Origin: Roseovarius nubinhibens ISM | GTDB lineage: Bacteria > Pseudomonadota > Alphaproteobacteria > Rhodobacterales > Rhodobacteraceae | Length of the DNA stretch: 64,000 bases | NCBI RefSeq assembly: GCF_000152625.1 | Contig: NZ_CH724156.1 | Coordinates: 3,278,602 to 3,342,601 of the forward strand | Reading direction: 5' to 3' | Shown here: one piece after another, positions 1-64,000 of the stretch | Layout: every line of letters begins with the position of its first letter | Numbering within the stretch: the stretch's first letter is position 1 | Notes under the pieces: model-generated | Database searches by the model: none | What the model was told of the DNA's origin: nothing | Seen by the model: the letters and a program-made list of their open reading frames with translations, nothing else | Program-made: the position numbers and the translations under genes

Positions 1-94
1 GGCCGCGAAAAGCTCACCTTGTTTATCTAAATGCTCATCGCGGGATGTGGAAGGGCTAAGCGTGCATTCTGCGCCAATTTGCGGAAATTCCGCG

Positions 95-1216
95 TCATTC
101 TATGCGCGATTGCAGATCCCGCTTGGGAAAAAGAAAGCATTTGTCGCGCCGGATCATCAGCCAGAGCGCATTGCCGGGATTGGGCAAAAACACATTCGGC
201 ACCGTCGCCCGCATCAAGGATCCGTCGTGATCCATGCGAAACTCAACGAGGCTCTCATTGCCCATGAATCGCGCCCGCTGCACCACACCGCGCACCGCCG
301 TGCCCTCGGCCATGGTCGGGTTCGGGCCGCGCCCGTTGCGGTCGAAATCGATCTTGATATGCTGCGGCCGGATCACGATCTCGACCTCGTCGCCATCGGG
401 CACACCGGGGGTAAAGAACTGACCAAAGGCGGTCTCGGTGAGCGCCCCATGCACCCGCCCCGTGAGCACGTTCACATCGCTGAAAAACGCCATGCAGTCG
501 CGGTCGACCGGCGCGTTATAGATGTTATAGGGCGCGCCCTTCTGCACGATCCGCCCGGCCCGCATGAGAGCGATCTCATCGGCCATGCGCATCGCCTCTT
601 CCGGCTCATGGGTGACCAGCAGAACCGCCGCGCCCTGTTCGCGCAAGATGTCGATCGTCTCGTCGCGGATGCCATCGCGAAGCCGGTTGTCGAGCCCGGA
701 AAACGGCTCATCCATGAGCATGATCGACGGGTTCGGCGCCAAGGCCCGCGCCAGCGCCACCCGCTGCTGTTCGCCGCCCGAGAGCTCATGAGGATATTTC
801 GCGCCATATTGGCCAAGCCCCACCCGCTCGAGCAGCTCCGCCACCCGACGCCCCTGCGCGTCCTTGGCACCGCTGAGGCCAAAGGCCACGTTATCGGCGA
901 CGCTCAGATGCGGGAAGAGCGCGAAATCCTGAAACATAAGCCCGATGCGCCGCTGTTCTGGCGGCAGACCCTGGCCGTTGGCACAGATCAACTCGCCATC
1001 GACGCGGATCTCGCCCGCATCCGGCGTCTCGACCCCCGCGACCATGCGCAGCGTCGTGGATTTGCCACAGCCTGACGGTCCCAAGAGGCAAGTCACCTGC
1101 CCCGGCGGCACCGACAGCGACAGGTCTTCGACCACCGCCCGCCCGCCATAGCGGCGCGTCAGCTTGCTGATCTCCAGTCTCGGGACAGTCGGCTCGGGCA
1201 TCGGCTGCTCTGGCAT
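95..1216 (-). CDS. ABC transporter ATP-binding protein, iron(III)-type (FbpC-like)
   Basis: This 373-residue protein is the cytoplasmic ATPase of an ABC importer, most like the FbpC/PotA class that powers ferric iron or small-solute uptake. Seen: Walker A (GPSGCGKSTT), the signature LSGGEQQRVALARAL, Walker B (IMLMDEPFSGLD) and an H-loop (LLVTHEPEEA), followed by about 130 residues that fit a regulatory TOBE-type domain. The preferred start is the ATG at 1216, because the 21 codons upstream to 1279 carry no family sequence; a second ATG lies five codons further in. It sits 92 bp after the symporter gene on the same strand. The permease and binding protein are not in the window, so the substrate is inferred only from family resemblance. 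Bases 1-94 beyond the stop show nothing I can name. Confidence 0.85.
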   Translation of the reverse strand: MPEQPMPEPTVPRLEISKLTRRYGGRAVVEDLSLSVPPGQVTCLLGPSGCGKSTTLRMVAGVETPDAGEIRVDGELICANGQGLPPEQRRIGLMFQDFALFPHLSVADNVAFGLSGAKDAQGRRVAELLERVGLGQYGAKYPHELSGGEQQRVALARALAPNPSIMLMDEPFSGLDNRLRDGIRDETIDILREQGAAVLLVTHEPEEAMRMADEIALMRAGRIVQKGAPYNIYNAPVDRDCMAFFSDVNVLTGRVHGALTETAFGQFFTPGVPDGDEVEIVIRPQHIKIDFDRNGRGPNPTMAEGTAVRGVVQRARFMGNESLVEFRMDHDGSLMRATVPNVFLPNPGNALWLMIRRDKCFLFPKRDLQSRIE

Positions 1217-1308
1217 CGGGTGCGGGTTTCCGATCAATTCACTCGGGGATGAACTTCGCAGATAGCAACCCTGCCCCATAGACGCAATCCCAACGGCTTA
1301 AACTGCCG

Positions 1309-2679
1309 TTACCGCCGCGCGCCCCGGCCCAAGAGCACCGCGGCAAAGCCCAGCGCCAGCACCACGAGACAGATGCACAAAAGCTGGCTGTATTTCGGCA
1401 CGTCCGGTAGGATCGCCATCGCCCAGCCATCGCGCGCGAAATAGATCACCGCCCCCGCGAGGGCCACGGCAAAGCTCGCGAGATAGGCCCAGAGCGCGAT
1501 CCGCCGCCCCTGCACCAGCCCGACGATCAGCACCGGGGTGAGAAACATGCTCGCCGTGCCGCTCACCGCCACCGCATCGAACAGCGACTGATTGCCCCAG
1601 AGCGTCAAAAGCGCCCCCAGCCCGGCAAACCCCGCCATCGCGACCCGCCCGGCCCAGAGGCTCCGCCCGCCGCCAAAGCCCCATTCCTCGACCGCCAGCC
1701 GCGCCGCACTGGCCAGCGCCGAATCAAGCGTGCTCAGCGCCGAAATCAAGAGCGACAGCACCAGTGCCAGATAGACCCAGCCCGGAAACATCCCCGCCCA
1801 GGTCCCCAAGAGCTGCCCCTCCACCTCGGCCCCGACGATCCCCGCCTGAATGCCAAAGAGGCCAAAGCCGAGGATGCACAGCAGCGAAATCCAGAACGCA
1901 TGCAGGAACGACCGCCGCGTCGTCTCGGCATCGGCCAGAAACCCGCGATCCATCATCACCGGGTCATGCGCCGGATAGGAAAACACCTGCAACAGCGCCA
2001 CCAGCGCCAGCACCTGCCCCTGACCCGGCCCCGCCACCCCCGGCGCGCTGAGCGCCGCGGCGAGGCTGAACCCGGGGCTGAGCAACAGCGCCAGAAGCGC
2101 CGCGCCGAACACCACGAGAAAGACCAGCATCTGCACCACATCGCTGCGCAGCGCCGCGCTGAGCCCGCCCCAGGCCGAATAGACGAGGCCCAGCGCCGCC
2201 ACGATCACCACCGAGGCGCCATGGGTCTGGCGATACTCCGGCAGCAAGGCCGCAAAGATCAGCCCGACCACCAGAAGATTGGCGAAAACCTCGCTCAGAA
2301 GCCGCAGCGCCACCACGAGATCATAGGCCGCGCGCCCCACCGGGCCGAACCGCTGGCCAAGCCAATCCTGCACCGATCCCGCCCCGTCGCGCCGCAGCCG
2401 CCCGACAATGAACCCGCCGCTGAGGAACGAGCCGTAATAGGCCGCATAGGCGAGCGTGCCCCAGATCCCGTAGTAATAGCCAAGGATCGCCGCATTCATC
2501 AGCGACCGCGCGAAAATCCATGTGGTGACTTGGCTCAGCACCAGCACCCAAAGCCCCGGTGCCTCGCCGCGCGGCCCGTTGCCTGCAAAGAACCCGTCGA
2601 CCGTCGCCCGCCGAGGCGCGGCCCAGATCGAGGCGAGGATCACCGCCCCGAAGAGCGCAAGAATGACAGACAGGGACAT
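1309..2679 (-). CDS. Sodium:solute symporter family (SSS) transporter
   Basis: A 456-residue polytopic inner-membrane protein of the sodium/solute symporter family (LeuT-like fold). Hydrophobic helices run through the whole length. The N-terminal part shows the family pattern of an outward helix, then a glycine-rich loop (FAGNGPRG) and a helix ending QVTTWIFARS. The start at 2679 is chosen because a clear GGAGG lies just upstream; a longer frame to 2742 lacks one. The family moves sugars, amino acids, pantothenate or organic acids, but nothing here fixes the substrate. An inverted repeat AACGGC/GCCGTT (1292-1310) overlaps the stop codon. It precedes the ABC ATPase gene on the same strand; whether the two are functionally linked is unknown. 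Confidence 0.85.
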   Translation of the reverse strand: MSLSVILALFGAVILASIWAAPRRATVDGFFAGNGPRGEAPGLWVLVLSQVTTWIFARSLMNAAILGYYYGIWGTLAYAAYYGSFLSGGFIVGRLRRDGAGSVQDWLGQRFGPVGRAAYDLVVALRLLSEVFANLLVVGLIFAALLPEYRQTHGASVVIVAALGLVYSAWGGLSAALRSDVVQMLVFLVVFGAALLALLLSPGFSLAAALSAPGVAGPGQGQVLALVALLQVFSYPAHDPVMMDRGFLADAETTRRSFLHAFWISLLCILGFGLFGIQAGIVGAEVEGQLLGTWAGMFPGWVYLALVLSLLISALSTLDSALASAARLAVEEWGFGGGRSLWAGRVAMAGFAGLGALLTLWGNQSLFDAVAVSGTASMFLTPVLIVGLVQGRRIALWAYLASFAVALAGAVIYFARDGWAMAILPDVPKYSQLLCICLVVLALGFAAVLLGRGARR

Positions 2680-2792
2680 GGGGCCTCCGTTCATTGGACC
2701 CCCAAGCGCTAGCAGGCGCGCGCGCCGCCGCCTATGTCCCACCGCACACCCCCACGCGCTTGTGATGCGCGGTGAGCGGCGCGGGATGACAG

Positions 2793-2822
2793 CAAAACGG
2801 GCGCGCCCCTCGGCACGCCCGT
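2793..2822 (-). terminator. Rho-independent terminator of the SDR gene
   Basis: Read on the minus strand, an 11-bp stem (2822-2812 with 2807-2797, one G-U pair) closes a four-base loop and is followed by TTTT. It lies 26 bp past the SDR stop codon. Confidence 0.75.
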
Positions 2823-2848
2823 CAGGATTATCAATATAATCCCGGTGC

Positions 2849-3628
2849 TTACATGGTGGAGTTCACGCCACCACCATCGAGAAGCAGGTTCTGCCCCACG
2901 ATGAACCCGGCGTGCTGGCTGCACAGGAACGCACAGGCCGCGCCGAACTCTTCCGCCGTGCCATAGCGCCCGGCGGGAATGCCCGCACAGCGCTGCGCCT
3001 TGGCCTCGTCCATGCTGATGCCCTGCGCCTTGGACACGCCCTGATCGAGCGACACCGCCCGATCGGTGGCATGGATACCGGGCAGCAGGTTGTTGATCGT
3101 CACACCCTTGCCCGCGACCTGACGCGAGGTGCCCGCCACATAGCCGGTAAGCCCCGCCCGCGCCGAATTCGACAGGCCGAGCACCGGAATCGGTGCCTTG
3201 ACCGATTGCGATGTGATGTTCACCACCCGGCCCCAGCCCCGGTCGATCATCGCCGGCACCAGCGCCTTGATGAGCGCAATCGGCGCGAGCATATTGGCAT
3301 CGAGCGCCTTGATGAAATCGTCGCGGTCCCAATCGGTCCACATGCCCGGCGGCGGGCCACCGGCGTTATTGACAAGAATATCAACGCCTTCCGCCTCTTT
3401 GAGAACCTTCTCGCGGCCCTCTTCCGTGGTGATATCGGCGGCCACGGCGACGACCTTGACGCCGAACTCGTCGCGAATGGCCTGCGCCGACGCCTCGAGC
3501 GCCTCGGCGCCGCGCGCGTTCATCACCAGATCGACACCTTCGCCCGCCAGCGCCCGCGCACAGCCAAGCCCCAAACCCTTGCTCGACGCACAGACCAGCG
3601 CCCGTTTGCCCTTCAAACCGAGATCCAT
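2849..3628 (-). CDS. SDR family oxidoreductase with non-canonical active site
   Basis: A 259-residue short-chain dehydrogenase/reductase resembling beta-ketoacyl-ACP reductases. The Rossmann start reads ASSKGLGLG (residues 14-22), with Ala where the family has Gly; NNAG is at 87-90 and the catalytic-Ser region NITSQS ends at 142. At the YxxxK site the sequence is SNSAR (153-157), so both the catalytic Tyr and Lys are replaced. A subgroup of BKR-like SDR proteins with imperfect cofactor and catalytic motifs is known, and this fits it, so the protein may be a reductase with an unusual mechanism or may not be an oxidoreductase at all. It is divergent from the Hint-domain gene and has its own terminator. 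The ATG at 3628 is preceded by GGAGAG. Confidence 0.8.
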   Translation of the reverse strand: MDLGLKGKRALVCASSKGLGLGCARALAGEGVDLVMNARGAEALEASAQAIRDEFGVKVVAVAADITTEEGREKVLKEAEGVDILVNNAGGPPPGMWTDWDRDDFIKALDANMLAPIALIKALVPAMIDRGWGRVVNITSQSVKAPIPVLGLSNSARAGLTGYVAGTSRQVAGKGVTINNLLPGIHATDRAVSLDQGVSKAQGISMDEAKAQRCAGIPAGRYGTAEEFGAACAFLCSQHAGFIVGQNLLLDGGGVNSTM

Positions 3629-3822
3629 GGTAACACTCTCCCTAATTTCCCCGTGTATTTCACCGGCTTACAGGCCAGAATGCCAGCAAATTACCGGCTG
3701 CCAGCCCTGATCATGCCATATTACAGTCCTATTGACAGAACCATTCAGTCACAAGCCGCTTTCCCCCGGGACCAGTTCGGGCTAGGCGGCCCCAGCCATA
3801 GAAACAAAGCAGACGTCATAAA

Positions 3823-4812
3823 GTGCAAACGCTCCAGGTTCATCTCGCTCAGGATTTCTGCGTCGTCACCGGCGCCAATATGGGCGACGCCCTGTCCTTT
3901 TCCGAAGAGCTCGAGTTTGACGACACCTATGAGCTGAGCCCCCAGGCTAAGACCCACGCCCTCGTCCTCGACAGCGGCCAGGACGGCCATTTCGAGATCG
4001 CCAAAGGCTCGCCCCTCGGCACCCCGGGCCACCGCGTCATCGTCGACAGCTGCCTGACCTTCATGTCCGCCGGCGGCGGCACCATCGAAATGCTGGTGCT
4101 GGTGGAAATCGACGGGCTGGGCGATGTCTCGGGCCTCTATGCCCGCGCCCTCGCGCCGCTTGCCCCGCGCACCGATTATACGCTGGTGGGAATCGACACC
4201 GACCACGCCCGCGCCAAATTCGCCCAGATCGCCTGTGTCTCCTTCTCGCGCGGCACCCGGATCACCCTCGCCACCGGCGCCCAGACCCCGATCGAAAACC
4301 TGCAAGTGGGCGACCGCGTCCTGACCCGCGACGATGGCCCCCGGCCCGTCCGCTGGATCGGCAGCTCCACCGCCCGCGCCACCGGCGATCTCGCGCCCGT
4401 CCGCATCCGCAAGGGCGCGCTCAACAATTCCGACGATCTCGTGGTGAGCCCTGACCACCGGCTCTTCATCTACCAACGCTCCGACGCGCTCGGCGCGGGC
4501 CGGCACGAAATCCTCGTGCGCGCCCGCCATCTCGTCAATGGCGACACGATCACCCAAGAAGACGGCGGCTTCATCGACTATTTTCAGCTGCTCTTCGACC
4601 ACCATCAGATCATCTATGCCGAAGGCATCGCCGCCGAGACGCTGCTCGTGGACACGCGCACCCGTGGCGCGCTGCCCGCCGATCTGGCCGACGCGATTGA
4701 AAGCGGCCTGCCCGATCACGCCCAGCGCCCACATCTCGAATTCGAAGTGGCGCAATCGCTCCTAGACCATCCCAATATGGCCGAGATCCTGCGCCGCGCC
4801 TCGACGAGCTAA
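3823..4812 (+). CDS. Hint-domain (hedgehog/intein-type) protein
   Basis: A 329-residue protein with a unique N-terminal region (about 1-135) and a Hint self-processing-type domain (about 138-290). Domain features seen: SFSRGTRI with the following Gly/Thr, PIENLQVGDRVLTRD, PRPVRWIG and VSPDHRLF. In most roseobacterial Hint proteins a Cys precedes F-x-x-G-T; here Ser140 takes that place and a Cys lies two residues earlier (138), so cleavage chemistry, if any, may be Ser-based or lost. Such proteins often follow secreted or adhesin-like sequences, but no RTX repeats or signal peptide are visible. The start is a GTG with no good Shine-Dalgarno; the ATG at 3880 (residue 20) is an alternative. Substrate and role are unknown. 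Confidence 0.75.
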   Translation: MQTLQVHLAQDFCVVTGANMGDALSFSEELEFDDTYELSPQAKTHALVLDSGQDGHFEIAKGSPLGTPGHRVIVDSCLTFMSAGGGTIEMLVLVEIDGLGDVSGLYARALAPLAPRTDYTLVGIDTDHARAKFAQIACVSFSRGTRITLATGAQTPIENLQVGDRVLTRDDGPRPVRWIGSSTARATGDLAPVRIRKGALNNSDDLVVSPDHRLFIYQRSDALGAGRHEILVRARHLVNGDTITQEDGGFIDYFQLLFDHHQIIYAEGIAAETLLVDTRTRGALPADLADAIESGLPDHAQRPHLEFEVAQSLLDHPNMAEILRRASTS

Positions 4813-4820
4813 GAGCGCCT

Positions 4821-5072
4821 TTACCGACGCAGCGCCGCGATCAGCTCATCCTTGCTCATCTCGCTGCGCCCGTCGATCCCGACCTCCTGCGCCCGCTGAT
4901 AAAGCTCGGCTTTCGTCCACTCCTCATAGGGCTCGGCCCGGCCGCCCTTCTCGGACGGGTGCATATCGGGATTGGCCTGCGCATTGGCGATCCGCGCGGC
5001 CTTTTCCTTGGTATAGCCCTCGTCACGCAGCGCCTGATAGGTCTCTTCATCCTTGATGCTTGGATTTGGCAT
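4821..5072 (-). CDS. Small Rho termination factor N-domain-like protein
   Basis: An 83-residue hydrophilic protein. The N-terminal half (about 1-45, MPNPSIKDEETYQALRDEGY onward) matches a small conserved family found as a stand-alone protein in many proteobacteria. The C-terminal half (TKAELYQRAQEVGIDGRSEM...DELIAALRR) is a SAP/Rho-N-like helix-extended-helix nucleic-acid-binding motif. The start at 5072 is fixed by an excellent AAAGGAGG just upstream. The gene is divergent from prfC and its stop lies 9 bp from the end of the Hint gene, facing it. A longer open frame through here (to 6710) is only the antisense of prfC. A role in RNA or DNA binding is inferred from the motif. Confidence 0.75.
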   Translation of the reverse strand: MPNPSIKDEETYQALRDEGYTKEKAARIANAQANPDMHPSEKGGRAEPYEEWTKAELYQRAQEVGIDGRSEMSKDELIAALRR

Positions 5073-5174
5073 AATGGCCTCCTTTCCATAGAGGCCCAAC
5101 GCCGCGCCACGTCCCGGCGTTCCAAACCGCAATCCATATTGCGCAAAACCCCGCCCCGGACTATACGCGCGCCT

Positions 5175-6785
5175 ATGCTGGACACCGCTCAAAACCGCCC
5201 CGACCTGCCGCCCGAAGTGGCGCGCCGCCGCACCTTTGCGATCATCTCGCACCCGGATGCCGGCAAAACCACCCTGACCGAGAAATTCCTTCTCTTCGGC
5301 GGGGCCATTCAGATGGCCGGACAGGTCCGCGCCAAGGGCGAAGCCCGGCGCACCCGCTCCGACTTCATGCAGATGGAAAAGGACCGGGGCATCTCGGTCT
5401 CGGCCTCGGCCATGTCCTTTGATTTCGGCCCCTATCGCTACAATCTCGTCGACACGCCCGGCCACTCGGATTTCTCCGAGGACACCTATCGCACCCTGAC
5501 CGCCGTGGATGCGGCCGTCATGGTGATCGACGGCGCCAAAGGCGTCGAGAGCCAGACCCAAAAGCTCTTCGAGGTCTGCCGGTTGCGCGATCTGCCGATT
5601 CTGACCTTCTGCAACAAGATGGACCGCGAGAGCCGCGACACGTTCGAGATCATCGACGAGATCCAGGAGATGCTCGCCATCGACGTGACGCCCGCCTCCT
5701 GGCCCATCGGTCAGGGCCGCGATTTCGTCGGCTGCTACGACATCCTGCGCGACCGTCTCGAACTGATGGACCGCGCCGACCGCAACCGCGTCGCCGAGAG
5801 CATCAAGATCGACGGTCTCGACGACCCGAAACTCGCCGAACATGTGCCCGCCAACCTGATCGACCAGCTCCGCGAAGAGCTCGAGATGGCGCGCGAACTT
5901 CTGCCCGCGCTCGACCCGCAGGCGGTGCTCGAAGGCCATATGACGCCGATCTGGTTCGGCTCGGCGATCAACAGCTTTGGCGTCAAGGAACTGATGGACG
6001 GGATCGGCAATTACGGCCCCGAACCGCAGCCGCAATCCGCCACCCCGCGCCAGATCGCCCCGGACGAGACCAAGGTTTCGGGCTTTGTCTTCAAGGTGCA
6101 GGCCAATATGGACCCCAAGCACCGCGACCGCGTGGCCTTTGTCCGCATGGCCTCGGGCCATTTCAAACGCGGCATGAAACTCACCCATGTCCGCAGCAAG
6201 AAACCGATGGCCATTTCCAACCCGGTGCTCTTTCTCGCCTCCGACCGCGAACTGGCGGACGAGGCCTGGGCCGGCGACATCATCGGCATCCCGAACCACG
6301 GCCAGCTCCGCATCGGCGACACGCTGACCGAGGGCGAGGCGCTGCGCGTCACCGGCATCCCGTCGTTTGCGCCGGAACTGCTGCAGACCTGCCGCGCGGG
6401 CGACCCGATGAAGGCCAAGCATCTGGAAAAGGCCCTGATGCAATTCGCCGAAGAAGGCGCCGCCAAGGTCTTTAAACCGGCCTTTGGCTCGGGTTTTATC
6501 GTGGGTGTGGTGGGCGCGCTGCAATTCGAGGTTCTGGCCTCCCGGATCGAGCTCGAATATGGCCTGCCCGTGCGCTTTGAGGCCTCGCAATTCACCTCGG
6601 CCCGCTGGGTCGCAGGCGACAAGCAGGCGGTCGACAAATTCACCGCCGCCAACAAACAGCATATCGCCCATGACAATGATGGCGACGTGGTCTATCTGAC
6701 CCGGCTGCAATGGGACATCGACCGGATCGAACGCGATTACCCGGATGTGAAACTCTCGGCCACCAAGGAAATGATGGTGGGCTAA
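5175..6785 (+). CDS. prfC: Peptide chain release factor 3
   Basis: A 536-residue translational GTPase that removes RF1/RF2 from the ribosome after termination. The GTPase motifs are clear: G1 SHPDAGKTTLTEK, the switch II region DTPGHSDF and NKMD. After these come the domain II region (KVQANMDPKHRDRVAF) and a C-terminal RF3 domain containing FGSGFIVGVVGALQFEVL. Length fits the family (about 529). The open frame extends upstream to 4959, but RF3 homology begins at MLDTAQNRPDLPPEV, so the ATG at 5175 is used. It is a single gene with its own terminator. Confidence 0.95.
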   Translation: MLDTAQNRPDLPPEVARRRTFAIISHPDAGKTTLTEKFLLFGGAIQMAGQVRAKGEARRTRSDFMQMEKDRGISVSASAMSFDFGPYRYNLVDTPGHSDFSEDTYRTLTAVDAAVMVIDGAKGVESQTQKLFEVCRLRDLPILTFCNKMDRESRDTFEIIDEIQEMLAIDVTPASWPIGQGRDFVGCYDILRDRLELMDRADRNRVAESIKIDGLDDPKLAEHVPANLIDQLREELEMARELLPALDPQAVLEGHMTPIWFGSAINSFGVKELMDGIGNYGPEPQPQSATPRQIAPDETKVSGFVFKVQANMDPKHRDRVAFVRMASGHFKRGMKLTHVRSKKPMAISNPVLFLASDRELADEAWAGDIIGIPNHGQLRIGDTLTEGEALRVTGIPSFAPELLQTCRAGDPMKAKHLEKALMQFAEEGAAKVFKPAFGSGFIVGVVGALQFEVLASRIELEYGLPVRFEASQFTSARWVAGDKQAVDKFTAANKQHIAHDNDGDVVYLTRLQWDIDRIERDYPDVKLSATKEMMVG

Positions 6786-6816
6786 GCACCCCGTCGCCTT
6801 GCCGGACTCACAAGAG

Positions 6817-6849
6817 GCCGTTCCGCCGATGACGCGGGACGGCTTTTTT
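6817..6849 (+). terminator. Rho-independent terminator after prfC
   Basis: A 9-bp stem (6817-6825 with 6835-6843, one G-U pair) is followed by six T residues. Confidence 0.85.
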
Positions 6850-6901
6850 CTTGGGCCTTCGCCCTGCCGCCCTCAACAGGGCTTGCCTTCTCCGACTCTT
6901 T

Positions 6902-6930
6902 TTGTCAGATATTGCCCGCCCAGCTATGAT
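6902..6930 (+). promoter_or_regulatory. Sigma-70-like promoter for the paralogous unknown pair
   Basis: TTGTCA (6902-6907), a 17-bp spacer and TATGAT (6925-6930) lie 42 bp before the ATG at 6972. The match is strong for a GC-rich alphaproteobacterium. Confidence 0.6.
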
Positions 6931-6971
6931 CCCAGCCCGGCCCGTCCGCATTCTCACGCACGAGGCCCCAC

Positions 6972-7493
6972 ATGACCCAACACCGGCACCCCCATCAACA
7001 GCGGCTCGGCCCGCAGGATAGCCTCCTCGATCAGAGCCCGCTCGATCTGGCCGAGCGCACCTGCCTCGAAACCATCCGCCACATGCTGCACAGCTTTGCG
7101 GCCCCGCAGAGCCAGGCCTGGATGGCCGCTTTCCGCTGTGCCGACGCGGGCTTTGCCCCGGCCACCGGCCCGCTCATCGCGACCCAGGCCATGCGCTATA
7201 TCGACGAGGTCCGCAAATCCCGCATTTCCGTCTTTCACTTCAACAGCGCCGCCTGTCCGCCCTGCGCCGCGGTGCTCACCGAACATGAAAGACGGCTGAT
7301 GCTGGCGCTGCACTGGGCCCGCCGCGGCCACCCGGCCCGCGCCCGGCTCGAGCTGATGCTGCTCTGCGAAGGCAATGAGATCGCCCATGCCATGGCACGG
7401 CTCACCGCCCTCTCTCGCGCCCTGCCAGCCCCCGCTGATGCGGCCTCCGGCCCCGCGCAGACCGCTGCGCTGCACCCGGGCGCACCGCGATGA
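6972..7493 (+). CDS. Conserved hypothetical protein, first of a paralogous pair
   Basis: A 173-residue soluble, mostly helical protein without a signal peptide or membrane segment. I do not recognise the family. The core (about 30-150) contains CLETIRHMLHSFAAPQSQAW, an FHFNSAACPPCAAVLTEHE segment with a CPPC pair, and an ARLELMLLCEGN helix; the C-terminus is Ala/Pro-rich. Its layout parallels the next gene (a helix ending RHML/RHFL, then a QAW/QSW motif, then HERRLMLALHWARRG against EDEIYLLHMLHHMRR), which suggests tandem duplication and divergence. It overlaps the next gene by four bases (ATGA), so the two are translationally coupled. The CPPC could bind metal or form a disulfide; function is unknown. 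Confidence 0.7.
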   Translation: MTQHRHPHQQRLGPQDSLLDQSPLDLAERTCLETIRHMLHSFAAPQSQAWMAAFRCADAGFAPATGPLIATQAMRYIDEVRKSRISVFHFNSAACPPCAAVLTEHERRLMLALHWARRGHPARARLELMLLCEGNEIAHAMARLTALSRALPAPADAASGPAQTAALHPGAPR

Positions 7494-8005
7494 GCCTCGA
7501 TCACCCGCCCGGCCAGACGGCCCCCGCCACGCTCGATCCCTTCGAACGCGATGTGCTGCCCGTGCTGCGCCATTTCCTGGCCACCCATCGCCACCCGGCG
7601 ACGCAATCCTGGGACCATGGCTTTACCATTGCGGTCAACCGCTGGGGCGAGCCGCGCGGCCTTGCGCTCGCCTATGACCTGTCGCGCCTCGCCCGCGCCG
7701 CCCATGCCGCGACGCAAGGCCGGCTGCGCGCGGGCGATCCGCTCTGTCTCGATGCCCGCGCCCGGCTCACCGAGGACGAGATCTATCTGCTGCACATGCT
7801 CCATCACATGCGCCGCGACGCGACGCCTGCCGCCCGGCTGGCCCTCTCGGCGCTCACCCGTGGCCGCATGGACCGCGAGCTGATCCGCGCCGGGCTAAGC
7901 TTTGCCGCCCGCTACCCGGCAGCCCCGCGTCAGACCGCCTCGCAACCGGCCCGCGAGAGGGCCAAAACCGGCACATCTGGGCCGCGTCTGAGCCTCGTCA
8001 CCTGA
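7490..8005 (+). CDS. Conserved hypothetical protein, second of a paralogous pair
   Basis: A 171-residue soluble protein of unknown function, coupled by an ATGA overlap to the gene before it. The core runs from VLPVLRHFLATHRHPATQSW to about residue 140, followed by a polar tail. It shares the order of helices and the RHxL / Q(A/S)W anchors with the upstream protein but lacks its CPPC pair. The pair may form a heterodimer, since adjacent diverged paralogues often do; this is inference. The stop lies 90 bp before tRNA-Met. Confidence 0.7.
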   Translation: MSLDHPPGQTAPATLDPFERDVLPVLRHFLATHRHPATQSWDHGFTIAVNRWGEPRGLALAYDLSRLARAAHAATQGRLRAGDPLCLDARARLTEDEIYLLHMLHHMRRDATPAARLALSALTRGRMDRELIRAGLSFAARYPAAPRQTASQPARERAKTGTSGPRLSLVT

Positions 8006-8095
8006 GCCCTCATATCTTCGGTCAAAGAGGGTGTGATTTTTTCGTTTCCCCCTCTTGACCCCCGCGCCCCCTCGGAATATCAGCACCCCACGTTT

Positions 8096-8172
8096 GGCGG
8101 AGTAGCTCAGTTGGTTAGAGCAGCGGAATCATAATCCGCGTGTCGGGGGTTCAAGTCCCTCCTCCGCTACCA
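8096..8172 (+). tRNA. tRNA-Met (CAT)
   Basis: 77 nt with an encoded CCA. Acceptor GGCGGAG, D-arm GCTCAGTTGGTTAGAGC, anticodon loop with CAT flanked by a GCGGA/TCCGC stem, and TpsiC loop TTCAAGT. The acceptor lacks the C1/A72 mismatch typical of initiator tRNA, so this is an elongator-type Met tRNA. A lysidine-modified tRNA-Ile2 also reads CAT at the DNA level and cannot be fully excluded. Confidence 0.93.
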
Positions 8173-8239
8173 AATCCCCCCTCAGAAAATCAAAGACGCG
8201 CTCCTGGCGCCGCACCGCTTTTGACGCGCGGCAAATCCC

Positions 8240-8295
8240 CACAGTCGCTTTACCGTCGTCATACCGACGCAATACCGCATCGCCAAACACGGCAT
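8240..8295 (+). repeat. Intergenic iteron element, copy A
   Basis: One of three related stretches (also 35316-35370 and 49810-49863). It opens CACAGTCG and then carries TACCG at an 11-bp period (8251, 8262, 8273), mostly as TACCGNCG. It lies between the 3' ends of tRNA-Met and tRNA-Arg. This copy is the most diverged at its 3' end. No hairpin explains it. Confidence 0.6.
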
Positions 8296-8355
8296 GCCAT
8301 AGCGCACATCGCCCAAGGGCGGCACAGCGATCATCTTGATTGGAAAAGAAGAATA

Positions 8356-8432
<77 letters not shown>

Positions 8433-8542
8433 GTCTGGCTCGGTCTATACAAGCCCAGCCCCACCCGTGCAATCGTGAAATCGCACTAATCCGGCGGCTG
8501 TTTGGTTTTGCCCCTCACCCCCTGATCGACATGTCAGAGGCG

Positions 8543-8578
8543 CAAAAGGAAACCGCCGGACCATCTCTGGCCCGGCGG
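8543..8578 (-). terminator. Terminator of the small lipoprotein gene
   Basis: On the minus strand a 10-bp stem (8578-8569 with 8562-8553, one G-U pair) with a six-base loop is followed by TTTCCTTTT. It starts 24 bp past the stop at 8602. Confidence 0.8.
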
Positions 8579-8601
8579 CGGAAATCGTTCTAAGGCAAGC
8601 C

Positions 8602-8733
8602 TTAGACCGGGTTGCCGTATTTGTCATAGACGGGCTCGGGCTCGACATAAACGGGCTCGGGCTCCGACTGCTGCGAGCAAGCAGCAGCAAACAGGCTCAG
8701 TGCGATAACCGCCGGGATTTTGAAGAGTTTCAT
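8602..8733 (-). CDS. 43-residue lipoprotein with PEPVY repeats
   Basis: A very short gene, bounded downstream by a clear terminator. The protein starts MKLFKIPAVIALSLFAAACS: a positively charged n-region, a hydrophobic stretch and a lipobox LFAAAC with the modified Cys at residue 19. The mature part is only 25 residues, has two copies of (E)PEPVY and ends DKYGNPV. It is probably lipidated and held in the inner or outer membrane, with too little chain to form a domain. Small acidic Pro-rich lipoproteins of this kind occur in Rhodobacteraceae; none has a role I can name. The ATG at 8733 is preceded by GGAGCC. It stands alone between tRNA-Arg and sufS. Confidence 0.75.
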   Translation of the reverse strand: MKLFKIPAVIALSLFAAACSQQSEPEPVYVEPEPVYDKYGNPV

Positions 8734-8855
8734 ACTTTTGGCTCCAAGTTTAGCAACAGTTAGACCTTAACAAGGCCTTAGTGGGTTTGTCGATGCCATC
8801 TGAGCGGAATCTCTCAAATGGTTTCAACTTTGTTGCGGTTGTCCGCCGACCGGGC

Positions 8856-10076
8856 TCAGGAAAGCAGATCGTTCGCCAATTCCAAGGCCTCGACCAGTGC
8901 GTCAACCTCACCTTTTGTATTGTAGAGCCCAAAGGACGCGCGGCAAGTGGCTGTCACGCCAAGATGCTGCATAAGCGGCCCGGCACAGTGATGACCTGCC
9001 CGCACAGCCACGCCCTTTTTGTCTAAAATTGTAGAAATATCATGGGGATGCGCGGCACCGCCCAGGGTGAAGCTAAAGATCGCGGCCTTGTCTTTCGTGG
9101 TGCCTTGCTGGCTCAACCAGTTCAATCCAGAGAGCTTTTCAACCGCGTAATCGCGCAGCATGTCCTCATGGGCGGCGACATTCTCCATCCCCAGCCCCAT
9201 GAGATACTCTAGAGCAACACCAAGCCCGATTGTTTGCACGATCCCGGGGGTTCCGGCCTCAAATTTCATCGGCGGATCGGCATAGGACACCGAATCTCGG
9301 GTCACTTCCCGAATCATGTCACCCCCGCCAAGGAATGGCCGCATCTCTGCCAGACGGTCCCGCGACACCACGATCGCCCCCGATCCCGACGGCCCATAGA
9401 GCTTGTGCCCGGTAATGACATAGAAATCCGCGCCGAGGTCGTCGACATCGACGGGCGCATGCACCGCGCCCTGGCTACCATCTACGAGCACCGCAACACC
9501 GCGCGCATGGGCCGCCTCGATGATCGGTTTCACATCGACCCGCGTGCCGAGCACATTCGACAGATGGCTGATCGCCACCAGCTTGGTATGCGGCCCGATC
9601 GCGTCGATCACCTTCTGCGCCTCGAGCGCCCCGTCGGGTTCCGTCTCGACCCATTTGAGAACCACCCCCTGCCTCTCCCGCAGGAAATGCCAGGGCACGA
9701 TATTGGCGTGATGTTCCATCACCGACAGCACGATCTCATCGCCCGCCTGCATCCTCGGCATGGCCCAGCCATAGGCGACCATATTGATCCCCTCGGTGGT
9801 GCCAGAATTGAGAATCACCCGCTCTTCGTCCCGCACCCCGAGAAACCGCGCCACGATGCCGCGCACCGCCTCGTATTTCTCGGTGGCGATATTGCTGAGC
9901 GTGTGCAGCCCGCGATGCACATTGGCATATTCCTCGGAATAGGCCCGCGTCACCGCGTCGATCATCACCTGCGGCTTTTGCGCCGAGGCCCCGTTGTCGA
10001 GATAGACCAGAGGCTTGCCGTTCACTTCCCGCGACAGGATCGGAAAATCCCGCCGCACCGTTTCGACATCATACAT
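8856..10076 (-). CDS. sufS: Cysteine desulfurase SufS
   Basis: A 406-residue PLP enzyme that takes sulfur from L-cysteine as a persulfide and gives it to the SufBCD scaffold. Seen: VYLDNGASAQKPQVMIDAV near the start, VMEHHANIVPW, the PLP-lysine motif TGHKLYGPSGSG and the catalytic-Cys loop RAGHHCAGPLM near the C-terminus, all typical of group II (SufS-type) desulfurases. Its ATG overlaps the stop of the upstream YIP1 gene (TAATG). It is the last gene of the suf operon; no sufE, sufT or A-type carrier follows. The operon holds a second desulfurase (18191-19234). Confidence 0.95.
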   Translation of the reverse strand: MYDVETVRRDFPILSREVNGKPLVYLDNGASAQKPQVMIDAVTRAYSEEYANVHRGLHTLSNIATEKYEAVRGIVARFLGVRDEERVILNSGTTEGINMVAYGWAMPRMQAGDEIVLSVMEHHANIVPWHFLRERQGVVLKWVETEPDGALEAQKVIDAIGPHTKLVAISHLSNVLGTRVDVKPIIEAAHARGVAVLVDGSQGAVHAPVDVDDLGADFYVITGHKLYGPSGSGAIVVSRDRLAEMRPFLGGGDMIREVTRDSVSYADPPMKFEAGTPGIVQTIGLGVALEYLMGLGMENVAAHEDMLRDYAVEKLSGLNWLSQQGTTKDKAAIFSFTLGGAAHPHDISTILDKKGVAVRAGHHCAGPLMQHLGVTATCRASFGLYNTKGEVDALVEALELANDLLS

Positions 10077-10681
10077 TAGAGCCCTCCCGCAGAGGCCGAG
10101 ACACCGAGCAACCCGGCAATCAACGCCGAGCCCAGCGCCAGCGCCAGGATCGAAGCGATGAAAACGCCAAGGGATTTCAGCATGTTTTCGAATTTATGGG
10201 CGGCATCGATCATCGCCACCGTGATGAACAGCGCCCAAGCGATATAGGCGAGAATCGCGAACGCCCCGAGCGGCGGCAAGAGCACCACGAGCACCCCGAC
10301 CCCGAGGCCAAGCACCAGCGCGATGAGCTGCAGCCAGATCGTCACGGCGAGCATATCCTCGACCCGCGCCGCCCCGCCAAAGAGCCGCCCGATCCAGGTC
10401 AGAACCACGACCGAAATCACCGCCTGCCCCCATTGCATGAGCGCAAACATGAGCGGCGTGCGATAGGCCGGATTCATCTGAACCATATCGCCCATATCGC
10501 CCTCGGGGATCGGCACCAGCTGAAACATCCCCGACACCAGAAGCGACATCAGCACCGCCAGAAAGGCCAGCGCCATCCACAGGAACTGCGCCGGCAGATC
10601 AAGCCCGATGATATAGCGCCCGGCCGCCCGGGGCTCTGTCAGGGTTTGCTTAAACAATGCGATGATAACCTCACGGTTCAT
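10076..10681 (-). CDS. YIP1 family membrane protein (second of two)
   Basis: A 201-residue inner-membrane protein with about five hydrophobic helices, including FLWMALAFLAVLMSLLVSGM and LIALVLGLGVGVLVVLLPPL. The pattern fits the YIP1 family (PF04893). It is coupled on both sides: ATGA overlap with the preceding YIP1 gene and TAATG overlap with sufS. Its place inside the suf operon suggests a link to Fe-S cluster work at the membrane, but no mechanism is known to me. Confidence 0.75.
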   Translation of the reverse strand: MNREVIIALFKQTLTEPRAAGRYIIGLDLPAQFLWMALAFLAVLMSLLVSGMFQLVPIPEGDMGDMVQMNPAYRTPLMFALMQWGQAVISVVVLTWIGRLFGGAARVEDMLAVTIWLQLIALVLGLGVGVLVVLLPPLGAFAILAYIAWALFITVAMIDAAHKFENMLKSLGVFIASILALALGSALIAGLLGVSASAGGL

Positions 10682-11166
10682 TCACCCATCCCCCATTCAG
10701 CGACGCGCAACCCCGCGATCCAGAACCACAAAAACACAATGCACCACAAGAGACCCACGAGGGTAAGCCCGGCCCCCGGCCCGGCAAACCCCGCCATCAA
10801 CCCCCATAGCAGGATGAGCGGGCTCGCCGCCAGAAGCGCCCAGAAAAGGGCGATCCGCGCACCATAGCCCGTCCCGCGCCCGCCCGCCAAACGGCTGAGC
10901 AGATGGCTGACAAAGGCCAGCGCGTAAAAGATCAACGGCGCCATGAACACCCAGCCCAAGAGCGCCCCACCCAACAGCGGGTTGAGTTCTTCACCGCTGA
11001 GATGCGCTTCGCGCGACAGGCGCGGCAGCTGCCCGATAAAGGTGATGACACAGGCCGCCATCAAGATGGCAAGCGCCCTGCCCTCACTCTCCGGCCCAGA
11101 CAAAAGGCGCCGGACCACACGGCCCGGCCCCTTATAGGTCGCCACGATCTGCTGGCTAACAGACAT
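10678..11166 (-). CDS. YIP1 family membrane protein (first of two)
   Basis: A 162-residue polytopic membrane protein with four to five helices (for example LAILMAACVITFIGQLPRL and IALFWALLAASPLILLWGL), a weak member of the YIP1-like group. The start at 11166 (MSVSQQIV) shares one base with the sufD stop; a longer frame to 11190 would run into sufD. It overlaps the next YIP1 gene by four bases. The two look like diverged duplicates and may form one complex (inference). Confidence 0.7.
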   Translation of the reverse strand: MSVSQQIVATYKGPGRVVRRLLSGPESEGRALAILMAACVITFIGQLPRLSREAHLSGEELNPLLGGALLGWVFMAPLIFYALAFVSHLLSRLAGGRGTGYGARIALFWALLAASPLILLWGLMAGFAGPGAGLTLVGLLWCIVFLWFWIAGLRVAEWGMGE

Positions 11167-12470
11167 CAGCCGCGCCGCCGCTCCAGCCAACCGCTCAGCA
11201 GGCCAACGACCTCTTCGCGCAGACCTTCGTCCTCGATCTCATCCACCGCCTCGGCCAGGAACGCCTGCGTCAGAAGATCGGTCGCGATCTCTTTCGGCAG
11301 CCCCCGCGCCCGCAGGTAATAGAGCGCATCCTCGTCAATCGCCCCGGAGGTCGAGCCATGCGAACAGACCACGTCATCGGCATAGATCTCGAGCTCGGGC
11401 TTGGCGAGAAACTGGCTGTCCTCGTCGAGCAAAAGCGACTGACTGATCTGATAGCCATCGGTCTTCTGCGCGCCGGGTTTCACCAGGATCTTGCCCTGGA
11501 ACACGCCCGTCGCGCCATTGCGCAGCACCTTCTTGAACACCTGACGGCTTTCGCAGTTCTCGGCGTCATGGGTGATGAAAACCGTGTCGTCATGATGGAA
11601 ATCGCCATCGCCCATCGCGGCCCCCGCGACATGGGCCACCGCGTCATCGCCGGTCAGCTCGAGCACCGCCTCGTTGCGGGTGAGCACGCCATTGGCGGTC
11701 ATGGTGAACGATTTGAACGTGCTCTCGGTGCCGAGCCGCGCGAACACATGGGTGTTGCTGCGCCGCTCATGGTCCCGGCCCTGCACGCGCACATGGTGGA
11801 ACCCGGCCTTGTCGGCCACATCCACTTCCATCACCGAATTGAACCGCGCGGCCCCGGGGCCGGTTTCCAACAGGGTGACATCCGCGCCCGCGTCGAGCTT
11901 GACCAGATGGTGCAACATCGCGTCCGAGCTGTCCGACTGATGCTCATAGACGATATGCACGGGCTTGCTCACCCGGCCGGTGACATGGATCACCACGCCA
12001 TCGCTGGCAAACCCGGTGTTGAGCGCCGCGAGCGGCCGGTCGACCGGCCATTGCCCACGCTCTTCAAGCACGCCATAGAGGTCTTTGGCCCAGTGAATAT
12101 CGGTGCCGTTCAGCTCTGCCAGACGCTCGATCCGCAGCCCGTCAAGCGCCAGTTCATCGCTCGCCTCGGCGTCAAAGACACCATCGACAAACACGATCTT
12201 GAGCGCATCAACATTGGCAAAGACCGACTGATCGCCGCCGGCAAAAACCGCGGCCTTAGGCGCCTCGGCCTGGACCAGCGTCTCGGGCCGGGTGAATTTC
12301 CAATATTCGTCACGACGATCCGGCAGACCACGATCGCGCACCCGCGCCACCGCGGCCTCGCGGATGTCACGCAGCCACGCAGGCCCGTCGGGCAGCGCCT
12401 GCGCGTTCAGCCGCGCCTCGGTCGCCGCGCTCTTTTGCGGGGTCGGGGCATGTTTGCGAACCGGCAGCAT
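11166..12470 (-). CDS. sufD: Fe-S cluster assembly scaffold subunit SufD
   Basis: A 434-residue member of the SufB/SufD family, partner of SufB and SufC in the scaffold that builds Fe-S clusters. The C-terminal beta-helix core is recognisable (DDTVFITHDAENCESRQVFK, then QISQSLLLDEDSQFLAKPELEI and VVCSHGSTSGAIDEDALYYL), the last being the conserved C-S-H-G segment. The N-terminus is helical. The ATG overlaps the sufC stop (TAATG), which implies coupled synthesis of the two subunits. Confidence 0.93.
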   Translation of the reverse strand: MLPVRKHAPTPQKSAATEARLNAQALPDGPAWLRDIREAAVARVRDRGLPDRRDEYWKFTRPETLVQAEAPKAAVFAGGDQSVFANVDALKIVFVDGVFDAEASDELALDGLRIERLAELNGTDIHWAKDLYGVLEERGQWPVDRPLAALNTGFASDGVVIHVTGRVSKPVHIVYEHQSDSSDAMLHHLVKLDAGADVTLLETGPGAARFNSVMEVDVADKAGFHHVRVQGRDHERRSNTHVFARLGTESTFKSFTMTANGVLTRNEAVLELTGDDAVAHVAGAAMGDGDFHHDDTVFITHDAENCESRQVFKKVLRNGATGVFQGKILVKPGAQKTDGYQISQSLLLDEDSQFLAKPELEIYADDVVCSHGSTSGAIDEDALYYLRARGLPKEIATDLLTQAFLAEAVDEIEDEGLREEVVGLLSGWLERRRG

Positions 12471-13225
12471 TAGGCCACCTCCTCGAGGATACCTGCATAG
12501 CCGTTGTTCTCGACCTCAAGCGCCAGCTCGGGCCCGCCGGTCTTCACGATGCGGCCATCGGCCATGATATGCACCACGTCCGGTTTGATATGGTCGAGCA
12601 GACGCTGATAGTGGGTGATCACAAGGAACCCACGCCCCTCGTCGCGCAGCGCGTTCACACCCTCGGCCACCAACTTCATCGCATCCACATCGAGACCGGA
12701 ATCCGTCTCGTCGAGAATGCACATCTTCGGCTCGAGCATCGCCATCTGCAGGATCTCGTTGCGCTTTTTCTCACCACCGGAGAAGCCGACGTTGACCGGA
12801 CGCTTGAGCATATCGGCGTCGATCTTGAGCGATTTCGCCTTCTCGCGCACCACCTTGAGGAAATCGGCGGCACTCATTTCTTCCTCGCCACGCGCCTTGC
12901 GCTGGGCGTTTACCGCGGTGCGCAGGAAGGTCATGTTGCCGACGCCCGGGATCTCGACCGGGTATTGGAAGGCCAGAAACAGCCCCGCCGCCGCGCGCTC
13001 TTCCGGCTCCAGCTCGAGCAGGTCTTCGCCATCGAGCGTCGCGCTGCCTTGCGTCACCTCATAGCCGTCACGCCCCGAGAGCACATAGCTCAGCGTCGAC
13101 TTGCCCGATCCGTTCGGGCCCATGATCGCATGCACCTTGCCCGCCTCGACGGTCAGGTCGACGCCCTTCAGGATGCTCTTGTCTTCTTCTTCAAGATCTA
13201 CGTGCAGGTTCTTGATTTCCAACAT
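12470..13225 (-). CDS. sufC: Fe-S cluster assembly ATPase SufC
   Basis: A 251-residue ABC-type ATPase that works with SufB and SufD as a soluble complex and not as a transporter. Seen: Walker A GPNGSGKST, a Q-loop (FLAFQYPVEIPG), the SufC-type signature FSGGEKKRNEI and Walker B ILDETDSGLD, followed by the H-loop VITHYQRLL. The start is set at 13225 (MLEIKNLHVDLEEEDKSIL), the usual SufC N-terminus; five further codons to 13240 are possible. It follows the methyltransferase-like gene after 31 bp. Confidence 0.95.
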   Translation of the reverse strand: MLEIKNLHVDLEEEDKSILKGVDLTVEAGKVHAIMGPNGSGKSTLSYVLSGRDGYEVTQGSATLDGEDLLELEPEERAAAGLFLAFQYPVEIPGVGNMTFLRTAVNAQRKARGEEEMSAADFLKVVREKAKSLKIDADMLKRPVNVGFSGGEKKRNEILQMAMLEPKMCILDETDSGLDVDAMKLVAEGVNALRDEGRGFLVITHYQRLLDHIKPDVVHIMADGRIVKTGGPELALEVENNGYAGILEEVA

Positions 13226-13256
13226 GTCTTTCGTCCTCATCTTGTCTCGGCCCTGC

Positions 13257-13859
13257 TTAGGGCCGGATCATCATTTCCACGATTTCCAACAGATCGGTGG
13301 CGTCGAGCGTGCTCGGTACCACGGTGAATTCAGCCATGCGGCCATGCAGCTCGGGCGCGCCAAGATAGCGTTCGACCAGGTGATACTGGCCACGGTTGGC
13401 ATAATCATCAAAGAGCAGCGTCACGGGCTTTTGCGTGCGCAGCGCCGTCGCCATCGCACATCCCGTCCGAAACCGCCCATCCACCAGCACCACATCGGGC
13501 TGGCAAAACTCATCCAGATCCCAGACCGCCAGCGGATAGCGCGCATAGCGCATATAGCCGCTGCGGTTCTTGGGATAGCCCCATTCCTTCGTCTCACCCA
13601 GATCGGCCCAGATCACGTCGACCTCGCTGCCCTGGGCGGGCGGGTTCTGCGCGAACCACTCCCGCATCATGGCCGCCCATTCCGGATCACTTTCGACCGA
13701 GAACACCTTGGTATTCGGCAATTCTCCCGCCATCACGGTCGATCCGCCGCTGCCATATTCGAGCACCACAGACGCGCCCTCATAGGCCGCGCGCAGCCGC
13801 GCTGCCTCGCACTCGGGCAGGGTCAATTCGGGACGTGTCACCGGGGCCATCACACTCAT
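13257..13859 (-). CDS. Class I methyltransferase-like protein
   Basis: A 200-residue protein with a Rossmann-like core: VVLEYGSGGSTVMAG (about 31-45) matches SAM motif I (E-x-G-x-G), VFSVESDPEW fits motif II with an acidic residue, and PDVVLVDGRFRTGCAMA fits motif IV. The DGRFR segment is typical of a small uncharacterised family often placed next to glycan genes. The substrate is unknown. It overlaps the FkbM gene upstream by four bases and is the last member of the cassette lying between sufB and sufC. Confidence 0.65.
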   Translation of the reverse strand: MSVMAPVTRPELTLPECEAARLRAAYEGASVVLEYGSGGSTVMAGELPNTKVFSVESDPEWAAMMREWFAQNPPAQGSEVDVIWADLGETKEWGYPKNRSGYMRYARYPLAVWDLDEFCQPDVVLVDGRFRTGCAMATALRTQKPVTLLFDDYANRGQYHLVERYLGAPELHGRMAEFTVVPSTLDATDLLEIVEMMIRP

Positions 13860-14668
13860 CCGCGCGCCTCCGGGACCAGCAGATGATTGCAGTTCTTGGC
13901 GCTATGGCGCAGCGACCGGACAATCCGATAGCCTTGGTCTTGACGCCAGGCCTCGAACCCGTCGGCGTTCTCCTCATCGACCTCGACAAGGATCACCGGA
14001 CGGCTCCGCGAAATCGTCTCTTCGAGACCGGAAAGCACTTTCATTTCCATGCCTTCCACGTCGATCTTAATCAGGTCCGGCGTCTCGTCGGCAAAGATCG
14101 CGTCGCCCGGATGGACCTCGATCCCGCCTTTGCCCGCCCGCAGCTTGGTCGCGCCGAGATTGCGGTCGTGACGCTTCATGCCAAAACCACCCTCAGACCG
14201 GTCCGACAGCCCGATGCCGAGCGCGCCCATATCGATCACATGCCCCAGCTTGTTGAGCACGACATTGGCCACCAGAGGCGCCAGCGCCAGCGGATTGGGC
14301 TCGACCACCACCACCCGCCGCGCCTGCATCCGCGTCGCGAAATAGACGGCGTGGTTTCCGATATTCGCCCCGATATCAATCACTTCCGCGCCAGACTTGA
14401 CGTGCTCTGCGAGCAGCCCCAGCTCTTCCTCTTCAAAGAACCGCCCGGCCCGCAACGCCTTCTGGATCGGATCGCGCGCCATGTTGAGCGCAAACTGAAG
14501 CCCCGCATCCGGCCAATAAACCATCTCGAACGGCGGAAAGCGCAGCGCCCGCCCAGCCCCCAGATCCGACAGGGCCGCGCCCAGATCGAAATAGGACGCA
14601 TCCGTCGCCTCGGGCGCGGGCATCGTCACAATGGGACGAGCTGCGGGACTATCTGCGCTGACCGTCAT
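13856..14668 (-). CDS. FkbM family methyltransferase (second of two)
   Basis: A 270-residue SAM-dependent methyltransferase. Motif I EVIDIGANIGNHAVYFA, VVVVEPNPLAL and the diagnostic FkbM segment DLIKIDVEGMEMKVLSGL are all present. FkbM enzymes O-methylate polyketides and, in many Gram-negative bacteria, sugars of surface polysaccharides. It resembles the other FkbM protein in this cassette (15548-16300) in every motif, so the two are paralogues. It lies 7 bp after the glycosyltransferase-like gene and overlaps the next gene. Its substrate is probably a glycan (inference from context). Confidence 0.85.
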   Translation of the reverse strand: MTVSADSPAARPIVTMPAPEATDASYFDLGAALSDLGAGRALRFPPFEMVYWPDAGLQFALNMARDPIQKALRAGRFFEEEELGLLAEHVKSGAEVIDIGANIGNHAVYFATRMQARRVVVVEPNPLALAPLVANVVLNKLGHVIDMGALGIGLSDRSEGGFGMKRHDRNLGATKLRAGKGGIEVHPGDAIFADETPDLIKIDVEGMEMKVLSGLEETISRSRPVILVEVDEENADGFEAWRQDQGYRIVRSLRHSAKNCNHLLVPEARG

Positions 14669-14675
14669 CCGTGCC

Positions 14676-15551
14676 TCAGCCCCGCGCCTTCTTCAACGCC
14701 GCAAGCACATTATCATGGGCCATCTGCGCCATGGCCTCGATCTCCTCATCGCTGAGCTTCTTGAGAGACGGCACCATATGTTTCAGAAACGCGGTCTTAT
14801 TGCTGAGCCGATGCGCCACCGACGTCATCCAGAACTCCTTGGTCTTGACCGGGTGGAACACCTTGTCGCGCAGGCTCTCGTCATCCCGCACCAGATCGAT
14901 GAGCAGGTCCGGATCGGATTCCACATAGGCCCCGTCGAACCAGCTCGGCGCGCCCTCGACCAGATCCCCGATGCTCAGCTCGGGATCGGCCTGCACCGTC
15001 GAAAAGGTAAAGAACTCGTCATTGGCGAATTTCCGGACCAGCTTTGGCACCTTGGCCGACGCCTGCCGCTGCGGCAGCAACCGATCCAGGGCCCGCCCCG
15101 AAAACCGCGTCAGCGCAAAGATCGCCCGATAGGGCTCGAGATGCTGCAATGTGCTCAGGAACGGATGCGCCTTATTCTCGAACGGCCCAGGCGACACGCC
15201 AAGAAGATCGCGGTCATCCCCCTCGAAGGCCGCAAAGAAACTGCTCGGGTCGCCGGTGAACATCACATCCGGTTCCACAAGCCAGTAAAACTCATACTCA
15301 GGCCGCGCCGCGCGCAGCGCATAGTAGAAATAATCGCCACAACGCCAGCCCCAGTCATGCGGCAGGCCAAGCCCCATCGCCTCGCAGACCTGATCGTTCA
15401 GATCGATCACCGGCACCGGCGGCACGACCCCTTCGGGCCGGTTGTGGAACACCACGACCACATCCTCGCCCTTGGCCTGCTGCAGATTGGCGACAAGCCG
15501 TTCCTCTTCCGAGGTCCAGCGGTTGGTACGGATTGCGACGACCGAGCTCAT
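14676..15551 (-). CDS. Glycosyltransferase-like protein
   Basis: A 291-residue soluble protein of uncertain family. The N-terminal half alternates beta-like and helical stretches as in a GT-A fold (DVVVVFHNRPEG, then PVIDLNDQVCEAMGL), and EYEFYWLVEPDVMFTGD looks like the acidic nucleotide-sugar/metal site region. The C-terminal half is helical and charged. A longer frame to 15635 exists, but MSSVVAIRTNRWTSEEERL at 15551 is the natural start: it overlaps the upstream FkbM stop by four bases. Its place between two FkbM methyltransferases supports a role in glycan synthesis; the enzyme activity is inferred. Confidence 0.55.
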   Translation of the reverse strand: MSSVVAIRTNRWTSEEERLVANLQQAKGEDVVVVFHNRPEGVVPPVPVIDLNDQVCEAMGLGLPHDWGWRCGDYFYYALRAARPEYEFYWLVEPDVMFTGDPSSFFAAFEGDDRDLLGVSPGPFENKAHPFLSTLQHLEPYRAIFALTRFSGRALDRLLPQRQASAKVPKLVRKFANDEFFTFSTVQADPELSIGDLVEGAPSWFDGAYVESDPDLLIDLVRDDESLRDKVFHPVKTKEFWMTSVAHRLSNKTAFLKHMVPSLKKLSDEEIEAMAQMAHDNVLAALKKARG

Positions 15552-16300
15552 GACGTTTTCTCGATCATGAAATTGGTGTTCGACGGATAGCGCTGAAACG
15601 TCTCCAGAACGCGATAGCCCTTGGCCGCGACCCATTCGTCAAAGGCGCCGTAATTGCCCTTGTCGACCTCGATGAAAATCCGCGTCGGATAGGCCGCGAG
15701 ATAGCCGGCGAGCCCCGCCAGAACCTTCATCTCCATGCCTTCGACATCGATCTTGATCAGGTCGAATTCCTGCGTCCCAAAGAGCTGATCGCCGGTGCGC
15801 AGCGGCACATCGCCCTCGCCCTCCTTGACCCGCGCCCCGCCGAGATTGTCCTTGCCGGTGCGGATAAAGGCCGTCTCGGCCCCGCCATCCGACAGCCCAT
15901 AGCCGAGATAGCGCCGTTCACAGACCCCTTCGAGCCCGTTGAGAAAGATATTCGACTGCAGCAAGCGGATCGCCAGCGGGTTCGGCTCGACCATCGCGAC
16001 ACGCGACGCCCGCAGGAACTTGGCCACATAGACGGAATGATTGCCCACATTCGCGCCGATATCGAGAAACCGACCGCCCAGAGGGAAATACCGCGCGATG
16101 ATCGCCAGCTCTTCGAGCTCATAGAACCGCCCGGAGAGATGTTCGGATTGGATGACGTCACGCGGATTTTCGACGGTGAAATACACCGCTTCGCCCAAAT
16201 GCGAGGCCCGCACGATCTGCGCCTGAGGCGCCACATAGGCCCCCGTCTCGCGCAGCCGCTCATCGGCCTCCACAACCAATTGATGTCGTTCCAAACTCAT
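15548..16300 (-). CDS. FkbM family methyltransferase (first of two)
   Basis: A 250-residue SAM-dependent methyltransferase with motif I RFLDIGANVGNHSVYVA, VAMVEPNPLAIRL and DLIKIDVEGMEMKVLAGL. It shares the full motif set with the second FkbM protein of the cassette. The gene is tightly packed: four-base overlaps with the small membrane protein gene upstream and the glycosyltransferase-like gene downstream. Confidence 0.85.
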   Translation of the reverse strand: MSLERHQLVVEADERLRETGAYVAPQAQIVRASHLGEAVYFTVENPRDVIQSEHLSGRFYELEELAIIARYFPLGGRFLDIGANVGNHSVYVAKFLRASRVAMVEPNPLAIRLLQSNIFLNGLEGVCERRYLGYGLSDGGAETAFIRTGKDNLGGARVKEGEGDVPLRTGDQLFGTQEFDLIKIDVEGMEMKVLAGLAGYLAAYPTRIFIEVDKGNYGAFDEWVAAKGYRVLETFQRYPSNTNFMIEKTS

Positions 16301-16644
16301 TCCGATACTCCACTACTCACCTTAGGCACATTAGATGCCTTACCGTACATCTCATCCATCTGGCGCGCGGTCTCTGCCTCGGCCAACGCGGCCTTTTCGC
16401 GGAGCCACGCCTCCCGGCGGCGCGCACGCGCCCGCTTGGCCCGCCATCTCAGGGCAGTGGCGAGCCCCGCACCCAGAACGCCCCCGGCAAACAACACCCA
16501 GGTCGGGAAATGCCACGCGTCAAACAGGAAAGCCACCAGCACCGTAAAGCCCACGGAGAACACCACGAACGCCACGACATAAGCCATGAGATCGGCGCCC
16601 TCCCGGCTTTGCGGGATCTGGTGGTTCTCCAGATTGCTCGACAC
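16297..16644 (-). CDS. Small membrane protein with C-terminal coiled coil
   Basis: A 115-residue protein with two hydrophobic segments (about 20-42, AYVVAFVVFSVGFTVLVAFL; about 50-66, VLFAGGVLGAGLATAL) followed by a long Arg/Ala/Glu-rich helix likely to form a coiled coil in the cytoplasm. It starts with GTG three bases past the sufB stop. I recognise no domain. Its position directly behind sufB, and its overlap with the FkbM gene, make it the junction between the Suf genes and the glycan-type cassette. Confidence 0.65.
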   Translation of the reverse strand: MSSNLENHQIPQSREGADLMAYVVAFVVFSVGFTVLVAFLFDAWHFPTWVLFAGGVLGAGLATALRWRAKRARARRREAWLREKAALAEAETARQMDEMYGKASNVPKVSSGVSE

Positions 16645-16647
16645 AGG

Positions 16648-18171
<1,524 letters not shown>

Positions 18172-18190
18172 TTCGTCTCTCCTCATCCTC

Positions 18191-19234
18191 TCACGCCGCA
18201 CGGGCGCGATGTCTTTCTCTCAGCTTCGCCCAGGTTTCGGCAAAGCGGTAAATCTCGTCCTCGGTGATCCCCGGTCCAAGCGACACGCGCAGGGCACAAC
18301 CCGCCTGGCTCTCGCTCAGCCCCATGCATCGCAGAACATGGCTCGCGCGCGTCTTGCCACTGGAACAGGCGCTGCCCGCCGATACGGCAAACCCCGCCAG
18401 ATCAAGCGCCATCACCTGCGTTTCGCCCTTCCAGCCATCGGTCACGAAGCAAGAGGTATTGGGCAGGCGTGGCCCCGATTTCCCGACAAAAATAGTCTCT
18501 TTAGACGATTCCACAAGCGCATTTTCTAGAATGTTTCTAAATTCCTCGACCTGCTGCCAAGCCCCGTCAGCAAGGTCACGCGCCGCCGCCTCCGCCGCTG
18601 CCCCGAACCCGGCAATCCCGATGAGGTTCTCGGTCCCCGAGCGGCGTCCCATTTCCTGCCCGCCGCCACGGATCTGCGCCGCCAGATCGGTGCCGCGCTT
18701 GATCACCAGAGCGCCGATCCCTTTCGGCCCGCCGATCTTATGCGCCGAGATGAGCGCCATCTCGCAACCCGCCCAGTTGAAGGCCAGCGGCAGCTTGCCA
18801 AAGCCCTGCGTCATGTCACACACCGCCAGCCCCTGCGGCAGCGTCTGAACAACCCCGGTCTCGGAATTGGCGAGCTGCAGCGCGCTCTGGCCCGGCTCGT
18901 TCACCGTCACCTGCCCCGCCGCATCCACCGCCAGCGTCTCGTCGATCCATTCGCGCACCGCGTCATGCTCGACCCCGGCCCCCAAAAGACCCCGCCCGGC
19001 ACAGGCCAGCGCCGCCGCCTCGGTGGCGCCCGAGGTAAAGATCACATCCGCGCCCTCGGCCCCCAAGGCCGCTGCCACCTGACCGCGCGCCCGCTCCATG
19101 AGCGACTTGGCCGCGCGCCCCTCGGCATGAACGCTTGACGGGTTACCGACAAGATCCATCGCCGCCAGCATCGCCGCCCGCGCCTCGGGCCGCAGCGGTG
19201 CCGTGGCATTATGATCGAGATAGACCCGCGTCAT
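18191..19234 (-). CDS. Cysteine desulfurase, IscS/NifS-type, short form
   Basis: A 347-residue class V aminotransferase-fold enzyme. Seen: the N-terminal [15 protein letters not shown], an HAEGRAAK region, the PLP-Lys motif [14 protein letters not shown] and the catalytic loop [18 protein letters not shown], which is the long flexible Cys loop of group I (IscS/NifS) enzymes. At 347 residues it is shorter than IscS (about 404); the segment after TSGATEA is compressed. It starts at 19234 ([14 protein letters not shown]). An AT-richer patch at 18490-18545 contains a near-perfect Irr-type palindrome (reported separately). It is the first enzyme gene of the suf operon; the operon also carries sufS. 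Confidence 0.85.
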
Positions 19235-19302
19235 CGCCGCACCGTCTCCTGACACACCCGCCCCGCCTTCTTCTGGCCCAAAATATCCCGGGGGGTCCCG
19301 GG

Positions 19303-19362
19303 GGGCAGCGCCCCCCGACTTACTTTTCCAGCGGGCAGCGCCCCCCGACTTACATTCCCAAC
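19303..19362. repeat. Two 30-bp direct repeats, each with a G/C hairpin
   Basis: Units 19303-19332 and 19333-19362 agree at 26 of 30 positions and begin GGGCAGCGCCCCCCGACTTA. The first unit and its upstream bases form a perfect GGGGGGC-AGC-GCCCCCC hairpin. It lies in the 145-bp gap between iscR and the desulfurase gene, so it will be transcribed within the suf mRNA. Confidence 0.8.
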
Positions 19363-19379
19363 AACGAACACCGCGCCGC

Positions 19380-19841
19380 TCATTCCTCGTCCACCACCGC
19401 GAAAAGCGTCGGCACCGCCGGACAGGGCGCCAGCTCATTCTCGATCACATCCGAGAGCCGCGTCTGGTGCAGGAACACATAGACATGCGCGCTGAGCCCT
19501 TCCCAGAGCCGGTTGGTCATCGATTGCGCCCGCGATCCGCTCGCCGCCCCCGAGGCCCCGGCTCCCTTGTGCAGCGCATCGACCGTCTCATCCACGGCGG
19601 CGAGGATCTCGGCCACCCGGATCTCCGACGGCGGCCGCGCCAGACGATAGCCACCGCCCGGCCCCCGCACCGAAGCCACCAGCTCGGCCCGCCGCAGCTT
19701 GACGAAAAGCTGCTCGAGATAGGGCAGCGAAATATCCTGACGCCGCGACACATCGCCCAGCGTCACCAGCCCATTGGCCTCCTGCATCGCGATATCCGCC
19801 AGGGCGACCATCGCATAGCGTCCCTTCGTGCTTAGCTTCAC
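19380..19841 (-). CDS. iscR: Rrf2 family regulator IscR, single-cysteine type
   Basis: A 153-residue Rrf2-family transcription factor with the typical N-terminal winged helix (MKLSTKGRYAMVALADIA, then DISLPYLEQLFVKLRRAELV and GPGGGYRLARP). Classic IscR ligates a [2Fe-2S] cluster with three Cys and a His around residues 92-107. Here that loop (about 90-108) is Ala/Gly/Ser-rich and has no Cys; the only Cys in the protein is 140. A single-Cys Fe-S IscR has been described in Rhodobacter sphaeroides as a repressor of iron-sulfur genes, and this protein fits that type. The start is GTG with AGGAG upstream. It heads the suf operon and probably controls it. Confidence 0.9.
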   Translation of the reverse strand: MKLSTKGRYAMVALADIAMQEANGLVTLGDVSRRQDISLPYLEQLFVKLRRAELVASVRGPGGGYRLARPPSEIRVAEILAAVDETVDALHKGAGASGAASGSRAQSMTNRLWEGLSAHVYVFLHQTRLSDVIENELAPCPAVPTLFAVVDEE

Positions 19842-19921
19842 CGCTGCAACTCCTGCAAATGATTGACCTTCCGCCGCGCATTGCGTATCTGCATGAAACG
19901 CATCTGCACAGGCGAAAAGTG

Positions 19922-19938
19922 TTTAGAACAGTTCTAAA
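19922..19938. promoter_or_regulatory. Irr-type iron control element (perfect palindrome)
   Basis: TTTAGAACAGTTCTAAA is a perfect 8-1-8 palindrome and matches the alphaproteobacterial Irr/ICE pattern TTTAGAA-N3-TTCTAAA as I recall it. It covers the -10 hexamer of the iscR-suf promoter, a position that would block RNA polymerase. It also lies 59 bp upstream of the divergent hydrolase gene. Confidence 0.7.
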
Positions 19939-19959
19939 GTGACCTGGCCGCTCCGTCAA
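19931..19959 (-). promoter_or_regulatory. iscR-suf operon promoter
   Basis: On the minus strand TTGACG (19959-19954), a 17-bp spacer and TAGAAC (19936-19931). The predicted start near 19924 leaves a leader of about 83 nt before the iscR GTG. Confidence 0.65.
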
Positions 19960-19996
19960 GAATGGCCGCACTTTCGTGAAAGGACAAAGGACCACC

Positions 19997-20650
19997 ATGC
20001 CCGAGGTTATCTTTCCCGGCCCCGAAGGCCGTCTCGAAGGCCGCTACCACCCGCAAAAGGAAAGAGACGCCCCGATCGCCATCGTCCTGCACCCGCATCC
20101 GCAGTTTGGCGGGACGATGAACAACAAGGTTGTCTATAATCTCCATTACGCCTTCTACAATATGGGCTTCACCGTGCTGCGGTTCAATTTCCGCGGCGTC
20201 GGGCGCAGCCAGGGCGAATATGATCAAGGCGTGGGTGAGCTCTCGGATGCCGCTTCGGCGCTCGACTATCTGCAGTCGATGAATGCCAATTCCAAACATT
20301 GCTGGGTCGCGGGCTTCTCCTTTGGCGCCTGGATCGGGATGCAGCTCTTGATGCGCCGCCCCGAGATCACCGGCTTTGTCTCGGTCTCACCGCCGGCCAA
20401 CATGTATGATTTCTCCTTCCTCGCGCCCTGCCCGTCCTCCGGGCTGATCATCAACGGCACGAATGACCGCGTGGCGCCACCCGCCGACACCCAGACGCTC
20501 GTCGCCAAGCTGCAAGAACAGCAAGGCATCACCGTCACCCATGAAGAGCTCGAAGGCTCCGGCCATTTCTTCGAAGAGCCCCATATGGACACGATGATCG
20601 ACACCGTCACCGGCTATGTGAAACGCCGCCTCACCGAAGGCACGCGCTGA
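19997..20650 (+). CDS. Alpha/beta hydrolase family protein
   Basis: A 217-residue serine-hydrolase-fold protein. It opens MPEVIFPGPEGRLEGRYHPQ, then AIVLHPHPQFGGTMNNKVV (oxyanion region HPHPQFGG) and FNFRGVGRSQG. The nucleophile elbow reads AGFSFGAWIG (G-x-S-x-G), Asp is likely in IINGTNDRVAP and His in EGSGHFFEEP. Close relatives are annotated only as hydrolases; the substrate is unknown. The start at 19997 has AAGGA upstream; a GTG at 19976 is less likely. It is followed after three bases by the next gene and faces the iscR promoter. Confidence 0.8.
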   Translation: MPEVIFPGPEGRLEGRYHPQKERDAPIAIVLHPHPQFGGTMNNKVVYNLHYAFYNMGFTVLRFNFRGVGRSQGEYDQGVGELSDAASALDYLQSMNANSKHCWVAGFSFGAWIGMQLLMRRPEITGFVSVSPPANMYDFSFLAPCPSSGLIINGTNDRVAPPADTQTLVAKLQEQQGITVTHEELEGSGHFFEEPHMDTMIDTVTGYVKRRLTEGTR

Positions 20651-20653
20651 GCC

Positions 20654-20914
20654 ATGGGGGTTGCCGAGGATCTTGCCGACGAACTGGCCCGCGATGTGAT
20701 CAAATACATCGACGCGACCGGCGGGGATGAAAAGATCATCGCCGATATCGTCGGCGTCCTCGGGGCCTCGTCTCAAACCGCCGAAGAGGCGTTTCTCACC
20801 GCGATCCGCGTCCGCCGCGCCAATATCAAGGCCCGCGCCCTACTGATGGAACGCGCCCGCGCCTTCAAGGCCGAGCAAGAGGCCAAGGCCGGCGCGGCGA
20901 AACAGCCCGAGTAG
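20654..20914 (+). CDS. Small conserved helical protein
   Basis: An 86-residue, highly charged, all-helical protein (DELARDVIKYIDATGGDEKI, then VRRANIKARALLMERARAFK and an Ala/Lys tail). There is no signal peptide and no Cys. I do not recognise a characterised family. It starts three bases after the hydrolase stop and ends before a strong terminator, so the two genes form a bicistronic unit. Confidence 0.7.
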   Translation: MGVAEDLADELARDVIKYIDATGGDEKIIADIVGVLGASSQTAEEAFLTAIRVRRANIKARALLMERARAFKAEQEAKAGAAKQPE

Positions 20915-20950
20915 CGAAAATCCCGGCGCAAGCCGCACAAAATCTTTCCA

Positions 20951-20979
20951 AAGGCGGTCAGCCCCTGACCGCCTTTTTT
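20951..20979 (+). terminator. Terminator of the hydrolase operon
   Basis: AAGGCGGTCAG pairs with CTGACCGCCTT across a CCC loop, followed by a run of T. Confidence 0.9.
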
Positions 20980-21065
20980 GTTGCAGATTGACCGCGTCCT
21001 TAGAACGCCCGCGATCACGGACAAGCCCCCCACCTTCACAAAACTGACACATCCCCATCGCGTCT

Positions 21066-21108
21066 CCGTGAGCCAGTTCTCACGGCCCATCACACGCGAG
21101 CGTGAGCC
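21066..21108. promoter_or_regulatory. Candidate operator upstream of the LPNGF genes
   Basis: Two nested patterns lie 100-140 bp before the first LPNGF gene. CCGTGAG-N6-CTCACGG is a perfect inverted repeat (21066-21085), and CGTGAGCC occurs twice as a direct repeat (21067-21074 and 21101-21108) 34 bp apart. CACGC-GA-GCGTG (21093-21104) is a second small palindrome. No confident -35/-10 pair was found nearby. Confidence 0.45.
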
Positions 21109-21208
21109 TATTTCATTCCCTTGGGCCACCCCCATTTGCTGTCTCACAAACGGCGACACACCGCCGCCTGAACAACAGACACACAGAGACACACGAAGGA
21201 CAAACATC

Positions 21209-21442
21209 ATGCGTATTCTTGCAACCACCGCCACTCTCATCGCCCTCGCAGCCCCGGCCTTTGCCGCCGTGCCTGACGCCCTGCCCAACGGCTTCGGCCA
21301 GGATCAACACATCGGCGCGCTGCCCAACGGCTTCGATCAGCCCGAGCATATCGGTGCCCTGCCGAACGGCTTCGAGCCCGACGAGCGTCGCGGCTACACC
21401 CTGCCCAACGGCTTTGAGCGCGACGAAAGCCGCGACCGCTAA
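21209..21442 (+). CDS. Secreted LPNGF-repeat protein, copy 1
   Basis: A 77-residue precursor. Residues 1-19 are a Sec signal peptide (MRILATTATLIALAAPAFA, cleavage after AFA). The mature 58 residues are almost wholly four tandem repeats of 13-14 residues, each beginning LPNGF (residues 25, 38, 51, 65). The variable part moves from QDQHIGA through QPEHIGA to Arg/Glu/Asp-rich sequence at the C-terminus. There is no Cys. GAAGGA precedes the ATG; the open frame runs further upstream but without coding signal. The protein is identical to copy 2, 270 bp downstream. I know no characterised family; export to the periplasm or outside is inferred from the signal peptide. Confidence 0.8.
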   Translation: MRILATTATLIALAAPAFAAVPDALPNGFGQDQHIGALPNGFDQPEHIGALPNGFEPDERRGYTLPNGFERDESRDR

Positions 21443-21478
21443 GCCCCCACAAAACACATCAGATTAAGGATCAAAACC

Positions 21479-21712
21479 ATGCGTATTCTTGCAACCACCG
21501 CCACTCTCATCGCCCTCGCAGCTCCGGCCTTTGCCGCCGTGCCTGACGCCCTGCCCAACGGCTTCGGCCAAGATCAGCACATCGGCGCGCTGCCCAATGG
21601 CTTCGACCAGCCCGAGCATATCGGTGCCTTGCCGAACGGCTTCGAGCCCGACGAGCGTCGCGGCTACACCCTGCCCAACGGCTTTGAGCGCGACGAAAGC
21701 CGCGACCGCTAA
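21479..21712 (+). CDS. Secreted LPNGF-repeat protein, copy 2
   Basis: Identical in protein sequence to copy 1 over all 77 residues, signal peptide included. The DNA differs at six positions, all synonymous (for example GCC/GCT, CAG/CAA, CTG/TTG). It has its own AAGGAT ribosome site and a strong terminator follows. The 36-bp gap between the copies shows no terminator, so both are likely to be on one transcript. The duplication unit is 270 bp. Function is unknown. Confidence 0.8.
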   Translation: MRILATTATLIALAAPAFAAVPDALPNGFGQDQHIGALPNGFDQPEHIGALPNGFEPDERRGYTLPNGFERDESRDR

Positions 21713-21732
21713 GCCAGGTCAACGCTTAACGC

Positions 21733-21769
21733 AACGCGGTCCCCACCCCGGGGGCCGCGTTCATTTTTG
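21733..21769 (+). terminator. Terminator of the LPNGF gene pair
   Basis: A 12-bp stem (21733-21744 with 21750-21761, one G-U pair) is followed by CATTTTTG. It overlaps the last base of mfd and may serve both strands, although the T run is only on the plus strand. Confidence 0.8.
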
Positions 21770-24700
21770 TGCAGAGGTGCGTTTCTTCTCGGCGACGACC
21801 TTCTCGGCCAGATCACGGGCAATGGCAAAGGCCCCCTTGATCTTGTCGCCATCCTTGCGCCAGTCGCGGCGCACCACGATCTTGTTGTCGCGGATCTTGG
21901 CCAGCCCGTCCTGCGCCTGCACGAATTCCACAAGCCCCTGCGGCGAGGCGAATTTGTCGTTGTGGAACTGGATCGTCGCGCCCTTCGGCCCGCCGTCGAG
22001 CTTGGCAATCCCGGCCTTCTTGCACATGGCCTTGATCCGCACCACCAGAAGCAGCGTGTTGACCTCGCGCGGCAGCTTGCCGAACCGGTCGATCAGCTCG
22101 GCGGCAAAGCCTTCCAGCTCGACCTTGGTCTCAAGCCCGCTAAGACGCCGATAGAGCCCGAGCCGCACATCGAGATCGGGCACATAGTCTTCGGGGATGA
22201 GCACCGGCACGCCGAGATTGATCTGCGGCGCCCATTGACCATCCGCCTCGCTCAGGCCCTCGAGATCGCCCGATTTGATCTTGGCAATCGCCTCTTCAAG
22301 CATGGATTGATAGAGCTCATAGCCCACATCGCGCATCTGGCCGGATTGCTCCTCGCCAAGCAGGTTGCCCGCCCCGCGAATGTCGAGATCCTGACTGGCG
22401 AGCGTGAACCCGGCCCCCAGCGTGTCGAGCGACGACAAGACGCGCAGCCGCTTTTCCGCCGCCGGGGTGAGCTTGACCCGCGGTTTCGTCGTCAGATACG
22501 CATAGGCCCGCAGCTTCGACCGCCCGACACGCCCGCGGATCTGATAGAGCTGCGCCAGCCCGAACATATCCGCCCGATGCACGATCATCGTGTTGGCGCG
22601 CGGAATATCGAGACCGGATTCGACAATCGTCGTGGCCAGCAGCACATCATATTTGCCGTCATAGAACGCGTTCATCCGCGCATCGAGCTCGCCCGCCGCC
22701 ATCTGGCCATGGGCCACCGCGAACGTGACCTCGGGCACTTCGTTGCGCAGGAACTCTTCGATCTCGGGCAGATCGCTGACACGTGGCACCACGTAGAAAC
22801 TCTGCCCGCCCCGGTAATGCTCGCGCAACAGCGCCTCGCGCACGGTCACCCGGTCGAACTCGCTCACATAGGTGCGGATCGACAGCCGGTCCACCGGCGG
22901 CGTGCCGATGATCGACAGATCGCGCACCCCCGACAGCGACAGCTGCAACGTGCGCGGGATTGGCGTCGCCGACAGGGTCAGCACATGCACATCCGACCGC
23001 ATCTGCTTGAGCCGCTCCTTATGCGCCACGCCAAAGCGTTGCTCTTCGTCGATGATCAGAAGCCCAAGGTTCTCGAACCGCACCGACTTGGCCAAGAGCG
23101 CATGGGTGCCCACCACGATATCGACCTTGCCGCGCGCGAGGCCTTCGCGGGTCTTCGTCGCCTCGCCCGCCGACACAAACCGCGACAGCGGCGCGACATT
23201 GACCGGAAAGCCCCGGAACCTCTCGGCAAAGCTCTGGTAATGCTGCCGCGCCAGCAATGTCGTCGGCGCGATCACCGCCACCTGCTGGCCGGACATGGCC
23301 GCGACAAAGGCCGCGCGCATCGCCACCTCGGTCTTGCCAAAGCCCACGTCACCACAGATCAGCCGATCCATCGGCCGCCCCGACCCGAGATCCTCCATCA
23401 CATCCGAGATCGCGCCAAGCTGGTCATCGGTCTCCTGATAGGGAAAGCGCGCCGAAAACGCCTCCCAGGCGTGATGTTCGGGCTCGAGCACCGGCGCCTT
23501 GCGCAGCGCCCGCTCCGCCGCCACCCGGATGAGCCGATCCGCCATCTCGCGGATGCGCTCCTTGAGCTTGGCCTTCTTGGCCTGCCACGCGCCACCCCCG
23601 AGCCGGTCGAGCAAGCCCTCGTCATGGCCATAGCGGCTCAACAGCTCGATATTCTCCACTGGCAGGTAGAGCCGCGCGTTCTCGGCATATTCGAGCAACA
23701 GACATTCATGCGCCGCGCCCGCCGCGCTGATCACTTCCATCCCGTGATAGCGCCCGATGCCATGATCCACATGCACCACAAGATCGCCGGGGCTGAGGCT
23801 CTGCGCCTCGGTGAGGAAATTCTCGGCCTTGCGCCGCCGCTTGGGCGCGCGGATCAACCGGTCGCCGAGAATATCCTGCTCGGCAATCACCGTGAGATCG
23901 GGCGTCTCGAAGCCGTGCTCGAGCCCCCAGACCGTGAGATAGAGCCCCTGCCCGCGCAGCCCCTTGGCGTCGGTGACGCTCACCGCCCCAAGCAGACCCT
24001 CATCCTCGACAAGCCCCTCAAGCCGCTCGCGCGCGCCCTCGGAATAGGCGGCGATGAGCACCGGCCCGGCGCTCATCCGCGCCTCGACATGGGTTTTCAG
24101 CGCGGCAAAGAGGTTCACATCCTCCTGCTGCCGCTCGGGCGAGAAATTGCGCCCGACCCGCGCGCCCGCATCGATGATCCCCGGCCCCGGCGCCTGCGGC
24201 AAGGGGCTAAAGGCCAGCACCCGCCGCCCCGCCACCGCCGCGTCCCAGCCCGCCCCATCGAGATAGAGCTGACCGGGCGGCACCGGCTTATAGATCGTCT
24301 CGTCGCGCCCCTTGGTCTTGAGCGCATGCTGCCGCGTCTCATATTGATCGACCACCGACACCCACCGGGCGTCGCGCATCGCGGCGCTCTGATCGTCGAG
24401 CGTGACACTCGCCCCCGGCAGATAGTCAAACAGCGTCTCAAGCCGCGCGTGAAAAAACGGCAGCCAATGCTCGATGCCCTGATGCTTGCGCCCCGCGCTC
24501 ACCGCCTCATAGAGCGGATCATCGGTGCCCGCCGCGCCGAACTCGATCCGGTAATTCTGCCGAAACCGTGTGATCGCCGCCTCGTCGAGAATGACCTCCG
24601 ACACAGGCGCGAGCTCGATCTGGTCGAGCTTGGCCACCGTGCGCTGGGTCGCCGGATCAAACCGCCGCACCCCGTCGAGCACATCGCCAAAAAGATCGAG

Positions 24701-25222
24701 CCGAACCGGCCCCGCATCGCCCGGCGAGTAGATATCAATGATGCCGCCCCGGATCGCGTAATCGCCGGGCTCGGTCACCGTCGGTGCCTGGGTGAACCCC
24801 ATCCGCACCAAAAACGCCCTGAGCGCCTCTTCGTCGATCCGCTCGCCCACCTGCGCGGCAAAGGCGGCGCTTTGCAGCACCTCCCGCGCCGGCAGCTTCT
24901 GGGTCGCGGCATTGAGCGTGGTGAGCAGCACGAACCGCCCCGACATGCCATGCGCCAGTGCCGCCAGCGTCGCCATCCGCGTCGCCGAAATATCGGCATT
25001 GGGCGACACCCGGTCATAGGGCAGACAATCCCAGCCCGGAAAGGTGATGACCGGCAGATCGGGCGCGAAAAACCGCAGCGCCGCCTGCATCGCGACCATC
25101 CGCTTGTCGTCCCGCGCCACATGGATGACCGGGCCGCCGCTCTTGTCGCTTTCCTGAAGGATGAGCCGCGCGTCGAACCCCTCGGGCGCGCCGCCGACCG
25201 TGAATTTGAACTGTTCTGCCAT
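21761..25222 (-). CDS. mfd: Transcription-repair coupling factor Mfd
   Basis: An 1153-residue DNA translocase that removes stalled RNA polymerase from lesions and recruits UvrA. The N-terminal UvrB-like module is followed by an RNA-polymerase-binding region (SPGDLVVHVDHGIGRYHGM), the RecG-like motor with Walker A DVGFGKTEVAMRA, the box DEEQRFGV, TLSATPIPRTLQ and the TRG-type motif region, and a C-terminal D7 domain. Length matches the family (about 1150). The gene downstream on the same strand is 3 bp from its start codon. The long open frame on the opposite strand (1350 codons) is a GC-driven shadow. Confidence 0.96.
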   Translation of the reverse strand: MAEQFKFTVGGAPEGFDARLILQESDKSGGPVIHVARDDKRMVAMQAALRFFAPDLPVITFPGWDCLPYDRVSPNADISATRMATLAALAHGMSGRFVLLTTLNAATQKLPAREVLQSAAFAAQVGERIDEEALRAFLVRMGFTQAPTVTEPGDYAIRGGIIDIYSPGDAGPVRLDLFGDVLDGVRRFDPATQRTVAKLDQIELAPVSEVILDEAAITRFRQNYRIEFGAAGTDDPLYEAVSAGRKHQGIEHWLPFFHARLETLFDYLPGASVTLDDQSAAMRDARWVSVVDQYETRQHALKTKGRDETIYKPVPPGQLYLDGAGWDAAVAGRRVLAFSPLPQAPGPGIIDAGARVGRNFSPERQQEDVNLFAALKTHVEARMSAGPVLIAAYSEGARERLEGLVEDEGLLGAVSVTDAKGLRGQGLYLTVWGLEHGFETPDLTVIAEQDILGDRLIRAPKRRRKAENFLTEAQSLSPGDLVVHVDHGIGRYHGMEVISAAGAAHECLLLEYAENARLYLPVENIELLSRYGHDEGLLDRLGGGAWQAKKAKLKERIREMADRLIRVAAERALRKAPVLEPEHHAWEAFSARFPYQETDDQLGAISDVMEDLGSGRPMDRLICGDVGFGKTEVAMRAAFVAAMSGQQVAVIAPTTLLARQHYQSFAERFRGFPVNVAPLSRFVSAGEATKTREGLARGKVDIVVGTHALLAKSVRFENLGLLIIDEEQRFGVAHKERLKQMRSDVHVLTLSATPIPRTLQLSLSGVRDLSIIGTPPVDRLSIRTYVSEFDRVTVREALLREHYRGGQSFYVVPRVSDLPEIEEFLRNEVPEVTFAVAHGQMAAGELDARMNAFYDGKYDVLLATTIVESGLDIPRANTMIVHRADMFGLAQLYQIRGRVGRSKLRAYAYLTTKPRVKLTPAAEKRLRVLSSLDTLGAGFTLASQDLDIRGAGNLLGEEQSGQMRDVGYELYQSMLEEAIAKIKSGDLEGLSEADGQWAPQINLGVPVLIPEDYVPDLDVRLGLYRRLSGLETKVELEGFAAELIDRFGKLPREVNTLLLVVRIKAMCKKAGIAKLDGGPKGATIQFHNDKFASPQGLVEFVQAQDGLAKIRDNKIVVRRDWRKDGDKIKGAFAIARDLAEKVVAEKKRTSAQK

Positions 25223-25225
25223 GGC

Positions 25226-25753
25226 CTACCCGCCCAGCGCCGAACTCGAGAAATTCTGCAACATGCCCCACATCGCGGTGATGAAAAGCGAGATGATCCC
25301 GATCACCTGCGTCATCACCCGATGCCGCGACAGCCGCTTGACCAGATCCGGCCCATGCAGATCGCGCGCCCGAATGGCCCGCGCCGTGCGCACCACCAGC
25401 CACGCCACCAGCGTCATCGGCGTGCCCAAAAGCACCAGCGCCTGCGCGAACTCGCGGTCATAGACAAAGCCCAAAAGCACCAGCGCCGTCAGCATGAACG
25501 AGGCGAACCCCACCAGCAGCACACCGGATTCCTCGGCGATCAGCAGGATGCGATTGACGTTGATCCGCACCAGATCCTCGAAATCCTGGCCCGTCTCGCC
25601 CTTGGCCCGACGCGCCCGCAGGATCATGTCATAAGGCACGCCCAGCACCCAGTGATTGACCGTCGACCACATCACCGCCAGCGCAATCCAGAACCACAGG
25701 TTCGAAAAGCTGCGCATGTCGATCAGTTCGAAAACCGCTGTATACCAGTCCAC
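25226..25753 (-). CDS. Conserved inner-membrane protein upstream of mfd
   Basis: A 175-residue protein with four hydrophobic segments (FSNLWFWIALAVMWSTVNHW; VLLVGFASFMLTALVLLGFV; FAQALVLLGTPMTLVAWLVV; VIGIISLFITAMWGML) separated by a charged loop rich in Arg/Glu. Homologues are common in Rhodobacteraceae; I recall some carrying the name 'component of SufBCD complex', whose experimental basis I cannot state. It lies 3 bp before mfd and is probably co-transcribed with it. There is no catalytic motif. Confidence 0.7.
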   Translation of the reverse strand: MDWYTAVFELIDMRSFSNLWFWIALAVMWSTVNHWVLGVPYDMILRARRAKGETGQDFEDLVRINVNRILLIAEESGVLLVGFASFMLTALVLLGFVYDREFAQALVLLGTPMTLVAWLVVRTARAIRARDLHGPDLVKRLSRHRVMTQVIGIISLFITAMWGMLQNFSSSALGG

Positions 25754-25819
25754 TGTGCCGCCTCGGTTCTGCCTCAGACAAACCTCTTAGCGCCGCTCCG
25801 CGGCAATTCCTACCCTTGA

Positions 25820-26869
<1,050 letters not shown>

Positions 26870-26992
26870 ACCGGGCGGCATCTCGCCCAAAACCCCGTTG
26901 CGGGGTGACAGATGGCAGGCTTCCGCCTATAGTGACGGCAGATCGGCCATCCAAAGGTCGGCTGCTTTCAGGCAACAATTACAGGCAAGACC

Positions 26993-27553
26993 ATGAGCAC
27001 AGTTTCCCGACGCAGCTTCACGCTGGGCGCCCTCGCCGCCACCCCGCTTCTCGCCGCTTGCGGCAATGGTGTGGGATCACGCGGTTCCGAACGGATCGAC
27101 GCCCGCGTCGACACCACGCTGAACTATCTCTACAACACCTACCCCAACACCCGCAGCCTCGCGGATAAATCCACCGGCATGCTGGTCATGCCACTGGTCA
27201 CCGAGGCCGGGCTTGGCATCGGCGGCGGCTATGGCCGTGGCGCGCTGCGCATCGGCGGCTCGACCGTCGATTACTACTCGGCCACCAAAGGCAGCGTCGG
27301 GCTCCAGATCGGCGCCCAACAATTCGCCCATGTGCTGTTCTTCATGACCGATGACGCGCTGTCGAAATTCCGCCGCGCCTCGGGCTGGGCGGCGGGCGCC
27401 GACATCGAATACGCCTTCCGCGATCAGGGCGAGAACATCCGCGCCGAAACCACCACATCGACCTCGCCGGTCGTGGCGGTGATCTTCGGTCAGGCGGGTC
27501 TCTTGGCCGGCGTGTCGCTCGAAGGCATGAAATACACCCGCATCATTCCCTGA
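26993..27553 (+). CDS. SYLF-domain (YSC84-like) lipoprotein
   Basis: A 186-residue exported protein. The N-terminus has a twin-arginine-like motif (SRRSFTLGALAATPLL) and a lipobox LLAAC, so it is likely to be lipidated, possibly after Tat export. The rest is the SYLF/YSC84 lipid-binding domain (LVMPLVTEAGLGIGGGYGRG, then YYSATKGSVGLQIGAQQFAH). In bacteria the function of this family is not settled; membrane lipid binding is the known property of the domain. It is a single gene with its own terminator. Confidence 0.85.
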   Translation: MSTVSRRSFTLGALAATPLLAACGNGVGSRGSERIDARVDTTLNYLYNTYPNTRSLADKSTGMLVMPLVTEAGLGIGGGYGRGALRIGGSTVDYYSATKGSVGLQIGAQQFAHVLFFMTDDALSKFRRASGWAAGADIEYAFRDQGENIRAETTTSTSPVVAVIFGQAGLLAGVSLEGMKYTRIIP

Positions 27554-27583
27554 TCGGGCCACGCGCCCAGATCGGCCTCCTTG

Positions 27584-27608
27584 CGCCCGGCCTCAGGCCG
27601 GGCGTTTT
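27584..27608 (+). terminator. Terminator of the SYLF gene
   Basis: CGCCCGGCC pairs with GGCCGGGCG across a TCA loop, followed by TTTT. Confidence 0.85.
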
Positions 27609-27662
27609 GGGTATTTGGACCCAGAAAGAGGCACAGGCCGCGCCAAAGCCGCGCCCTCAGGC

Positions 27663-27944
27663 TCAATGCAGGGTGAATTCCCCCACCACATTGCGCCATT
27701 CTCCGGGCGAGATCATCTTGCGATGGCTGAACCGCACCGAATGCAACGGGCCGTCCAGCTCGCGCTGCCAGAACTCGATAAATTCAAAAAGCCTCGGATG
27801 ATCCGGCGCCACATCGTAATCCTGCCAGATATAGCTGTTGAGCACATGGATATGGTCCGGCATGTGGTAAAAGAATTCGGCCGTGGTCAGACCATATCCC
27901 TTGAGCATCAGCTCGGTCTCGCTCATGTCTTTCGGGTTGGGCAT
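27663..27944 (-). CDS. Usg family protein
   Basis: A 93-residue protein of the Usg family (PF06233), small conserved alphaproteobacterial proteins. Recognisable segments are LMLKGYGLTTAEFFYHMPDH, LNSYIWQDYDVAPDHPRLF and SHRKMISPGEWRNV. Early reports linked the family to tryptophan or aspartate-semialdehyde genes; the function is unproven. The start at 27944 has AGGAG upstream. It is transcribed away from gyrA. Confidence 0.85.
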   Translation of the reverse strand: MPNPKDMSETELMLKGYGLTTAEFFYHMPDHIHVLNSYIWQDYDVAPDHPRLFEFIEFWQRELDGPLHSVRFSHRKMISPGEWRNVVGEFTLH

Positions 27945-28070
27945 TTCCTGCTCCTTTCGCTGCTCTAACACCCCCCTTTCACCAGCTTGCCACAAAAACT
28001 TTACTTTTCAATGAAAACAATGTGTTAGCCACCCAACCCAGTGGCTGCCAAATCCCGGCGTGATGCGCCA

Positions 28071-28100
28071 TTGCACCCCGCATCCGGGGTCTGATATAGT
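28071..28100 (+). promoter_or_regulatory. gyrA: gyrA promoter
   Basis: TTGCAC (28071-28076), an 18-bp spacer and TATAGT (28095-28100). A second AT-rich TATATATAG lies at 28110-28118. The spacer holds a small CCCCG/CGGGG dyad. Confidence 0.6.
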
Positions 28101-28133
28101 CCCATCAACTATATATAGACAGCAGGCCCTGAC

Positions 28134-30929
<2,796 letters not shown>

Positions 30930-30955
30930 TCCCTCTTTCTGGTTTCAAATACCCC

Positions 30956-30986
30956 AAAGCCCCGCCAGCAACCTGGCGGGGCTTTT
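30956..30986 (+). terminator. Terminator of gyrA
   Basis: AAAGCCCCGCCAG pairs with CTGGCGGGGCTTTT across a short loop. Confidence 0.9.
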
Positions 30987-31012
30987 CGTTTCAGGCCATC
31001 AACGGACGCGGA

Positions 31013-32494
31013 TCACCCCGCGAAAGGCGTGAATTTCTCTTCGAGATACTCCAGAAGCGGCGCCTCGCTCGGGGCCGCGCCACAGGCCCGCTCGATCACC
31101 TCGCGCGGCCCGTAAAGCGCCCCGTGCCGCTGCACCTTCTCGCGCAGCCAGCCGGTCGCCCGCGACGGATCGCCCCGCGCCAGATCCGCGTCGAGATCAG
31201 GTAGGTCCCGGCGCAACGCCGCATGCAGACACCCCGCATAAAGATTGCCGAGACTATAGGTCGGGAAATAGCCAAAAAGCCCCACCGACCAATGCACATC
31301 CTGCAACACGCCCTGCGAGGGTTTCGGCACCGCATAGCCGAAATCGCGCTGAAACCGGTCGTTCCACGCCGCCTCCAGATCACCGGGCAGCAGGTCCCCC
31401 GCCACCAGCGCCCGCTCGAGATCGAAGCGCAACAGCACGTGCAGATTATATTGCACCTCATCGGCTTCCGTCCGGATATAGCCCCGGCCAAGCCGGTTCA
31501 CGACGCGGAAAAACGCCTCTTCATCCGCCACGCCGAAATCGCCGAACTTCTCGCGCATCCGGCCATAGAGCCAGCCACAAAACGCCCGGCTCCGGCCAAG
31601 CTGGTTCTCATAGATCCGGCTCTGGCTCTCATGCACCCCCATCGACACGCCCCGGCCCAGCGCGCTCAGCCCGAAATCGGGATCGACCGCCTGTTCATAG
31701 CAGGCGTGTCCCACCTCATGGATCGTCGAATAGAGACAGTTGAACGGATCGCTCGGATCGGTCCGCGTGGTGATCCGCACATCCGCCCCCGAGCCCGAGG
31801 AAAACGGATGCACCGCCCGGTCAATCCGCCCCCGGTTGAGATCATAGCCAAAGGCCAGCGCCAGCTCCCGGCTGAGCTCAAGCTGCAACGCTGTGTCAAA
31901 CGCGCCCGAAAGCCCCGGCACCTCGCCCGCGCCCTGCACCTTGTCGCGCAGCGCCACGAGACGCGGCCGCATCGCGCCGAACATGGCCGCGAGCTCCGCC
32001 GCCGTCGCCTCCGGCTCATAATCCTGCAAGAGCGCGTCATAGGCATCGCCCCCAGCCCCGGCGAGCGCCGCACCCTCCTCACGCCGCAGCCGCAGCACCT
32101 CCGAGAGCGCTGGCAAGAACCGCGCCACATCCTCCTCGGCCCGCGCCTCGGCCCAGATCCCCTGCGCCAGCGCCGTCTCCCGCGCCAAGGCCATGGCCAG
32201 CGCCGCCGGCACCTTGAGCGTCCGCTCATAGCCTCGCCGGATCTCGCGCAGCTGCGCCCGCGCGACCGTATCCTCCTGCGCAAGCTCCGCCTCCGCCGCC
32301 GCCAACCAGTCGGCAATCCGCGGATCGCTGCGCCGCGCATGCAAAACGCCCTGCATCGCCGCCGATTCCTCGGCCCGCTGCGCCGCCGCGCCGCGCGGCA
32401 TCATCGTCTCCTGGTCCCAGCTCAGCCGCCCAGCCACCTGGCCCAGCGCCTCGGTCTCGCGCTGATAGGCGATCAGCTCCGCATAGGCCCCCAT
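31013..32494 (-). CDS. Carboxypeptidase M32 (Taq-type metallocarboxypeptidase)
   Basis: A 493-residue zinc peptidase that removes C-terminal residues from peptides. The zinc motif is HEVGHACYEQ (HExxH), preceded by the family hallmark HPFSSGSGADVRITTR and followed by GVHESQSRIYENQLGRS, which holds the third ligand Glu. Length matches M32 enzymes (about 500). It begins one base after the ctaA stop on the same strand, so the two are co-transcribed, without an evident functional link. Confidence 0.93.
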   Translation of the reverse strand: MGAYAELIAYQRETEALGQVAGRLSWDQETMMPRGAAAQRAEESAAMQGVLHARRSDPRIADWLAAAEAELAQEDTVARAQLREIRRGYERTLKVPAALAMALARETALAQGIWAEARAEEDVARFLPALSEVLRLRREEGAALAGAGGDAYDALLQDYEPEATAAELAAMFGAMRPRLVALRDKVQGAGEVPGLSGAFDTALQLELSRELALAFGYDLNRGRIDRAVHPFSSGSGADVRITTRTDPSDPFNCLYSTIHEVGHACYEQAVDPDFGLSALGRGVSMGVHESQSRIYENQLGRSRAFCGWLYGRMREKFGDFGVADEEAFFRVVNRLGRGYIRTEADEVQYNLHVLLRFDLERALVAGDLLPGDLEAAWNDRFQRDFGYAVPKPSQGVLQDVHWSVGLFGYFPTYSLGNLYAGCLHAALRRDLPDLDADLARGDPSRATGWLREKVQRHGALYGPREVIERACGAAPSEAPLLEYLEEKFTPFAG

Positions 32495-32495
32495 C

Positions 32496-33641
32496 TTACG
32501 CGTCCCGCACCGATTGCGCCCGCGGATAGAGGCTCAGGAACCGCGCCCGCAGGATCAGGACAAAGAACACCACCGCCAGGATCTGATGCAGGATCGCGAT
32601 ATGCCAGGGCGCGCCGCTCATCACCGTGTGAATGCCGATCGCCACCTGCAAGAGCATGGCGATGAACGCCGCGTGAAACGCCACCCGCGTGGCGCGATGG
32701 GCGCTCTTGCGGCCGCGCAGCCAGACCACGATGCCAAAGGCAAAGATGAGATAGCCGGTCACCCGGTGAATGAACTGCACAAGCCCCGGGTTTTCAAAGA
32801 AATTCCGCCACCACGGCTCGATCATGAAAGGCTCGGGCGGCAGCACGCCCCCCGCCATCAGCGGCCAATCGGTATAGCTGCGCCCGGCGTCGATCCCGGC
32901 CACCAGCGCCCCGATGAGGATCTGCAGGAACGCGAAATGCAAAAGCCCCGTCGACATCCCATAGAGCTTGCGCTCCTTGCCGCGCCGCGCCTGCATCAAC
33001 TCGCGCTCCTCACGCCCCAAGAGCATCACATACCACGCGATCAGCCCCAGGATCACAAAGGCCAGCCCGAGATGCGTCGCGAGCCGGTACGAGGCCACAT
33101 CGGTCATGCTGCCCTGCAGCCCCGAATGCACCATCCACCAGCCCACAGCCCCTTGCAGCCCGCCCAAAAGACCCAGCCCCAAGAGCCGCTTGCTCCAGCC
33201 GGTGGGAATTTTCTTCGCCGCCAGAAAGCCGAAAAAGCCAAGCGCCCAAACCAGCCCGATCACCCGGCCAAGCTGCCGATGACCCCATTCCCACCAATAG
33301 ATGGATTTGAAATCCTCAAGCTGCATCCATTGGTTCTGGATCTGAAACTCGGGGATCGCCTGATATTTGGCGAATTCCGCCTGCCAATCGGCGGCGTTCA
33401 TCGGCGGCAGCGCGCCGGTGATGGGCCGCCATTCGGTGATCGACAGGCCGCTATCGGTGAGCCGGGTCAACCCGCCCACCACGATCATCGCCAGAACCAG
33501 CGCAAAGAGCCCCATGAGCCAGACCCGGATCGCGCCCCGCGCGCCGCCGCGTCCGCGATCGATCACGCCCTTGGCCGCCGCCTGACGCCCCCCGGGCGCA
33601 TCCTGGCCCACCTCTTCGAAAATGCTGCGCTTGCCGCTCAT
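32496..33641 (-). CDS. ctaA: Haem A synthase (COX15/CtaA family)
   Basis: A 381-residue membrane protein that oxidises haem O to haem A for aa3-type cytochrome oxidase. It has about eight helices and the paired haem-ligand histidines in WWEWGHRQLGR, VHSGLQG, VQFIHRVTGYLIF and LHQILAVVFF. The N-terminal FALVLAMIVVGGLTRLTDSG and ITEWRPITGALPPM are typical of the alphaproteobacterial (type 2) enzymes. The next gene (M32 peptidase) follows after one base. Confidence 0.93.
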   Translation of the reverse strand: MSGKRSIFEEVGQDAPGGRQAAAKGVIDRGRGGARGAIRVWLMGLFALVLAMIVVGGLTRLTDSGLSITEWRPITGALPPMNAADWQAEFAKYQAIPEFQIQNQWMQLEDFKSIYWWEWGHRQLGRVIGLVWALGFFGFLAAKKIPTGWSKRLLGLGLLGGLQGAVGWWMVHSGLQGSMTDVASYRLATHLGLAFVILGLIAWYVMLLGREERELMQARRGKERKLYGMSTGLLHFAFLQILIGALVAGIDAGRSYTDWPLMAGGVLPPEPFMIEPWWRNFFENPGLVQFIHRVTGYLIFAFGIVVWLRGRKSAHRATRVAFHAAFIAMLLQVAIGIHTVMSGAPWHIAILHQILAVVFFVLILRARFLSLYPRAQSVRDA

Positions 33642-33714
33642 CGCGTCACCTCATGCTTGGCCCGGGCTCTGCCCGCGCATCCCCTCGGATATACTGTGCC
33701 ATCTTATGGCGTGG

Positions 33715-34458
33715 TCAACCACGGTCCTTCCAGCGGACCATCTGACGCATCACCCCATGCATCATCCGGATATCGGCCTGGGTGAGCGGCATCCGCGACC
33801 AGAAATTGCGCAGGTTGCGGCGCATATTGGCGGCCTTGTGCTCGGGAAAGAAGAACCCCGCCTCTTCCATCCGCTCCTCGTAATGCTCGGCGAGCTTGGC
33901 AATCTCGTCGCGCGACGCCCATTGCGTATCGCCAAGCCCCTCCTGCACCGGCGCCACATCACTCTGCTGGCGCATCCATTCATAGCCCACCAGCAGCACA
34001 CATTGCGCGAGGTTGAGCGAGGCAAACTGCGGATTGACCGGCACGTTGATGATCGCATTGGCCCGCGCCACATCGTCATTCTCAAGCCCCGCGCGCTCCG
34101 GCCCGAACAAAACCGCCACCCGCTCGCCGCCCGCGATCTTCTCGGCCGCGAGCTTCATCGCGGCTTCGGGCGTATAGACCGGCTTGGTCATCTCCCGCGA
34201 CCGCGCCGTGGTGGCAAAGACGAAACTCGTATCCGCCACCGCCGCATCCACATCCTCGACCAGTTGCGCCTCATCGAGCAGACGCCCGGCGCCGCTCGCC
34301 ATCGCCACCGCTTTCGGATTGGGCCAGCCATCACGCGGGCTCACGAGCCGCATCCGGTCAAGCCCGAAATTCCACATGGCACGGGCCGCCGCACCGATAT
34401 TCTCGCCCATCTGCGGACGGACGAGCACGAAAGAAGGCTGGGGGGTATCGCTTGGCAT
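33715..34458 (-). CDS. trmJ: tRNA (Cm32/Um32) methyltransferase TrmJ-like
   Basis: A 247-residue SPOUT-superfamily RNA methyltransferase. The family signatures are PQMGENIGAAARAMWNFGL near the start, VLFGPERAGLENDDVARA and FASLNLAQCVLLVGYEWMRQ at the knot. TrmJ methylates the 2'-OH at position 32 of tRNAs. The start at 34458 has AAGGAGA upstream; the open frame reaches 34602 but the extra part is not conserved in type. It is divergent from the ThiE-like gene across 187 bp. Confidence 0.85.
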   Translation of the reverse strand: MPSDTPQPSFVLVRPQMGENIGAAARAMWNFGLDRMRLVSPRDGWPNPKAVAMASGAGRLLDEAQLVEDVDAAVADTSFVFATTARSREMTKPVYTPEAAMKLAAEKIAGGERVAVLFGPERAGLENDDVARANAIINVPVNPQFASLNLAQCVLLVGYEWMRQQSDVAPVQEGLGDTQWASRDEIAKLAEHYEERMEEAGFFFPEHKAANMRRNLRNFWSRMPLTQADIRMMHGVMRQMVRWKDRG

Positions 34459-34645
34459 ATCTGGTCTCCTTGGGCTTGCGTCATAAGCCGATCCGCCAAG
34501 GGCGAAAACCCCTCTCGCGCCGCAACTCGCGCCGAGACCGGCCAAACCGCGCCAAAATCGCGCAAAACCGGCCCCGCTGGCCCGCAGCCCCATGGACCGC
34601 AAGGGTTTTCCCCGCTATAGCGGGCCAAATCAAAAGAGGTTTCCC

Positions 34646-35266
34646 ATGGCCGAGCCAGACACGCCAAAGCTCTATCTGATCACCCCCGCCGAGATCGAGC
34701 TGTCCCGCTTCCCGGATCAGCTCGCGGCGGCGCTCGACGCGCATGAAACCGCCTGCCTGCGCCTCGCGCTGGCGAGCCATGATGAAGACCGCATCGCCCG
34801 CGTGGCCGATGCCTGCCGCGAAGTGACCCTGCCCCGCGACGTGGCGCTGGTCATCGACAATCACGTGATGCTGGTGGAACGGCTCGGGCTCGACGGCGTC
34901 CATCTCACCGATGGCACCCGCTCGGTCCGCTCGGCGCGCAAGACCCTCGGCCCCGACGCCATCGTCGGCGCCTTCTGCGGCACCTCGCGCCATGACGGCA
35001 TGTCCGCCGGCGAAGCCGGCGCCGATTACATCAGCTTCGGCCCCGCGGGCGTCACCTCGCTCGGCGACGGCGCTCAGGCCGAGCATGAGCTCTTCGACTG
35101 GTGGAGCCAGATGATCGAAGTGCCCGTCGTGGCCGAAGGCGCGCTCGACGCCGAACGCATCGCGGCCCTCGCCCCGGTCACCGATTTCTTCGCCATCGGT
35201 GACGAGATCTGGGCCAGCGACGACCCGCTCGCCGAACTGTCGCGCCTCGCCGCTGCCATGGGCTAA
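34646..35266 (+). CDS. ThiE-like protein (thiamine-phosphate-synthase fold), divergent
   Basis: A 206-residue TIM-barrel protein of the ThiE/TenI group. Family marks: LYLITP at the N-terminus, DGVHLTDGTRSVRSARKTLG, GADYISFGPAG and VVAEGALDAERIAAL. True ThiE enzymes carry GP-x-x-x-T-x-T-K at the phosphate/pyrophosphate site; here the stretch after FGPAG reads VTSLGDGAQ without it, so the synthase activity is doubtful. It could be a TenI-like or repurposed protein. The start at 34646 has AAGAGG upstream. It stands alone, and no TPP riboswitch is seen in the leader. Confidence 0.65.
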   Translation: MAEPDTPKLYLITPAEIELSRFPDQLAAALDAHETACLRLALASHDEDRIARVADACREVTLPRDVALVIDNHVMLVERLGLDGVHLTDGTRSVRSARKTLGPDAIVGAFCGTSRHDGMSAGEAGADYISFGPAGVTSLGDGAQAEHELFDWWSQMIEVPVVAEGALDAERIAALAPVTDFFAIGDEIWASDDPLAELSRLAAAMG

Positions 35267-35281
35267 ATCGACCTGCGCACC

Positions 35282-35308
35282 TTGTGGCAAGGACTGTCCT
35301 TGCCACAA
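35282..35308. repeat. Perfect 13-bp inverted repeat at convergent gene ends
   Basis: TTGTGGCAAGGAC and its exact complement flank a single central T. As RNA it would give a 12-bp hairpin with a CTG loop. No T run follows on either strand. It lies between the ThiE-like and olsA stops, directly before iteron copy B. Confidence 0.75.
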
Positions 35309-35315
35309 ATTGGCG

Positions 35316-35370
35316 CACTGTCGCTTTGCCGACGTAATACCGACGACTTACCGACCTCGCATTTTCGGGG
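35316..35370 (+). repeat. Intergenic iteron element, copy B
   Basis: It opens CACTGTCG, then has [T/G]CCG/TACCG iterations at about 11-bp spacing (TGCCGACG, TACCGACG, TACCGACC) and ends GCATTTTCGGGG. It is in the same orientation as copies A and C, in the gap between convergent genes. Confidence 0.65.
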
Positions 35371-35380
35371 TTAACACGGC

Positions 35381-36217
35381 CTAGCTCGCGACCCGCCGCG
35401 CCTCGGGCATGCCGCCGCGCACCGCCTCTTCCAGCTCCCGCGCCAGCGCCTTGCGATCCACCGCATCCGCCAATTTTACAGGGCTGTGATAGCGCAGCTC
35501 GACCCGTCCCCGCCGCCCCGCCGACAGGGTCTTGAGCAGATGCGCGCCAAAGCTCATATCGCCCCACCAGCCATAGAATCTCGGGTCTTCGCCCTCCGGC
35601 GCATGATAGACCACGCTGACCGGCTGAATGGCCATTTCTCCGCGCAATTCCTCGGTAAAGAACGACTGAAAGAGCGTTGTTTTGAAAGGCAAAACCCGGA
35701 ACCCATCCGTCGAGGTGCCTTCGGGAAAAAACACCAACCGATGCCCCGCCCGGAGCCGCTCAACGAACAGCGCCGTCTGCGCCTTCGCCTGCCGCGGATC
35801 GCGCGCGATAAACACCGTCCCGGTGATCTTCGCCAGGAACCCGATCCCCGGCCATCCCGCCACCTCGGCCTTGGACACGAAATAGACCGACTTGACCGCA
35901 TTCAGCACGAAAATATCGAGCCATGACGCATGGTTAGCCACCCATGCCCCGCGCATCTTCATCGGCCGCCCAATGACCCGCAGCCGCAGCCCGATCACCC
36001 AGAGCGCCTGACGGCACACTGTCCTTGTCACCCAAGGGGTTATCGGGCGTTTCTCGCGAAAAATCGGGTACTCAACCAGCCGCAGCAGCAGCTTCACGAT
36101 CACCCCGGCCAGCAAGATGGTGCTCAGCGCCAGCGCCCGCAGCCCAACCCGCAGCCAGCCCGCCGCGCTGATCCGGACAGGCGTCTCGTCGCCGCCCCCG
36201 TCCCAGGTCACATTCAC
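35381..36217 (-). CDS. olsA: Lysophospholipid-type acyltransferase, OlsA-like
   Basis: A 278-residue PlsC-family membrane acyltransferase. Seen: an N-terminal hydrophobic helix, the catalytic NHASWLDIF (N-H-x4-D) and the acceptor motif FPEGTSTDG. Directly behind an OlsB-type gene it is best read as OlsA, which acylates lyso-ornithine lipid to ornithine lipid; a general lysophosphatidate acyltransferase is the alternative. It starts with GTG overlapping the olsB stop by four bases. Confidence 0.8.
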   Translation of the reverse strand: MNVTWDGGGDETPVRISAAGWLRVGLRALALSTILLAGVIVKLLLRLVEYPIFREKRPITPWVTRTVCRQALWVIGLRLRVIGRPMKMRGAWVANHASWLDIFVLNAVKSVYFVSKAEVAGWPGIGFLAKITGTVFIARDPRQAKAQTALFVERLRAGHRLVFFPEGTSTDGFRVLPFKTTLFQSFFTEELRGEMAIQPVSVVYHAPEGEDPRFYGWWGDMSFGAHLLKTLSAGRRGRVELRYHSPVKLADAVDRKALARELEEAVRGGMPEARRVAS

Positions 36218-36978
36218 TCGGCAACCTCACGGGAATAAATGCTTTTTCGCGCCGAGCACATGCGCTCGGTGTCCATGATAAGGCAGACATCAATGGTGTT
36301 GAACGCGTGATCCACATAGGCGCCATCGCCCACAAACCCGCCCAAGCGCAGATAAGCCTTGATCAGCGCCGGCACCTGCAACATCGCACGCCGCCGGTCG
36401 ATCTCTTCCGCTGGCATCAGATCCATCGGCTGATAGTTCACCGCCCGCGGCCGCAGCCCCTCTGGCGCGCGATGCCGGTGATAGAGCAGCGATAAAGGCT
36501 CGGCCAGCGCCTCGGCATCGGTCCCGTGAAAGCTCGCAACGCCGAACAAAACCTCGATCTCATTGGCCTCGACATATTGCGCCAAGCCTTGCCAGAGATG
36601 GTGCATCGCCGCCCCACCACGATAGGCCGGATCGAGGCACGACCTCCCCAATTCCAACAGGTTACGCCCCGATTTTAACAGCGGCGCGAGATCATATTCG
36701 CTCTCGGAATAAAACTGCCCGGCGGCCTCGGCGCCTGCGCGCTGCAACAGGCGGTAGACACCGACCACCGCATCCCCCGCCGCCTTGTCGATGAGCAGCA
36801 GGTGATCGCAATGCGCATCGAACGCATCCCGCTCGAGCCCTGCCTCATGGTCGACCAGGGCCCCGTCGCTTCCCAATTCATTAACGAATACACGATACCG
36901 TAGGGCCTGCGCGGCTCGGATATCGTCTTCCCCATCTGCCAGCCGAACCTCAAATTCGGGCCGTGTCGTCACATTCAC
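36214..36978 (-). CDS. olsB: L-ornithine N-alpha-acyltransferase OlsB-like
   Basis: A 254-residue GNAT-fold acyltransferase of the OlsB/autoinducer-synthase-related group, which transfers a 3-hydroxyacyl chain from ACP to ornithine. Family marks: AQALRYRVFVNELGSDG near the start, LLELGRSCLDPAYRGG and VEANEIEVLFGVASFHGTD. It overlaps olsA by four bases, the usual two-gene operon for ornithine lipid, a phosphorus-free membrane lipid. The start is a GTG; both genes of the pair begin with the same GTGAATGTGAC. No convincing Pho box was found upstream (36979-37136). Confidence 0.88.
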   Translation of the reverse strand: MNVTTRPEFEVRLADGEDDIRAAQALRYRVFVNELGSDGALVDHEAGLERDAFDAHCDHLLLIDKAAGDAVVGVYRLLQRAGAEAAGQFYSESEYDLAPLLKSGRNLLELGRSCLDPAYRGGAAMHHLWQGLAQYVEANEIEVLFGVASFHGTDAEALAEPLSLLYHRHRAPEGLRPRAVNYQPMDLMPAEEIDRRRAMLQVPALIKAYLRLGGFVGDGAYVDHAFNTIDVCLIMDTERMCSARKSIYSREVAE

Positions 36979-37136
36979 CTAGGTCTAGCTCCCCGCTCTC
37001 GGCCTGTTCAACGCTTATACAGCAAAGTTTTTGCCCACCCAATGCCCCTTTGCCCGCAGCAAGCCGCGTCTTGACCTGCACCTTCTGTCACCCACAGCCC
37101 ACAATGTCGGAATTCCGCCCTAATCCCACCGGGCTA

Positions 37137-37340
37137 TTAACCTTTTGGTAACCTTGTCTCGGCATCAAAAACGGGGTGCAATGCGACACGGGAGGTTTCT
37201 ATGACGATTTTCCCTATTTCAGGAAAGTTCACAGTGACCCGCCCGCCGATGTTCGACTGCACTTCGCCGATGCCCCAATCGGGCTGTTGCGGATGTTCGA
37301 CCCGCATGCCCGGCTCCAGAAATTCATCTCCGCCCGCCAT
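37137..37340 (-). CDS. DUF3553 family protein
   Basis: A 67-residue protein matching the small DUF3553 family: FLEPGMRVEHPQQPDWGIGE, then GGRVTVNFPEIGKIVI. The fold resembles the small beta barrel seen at helicase C-termini (UvrD/CarD-like PDWGIGxV), so a nucleic-acid or RNA-polymerase interaction is plausible but unproven. It is divergent from chpT with only 29 bp between start codons. Confidence 0.8.
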   Translation of the reverse strand: MAGGDEFLEPGMRVEHPQQPDWGIGEVQSNIGGRVTVNFPEIGKIVIETSRVALHPVFDAETRLPKG

Positions 37341-37369
37341 ATCCCCATTCCCTTAGTGATCAAGACTTT

Positions 37370-37966
37370 ATGGATCAAACTACCGCGAAACTCTCAGGGC
37401 TCATAGTCTCCCGCATCTGCCATGATTTGATCAGCCCGGTCGGCGCGATCAACAACGGGCTCGAATTGCTCGATCTGGCCCACAGCGCCCAAGGCGCAGA
37501 ATTCACCCTGATCCGCGACAGCGCCGCCCAGGCCACCAGCCGCATTCGCTTCTTCCGTCTGGCCTTTGGCGCTGCGCACAAGGATCAGGCCGTCAGCGCC
37601 CCCGAGATGGCATCGCTGCTCCGCCACTGCTTTCCCGGCCCGCTCCGCGTGACCTGGGAGGTCGAAGAGACGCTGATCCGCCCCCGCGCCAAGGCCGCCT
37701 GCCTCGCCATTCTCTGCCTCGACCGCTGCCTGCCCTATGGCGGCGAGATCCGCGTCGCGCCCCATGGCGCGGCGCTGGCGATCACCACCCAATCCGAGGG
37801 CCTGCGCGCCCATGATCCCTATTGGTCGCTTCTCGACGGCCGCCCGATCCCCGAGGATCTGCCGCCCGCCGAGGTCCAATTCGCGCTGCTGCCGCATACG
37901 GCCCAGAGAAACGACTTGAACCTATCCGCGCAACATACTGACGACCATGCGCAAATCTCGATCTAG
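37370..37966 (+). CDS. chpT: Histidine phosphotransferase ChpT
   Basis: A 198-residue phosphotransfer protein of the CckA-ChpT-CtrA relay. The phospho-accepting His is His18 in [20 protein letters not shown], resembling a HisKA helix; the C-terminal part is a degenerate HATPase-like domain without ATP-binding boxes. In Rhodobacteraceae this relay mainly governs motility, gene-transfer agents and exponential-to-stationary responses. Its stop codon and that of proA share the bases CTAG. Confidence 0.88.
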
Positions 37967-39228
37967 GCCCGCACCGAACCGCGCCCGGTCACCTGATATT
38001 TGAAACTGGTAAGCTGCGCCGCCCCAACCGGCCCGCGCGCGTGCATCTTGCCCGTCGCGATGCCAATCTCGGCCCCCATGCCAAATTCGCCGCCATCGGC
38101 AAACTGCGTCGAGGCATTGTGCATCACGATGGCACTGTCCACCTCGGCAAAGAACAGCTCCACCGCCGCCGCATCCTCGGTCAGGATGCAATCCGTGTGG
38201 TTCGAGCCATAGCGCGCAATATGGCCAATCGCTTCTTGCACCCCATCCACCACACGCGCCGCGATGATACTGTCGAGATACTCACGCCCCCAGTCCTCCG
38301 CGCCCGCAGGCACTGTCCCGGCAATCCCCGACAGCCCCTCATCCGCGCGCACCTCAACCCCGGCGGCGATCAGCATCTCGATGAGATCCCGGCCCAGCGT
38401 GTCGGCAATATCGCGATGGATGAGCAGGCATTCCGCCGCGCCACAGATCCCCGTGCGCCGCGTCTTGGCATTGAGCACGACCTCCATCGCCATCTTCGGA
38501 TCGGCGGCGGCATCGACATAGATATGCACGATCCCCTCGAGATGGGCAAAGACCGGCACCCGCGCCTCGCGCTGCACGAGACCGACAAGCCCCTTGCCCC
38601 CGCGCGGCACGATCACATCGACATAATCGGTCATGGTCAGCAGCTCCGCCACCGCCGCCCGGTCCCGCGTCGGGACGAGCTGAATGGCCTCCTGCGGCAG
38701 ACCCGCCGACACCAGCCCCTCGACCAGACAGCCATGGATCGCGCCCGAGCTGTGAAAGCTCTCGGAGCCGCCGCGCAGGATCACCGCATTGCCCGATTTG
38801 AGGCAGAGCGCCCCGGCATCCGCCGTGACATTGGGACGGCTTTCATAGATCACGCCCACCACGCCCAGCGGCGTCCGCACCCGACGAATGCTGAGCCCCG
38901 TGGGACGCTCCCATTCGGCCAGCACTTCGCCCACCGGATCATCCTGCCCCGCCACGGCCCGCAGCCCGGCACAGATCCCCTCGATCCGCGCCTCGTCGAG
39001 CATCAGGCGATCCAGCATCGCGTCGCTCAGCCCCTTGTCGCGGCCATAGGCCATATCCTTGCCATTGGCCTCGATGATCTCTTCCCGGCGCGCCCAGACG
39101 GCATCGGCGGCGGCCATCAAGGCGGCGGTCTTCTGGGCGGCTGGGGCAATGGCCAGCGCTCGTGCGGCATCCCGGGCCGACCGGCCCAGAGCTTGCATCA
39201 TCGCGGGAATATCATCCATGTCCTTCAT
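37963..39228 (-). CDS. proA: Gamma-glutamyl phosphate reductase
   Basis: A 421-residue enzyme of the second step of proline synthesis, reducing glutamyl phosphate to the semialdehyde with NADPH. Seen: [35 protein letters not shown] and the catalytic-Cys region [16 protein letters not shown]. It lies downstream of proB by 38 bp on the same strand, in the order obgE-proB-proA. It is convergent with chpT, overlapping by four bases. Confidence 0.95.
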
Positions 39229-39266
39229 GTCCTTACCCTTTTCACGCAGGCCCCAGAGGCCAAGTG

Positions 39267-41419
<2,153 letters not shown>

Positions 41420-41448
41420 TTACGCGATGGTGTCAGGGGGGCCAAGCC

Positions 41449-41988
41449 TCAATCGCGTCTGAGACTATAGGTCCATGTGGGAAGCGTCGCATCCCGCGAC
41501 AGGCAATAGCCTTCGGCATCGCCCAGATATTTGAAACCGCAATTCGTCAACACCCGCGCCGAGGCGGCATTGCCCTGGAACACGGTGGCAAAGAAGGTCT
41601 TGCAGCGCAGCGGATTGACCTCGATCAGCGCCTGCACCGCCTCCGAGGCGATGCCGCTGTTCCAAAACTGCGGCGCGACCCAATAGCCAAGCTCGCAAGC
41701 CTCGTCATCCACATGCTTGAGCCCGATCACTCCAAGCAGCTCGGCACCGCCCGATTTGGTGGCGTCAATGGCCCAGGCATCCTCGCTCCGCTCTGCCGAC
41801 TGACAGCGGGCGATAAAGGCCTCCGTCGTGCCGGGCGGCAAGGGATGCGGGATCGAGCTGGTCATGCGCGCCACGCGCAGATCGCCCGTGTGCAGCGCAA
41901 TGAGCCCCGCGTCCGACACCTGCAACGGGCGCAGCTGATAGCGTTCCGTCTCAATGACGGCTTGTTGAGTGATAGGTTCTAAAATCAT
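41449..41988 (-). CDS. GNAT family N-acetyltransferase (RimJ/RimL-like)
   Basis: A 179-residue acetyltransferase of the RimJ/RimL type. The core reads TERYQLRPLQVSDAGLIALH, ELGYWVAPQFWNSGIASEAV and VFQGNAASARVLTNCGFKYL, the last being the conserved acetyl-CoA/substrate segment. The substrate is unknown. The start at 41988 has GGAGGAG upstream and overlaps the LysE stop by four bases. Confidence 0.87.
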   Translation of the reverse strand: MILEPITQQAVIETERYQLRPLQVSDAGLIALHTGDLRVARMTSSIPHPLPPGTTEAFIARCQSAERSEDAWAIDATKSGGAELLGVIGLKHVDDEACELGYWVAPQFWNSGIASEAVQALIEVNPLRCKTFFATVFQGNAASARVLTNCGFKYLGDAEGYCLSRDATLPTWTYSLRRD

Positions 41989-42590
41989 GCTTCTCCTCCT
42001 CCGAGCAGCACATACAGGACCGAAAGCACCGTCAGTGCCGCCAAGGTCCACATCAAATAGGTTTCGGCCCGCGTTCCGGCAACCAGCCGCGCCACCCTAT
42101 CGCCCGCCAGCGCCCACAAAGGATGCAGCACGAGCTGACAGGAAAAGAGCACCAAGGCGATGCCAAACGTGGCCTCGATCGCGGACGTCCCTTCGTCCAC
42201 GAAATTGGTAAATCCCCCAATGATCATCGCCCAGGCCTTGGGGTTGAGCGGATGCACCCAAAGCCCCGCCACCAGCCCCGGCACGCGCGCGCCCTCTTCC
42301 CCCGGCGCGATACGTGTGTTGGCCACTTTCCAGGCAAGCCAGAAAATATAGGCGATGGCAGCCCAGCGCAGCGCGCCGAACACCACCGGATAGTCGCGCA
42401 GCCAGACCATAAGCCCCAGACCCAGCGGCCAGATGATCAGCTGCTTTCCCAACACCACACCGCCCACGAAAGGCAGCGCCGCCCGAAATCCGAACCGCGC
42501 GCCGGTGCCCATCAACGCCATGTTCGCCGGGCCGGGGGTACCGACCTGACTGGCGGCGAAGACCGCGAAACTGGCAAGGGCGACGCTCAT
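41985..42590 (-). CDS. LysE family translocator
   Basis: A 201-residue inner-membrane exporter of the LysE/RhtB group, with five to six helices. The N-terminal GTPGPANMALMGTGARFGFR is the family signature (PGP-N), and LWVHPLNPKAWAMIIGGF is the central conserved loop. Such proteins export amino acids or related small molecules; the substrate is unknown. It is coupled to the GNAT gene downstream. Confidence 0.87.
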   Translation of the reverse strand: MSVALASFAVFAASQVGTPGPANMALMGTGARFGFRAALPFVGGVVLGKQLIIWPLGLGLMVWLRDYPVVFGALRWAAIAYIFWLAWKVANTRIAPGEEGARVPGLVAGLWVHPLNPKAWAMIIGGFTNFVDEGTSAIEATFGIALVLFSCQLVLHPLWALAGDRVARLVAGTRAETYLMWTLAALTVLSVLYVLLGGGEA

Positions 42591-42623
42591 CTGAACGGTC
42601 TTTCTTCAATCGGGTGGGGTTGG

Positions 42624-42656
42624 AAAACAGAAAGGGGACCGGCTCTGCCGATCCCC
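42624..42656 (-). terminator. Terminator of the rplU-rpmA operon
   Basis: On the minus strand a 10-bp stem (42656-42647 with 42643-42634, one G-U pair) with an AGA loop is followed by TTTCTGTTTT. Confidence 0.88.
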
Positions 42657-42687
42657 CCTCAAGTCTCATGAAACCTTTAAGGTCGGC

Positions 42688-42957
42688 TTACTCCGCGGCC
42701 TCCGCCACTGGCAGAACCGAAATAAAGGTGCGGCCTTTGAGACCCTTGTGAAATTTCACAGAGCCTTCGACGGTCGCAAAGATGGTGTGATCTTTGCCCA
42801 TGCCGACGCCATTACCGGGATACATCTTGGTGCCACGCTGACGCATGATGATGTTGCCGGGGATGACAGCTTCGCCGCCGTATTTCTTCACGCCAAGACG
42901 ACGACCCGCAGAGTCGCGACCGTTACGGGAGGAACCGCCTGCTTTCTTATGTGCCAT
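42688..42957 (-). CDS. rpmA: 50S ribosomal protein L27
   Basis: An 89-residue ribosomal protein with the classic N-terminus [20 protein letters not shown] and [19 protein letters not shown]. Its flexible N-terminus reaches the peptidyl-transferase centre. There is no N-terminal pre-sequence of the Firmicute kind. It follows rplU after 11 bp. Confidence 0.97.
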
Positions 42958-42968
42958 GCTTTCTCTCC

Positions 42969-43628
42969 TTAACCTTTGGTCATTTCTTTGGCCTGTTCGA
43001 TCCAGCCTTCACGCTCGATCCGGCCTTTGAACGACAGTTTCTCGTCCATATCAGCAACATCCGCCTCGGTCCATGCCGCGATCTGGGCAAAGGTGGTGAC
43101 ACCGGCTTCATGCAGCTTCTTCTCCAGCGCGGGGCCAACGCCCGACAGCTGTTTCAGATCGTCGCCACCCGCGGCCGCTTTGGCCTTCTTGGGAGCGTCG
43201 GCTTTCTTCTCAGCTTTCTTTTCGGCTTTCTTGGCGGGCTTTTCAGCCGCGGCCACGGCCACACCGGCCACCGAACCTGCGCCGATCGCTGCTTTCACGC
43301 CGCTCTTCTCCGCCCCTTTTTCAAGGATGTCGGTGATGCGCAGCAGGGTCAGCTGTTGACGGTGACCTTTGGTGCGCTGCGAGCCGTGCTTACGACGACG
43401 CTTGACGAAGTGGATGAGCTTGTCACCCTTGATCTGATCGACCACTTCCGCCTGAACGGCCGCGCCGTCGACCAGCGGAGCACCGAGAACCGGCTTGTCG
43501 CCGCCCAGCATCAGCACTTCGTTGAATTGAACTTTTTCACCGGCATCCGCCGCAAGCTTTTCAACCTTCAGCACATCGCCGGATTGAACCTTGTATTGCT
43601 TGCCGCCGGTTTTGAGAACCGCAAACAT
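42969..43628 (-). CDS. rplU: 50S ribosomal protein L21 with C-terminal HhH extension
   Basis: A 219-residue protein about twice the normal L21 length (about 103). Residues 1-105 are a complete L21 ([20 protein letters not shown], then [20 protein letters not shown]). Residues 106-158 are an Ala/Lys linker with repeated EKKA units. Residues 160-219 form a helix-hairpin-helix module ([20 protein letters not shown]) resembling those fused to other proteins in alphaproteobacteria. The ATG at 43628 is the natural L21 start; the frame is open to 43733. It is first in rplU-rpmA. The extension could bind rRNA or DNA. Confidence 0.93.
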
Positions 43629-43765
43629 ATTTGCTTCCTTCGTGTTTCCGCGTTCTGTGGTCCCCTTGCGGGTGTTCACGGCCCTTGGGCCACCTCGAAC
43701 AGCGCGCCCCGTTCGGAGCGTCATGTCATACATCCCGCACGGGCCAAGGCCCGCCGGGTTGCGCG

Positions 43766-43794
43766 CTTATTGAGGAGTGCCAGACAAAAGTCAA
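43766..43794 (-). promoter_or_regulatory. rplU-rpmA promoter
   Basis: On the minus strand TTGACT (43794-43789), a 17-bp spacer and AATAAG (43771-43766). It implies a leader of about 130 nt that contains several G/C-rich dyads and could hold autoregulatory structure. Confidence 0.55.
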
Positions 43795-43847
43795 GCGCGT
43801 TTCCCGAGGCTTTCGCCCCCATGGCCCAGAAATCCCCGCGCCCCGGC

Positions 43848-44681
43848 TCAGAGCTCTTCGCTGCGCACAAACTCCGCGAGGCCACGCCCCAGCAAAAAGC
43901 TGTGCAGATCATAGAGCCCGTTGAACGTCTCAAAGAGCGCCGCATTGAGCGCCCGCCCCGGCGTGCCCTGCCAAAACGCGATATAGGCGTCGAGATCCCC
44001 GGGCGGCAAGGGCTCATAGGCAAGCATGAGATAGCCGCCGAGCCAACCCAGCGTGTCGAGCCGGATATCCTCTTCCTGCGCCCAGACATCGCGGATCATC
44101 GCCTCTTCGCTGTCGTCATAGCTGCCACCGCTGGCCAGCCCGCGCAGAAACATCAGATTGGCGTTGAGCATGCCCGAGGCATTGCGCTCCACCAGATCGC
44201 TATCGGCCATGAGCTGCTGGACCTGCGCCGCGATCTCTTTGCCGTCCTCTTCGGCCAGCTCATAGCGCAGAATGGCCGCCTCTTCGGCCCCCTCCGCCAT
44301 CAAGGCCCGCCGCGCGGCGAGCTCGAGCGTGACAATCCGCTGCCCCCGCGCGCTTTCAAAAAACGCAACCATCGGCCCAAGGTCCTGCCCCTCGAGCGCC
44401 GCCGCCATATCCTGCGCGATCACCTCTTCCATCGCCGCTTGGTCGTAAATCCGGCCCACCAGCGCGGTCCAACCCGCCCCGGCAGGCTCGCCGGTATAAT
44501 CCGAGACCAACCCCTCGGCATGGCGCAGACCCTCTTCGCGCATGAGCGCTGCGGTCTCCCCCATCTGCAACGCCACCAAGAGCGCATCGAGATCCCCCGC
44601 CGCCCGCGCCGCACCCGGCAGGCACAGCACCACGGCAAGCGCCGCAGCCTTCAGATCACGCAGCCGGAGGGGAATGGTCAA
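43848..44681 (-). CDS. DUF2059-type exported protein (second of two)
   Basis: A 277-residue protein with a Sec signal peptide (LKAAALAVVLCLPGAARA). The rest is helical and acidic and resembles DUF2059 proteins, especially AAALEGQDLGPMVAFFESAR and the related ESARGQRIVTLELAAR (an F-x-S-x-x-G-Q-R motif). It overlaps the preceding paralogue by four bases. The location is probably periplasmic; function is unknown. Confidence 0.65.
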   Translation of the reverse strand: MTIPLRLRDLKAAALAVVLCLPGAARAAGDLDALLVALQMGETAALMREEGLRHAEGLVSDYTGEPAGAGWTALVGRIYDQAAMEEVIAQDMAAALEGQDLGPMVAFFESARGQRIVTLELAARRALMAEGAEEAAILRYELAEEDGKEIAAQVQQLMADSDLVERNASGMLNANLMFLRGLASGGSYDDSEEAMIRDVWAQEEDIRLDTLGWLGGYLMLAYEPLPPGDLDAYIAFWQGTPGRALNAALFETFNGLYDLHSFLLGRGLAEFVRSEEL

Positions 44682-45574
44682 ATTTCCTGACCCTGCCGCA
44701 GCTTGGCCAGACGCGGCGCGAGCCGTTCGAGCCGGTTCGCCATGACCTCATATTGAACGGCATTCAGCAATTCATAGACCCTTTGCATCTCCGGCTCGGC
44801 CAGCGCGTCCGCATAGCGCGCGATCTCCTCGTCGGAAAACTCCTGATAGACCCGCGCCGCATGGGCGAGGTTGGCCGCCCGCAGCTCCTCGCGGAGCGCC
44901 TCATAGCCCGTCGCCATCTGCGCCCGCAACATGCCTTCGTCAAGCTCAACCTCGAAAAGCCCCGCCTCCGAGGCCGCCATCAGGAACCGGACCTGAATAT
45001 CCTGCACCGCCCGCGCCGACACGCCCTGCGCGTCAATGCCAAAGGCCAGCCGCTCCAGCTCTGCCCGCCGCGTCTTGCTGACATCGCTCAGAATCGCCTC
45101 GGCCTCGGCCTCCCGCTCGGGGCTGCTCTCTTCGACATGGCTGGCGTTTTCCACCGCCACCAGACGCTGGCCCAGGTCACTGCCGTAAAACGCCACCGCC
45201 TCTTCGCGCATCTTGTCGCTGAGATTGGGCTCGAGCATGGTCATCGCCAGATCCTGCAGCTTGGCCTCCTCATAGAGATCCGCCACCTGGGCCTGCCAAT
45301 TCTGCGCAAACTCTTCTTCCGGCAGGCCGAGCATCACCGGCGCATCCTTCATCTGCGACTGCACGCTGGTGATCGCCACGTCAAAGCCGGTGACCTGCAG
45401 AAACTCGCGAATCTCCGCCCGTTCCGCCGCCACGGCCGCGCCCGCGCCAAGCCCCAGCCCCACCGCGGGCGCCACGCCAAACACCAGCATCGGCGCGGTC
45501 AGCGCCGCCAATCCCGCCTGACGCAGCTGACGCATCCGGGCAAACGGCCTGATATGGGAAGGGTTCATTGTCAT
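44678..45574 (-). CDS. DUF2059-type exported protein (first of two)
   Basis: A 298-residue paralogue of the following gene product. The N-terminus has a long n-region, then a hydrophobic stretch (VGLGLGAGAAVAAERA) consistent with a signal peptide. The DUF2059-like helices include KMREEAVAFYGSDLGQRLVA, which parallels FFESARGQRIV in the neighbour. It ends YEVMANRLERLAPRLAKLRQ. The ATGA overlap couples the two, and they may act together. Confidence 0.65.
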   Translation of the reverse strand: MTMNPSHIRPFARMRQLRQAGLAALTAPMLVFGVAPAVGLGLGAGAAVAAERAEIREFLQVTGFDVAITSVQSQMKDAPVMLGLPEEEFAQNWQAQVADLYEEAKLQDLAMTMLEPNLSDKMREEAVAFYGSDLGQRLVAVENASHVEESSPEREAEAEAILSDVSKTRRAELERLAFGIDAQGVSARAVQDIQVRFLMAASEAGLFEVELDEGMLRAQMATGYEALREELRAANLAHAARVYQEFSDEEIARYADALAEPEMQRVYELLNAVQYEVMANRLERLAPRLAKLRQGQEI

Positions 45575-45703
45575 AACGCACCTCTGGTCTGTGTCGAAAC
45601 GGAACTGTCTCTGTCAGACTTAGGAGATTTCTCTTCACTCGCAATGCAAATCCCTCTTGCCACCCCGGACAAAGGCAATTAAACGCCCCCCACAGACCCC
45701 CGC

Positions 45704-45793
45704 GGAGAGGTGCCGGAGTGGTCGAACGGGGCGGTCTCGAAAACCGTTGAGCCTTTACGGGTTCCCAGGGTTCGAATCCCTGTCTCTCCGCCA
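45704..45793 (+). tRNA. tRNA-Ser (CGA)
   Basis: 90 nt with an encoded CCA and a long variable arm (GTTGAGCCTTTACGGGTTCC region). Acceptor GGAGAGG, anticodon loop CTCGAAA giving CGA, TpsiC loop TTCGAAT. It marks the left edge of the accessory stretch. Confidence 0.95.
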
Positions 45794-46080
45794 CTATCCC
45801 CTGAAATGATTAAAAATTAATCCGCCCAGCCCCTGGGCCGGCATAACGATCAGGCCGCCCTCTGGACGCGACATCAGGCAGGTCCGAGCCGCACCCGCCC
45901 ATCTGTCGCGCGCGCCCGCCCGACGCCCATAGGCACTCTCCCGCCGATTTCGGGCGACCGTATCTGCTCAGCCAGCAGATCCCCTCCACATCGAAGGTTT
46001 CTCTCGCCAGATATGGTGCGCCGCGATCGCCTCGCGCCATCTGGCCGCGCCTCTTAGGTCGGTCGAGGGTGACGCGCCCC

Positions 46081-46788
46081 CTATACTTCTTTCAACTGAT
46101 AGAATGGCGACGTTATCAAACCCGCTTCGTCAATGGCGGCTTTCAAACGGTCCGACACGTAGAAGTTAAACCCTGAAATGCCAGTCTCGGGCGTGACAAG
46201 CCCCCGCCAGATATGGTGATCCCCGATCACGCTGCGCGACATCGCGATCCCATGTGCATAGGTTTTCTTGGGGCGTTTCATCTTTTCGATTCGGATAGAT
46301 CTTTCCCAGCAATCCGGATCGCTTTTTTCCCGATCCCAAGCGTCCAGTTGCGTCAGGACCCGAAGCGTAAAATACGTGTCTGGAAACTCCGCCCCCGAGG
46401 GCTGTTTGATCGTGATCGGTCGAAACTGATGCCGTCCTGGCTCTAGTCTCTCGATTACGTCCCTTAATCGTTCGGTGACAGCAATACCCAGTCCTAGAAG
46501 GATGACATCACCCAAACTCTTATATGGTTTCGCCAGCACAAAAATTTTCGGCAACAGATCCTCGTCTATCGGTAGCAAACCTCCAAGGCAGTCATCGATG
46601 AATGCCGATTTAAACTGTGGAAAAAACTCATGCGTAGTCGCCCCGTTGGCCGACATTTCGTTAAAGCGCTGCTCAAGATGCTCCCAATAGCCCGGCATGT
46701 CAGCATCCGGGAGAAATTTTCCAAAGCTTGCCGAGTTGTCAAACCCATAGACCATGTTGCGTCTCCACGATTTTTTCTCTTTGGCCAA
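46081..46788 (-). CDS. Putative immunity-type protein (DUF1629/Imm11-like)
   Basis: A 235-residue soluble protein with more mixed codon use than the core genes around it. The C-terminus (IWRGLVTPETGISGFNFYVS then DRLKAAIDEAGLITSPFY) follows the pattern of DUF1629/Imm11 immunity proteins, where a residue stretch F-x-V-S-x-x-L-K precedes the end; the middle has FPDTYFTLRVLTQLDAWDR. Such proteins neutralise polymorphic toxins. No toxin gene is adjacent, so it would be an orphan. The family call is from memory of the pattern and is not certain. It is the first complete gene after the tRNA-Ser side. Confidence 0.45.
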   Translation of the reverse strand: MAKEKKSWRRNMVYGFDNSASFGKFLPDADMPGYWEHLEQRFNEMSANGATTHEFFPQFKSAFIDDCLGGLLPIDEDLLPKIFVLAKPYKSLGDVILLGLGIAVTERLRDVIERLEPGRHQFRPITIKQPSGAEFPDTYFTLRVLTQLDAWDREKSDPDCWERSIRIEKMKRPKKTYAHGIAMSRSVIGDHHIWRGLVTPETGISGFNFYVSDRLKAAIDEAGLITSPFYQLKEV

Positions 46789-46847
46789 AGCTAAGAGAAC
46801 ATTGTTTTCCCCGCCCCCAGACGGCGCATGATTGCTCCCCCGGCGCT

Positions 46848-47133
46848 CTATTCCTCGCGAAAGGCTTGCATGAGCTGCTCTTCAAACGGCTTCACCAGAT
46901 AGCTCAGAACCGTGCGCTCCCCGGTCTGCACATAGGCCTCCACCGGCATGCCGGGCACCAACTCACGATCCCCCAAGCGGCCAAGCTCCTCCGCCGTGAC
47001 CTCCACGGTCACGCGAAAATAATGTTGGCCGGTCACCTCATCCATCACCGAACTGGGCGAAATATCCGCCACCTGACCAGAGAGCTCGGGCATGGTGCGC
47101 GCGTTGAACGCCGGAAACCGCAGCTTTGTATGA
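46848..47133 (-). pseudogene. Truncated HlyD-family adaptor (C-terminal fragment)
   Basis: About 95 codons of the C-terminal end of a type I secretion periplasmic adaptor: KLRFPAFNART then MPELSGQVADISPSSV, YFRVTVEV, LVPGMPVEAYVQTGERTVL and SYLVKPFEEQLMQAFREE, the classic HlyD end. Upstream of about 47133 the similarity stops abruptly, and the only ATG there (47181) is in a different frame. The N-terminal two thirds, with membrane helix and coiled coil, are missing. It is a deletion remnant; a 81-codon frame from 47093 could still be translated but should not function. Confidence 0.75.
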
Positions 47134-47190
47134 ACTCTTCTTTCAACAAATGTCTTGGCGGCAATGCAAATTCGGTCATGGTTAAACTCA

Positions 47191-48054
47191 CTATTGGCTC
47201 AAATTCCGAGACTTGTCATAGTCGGTTGCCGCGGAAAGCAACGCGACCACCTTGGTGTAGATGTCCTGGATGTCGCGAAGGTGCTGCCCATGAAAACTCA
47301 GCAAAGCATCCCTGTTTTGGGGCAACCAAATGCGGGCCCCGCAGAGTGCTCCTCCTGCAGCTTTCGCATGCGCGAAGCAGCTTGCACTGCCCAATATCGC
47401 GCCGGATCTGTCGTAGATCACATACCGGTCGCTGTCTTCTTTTCCCACCGAACAGCCGCGCAGGTAGGAGTATTTGCCTGGATGCGACCCCAGCCCCCTT
47501 GACCGCAGCTCGGTTTCGGCAGCCTGAATCTCGGTGTCATTTGGCGCGCGCAGCAGGAAGATACCCGGAAACACCTCACGACCAGGTCGGCAGATGAAGC
47601 GTGCGTATTTGTCGATGTTGGAGGAAAACGACAGCTCGGGCTCGATATACTGCCCTGATCCGTAAATGACCGGCAGCGCATTCAGGGCAACACGCAGGAT
47701 CGAATGTTTTGGCTCATCATACGGGTTCTCGACCAGCGCAAGGTCAGGCAGCTTCACCGAAAAAGACAGGTTCCAGTTGTTTTTCCAAGCCGGGTTCTGC
47801 TCAATCTGTTCTTCAGTCCGCAACAGATCTGGATTACTTACATACATGCCCTTTGGAAAGCGCAGCACCCAAACCGGGTCATCCTCAGTGCCGCGCACAT
47901 CATCCGCGCCCCGGTCGATCAGCTGATATTCGACGGACCCATCGGCAAGCGTCACCGGGGGGATGAACAACGGGCTGGGACGGGGCGGCCACCACATGGC
48001 AATGACCATATATCCAACCATCAAGAAGGTGATCGCAATCAACACTTTCTTCAT
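47191..48054 (-). CDS. Unknown anchored protein in the tRNA-bounded stretch
   Basis: A 287-residue protein that I do not recognise. Residues 1-20 (KKVLIAITFLMVGYMVIAMW) form one hydrophobic segment, a signal anchor, leaving a long probably periplasmic domain. That domain is rich in Asp/Pro/Tyr and has four Cys (in FICRPGRE, RGCSVGKE, SCFAHAK and GALCGARIW) that could form two disulfides. The codon use is less GC-biased than in the core genes. It precedes the HlyD remnant and follows the HlyC-like gene on the same strand. Confidence 0.6.
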   Translation of the reverse strand: MKKVLIAITFLMVGYMVIAMWWPPRPSPLFIPPVTLADGSVEYQLIDRGADDVRGTEDDPVWVLRFPKGMYVSNPDLLRTEEQIEQNPAWKNNWNLSFSVKLPDLALVENPYDEPKHSILRVALNALPVIYGSGQYIEPELSFSSNIDKYARFICRPGREVFPGIFLLRAPNDTEIQAAETELRSRGLGSHPGKYSYLRGCSVGKEDSDRYVIYDRSGAILGSASCFAHAKAAGGALCGARIWLPQNRDALLSFHGQHLRDIQDIYTKVVALLSAATDYDKSRNLSQ

Positions 48055-48094
48055 AGGGAACCTTTGAGTATTGGCACGTAGGCGATTTGTCGGA

Positions 48095-48667
48095 TTAGGC
48101 TGGAGTTCTCACAGGTTTTTCAGCCGCATTGGCCTGCGACGCGCCCATCTTTTCCAGCGTCTCTTTGTCCACCAGACGGCCGATGATCGGATGCAGGCGC
48201 AGGTCGCCCTCTTTCACCACCTGTTTGAAATTGGCGAGCACGCTGGCGGTGATCTTGCGGTCCTGCGCGATCACATCGATGAGCCAATTGGTCTCGCCGC
48301 TCGTCCAATCCTCGGGCTTGAGGCGCAGCGGCCAGACGCCATTGCGAATTTGCTCGCGGATCTTGGCATCGACTTCTTCCGACACGCTGGCCCAGATCGC
48401 GAGGCCGCTGATATCGGCAAGATCGCCGCGCTCCTTGTCCGCCGGATAGGCAATGGCGAGCCGGTCGCGGATCAGCGGGTCGAGCACCAGATGCTGCAGA
48501 TCGGCAAGCGTCTGATGCCGATAGCGCGGCAGCGCCATCATCGCCATCACCACCTTGCCAAAGCTCTCGCGCATCTGCACGCGCAGCTGGGCAATCTTGA
48601 CAATGATTTCGGGATCGATTTCTGAGGAACTGTCAGGCTCGGGTTTTGGATTGGCCGATTTGGTCAA
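48095..48667 (-). CDS. Toxin-activating lysine-acyltransferase (HlyC-like)
   Basis: A 190-residue protein of the HlyC family, which moves an acyl chain from ACP to internal lysines of RTX protoxins in the cytoplasm. Seen: the region LPRYRHQTLADL with candidate catalytic His51, then LAIWASVSEEVDAKIREQI and the diagnostic EDWTSGETNWLIDVIA with candidate Asp131. It lacks the usual S-P-L-H-R form at the His, as in divergent members. No RTX toxin (GGxGxDxLx repeats) is in the window, so the substrate is unknown. It lies next to an HlyD remnant, which supports an RTX origin. Confidence 0.7.
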   Translation of the reverse strand: MTKSANPKPEPDSSSEIDPEIIVKIAQLRVQMRESFGKVVMAMMALPRYRHQTLADLQHLVLDPLIRDRLAIAYPADKERGDLADISGLAIWASVSEEVDAKIREQIRNGVWPLRLKPEDWTSGETNWLIDVIAQDRKITASVLANFKQVVKEGDLRLHPIIGRLVDKETLEKMGASQANAAEKPVRTPA

Positions 48668-48960
48668 ATGCGCTCCACGGGTTACTCGTTAACAATACAC
48701 AACCGATGTAGATCACAGGCCACGCCGCAGGATCAAGACAATTTGAAATGTCTTCAACCCTAAGATTATTCTACTAAAATATACGCACATTCGCATGCCC
48801 TGCACGGCGCAGTTCTGTGAATGGTGAGCGTTAACCTGTGATCGCCGCCGTCAAAAAGCTCGTCAAAAGCGCAGAGCCAGATCCGGGGAATCGCCAAATT
48901 CCAAACCAGGCGCGCCGCAAACCCGCAGCACAGCCCGTTTCAGTCAGCCATCAGGAAAAA

Positions 48961-49035
48961 TGGTGGGTGATAAGAGATTCGAACTCCTGACATCTTCGAT
49001 GTGAACGAAGCGCTCTACCACTGAGCTAATCACCC
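48961..49035 (-). tRNA. tRNA-Val (CAC)
   Basis: 75 nt with an encoded CCA. On the minus strand: acceptor GGGTGAT, D-arm GCTCAGTGGTAGAGC, anticodon loop TTCACAT in a CTTCG/CGAAG stem giving CAC, TpsiC loop TTCGAAT. It marks the right edge of the accessory stretch. Confidence 0.95.
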
Positions 49036-49053
49036 GTGCGCCGCTCTTTAGCG

Positions 49054-49626
49054 CTACTCGGCGTCGTCTGCAACCGTCTCTTTGTCATCTTTTTCATTCG
49101 GCTTGGCCTGACGTATTTTCGCGATGATGATCCGGGCCCCGGCGCTGTCCTTGACGCGGTTCTGCTTGATCTTGCCCAGCGGCGGCAAATTGATCTCGCG
49201 CCCCTGCGCGAGCGCCTCGCCAATCACCTCGAGCGCCGCCTCGATGGCGGGCTTCACCTGGTTCTTCTTGATCCCCGACCGATCCGCCGTCTTCTTGAAC
49301 AGCTCCTGCTTCTTGAGCTGCGGCCCGCCGTCCCCGGCCGTGACCTGCGTGGTCTCGGTCGGCTGCACCACAGAGGCCACCGGTGGCTTCACCGGGCTGG
49401 CGATCTTGGCGGCGGGCGGTGCCGGCACATGCGAGGTCGAGGGTTTCGCCACAGCGGCCGGCGGCGCCACGGAGGGCGGCGGCGTCACCGAGGCCAGAGG
49501 TGCGGACACCTTGGCGTCAGTCTTGGCCGCCGCTGGCTTGGCGGCTGGCTTGGCGGCTTTGCCCGCTTTCGATGCGGATTTGCGCGCAGTCTTGGCGGAT
49601 GATTTGCGGGTGGTCCGGCCTGTCAT
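49054..49626 (-). CDS. HU-type DNA-binding protein with histone-H1-like tail
   Basis: A 190-residue nucleoid-associated protein. Residues 1-100 are a basic, Ala/Lys/Pro-rich tail of the H1 type (SAKTARKSASKAGKAAKPAA, then Pro/Val-rich). Residues 103-172 form an HU/IHF-like domain (LKKQELFKKTADRSGIKKNQ, then INLPPLGKIKQNRVKDSAGA). The acidic end is DDKETVADDAE. The start at 49626 has GAGG upstream; the frame opens to 49671. It probably compacts or bends DNA. It is preceded (49810-49863) by iteron copy C. Confidence 0.82.
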   Translation of the reverse strand: MTGRTTRKSSAKTARKSASKAGKAAKPAAKPAAAKTDAKVSAPLASVTPPPSVAPPAAVAKPSTSHVPAPPAAKIASPVKPPVASVVQPTETTQVTAGDGGPQLKKQELFKKTADRSGIKKNQVKPAIEAALEVIGEALAQGREINLPPLGKIKQNRVKDSAGARIIIAKIRQAKPNEKDDKETVADDAE

Positions 49627-49809
49627 GTTTCTTCGCCTCTTGTTTTGCTCTGAGGTGACGATACCGCCCAAACCGTATCGAAACCATCAATTTGTTGCGA
49701 GAGCCCCGCGCCCTCGCAATTTCGCAGAGATGGCCACGCGCGCCGCGCCTTCCGTGAGATCGCGCACAAAAACCGCCTTACACCTAAGCCAGGCCCAGCC
49801 CAAATCGCG

Positions 49810-49863
49810 CACTGTCGTGATACCGTCGCAATACCGACAGATTACCGACGTGGCATTTCGGGG
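49810..49863 (+). repeat. Intergenic iteron element, copy C
   Basis: It opens CACTGTCG and has TACCGTCG, TACCGACA and TACCGACG at 11-bp spacing, ending GGCATTTCGGGG. It lies downstream of the HerA-like gene and 184 bp upstream of the H1/HU fusion gene, both on the minus strand. Confidence 0.65.
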
Positions 49864-49874
49864 CCATCCAGCCC

Positions 49875-51470
49875 CTAGCGCCCCTTGAAGAGCCCGCCCA
49901 GAATCCCCCGCACGATCCGTCGTCCGGTGGTGCCCTTGAGCTCCTTGATCACCATCCCCGTGATCGCCTTGCCGATAGAGCTGCCGATACCATCCTCGGT
50001 CCGCGTGCTGCGCCCCGAGCTGGATCGCCCGACCCGCTGCCCGGCATAGCGACGGCCCGCGTTGAACTCGCGCTCGGCCACCGTCTGCTCTTCGGCCTGC
50101 GCCTCTGCCGCATCCGCCTCGCGCGCCGCCTCTTCGGCCCGCGCCTTGAGCATCTCGAAGGCCGAGACCCGATCGACCACCGTCTCGTATTTCCCCGCCA
50201 CCGGCGAGCCCGCGATCACCTGCGCCCGCGCCGCATCACTGATCGGGCCGAGCTGCGACGACGGCGGCCGGATCAGCGTCCGCTCGACCACCCCCGGCAC
50301 GCCCTTTTCGGCCAGCATCGAGGTCACCGCCTCGCCAACCCCGACATCGCGAATGGCATCCGCAGTGTCGAACCGCGCATTGGGGCGATAGGTCTCTGCC
50401 GCCCGTTTGAGCGCCTTGCGATCCCGCGCGGTAAAGGCGCGCAGCGCATGCTGCACCCGGTTGCCGAGCTGGCCGAGAATATCCTCGGGCACATCATCAG
50501 GGTTCTGCGTGATGAAATAGACACCCACCCCTTTGGACCGGATAAGCCGCGCGACTTGCTCGACTTTTTCCACCAGCGCCTTGGGCGCGTCATCAAAGAG
50601 AAGATGCGCCTCGTCAAAGAAAAACACGAGCTTGGGCTTGTCCGGATCGCCCACCTCGGGCAGCGTTTCAAAGAGCTCGGACAAGAGCCACAGCAGGAAG
50701 GTCGCATAGAGCCGCGGCGCGCCCATGAGCTTGTCAGCGGCGAGGATATTGATCCGCCCCTGCCCCTCGGGCGTCACCTGCATCAGATCCGCAAGCTCCA
50801 GCGCCGGCTCGCCGAAAAACGCGTTGCCGCCCTGATTTTCGAGCACCAAGAGCTGTCGCTGAATGGCCCCGACAGACTGGGTCGAGACATTGCCATAGCG
50901 CAGCGAAATCGCCTCGCGGTTCTCGCCGACCCAGACCAGAAGCGCCTGCAGATCCTTGAGATCCAGAAGCGGCATCCCCTCCTCATCGGCGATCCGAAAG
51001 GCGATGTTCATGATGCCTTCCTGCGCCTCGCTGAGCTCCATCAACCGGCTGAGCAGCAAAGGCCCCATCTCGGCCACCGTGGTGCGCACCGGATGGCCAG
51101 ACGCGCCATAGAGATCCCAGAAGGTAACCGGAAAGGCGCTATAGCTGAACGTGTCAAACCCGATCGTCGCCGCCCGTTTGGTAAAGGCCTGATGCAGCTT
51201 GTGATCGACGCTCCCAGAGGCCGCCAGCCCCGACAGATCGCCCTTCACATCCGACAGGAACACCGGCACCCCGGCGGCGGAAAACCCTTCGGCCAGGATC
51301 TGCAAGGTCACCGTCTTGCCGGTCCCCGTGGCCCCCGCGATCAACCCGTGCCGGTTGGCATAATCGAGCCGCAGCCCCTGCGCGGTGCCATAGTCGGGCC
51401 CGCCCCCGCCGATAAAGACCTGATCTGCCACGTGATACCCCTGCATTCCCTGTTGCGACGGTCCAAACAT
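49875..51470 (-). CDS. HerA-like ATPase (DUF853 family)
   Basis: A 531-residue P-loop ATPase of the DUF853/HerA-like helicase family. The Walker A lies at residues 46-53 (GATGTGKT), followed by FLSDVKGDLSGLA and the Walker B region KLVFFFDEAHLLF. The C-terminal third has a coiled-coil stretch (KARAEEAAREADAAEAQAEE) and a basic end with KGTTGRRIVRGILGGLFKGR. The family occurs widely as a single gene and its role is not established; DNA translocation is inferred from the fold. Its start codon is at the edge of the intergenic region holding the candidate small RNAs. Confidence 0.85.
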   Translation of the reverse strand: MFGPSQQGMQGYHVADQVFIGGGGPDYGTAQGLRLDYANRHGLIAGATGTGKTVTLQILAEGFSAAGVPVFLSDVKGDLSGLAASGSVDHKLHQAFTKRAATIGFDTFSYSAFPVTFWDLYGASGHPVRTTVAEMGPLLLSRLMELSEAQEGIMNIAFRIADEEGMPLLDLKDLQALLVWVGENREAISLRYGNVSTQSVGAIQRQLLVLENQGGNAFFGEPALELADLMQVTPEGQGRINILAADKLMGAPRLYATFLLWLLSELFETLPEVGDPDKPKLVFFFDEAHLLFDDAPKALVEKVEQVARLIRSKGVGVYFITQNPDDVPEDILGQLGNRVQHALRAFTARDRKALKRAAETYRPNARFDTADAIRDVGVGEAVTSMLAEKGVPGVVERTLIRPPSSQLGPISDAARAQVIAGSPVAGKYETVVDRVSAFEMLKARAEEAAREADAAEAQAEEQTVAEREFNAGRRYAGQRVGRSSSGRSTRTEDGIGSSIGKAITGMVIKELKGTTGRRIVRGILGGLFKGR

Positions 51471-51484
51471 ACTAACTTAACCTT

Positions 51485-51585
51485 TCCCTGCCAGTATGAA
51501 ATGCGTCCGATGCCACATGTCCTCTTGGGATCGGACAGACTTCCTCCCTGTCAGACTGGCCGCATCTTCGGATGCGGCCTTTTTT
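51485..51585 (+). ncRNA. Candidate small RNA 1 (UUCG-loop terminator)
   Basis: A perfect stem GGCCGCATC/GATGCGGCC with a TTCG tetraloop (51558-51579) and six T's stands on the plus strand, yet no plus-strand gene precedes it. Upstream, GTCCGAT (51505-51511) pairs with ATCGGAC (51530-51536), and between the two structures is an unpaired ACTTCCTCCC, complementary to Shine-Dalgarno sites. The 5' end is not fixed; a weak TTGCGA/CTTAAC pair lies at 51453-51481. The anti-SD element resembles that of alphaproteobacterial regulatory RNAs. Confidence 0.5.
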
Positions 51586-51625
51586 CGCCAGAGCCATCGC
51601 CGGACCAGGCTGTGACTATCGCGCC

Positions 51626-51645
51626 GCAAAAAGACACATTTTTGC
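51626..51645. promoter_or_regulatory. Inverted repeat beside the promoter of small RNA 2
   Basis: GCAAAAA-GACACA-TTTTTGC is a perfect 7-bp inverted repeat ending three bases before the -35 element, as expected for an activator or repressor site. Confidence 0.4.
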
Positions 51646-51648
51646 CTG

Positions 51649-51677
51649 TTGACGATTTGTCGCATCTGTCCTAGCGT
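51649..51677 (+). promoter_or_regulatory. Strong sigma-70-like promoter
   Basis: TTGACG (51649-51654), a 17-bp spacer and TAGCGT (51672-51677); start predicted near 51684. Confidence 0.6.
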
Positions 51678-51683
51678 CGGCAT

Positions 51684-51753
51684 CACAAACTAAGTCGGCC
51701 AGTCCGGCAGGGAGAGAATCGAGAAAGGAGCCGCAAGGTTCCTTTTTCTTTTT
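51684..51753 (+). ncRNA. Candidate small RNA 2 or attenuated leader of the IalB gene
   Basis: From the predicted start a short transcript would end at AAGGAGCC/GGTTCCTT (51725-51744) with a GCAA tetraloop and the T-rich TTTTTCTTTTT. It is about 70 nt. A GCC-x5-GGC dyad lies in its 5' half. Either a free small RNA or an attenuator in a 270-nt leader of the IalB gene fits the sequence. Confidence 0.45.
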
Positions 51754-51957
51754 GGCGGGTTACAACCCAAAGCTGTTGCACCACATGCAACCGGCATTCG
51801 ACCCCGGCCAAACCCCTTACGCAGAGGGGCGCAGGGTCGGCACAGCGGCGGATTTCTGCCTTGAACTGCTGGCGGGGCTGGCATTAACTCCTGACAAGAA
51901 TGGCGCGGCATGATAGAGCGCCCAAGACCAATCCGAACCTGATTTGATGGGGAAAAT

Positions 51958-52632
51958 ATGCTGAAGACGCTTTCGATGACAACGCTGAGCGCATTGCTGA
52001 TCGGCACTGCACCTGTGTTCGCACAAGAGACGACGACCGACACCACCGCCGCCGAAGCCACCGCAGCCGAAACACAAGGTCAGGACGCAGGAACCGACAC
52101 CTCGGGCACCGCCACCGATCAGGACACGGCCGAGGCCGGCGAAAAGCCCTCCAACCTCGACATGGGCCGCGAAACCCAGGAAGAGCCGACCTATATCAAG
52201 GAAACCATCGGCGACTGGCAAATGCGCTGCTTCCGCTCGGAAGGCGAAGAAGACCCCTGCCAGATGTTCCAGCTTCTCAAGGAACAGCAGGGCAACCCGA
52301 TTGCCGAGTTTGCGATCTTCCGCATCAAGGACGGCGGCCCTGCCGTGGCCGGTGCGACCGTGACCGTGCCGCTCTTCACCCTGCTCACCGCCGAACTCAA
52401 GATCGGCGTCGATGGCGCCAAGGCCAAGAGCTATCCGTTCCGCTTCTGCAGCCAGACCGGCTGCACCGCGCAGATCGGCCTGACCCAGGCGGATGTGGAC
52501 GCGTTCAAACGCGGCGCCAAGGCCATCGTGACCATCACCCCGGCCCAGGCCCCCGATCAGAAAGTGGCGATCGACGCCTCGCTCTCGGGCTTCACCAAAG
52601 CCTTTGACGCGGTCAGCGTGATCCAGAACTGA
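51958..52632 (+). CDS. Invasion-associated locus B (IalB) family protein
   Basis: A 224-residue exported protein. Residues 1-22 are a Sec signal (TLSALLIGTAPVFA). Residues 23-75 are a Thr/Ala/Glu-rich low-complexity spacer. The IalB domain follows: IGDWQMRCFRSEGEEDPCQM with two Cys, VTVPLFTLLTAELKIGVDG and FRFCSQTGCTAQIG with two more Cys, likely forming disulfides in the periplasm. First described in Bartonella invasion of red cells, the family is common in free-living alphaproteobacteria, where its role is not known. Confidence 0.87.
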   Translation: MLKTLSMTTLSALLIGTAPVFAQETTTDTTAAEATAAETQGQDAGTDTSGTATDQDTAEAGEKPSNLDMGRETQEEPTYIKETIGDWQMRCFRSEGEEDPCQMFQLLKEQQGNPIAEFAIFRIKDGGPAVAGATVTVPLFTLLTAELKIGVDGAKAKSYPFRFCSQTGCTAQIGLTQADVDAFKRGAKAIVTITPAQAPDQKVAIDASLSGFTKAFDAVSVIQN

Positions 52633-52657
52633 TCTCTCGCAGACCCCGGAAAACAAG

Positions 52658-52691
52658 AAACCCCCGCGCCATCCGGCCCGGGGGTTTTTTT
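52658..52691 (+). terminator. Terminator of the IalB gene
   Basis: AAACCCCCG and CGGGGGTTT flank an internal loop and are followed by seven T's. Confidence 0.85.
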
Positions 52692-52705
52692 CATGTCAGA
52701 GGCTC

Positions 52706-52765
52706 GGATTGACGGCCTACGGATTGACGGCCTACGGGTTAGCGGCCTACGGGTTGGCGGCCTGA
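52706..52765. repeat. Four 15-bp tandem repeats
   Basis: GGATTGACGGCCTAC occurs twice exactly (52706-52735), then as GGGTTAGCGGCCTAC and GGGTTGGCGGCCTGA. It lies between the IalB terminator and the 3' end of the ketoacyl synthase gene and ends 9 bp before its stop. Confidence 0.9.
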
Positions 52766-52773
52766 GCCCTGCC

Positions 52774-53985
52774 TCACGCCACCCGGCGCAGCGCCAGAAC
52801 CGCGTTCAGCCCGCCAAAGGCAAAGGCATTGCTCAGCGCCACGTCGATCTTGGCCTCGCGCGCCTCGTTCGGCACGACATCGAGCGCACATTCCGGGTCC
52901 GGCTCCTGATAGCCGATGGTGGGCGCCACGATCCCGTCGCGCAGCGCCATGATACATGCCAAAAGCTCGATCGCGCCGGTCCCGCCGATCACATGACCAT
53001 GCATCGACTTGGTCGAGGACATGAGCAGATTGTCGGCATGATGCCCGAACACATCCGCCACCGCGGCGCATTCGGTCTTGTCATTCGCCGCCGTGCCGGT
53101 GCCATGGGCGTTGATATAGCCCACCTCTTCGGCATTGACCTTGGCATCGCGCATCGCGCCGGAAATCGCCCGCGCCGCGCCTTGCTTGGAGGGCATGACA
53201 ATATCCGAGGCATCCGAGGTCATGGCATAGCCGATGACTTCGGCGAGGATCTCGGCGCCGCGCGCACGCGCATGCTCATATTCCTCAAAGACAAAGATGC
53301 CGGCCCCCTCGCCCTGCACCATGCCGTTGCGATTGGCCGAGAACGGCCGGCAGGCGTCGCGCGACATGACGCGCAGCCCTTCCCAGGCCTTCACCCCACC
53401 AAAGCAGAGGATCGATTCAGAGCCGCCAGTGACCATCACCGGGCAGGCCCCGCCATGCACCATCTGAAACGCCTGCGCCATCGCGTGATTGGACGAGGAA
53501 CAGGCGGTCGAGACGGTAAAGCTCGGCCCCATGAGATTATACTGCATCGCCACATGGCTCGCGGCGGCATTGTTCATGAGCTTCGGCACCACGAAGGGGT
53601 GAATGCGGTTCTTGCCCTCTTCATAGACCGAGCGGTAATTCTCATCGAGCGTGGTCATCCCGCCGCCCGAATTGCCGAGCACAACGCCCGACCGGGTCGC
53701 CAGCTCACCATCAAAGGTGAGCCCCGATTGCGCAATCGCCTCGCGCGCCGCCACAAGGGTAAACTGGGTGAACCGGTCGAACAGCGCCATCTGCTGGCGA
53801 TTGAACATCTCTTCCGGCTCGAAATCCTTGACCTGCCCGCCGATCCGAATACCGAGCCGCTCGACATCGCGCAGCTCGAGCTCGCCAATGCCACAGCGCC
53901 CCTCGCGCATCGCTTCGAGCGTGCCGGGCACGTCATGCGCAAGCGCGTTGATCGTGCCCGCGCCTGTGATGACGACCCGCTTCAC
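52774..53985 (-). CDS. Beta-ketoacyl-ACP synthase (FabF/KAS II family)
   Basis: A 403-residue condensing enzyme that extends acyl-ACP with malonyl-ACP. The thiolase-fold triad is complete: Cys162 in VSTACSSSNHA, the first His in NAHGTGTAANDKTE and the second in STKSMHGHVIGGTGAIEL. It is coupled by a four-base overlap to its own acyl carrier protein and lies upstream of nothing else on that strand. Together with lpxD this suggests a dedicated acyl supply for lipid A; it is probably not the housekeeping FabF, whose gene is usually with fabG/acpP. Confidence 0.85.
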   Translation of the reverse strand: MKRVVITGAGTINALAHDVPGTLEAMREGRCGIGELELRDVERLGIRIGGQVKDFEPEEMFNRQQMALFDRFTQFTLVAAREAIAQSGLTFDGELATRSGVVLGNSGGGMTTLDENYRSVYEEGKNRIHPFVVPKLMNNAAASHVAMQYNLMGPSFTVSTACSSSNHAMAQAFQMVHGGACPVMVTGGSESILCFGGVKAWEGLRVMSRDACRPFSANRNGMVQGEGAGIFVFEEYEHARARGAEILAEVIGYAMTSDASDIVMPSKQGAARAISGAMRDAKVNAEEVGYINAHGTGTAANDKTECAAVADVFGHHADNLLMSSTKSMHGHVIGGTGAIELLACIMALRDGIVAPTIGYQEPDPECALDVVPNEAREAKIDVALSNAFAFGGLNAVLALRRVA

Positions 53986-54248
53986 GAATGCTGTTCCGCG
54001 ACCAGTTTCTCGATCCCGGCAACGATGGTCGCCACGCTGGAAATATCGAAATCGCTCTCGGTGGGCTCATTCGCATTGAAGGGCACGGTGATGTCAAAGG
54101 CCTCTTCAATGGCAAAGATGCTCTCCACCAGCCCGAGACTGTCGATCCCCAGATCTTCGAGCGTGCTCTCCATCGTCACATCCGATGGCTCCAGCACAGC
54201 CTGTTCAGCGATGATCTCGATCACACGGTCTTGAATGTTCTTGGTCAT
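53982..54248 (-). CDS. Acyl carrier protein, specialised
   Basis: An 88-residue carrier protein with the phosphopantetheine site DSL (Ser37) in EDLGIDSLGLVESIFAIEE. The sequence after it (AFDITVPFNANEPTESDFDI) differs from housekeeping AcpP and is closer to carriers dedicated to special fatty acids. It is coupled to the ketoacyl synthase and lies 35 bp after lpxD on the same strand. It would need a holo-ACP synthase from elsewhere. Confidence 0.85.
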   Translation of the reverse strand: MTKNIQDRVIEIIAEQAVLEPSDVTMESTLEDLGIDSLGLVESIFAIEEAFDITVPFNANEPTESDFDISSVATIVAGIEKLVAEQHS

Positions 54249-54283
54249 ATCAACTGCCCTCCGGCGCGCCTGTTTGCGCTGAT

Positions 54284-55375
54284 TTAGTCGGTCTGAGCTG
54301 TCTTGGAAACAGCTTTCTTGAGCCCGGCCACGTCCTGAAACAGGCGGCCAAGGCGGCGCATATGCTTATACATCTCGATATGGGTGTCCATTTTGACGGC
54401 CGGATAGCCCAGGATCACCCGCCCTGCGGGCACCTTGCTGAGGATCTTGGTGCCGCCCCCGGCGATGACCCGATCCCCCACGGTGATATTGTCGCTGACG
54501 CCCACCTGACCGGCCAGAACCACATTGCTGCCGATCCGGGTCGACCCGGCAATCCCCACCTGACCGCAGAGCAACGTATCGCTGCCGACGATCACGTTAT
54601 GGGCCACCATCACCAGATTATCGATCTTGGTGCGGTCGCCCACTTCGGTATCGCGAATGGTGCCCCGGTCGATGGTGGCATTGGCGCCGATCTCGACATC
54701 ATCGCCGATCCGCACCGAGCCCAGCGAATGGATGCGCACATAGCTCTGCGCCGTGGCCTCGCCCTGATCGCCGAGCGACGCCCGCGCCTGCTCGACCCCC
54801 GAGACCTCGGGCGTGACAAAGGAGAACCCGTCACCGCCAATGGCCGCCCCGGGCTGGATGAACACCCGCGCCCCGATCCGCACCCGCGCGGCGATCTTGA
54901 CGCCCTCGCGGATCACCCCGCTGTCGCCGATCTGCGCCTCCGCCCCGATGGTCACATTCGGGCCGATCCGCGTGCCCGCCCCGATCCGCGCCCGCGCGCC
55001 GATCACGCTCAGCGGTCCGACCGTAACGCCGTCGCCGAGCTCGGCCGTGGCATCAACCACCGCCGAGGGGTGAACCCCCTCGCCCCAGCCTTCGCCCGGA
55101 TCCATCATCGCGGTGAGCCCCGCCATCGCAAATCGCGGACGCGGCGCAATCAGCGCGGCCTTGAGGCCCAGCGCCTGCCAATCCGCCCCATCCCAGAGCA
55201 TCGCCGCCCGCGCCTTGCCCTGCGGCAGCGCCTCGGCATAGGCGGGCTTGGTGGCCAGAGCCAGATCATCCGGCCCCGCATCCGCAGGTTCGGCCAGCCG
55301 GGCAATGCGAAGACTCGTATCGCCAAAGGCCTCGGCCCCAAGTGATGCAGCAATTTCGGCTATCGTATAGGACAT
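54284..55375 (-). CDS. lpxD: UDP-3-O-(3-hydroxyacyl)glucosamine N-acyltransferase
   Basis: A 363-residue cytoplasmic enzyme of lipid A synthesis, transferring the second 3-hydroxyacyl chain. The N-terminal uridine-binding domain (about 1-100) is followed by a left-handed beta-helix of hexapeptide repeats (VTVGPLSVIGARARIGAGTR) and the catalytic His in MVAHNVIVGSDTLLCGQVGI. The C-terminal helix ends LFQDVAGLKKAVSK. Outside its usual lpxD-fabZ-lpxA cluster, this copy sits with an ACP and a ketoacyl synthase, so it may act on a specialised acyl-ACP. The start is at 55375. Confidence 0.88.
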   Translation of the reverse strand: MSYTIAEIAASLGAEAFGDTSLRIARLAEPADAGPDDLALATKPAYAEALPQGKARAAMLWDGADWQALGLKAALIAPRPRFAMAGLTAMMDPGEGWGEGVHPSAVVDATAELGDGVTVGPLSVIGARARIGAGTRIGPNVTIGAEAQIGDSGVIREGVKIAARVRIGARVFIQPGAAIGGDGFSFVTPEVSGVEQARASLGDQGEATAQSYVRIHSLGSVRIGDDVEIGANATIDRGTIRDTEVGDRTKIDNLVMVAHNVIVGSDTLLCGQVGIAGSTRIGSNVVLAGQVGVSDNITVGDRVIAGGGTKILSKVPAGRVILGYPAVKMDTHIEMYKHMRRLGRLFQDVAGLKKAVSKTAQTD

Positions 55376-55402
55376 GCGTACCCCCGTCATTCGGGGCCCG
55401 GT

Positions 55403-57022
55403 TTACCCGCGAACCGCCGCCAGTGAAACCCCTGCCTGTTGCAGCGCCGACCATATCCTTGCGTCACGGCCATAGACATCGTTGCGGTACTGCATCGGCC
55501 CTTTGGCCTGGGTGAACGCGGTGCGGTAGATAATATGCACCGGCACCTGTTTCTTGAGCCGCACCTGCGTCTGCTGCCCGGTGTTCAGCACCCGGTGGAA
55601 AAAGCCCTTGGGGTCCTCTTCCTGCCGCGCCAGAAGCGCATAGGCGAAATCGAACGGATCCTGCAGCCGGATACAGCCATGGCTGAAATCCCGCTTGTTG
55701 CGCTGGAACAGGCTCTTGGCGGGCGTGTCATGCAGGTAGATGTTGTATTTGTTCGGGAACATGAACTTGACCAGACCGAGCGCATTGCGGTTCGACGGCG
55801 GCTGCTTCAGCGCAAAGGGAAAGGTCCGCGCCGTATAGGCGTTAAAGTTCACATTGGCCCGGCTCACCTGCTGACCACGGCTGTTATAGAGCTTGAGATG
55901 CCCAGCCGCATTCGGGTTGCGCTGCATCTGCGGCAGGTATTCCTTGACGGTGATGGAGCGCGGCACATTCCACGTCGGATTGATCTCCATATATTCCATC
56001 ACATCCGAGAATTCCGGGCTGCGCCGGTCGCTATCATTGAGCCCGATCACCGCGCGCGTCTGAAAGGTCACCTCGTCATGATCGACGATCCGGGCGCTGA
56101 AATCGGTGAGGTTCACCAGAACATGACGGTCGCCGCGCGGCTGGTTGATCCAGCGTTCGCGCTCCATCGCCACGAGGATCGACTTGAGCCGCGTCTCGAC
56201 GGATGTGTTGATCTCGGCCACCGTGGCCGCCCCCGCATCGCCATCCGCCACGAGACCATGCGCCGCCTGAAAGGCCTGCACGGCCTCGGCAAGCTTGGCA
56301 TCATACTCCTGCGACGCGCTGCGCGGCATGAACCCCATGATCACGAGACGGTTGCGCATCGCCACCACCGCCGGCCCCGACTGGCCGCGTTTGAGCGATT
56401 TGGCAGGCACTTCCGGGCCAAAGCCCCCCTGCAGCATCAGCGCCTCGAGCCGCAGTTTTTCGCGCAGAAGACGGCTGTATTCGGCGTTCTTCGGCGGCAG
56501 GCTCCGGAAAAACCCGCGCGGATTGCTGGTCGAGAAATTGGTCAGATGGGCGACGCGGCTGCGATAAGGCACCTGCCGGACGATCTCGCGGTCGACCTTG
56601 GCGGGCACGAGCATCCCGGTCTGCAGATCCCGCGCCAGCAATAGCATGGTGCGGCTCAGCTCCACCTCGAGCATGCCGATCTCGCGCGGCGACCGCGCCG
56701 ACCGGATCATCGTCATCAGCTCCAGCTCGCGATACCGCTCGCGGGGCAGCCCATGCGCCTCGGCCAGATCGAAGGCCTCAAACAGCGCCCGACGCCGCGT
56801 GCGGTCCGCCTCGCTGTCATTGGTCCAGATGCCCCGGTAATCATTCGCCCGGTAAAAGGCCGAGAGATCATCGTCGCGGGCGGCCGCCTCTGCCACCGCC
56901 TGCTTATAGGCCGTGACCTGCGCCGCGGCCCGGTCGCTGGTCAAAACCAGCCCCGCCGCGACAAAAGCAATCATGTAGAAAAAACGCGTAAATCGAAATG
57001 CAGCAGCAGTCTTAAACATCAT
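55403..57022 (-). CDS. L,D-transpeptidase (YcbB/YkuD family)
   Basis: A 539-residue periplasmic enzyme that makes 3-3 peptidoglycan cross-links. Residues 1-35 are a signal sequence or anchor (FFYMIAFVAAGLVLTSDRAA). A scaffold domain follows, then a peptidoglycan-binding segment (KRGQSGPAVVAMRNRLVIMG and AVQAFQAAHGLVADGDAGAA), then the YkuD catalytic domain with HDTPAKSLFQRNKRDFSHGC and SHGCIRLQDP, the catalytic His/Ser-His-Gly-Cys. It is of the long YcbB type. The start could be residue 1 or 2 (both Met). Confidence 0.9.
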   Translation of the reverse strand: MMFKTAAAFRFTRFFYMIAFVAAGLVLTSDRAAAQVTAYKQAVAEAAARDDDLSAFYRANDYRGIWTNDSEADRTRRRALFEAFDLAEAHGLPRERYRELELMTMIRSARSPREIGMLEVELSRTMLLLARDLQTGMLVPAKVDREIVRQVPYRSRVAHLTNFSTSNPRGFFRSLPPKNAEYSRLLREKLRLEALMLQGGFGPEVPAKSLKRGQSGPAVVAMRNRLVIMGFMPRSASQEYDAKLAEAVQAFQAAHGLVADGDAGAATVAEINTSVETRLKSILVAMERERWINQPRGDRHVLVNLTDFSARIVDHDEVTFQTRAVIGLNDSDRRSPEFSDVMEYMEINPTWNVPRSITVKEYLPQMQRNPNAAGHLKLYNSRGQQVSRANVNFNAYTARTFPFALKQPPSNRNALGLVKFMFPNKYNIYLHDTPAKSLFQRNKRDFSHGCIRLQDPFDFAYALLARQEEDPKGFFHRVLNTGQQTQVRLKKQVPVHIIYRTAFTQAKGPMQYRNDVYGRDARIWSALQQAGVSLAAVRG

Positions 57023-57348
57023 ATCCCCGTCTTCGTTGTCGCGTTAACTTTTGGGCGACACTCGGTTGTCCATCATCTAAACACTAGGGCGAAAGTCCAC
57101 GTCAAATTGCCCTCGCCCGCAATTTGCCGACAGGCTGCGGCACCGCTGCATCGCCTCTGGGCAAATCCGCCACGCGGATCGGGAAATGCGCGGAAATATG
57201 CCCAAATCCCCTTGAATGCCGGGAACAAAAGAAAACTGGGTTGGTTACCGATTCTTTATATGTCATAGCTAGTCTCGCATCTGGGGATGAGATGAACGCC
57301 TCCGCGGCACAGCGGAGCACAGGCAAGCGACGGACAGGCGCAGTACAT
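57023..57348. other. 326-bp divergent intergenic region
   Basis: It separates the L,D-transpeptidase and DUF882 starts, two cell-wall genes. It is open in the DUF882 frame, but the translated part looks non-coding. An AT-rich TTTATATGTCATAG at 57255-57268 may be a -10 region for DUF882. No repeat or terminator is seen. Confidence 0.5.
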
Positions 57349-57918
57349 ATGACAGAATTCACAAAGACCGGCGTGACACGGCGCGCCCTCTTGGGAGCTT
57401 TTGCAGCAACCACCCTGGCAGCGGCTCCTACATACTCCAACGCAGCAGGCTTTCTTCGGGGCGCGGGCGACATTCGCCGCCTCAAGATGGTCTCGAGCCG
57501 GACAGGCGAACAGATCGACACGATCTACTGGATCGAAGGCGAGTATATCAAAGACGCGGTGCAGGAAATCTCCTACTTCATGCGCGACTGGCGTCTCGAT
57601 GCGGTCAAACCCATCGACACCCGCACCATCGACATCATGGCCGCCGCGCATGCGCTGGTCGACACCACCGAACCTTACAAAATGCTCTCGGGCTACCGCA
57701 GCTCGAAGACCAACGCGATGCTCCGCTCGCGCTCGCGCAACGTGGCGCGCCAATCCCTCCACATCACAGGCCAGGCCGCTGATCTCCGTCTCAGCTCGCG
57801 CTCGGTCGCACAGCTGAGCCAAGCCGCGCAATCTTGCCGTGCCGGTGGCGTTGGCCGCTACTACCGCTCGAACTTCGTCCACATGGATTGTGGCGACCTG
57901 CGCAGCTGGAACGGCTGA
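57349..57918 (+). CDS. DUF882 protein (YcbK-like, M15-type peptidase fold)
   Basis: A 189-residue protein with a twin-arginine signal (TGVTRRALLGAFAATTLAAA) for folded export. The mature domain is DUF882, an M15-like fold: HALVDTTEPYKMLSGYRSSK, SLHITGQAADLRL and NFVHMDCGDLRSW give the zinc ligands His, Asp and His. It probably acts on peptidoglycan. The start is placed at 57349 because the Tat n-region is compact there; ATG at 57292 is possible. It is divergent from the L,D-transpeptidase gene, which may share its regulation. Confidence 0.85.
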   Translation: MTEFTKTGVTRRALLGAFAATTLAAAPTYSNAAGFLRGAGDIRRLKMVSSRTGEQIDTIYWIEGEYIKDAVQEISYFMRDWRLDAVKPIDTRTIDIMAAAHALVDTTEPYKMLSGYRSSKTNAMLRSRSRNVARQSLHITGQAADLRLSSRSVAQLSQAAQSCRAGGVGRYYRSNFVHMDCGDLRSWNG

Positions 57919-57944
57919 TCCAAGATTTTCCCTCCAAGGAAAGC

Positions 57945-57970
57945 GCCGGCCCCTCGGGGCCGGTTTTTTT
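57945..57970 (+). terminator. Terminator of the DUF882 gene
   Basis: CCGGCCC pairs with GGGCCGG across CTCG, followed by seven T's. Confidence 0.88.
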
Positions 57971-57997
57971 ATGCGCCAATCCCTCAAATGCGAAATA

Positions 57998-58024
57998 GAA
58001 AACGCCGCCCCCGGGGGGACGGCG
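57998..58024 (-). terminator. Terminator of lipA
   Basis: On the minus strand CGCCGTCCCC and GGGGGCGGCG form a stem with one G-U pair, followed by TTTTCTATTT. Confidence 0.75.
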
Positions 58025-58063
58025 CCACTTCTTTCCGTAAAATTCGATGGACAGGGAGGCGGC

Positions 58064-59041
58064 TCAGGAGGCCGCCGCCAGCGCCCGTTCCCGCGCCTCG
58101 CGCAGCCGCGCGAAATCATCGCCCGCGTGATAGCTCGACCGGGTGAGCGGCGTCGCCGACACCATCAAGAACCCCTTGCCCTTCGCCGCCTTCTCATAAG
58201 CCGCGAATTCCTCGGGCGTCACGAACCGGTCCAGCGTGTGATGTTTGGGCGTCGGCTGCAGATATTGACCGATGGTCAGGAAATCGATCTGCGCCGCGCG
58301 CATGTCATCCATCACCTGATGCACCTGCTGGCGCGTCTCCCCGAGACCCACCATGATTCCAGACTTGGTAAAGATCGACGGGTCCATCTCCTTGACCCGC
58401 TGCAAGAGCCGCAGCGAATGGAAATACCGCGCCCCCGGCCGCACCTCGGGATAGAGCCCCGGCACGGTTTCGAGATTGTGGTTGAACACATCCGGCTTGG
58501 CCTCGACCACCAGTTCGAGCACCGCAGGATCGCAATTGATGAAGTCCGGCGTCAGAATCTCGATCGTGGTGCCCGGGCTGCGATGCCGGATCGCCCGGAT
58601 CGTCTGGGCGAAATGTTCGGCCCCGCCATCCTTGACGTCATCGCGGTCGACGCTGGTCACCACCACATGATTAAGCCCGAGCTTTTGCACCGCATCGGCC
58701 ACGCGCCCCGGCTCGAACGGATCGAGATCCTCAGGCGGCTTGCCGGTGGCGATGTTGCAAAAGGTGCAGGCGCGGGTACAGACCTCGCCCATGATCATCA
58801 TCGTGGCGTGGCCCTGATTCCAACATTCGCCGACATTCGGGCATCCGGCCTCTTCGCACACGGTCACAAGTTTGTGATCGCGCATGATCTTCCGGGTCTC
58901 CATATAGCCCTTGCCGACCGGCGCTTTGACCCTGATCCACTTGGGTTTCTTGGGCTGCGCGTTGTCAGGCCTATGGGCTTTTTCCGGGTGCCGCTGGTCC
59001 GGCAATTTGAGGTCGCGCACAGGAATTTCCCCGCCAATCAT
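58064..59041 (-). CDS. lipA: Lipoyl synthase
   Basis: A 325-residue radical SAM enzyme inserting two sulfurs into octanoyl groups on lipoyl domains. The radical SAM cluster motif is CTRACTFC (C-x3-C-x2-C). The auxiliary cluster motif is [13 protein letters not shown] (C-x4-C-x5-C), and the conserved C-terminal RSSYHA supplies the Ser ligand. The start at 59041 ([16 protein letters not shown]) is preferred over one at 59152, whose extra sequence is Cys-rich but not family-like. It depends on Fe-S supply by the Suf genes. Confidence 0.95.
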
Positions 59042-59225
59042 TTGATAACTATCTCTAAGTATAGTGATGGGCGGTGGGAAGTGCCAGTCGCGCTCGCCTG
59101 GATTGCAGTCGCTGCATGACGGGCATGTTTTTAACGAGTACCCACCGTTCAAGTCCTCATAAGTTGTGCGCGTTATGTGGCGCGCCCCGGCGGCTCTTTT
59201 GGGTTGTCGGGGCGTCTTGCTTTTA

Positions 59226-59235
59226 GGGGGGGGGG
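59226..59235. repeat. G10 homopolymer tract
   Basis: Ten consecutive G residues lie 10 bp beyond the oxyR stop (59246), between oxyR and lipA. Such tracts are slippage-prone. Confidence 0.85.
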
Positions 59236-59245
59236 CAGATCGGAC

Positions 59246-62567
<3,322 letters not shown>

Positions 62568-62590
62568 TCCCCAAGGGACAAAAAACCACA

Positions 62591-62618
62591 GGGGCGTCCC
62601 ATCCGGGGCGCCCTTTTT
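62591..62618 (+). terminator. Terminator of katG
   Basis: GGGCGTCCC pairs with GGGGCGCCC (one G-U) across ATCC, followed by five T's. Confidence 0.88.
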
Positions 62619-62688
62619 CGTTGGACGTGGAGCGGCGAGGCCGCTACACCGCGCGCGATCCCCGCGCGGCAAGGACAAGAGCACGATC

Positions 62689-63414
62689 ATGGACTGGCAG
62701 GCACATCGGCGCGACGCCCACGCATTGGGCCGGACGCAGGAATTTCTCAAACAGATCATCTACGGCGGCAATGACGGGATCGTCACCACCTTTGCCATCG
62801 TCGCGGGCTTTGCCGGGGCCTCGGCCGAGGGCGTGCTGCAGATCGGTGGTCTGGCGGTGCTGGTCTTTGGCCTCGCCAATCTCTTTGCCGATGCGGTCTC
62901 GATGGGGCTTGGCGAATTTCTCTCGCTCCGGTCCCAGCATGACCTCTACCGCAAACGCCGCGAGAGCGAGCTGCGCGAGATCGCCGAGAACCCCGATCAC
63001 GAGAGGATGGAGCTCTTCGAGATCCTGCGCCAGCGCGGCGTGCCCCCCGGCGAGGCCGACACCGCCGCCGAACTGTTGTCGCGGCATCCCTCGATCATGG
63101 CCGATCTGATGATGACCTATGAATTCGGCATGAGCCACCCCGAGGATGACAGCCCGGCACTCAGCGGGCTGTTCACCTTCCTCGCCTTCGTGGTTTTCGG
63201 CGCGGTGCCGCTCTTGCCCTATTTCGTGATGGAACCCACGCCACAGGCCTTCTGGTGGTCGGTCGCCACGACCTTTGGCGCGCTTTCCGCGCTCGGCCTC
63301 TTGCGCTGGAACGCCACGGGCGAACCCATCGCCCGCAGCGTCGGCGAAACCATCCTCGTCGGCGCGGTCTGTGCCGTGGTGGCCTATGGCGTGGGGCTCG
63401 TCGTCGCCGGCTAG
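62689..63414 (+). CDS. VIT1/CCC1 family iron/manganese transporter
   Basis: A 241-residue membrane protein of the VIT1/CCC1 family, which moves Fe2+ or Mn2+ out of the cytosol. The first helix has the family metal motif YGGNDGIVTTFAIVAGFAGA, followed by LFADAVSMGLGEFLSLRSQ, a cytoplasmic helical domain and three C-terminal helices (AFVVFGAVPLLPYFVM). It is downstream of katG, but has its own leader. Its stop shares CTAG with the convergent DUF6456 gene. Confidence 0.9.
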   Translation: MDWQAHRRDAHALGRTQEFLKQIIYGGNDGIVTTFAIVAGFAGASAEGVLQIGGLAVLVFGLANLFADAVSMGLGEFLSLRSQHDLYRKRRESELREIAENPDHERMELFEILRQRGVPPGEADTAAELLSRHPSIMADLMMTYEFGMSHPEDDSPALSGLFTFLAFVVFGAVPLLPYFVMEPTPQAFWWSVATTFGALSALGLLRWNATGEPIARSVGETILVGAVCAVVAYGVGLVVAG

Positions 63415-64000
63415 CCGATCATCGCCGCCTCATCGCCAAGCCCGTCATAGAACCGCTTGAGCCGTTGTAACGCGATGCGCAGCACGATCTTGCCCGACCG
63501 CGCCGACCAGCCCATGCGCCGCTCGGCACTCTCGAGCCCCTCGAGATGACAGCAGCAGCGCAGCGCAATATCGCCAAGCCCCGGTCCGAGGTCGCGCAGC
63601 GCCGCCTCTACCCTTCCGCGCGGCCCCTTGATCCCCACCGGCCCGGTCTCGGCGCTCTCAAGACATTGCCCCCAGTCGGGCACCGCCCCGCCCGCCCCCA
63701 TCTGGGCCAGCTCGAAATCCTCGCGCAGCCGCTCGCCCACCCGGACCAGCTCGGGCGCCAGAAACTGCCCGCCCTCCTTGTCGCGCCGCCGCGACAGCGC
63801 GGCAAGCGGCGTCTCGCTCGGGGCCATCGCCGGATCGCGCCGCGCCTCCGCCGCGTCCGTGTCCACCATCGCACTGCTCTCGAGATGCGCCAGCATCGCG
63901 CCCAGCGCCGCACGCCCCGCCCCGGTGATGTAATAGCGCGACACCGGCCCCGGCGCGTCACAGCTGATCCAGCCCTTGAGCGCCATCGCCTCGGCCACAT
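63411..64000 (-). CDS. DUF6456 helix-turn-helix protein (5' end beyond window)
   Basis: The visible 196 residues are the C-terminal part of a larger protein. The N-terminal visible part (ALKGWISCDAPGPVSRYYIT) looks like a winged-helix end, then a linker with LSRRRDKEGGQFLAPELVRV, and the DUF6456 domain (GERLREDFELAQMGAGGAVP, then LGDIALRCCCHLEGLESAER and RMGWSARSGKIVLRIALQRL). The family is found in Rhodobacterales and is a probable DNA-binding regulator without a known target. The start is not in the window. Confidence 0.8.
   Translation of the reverse strand, partial: VAEAMALKGWISCDAPGPVSRYYITGAGRAALGAMLAHLESSAMVDTDAAEARRDPAMAPSETPLAALSRRRDKEGGQFLAPELVRVGERLREDFELAQMGAGGAVPDWGQCLESAETGPVGIKGPRGRVEAALRDLGPGLGDIALRCCCHLEGLESAERRMGWSARSGKIVLRIALQRLKRFYDGLGDEAAMIG

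Follow-up and report, generated by a model that had tools for sequence, protein, structure and literature searches.

A duplicated gene for a small LPNGF-repeat protein with a predicted signal peptide next to mfd in Roseovarius nubinhibens ISM

Main finding

We analyzed a window of 64,000 nucleotides (the whole stretch of DNA under study) of Roseovarius nubinhibens ISM, in which two adjacent genes encode one and the same small protein, made of a predicted signal peptide and four repeats led by LPNGF. Judging from its sequence, this is most likely an exported protein that displays a motif several times. Small exported lineage-specific proteins are common, and most of them are unexplained. What is new here is that a different small exported-looking peptide occupies the same place beside mfd in a few relatives. 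Our preferred account, held tentatively and at somewhat less than even confidence, is that of a lineage-specific exported small protein encoded by a unit bounded by hairpins, in which LPNGF would bind a partner and whose gene possibly descends from the micropeptide gene found at this place in relatives. The features of the region are as follows.

19976..20650, + strand: upstream neighbor, which we take to be an alpha/beta-hydrolase-like gene
20654..20914, + strand: upstream neighbor, conserved small gene of 86 aa (hereafter sm86)
20950..20976, + strand: terminator-like hairpin (hairpin scan) 3' of sm86, bounding the LPNGF unit upstream
21066..21085, no strand assigned: perfect 7-bp inverted repeat in the leader, candidate operator or RNA hairpin
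21209..21442, + strand: LPNGF-repeat protein gene, copy 1 (77 aa; signal peptide codons 21209-21265)
21479..21712, + strand: LPNGF-repeat protein gene, copy 2 (product identical to that of copy 1; signal peptide codons 21479-21535)
21733..21761, + strand: terminator-like hairpin (hairpin scan) 3' of copy 2, extending to the last base of mfd
21761..25222, - strand: convergent downstream neighbor that anchors the slot, presumably mfd (transcription-repair coupling factor)

Two copies with silent divergence

Each of the two ORFs spans 234 bp with its stop codon and their translations are the same 77 residues, in agreement with the preliminary description of this DNA, which had proposed adjacent genes for a single precursor. 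In the ORF listing, copy 1 is found inside a longer frame started by TTG (20978-21442). An AAGGA site can be read 5' of the ATG of each copy. The same description had counted six DNA differences between the copies, all synonymous, and this count is confirmed: all six are transitions, five at the third codon position and one at the first (CTG/TTG). When the same changes are read in the other five frames, between 0 and 4 of the 6 are silent, i.e., 2 to 6 of them change a residue, so that silence is complete in the coding frame alone. The chance that six out of six are silent is around 0.0017 under random transitions and 0.0011 when these are base-matched. A dN/dS comparison of the copies, which had been suggested at that stage, gave a dN of 0 for a dS of 0.11 (NG86). 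The 40 nt preceding the two start codons are identical at just 19 of 40 positions (ungapped), hence the near-identity of the copies is essentially confined to the coding sequence.

The silent divergence of the two copies fits purifying selection on the protein, and gene conversion acting within the coding sequence alone would leave an identical pattern. The preliminary description had left the choice between selection and gene conversion. Constraint on the protein gains from the silence in one frame only and from the LPNGF core, whose differences from unit to unit are silent, unlike those of the linkers (see below); conversion within the coding sequence may also have taken place.

Flanked on either side by a terminator-like hairpin, the pair looks, from the DNA, like a transcription unit of its own. 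The scan returned 3 terminator-like sites in 900 nt, for a mean of 1.1 (sd 1.1) in shuffled sequences. The predicted folding of the 232-nt leader (20977-21208) beats all 200 dinucleotide shuffles (z -3.29). Rfam gave only matches far below the gathering scores in the upstream region, and a search for the leader in the genus gave short stretches only, the best one outside the source genome being 29 nt long (E 0.007). A simple scan for sigma-70-like promoters near the pair found none. This last result, together with the tandem and internally repeated DNA and the lack of homologues in our searches (see below), would fit a tandem DNA repeat in which a reading frame is open by chance, i.e., no gene at all. 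We regard this as very improbable, since the changes are silent in one frame only, the LPNGF codons differ silently between units, and AAGGA precedes both starts.

A predicted exported chain with a constant core

The protein starts with a predicted signal peptide (MRILATTATLIALAAPAFA, assigned by eye and with a simple script), which leaves 58 residues without Cys. The units start at residues 25, 38, 51, and 65. The earlier reading of 58 mature residues forming four LPNGF-led repeats without Cys is thus borne out, with a signal peptide cut that was called by eye. It had also described a drift in composition toward the C-terminus. This stands for Gln (2, 1, 0, and 0 per unit, from the N- to the C-terminal one), for His (1, 1, 0, and 0), and for Arg, which is confined to the last two units; it does not stand for Asp and Glu, as one or the other is present in all four units, whose net charge is -1 or -2 each.

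The 12 pairwise comparisons of units (6 per copy) revealed no residue change in the LPNGF core, even if its codons differ in 11 of the 12, and the linkers between cores differ between units at 3-6 of their 7 residues. Cores that keep their residues despite codon differences, next to variable linkers, make LPNGF the likely constrained element, and it is probably the functional motif of the protein. Unaided structure prediction gave a pLDDT of 60.5 and a pTM of 0.16; a prediction of such low confidence is consistent with a disordered chain. The absence of a recognizable domain, claimed before from the letters alone, holds after searches of Pfam, NCBIfam, PHROGs, and the PDB, none of which yielded a relative of the protein. 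The Pfam scan gave nothing above cut-off, its sole listing being Antistasin (E 2, 9.5 bits for a cut-off of 21.2), and 0 families of NCBIfam matched. Proteobacteria have small exported proteins of the DUF4148 or DUF680 type, of undefined function and often present in several copies per genome. The LPNGF protein resembles them in being small and exported-looking, but that sub-threshold Antistasin match was all that the Pfam scan listed.

No relatives of the LPNGF protein in the genomes searched

The 77-aa protein was used as a query against 100 relatives (60 of the genus, including the source genome, and 40 of the class), with no accepted match beyond its own two copies. None was accepted either in 394 genomes of the family, 390 of the order, and 385 of the class, three samples that overlap. 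A profile of two LPNGF units (A1) searched over 84 genomes of the genus gave matches at E <= 1 in 29 of them, the best one outside the source genome having an E-value of 0.047. Named genomes, viral contigs, plasmids, and phages gave no LPNGF-repeat protein. These collections may omit records very near this stretch, and the absence does not cover other strains of the species. The preliminary description had proposed a search for LPNGF repeats in relatives and named the absence of homologues, jointly with that of a transcript, as what would speak against it; the search was negative in every set, which is half of that statement. A literature search for the LPNGF motif found no paper, and nothing was found on tandem orphan genes for small secreted proteins in Rhodobacteraceae.

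Several weaker candidates were rejected. LPNGF-like matches in genomes G021 (E 1.7e-4, listed again in the order-level search), G086 (0.0035), and G038 (0.0074) were judged to be chance because each lies on the strand opposite to a longer ORF with recognizable features (presumably dehydrogenase-like, aldo/keto-reductase-like, and permease-like, in this order). The source genome has two further weak matches (E 0.35 and 0.42), one of which overlies the ends of longer ORFs. At the DNA level, a pattern for two LPNGF units was found in at least 115 stretches of genome contigs and in 116 of viral contigs; among the 231 loci listed, 17 frames have at least two nearby PNGF and none is, by eye, a similar small secreted protein.

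The place beside mfd in other genomes of the genus

The C-terminus of Mfd was found in 81 of the 84 genomes of the genus, and the 3' side of the gene was covered in 79 of these 81, including the source genome (90 loci, with 11 genomes represented twice; G037 and G043 were left out). The LPNGF gene was found 3' of mfd in 0 of the 78 other genomes. We also observed sm86 on the mfd-side stretch of 42 of these 78 relatives. In 16 of the 42, the distance from the end of its match to the mfd stop is 29-164 nt, and in some others it exceeds 2 kb. Across the genus, the length of the gap between sm86 and mfd (here 20915-21760) thus ranges from 29 nt to more than 2.5 kb. Among the gaps that were read base by base, six short ones have no candidate gene and five longer ones have genes that we take to be HD-like and/or GNAT-like.

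We scanned this slot for ORFs of 25-130 aa with a signal-peptide-like start, on both strands and up to 900 nt from the mfd stop. The filter is heuristic and was checked on the LPNGF protein, and other kinds of peptides could escape it. Besides the two LPNGF genes, the scan recovered a small peptide with such a start, encoded 3' of mfd in convergent orientation, in 4 of the 78 relatives:

G009: 39 aa, ends 76 nt from the mfd stop
G003: 41 aa, ends 34 nt from the mfd stop
G013: 40 aa, ends 63 nt from the mfd stop
G052: 53 aa, ends 75 nt from the mfd stop

These micropeptides end in a two-Cys motif, CVPFGC[HY]DR in G009 and G003, and CGHPAGC[GT]NR in G013 and G052. The C-termini are conserved, with a dN of 0.080 for a dS of 0.69 (11 codons) and of 0.095 for 0.57 (10 codons), in comparisons that are very short. 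The gene order around the LPNGF pair recurs in G052, where hydrolase, sm86, and peptide are followed by mfd. On a tree of mfd (around 600 nt of the gene, read without support values), G003, G009, and G052 are in one neighborhood with non-carriers between them, and G013 and the source genome lie apart. A profile of the four micropeptides without the LPNGF protein (A2), which the four match by construction, revealed no fifth micropeptide in the 84 genomes of the genus. It reached E <= 0.002 in 18 of 384 genomes of the family, among the matches listed (19 candidates per genome scored among these). We judged these to be unrelated secreted proteins, because none extends past position 36 of the 41 of the model, leaving the C-terminal motif uncovered, and their frames have at least 140 residues. 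Plasmids gave no match to the micropeptide of G003, and the two-Cys peptides reached no cut-off in Pfam and NCBIfam. Two-Cys peptides beside mfd appear to be undescribed, to judge from one full-text search of the literature, which did not find CVPFGC.

Other ORFs were set aside: one in G023, 509 nt from mfd, was taken as chance; a secreted-looking ORF of 139 aa in G040, 232 nt from mfd, is a different protein; and a laxer scan of the slot gave many more ORFs, mostly in frames judged spurious.

The conserved Cys-loop ends of the two pairs in relatives would suit a signaling-peptide precursor, whose LPNGF units would be excised as a pheromone with the two-Cys peptides of relatives as its cyclic counterpart. 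The short products with predicted export and the repeated core, strict while its linkers are loose, also argue for it. We identified no processing sites, however, and the flanking genes (19976-25222) are presumably housekeeping-like, and we consider this explanation improbable.

Is the LPNGF gene related to the micropeptides?

The LPNGF gene resembles those of the micropeptides in being located 3' of mfd and convergent to it, with copy 2 at 48 nt from the mfd stop, compared with 34-76 nt for the micropeptides. Copy 2 is thus within the range that we used to define the slot (convergent, up to 80 nt from the mfd stop), and copy 1, behind it, is at 318 nt. The products share a signal-peptide-like start and an end in [DN]R (RDR in the LPNGF protein). 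They differ in that the micropeptides have 39-53 aa, a single gene, and a two-Cys loop, whereas the LPNGF protein has 77 aa, no Cys, four units, and two genes. The LPNGF protein lacks a C-terminal C-x(4,5)-C loop with x-[DN]-R after it. The spacing of P and G in ALPNGF is that of CVPFGC, which is easily due to chance.

At E <= 0.3, A2 matches nothing in the source genome but the two LPNGF copies (17.6 bits, E 0.029), through the signal peptide region alone. Since unrelated matches above 17.6 bits were found in 18 of the 79 other genomes (the four carriers and the source genome excluded), this score is at noise level beyond its own genome, and the LPNGF protein does not reach the E <= 0.002 of the partial matches in the family. 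In its comparison with A2, hhalign gave 94% for an alignment confined to the first 21 columns, which leaves the mature parts unaligned. The LPNGF protein ranked first, with 37.2 against 36.0 in the best of 48 control signal-peptide ORFs, these controls being drawn from loci brought in by the A2 searches. In pairwise comparisons within a set of 132 signal peptides (the LPNGF protein included), those of G013 and G052 scored highest against it (62 and 56), followed by unrelated ones (54, 53, and 53), while those of G003 (44) and G009 (30) ranked under several unrelated signal peptides. Descent of the LPNGF gene from the micropeptide gene of the slot is plausible, with its position and a signal-peptide resemblance at noise level as the only support. 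The scattered placement of the carriers on the mfd tree counts against it.

One may alternatively see in it an independent orphan, arisen de novo in the variable gap between sm86 and mfd or imported there from outside the sampled genomes, and unrelated to the micropeptides. This is a serious possibility, if not a probable one. It agrees with the failure to find a relative in any set, with a gap of variable length that carries other genes when longer, and with mature parts that cannot be aligned, likeness between signal peptides being cheap. Yet the LPNGF gene sits where the four micropeptide genes do, convergent to mfd and just as close to its stop, and its product ranks first among 49 signal-peptide ORFs scored against the micropeptide profile.

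Proposed function and significance

Under our preferred account, that of a lineage-specific exported motif protein, Sec export and cleavage by signal peptidase would release an acidic, mostly disordered chain of 58 residues displaying LPNGF four times. LPNGF would act as a short motif binding a periplasmic or extracellular partner; its repetition would increase avidity, and the second gene copy would increase the dose. Less surely, the gene may have retained the place and the signal peptide of a micropeptide gene, with loss of the Cys loop, amplification of LPNGF, and duplication of the gene.

A broader version, which we think rather unlikely, is that of a micropeptide locus anchored by mfd, where place and signal peptide persist and the mature part is exchanged between species (a CVPFGC loop of six residues, a CGHPAGC loop of seven, or a duplicated LPNGF protein without Cys). 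If true, this would be a fast-changing and so far unnamed system of secreted peptides, traceable in relatives by its neighbor and not by its sequence. Because a conserved neighbor anchors the locus, the birth of a gene, the change of its mature part, and its duplication may be traced across relatives.
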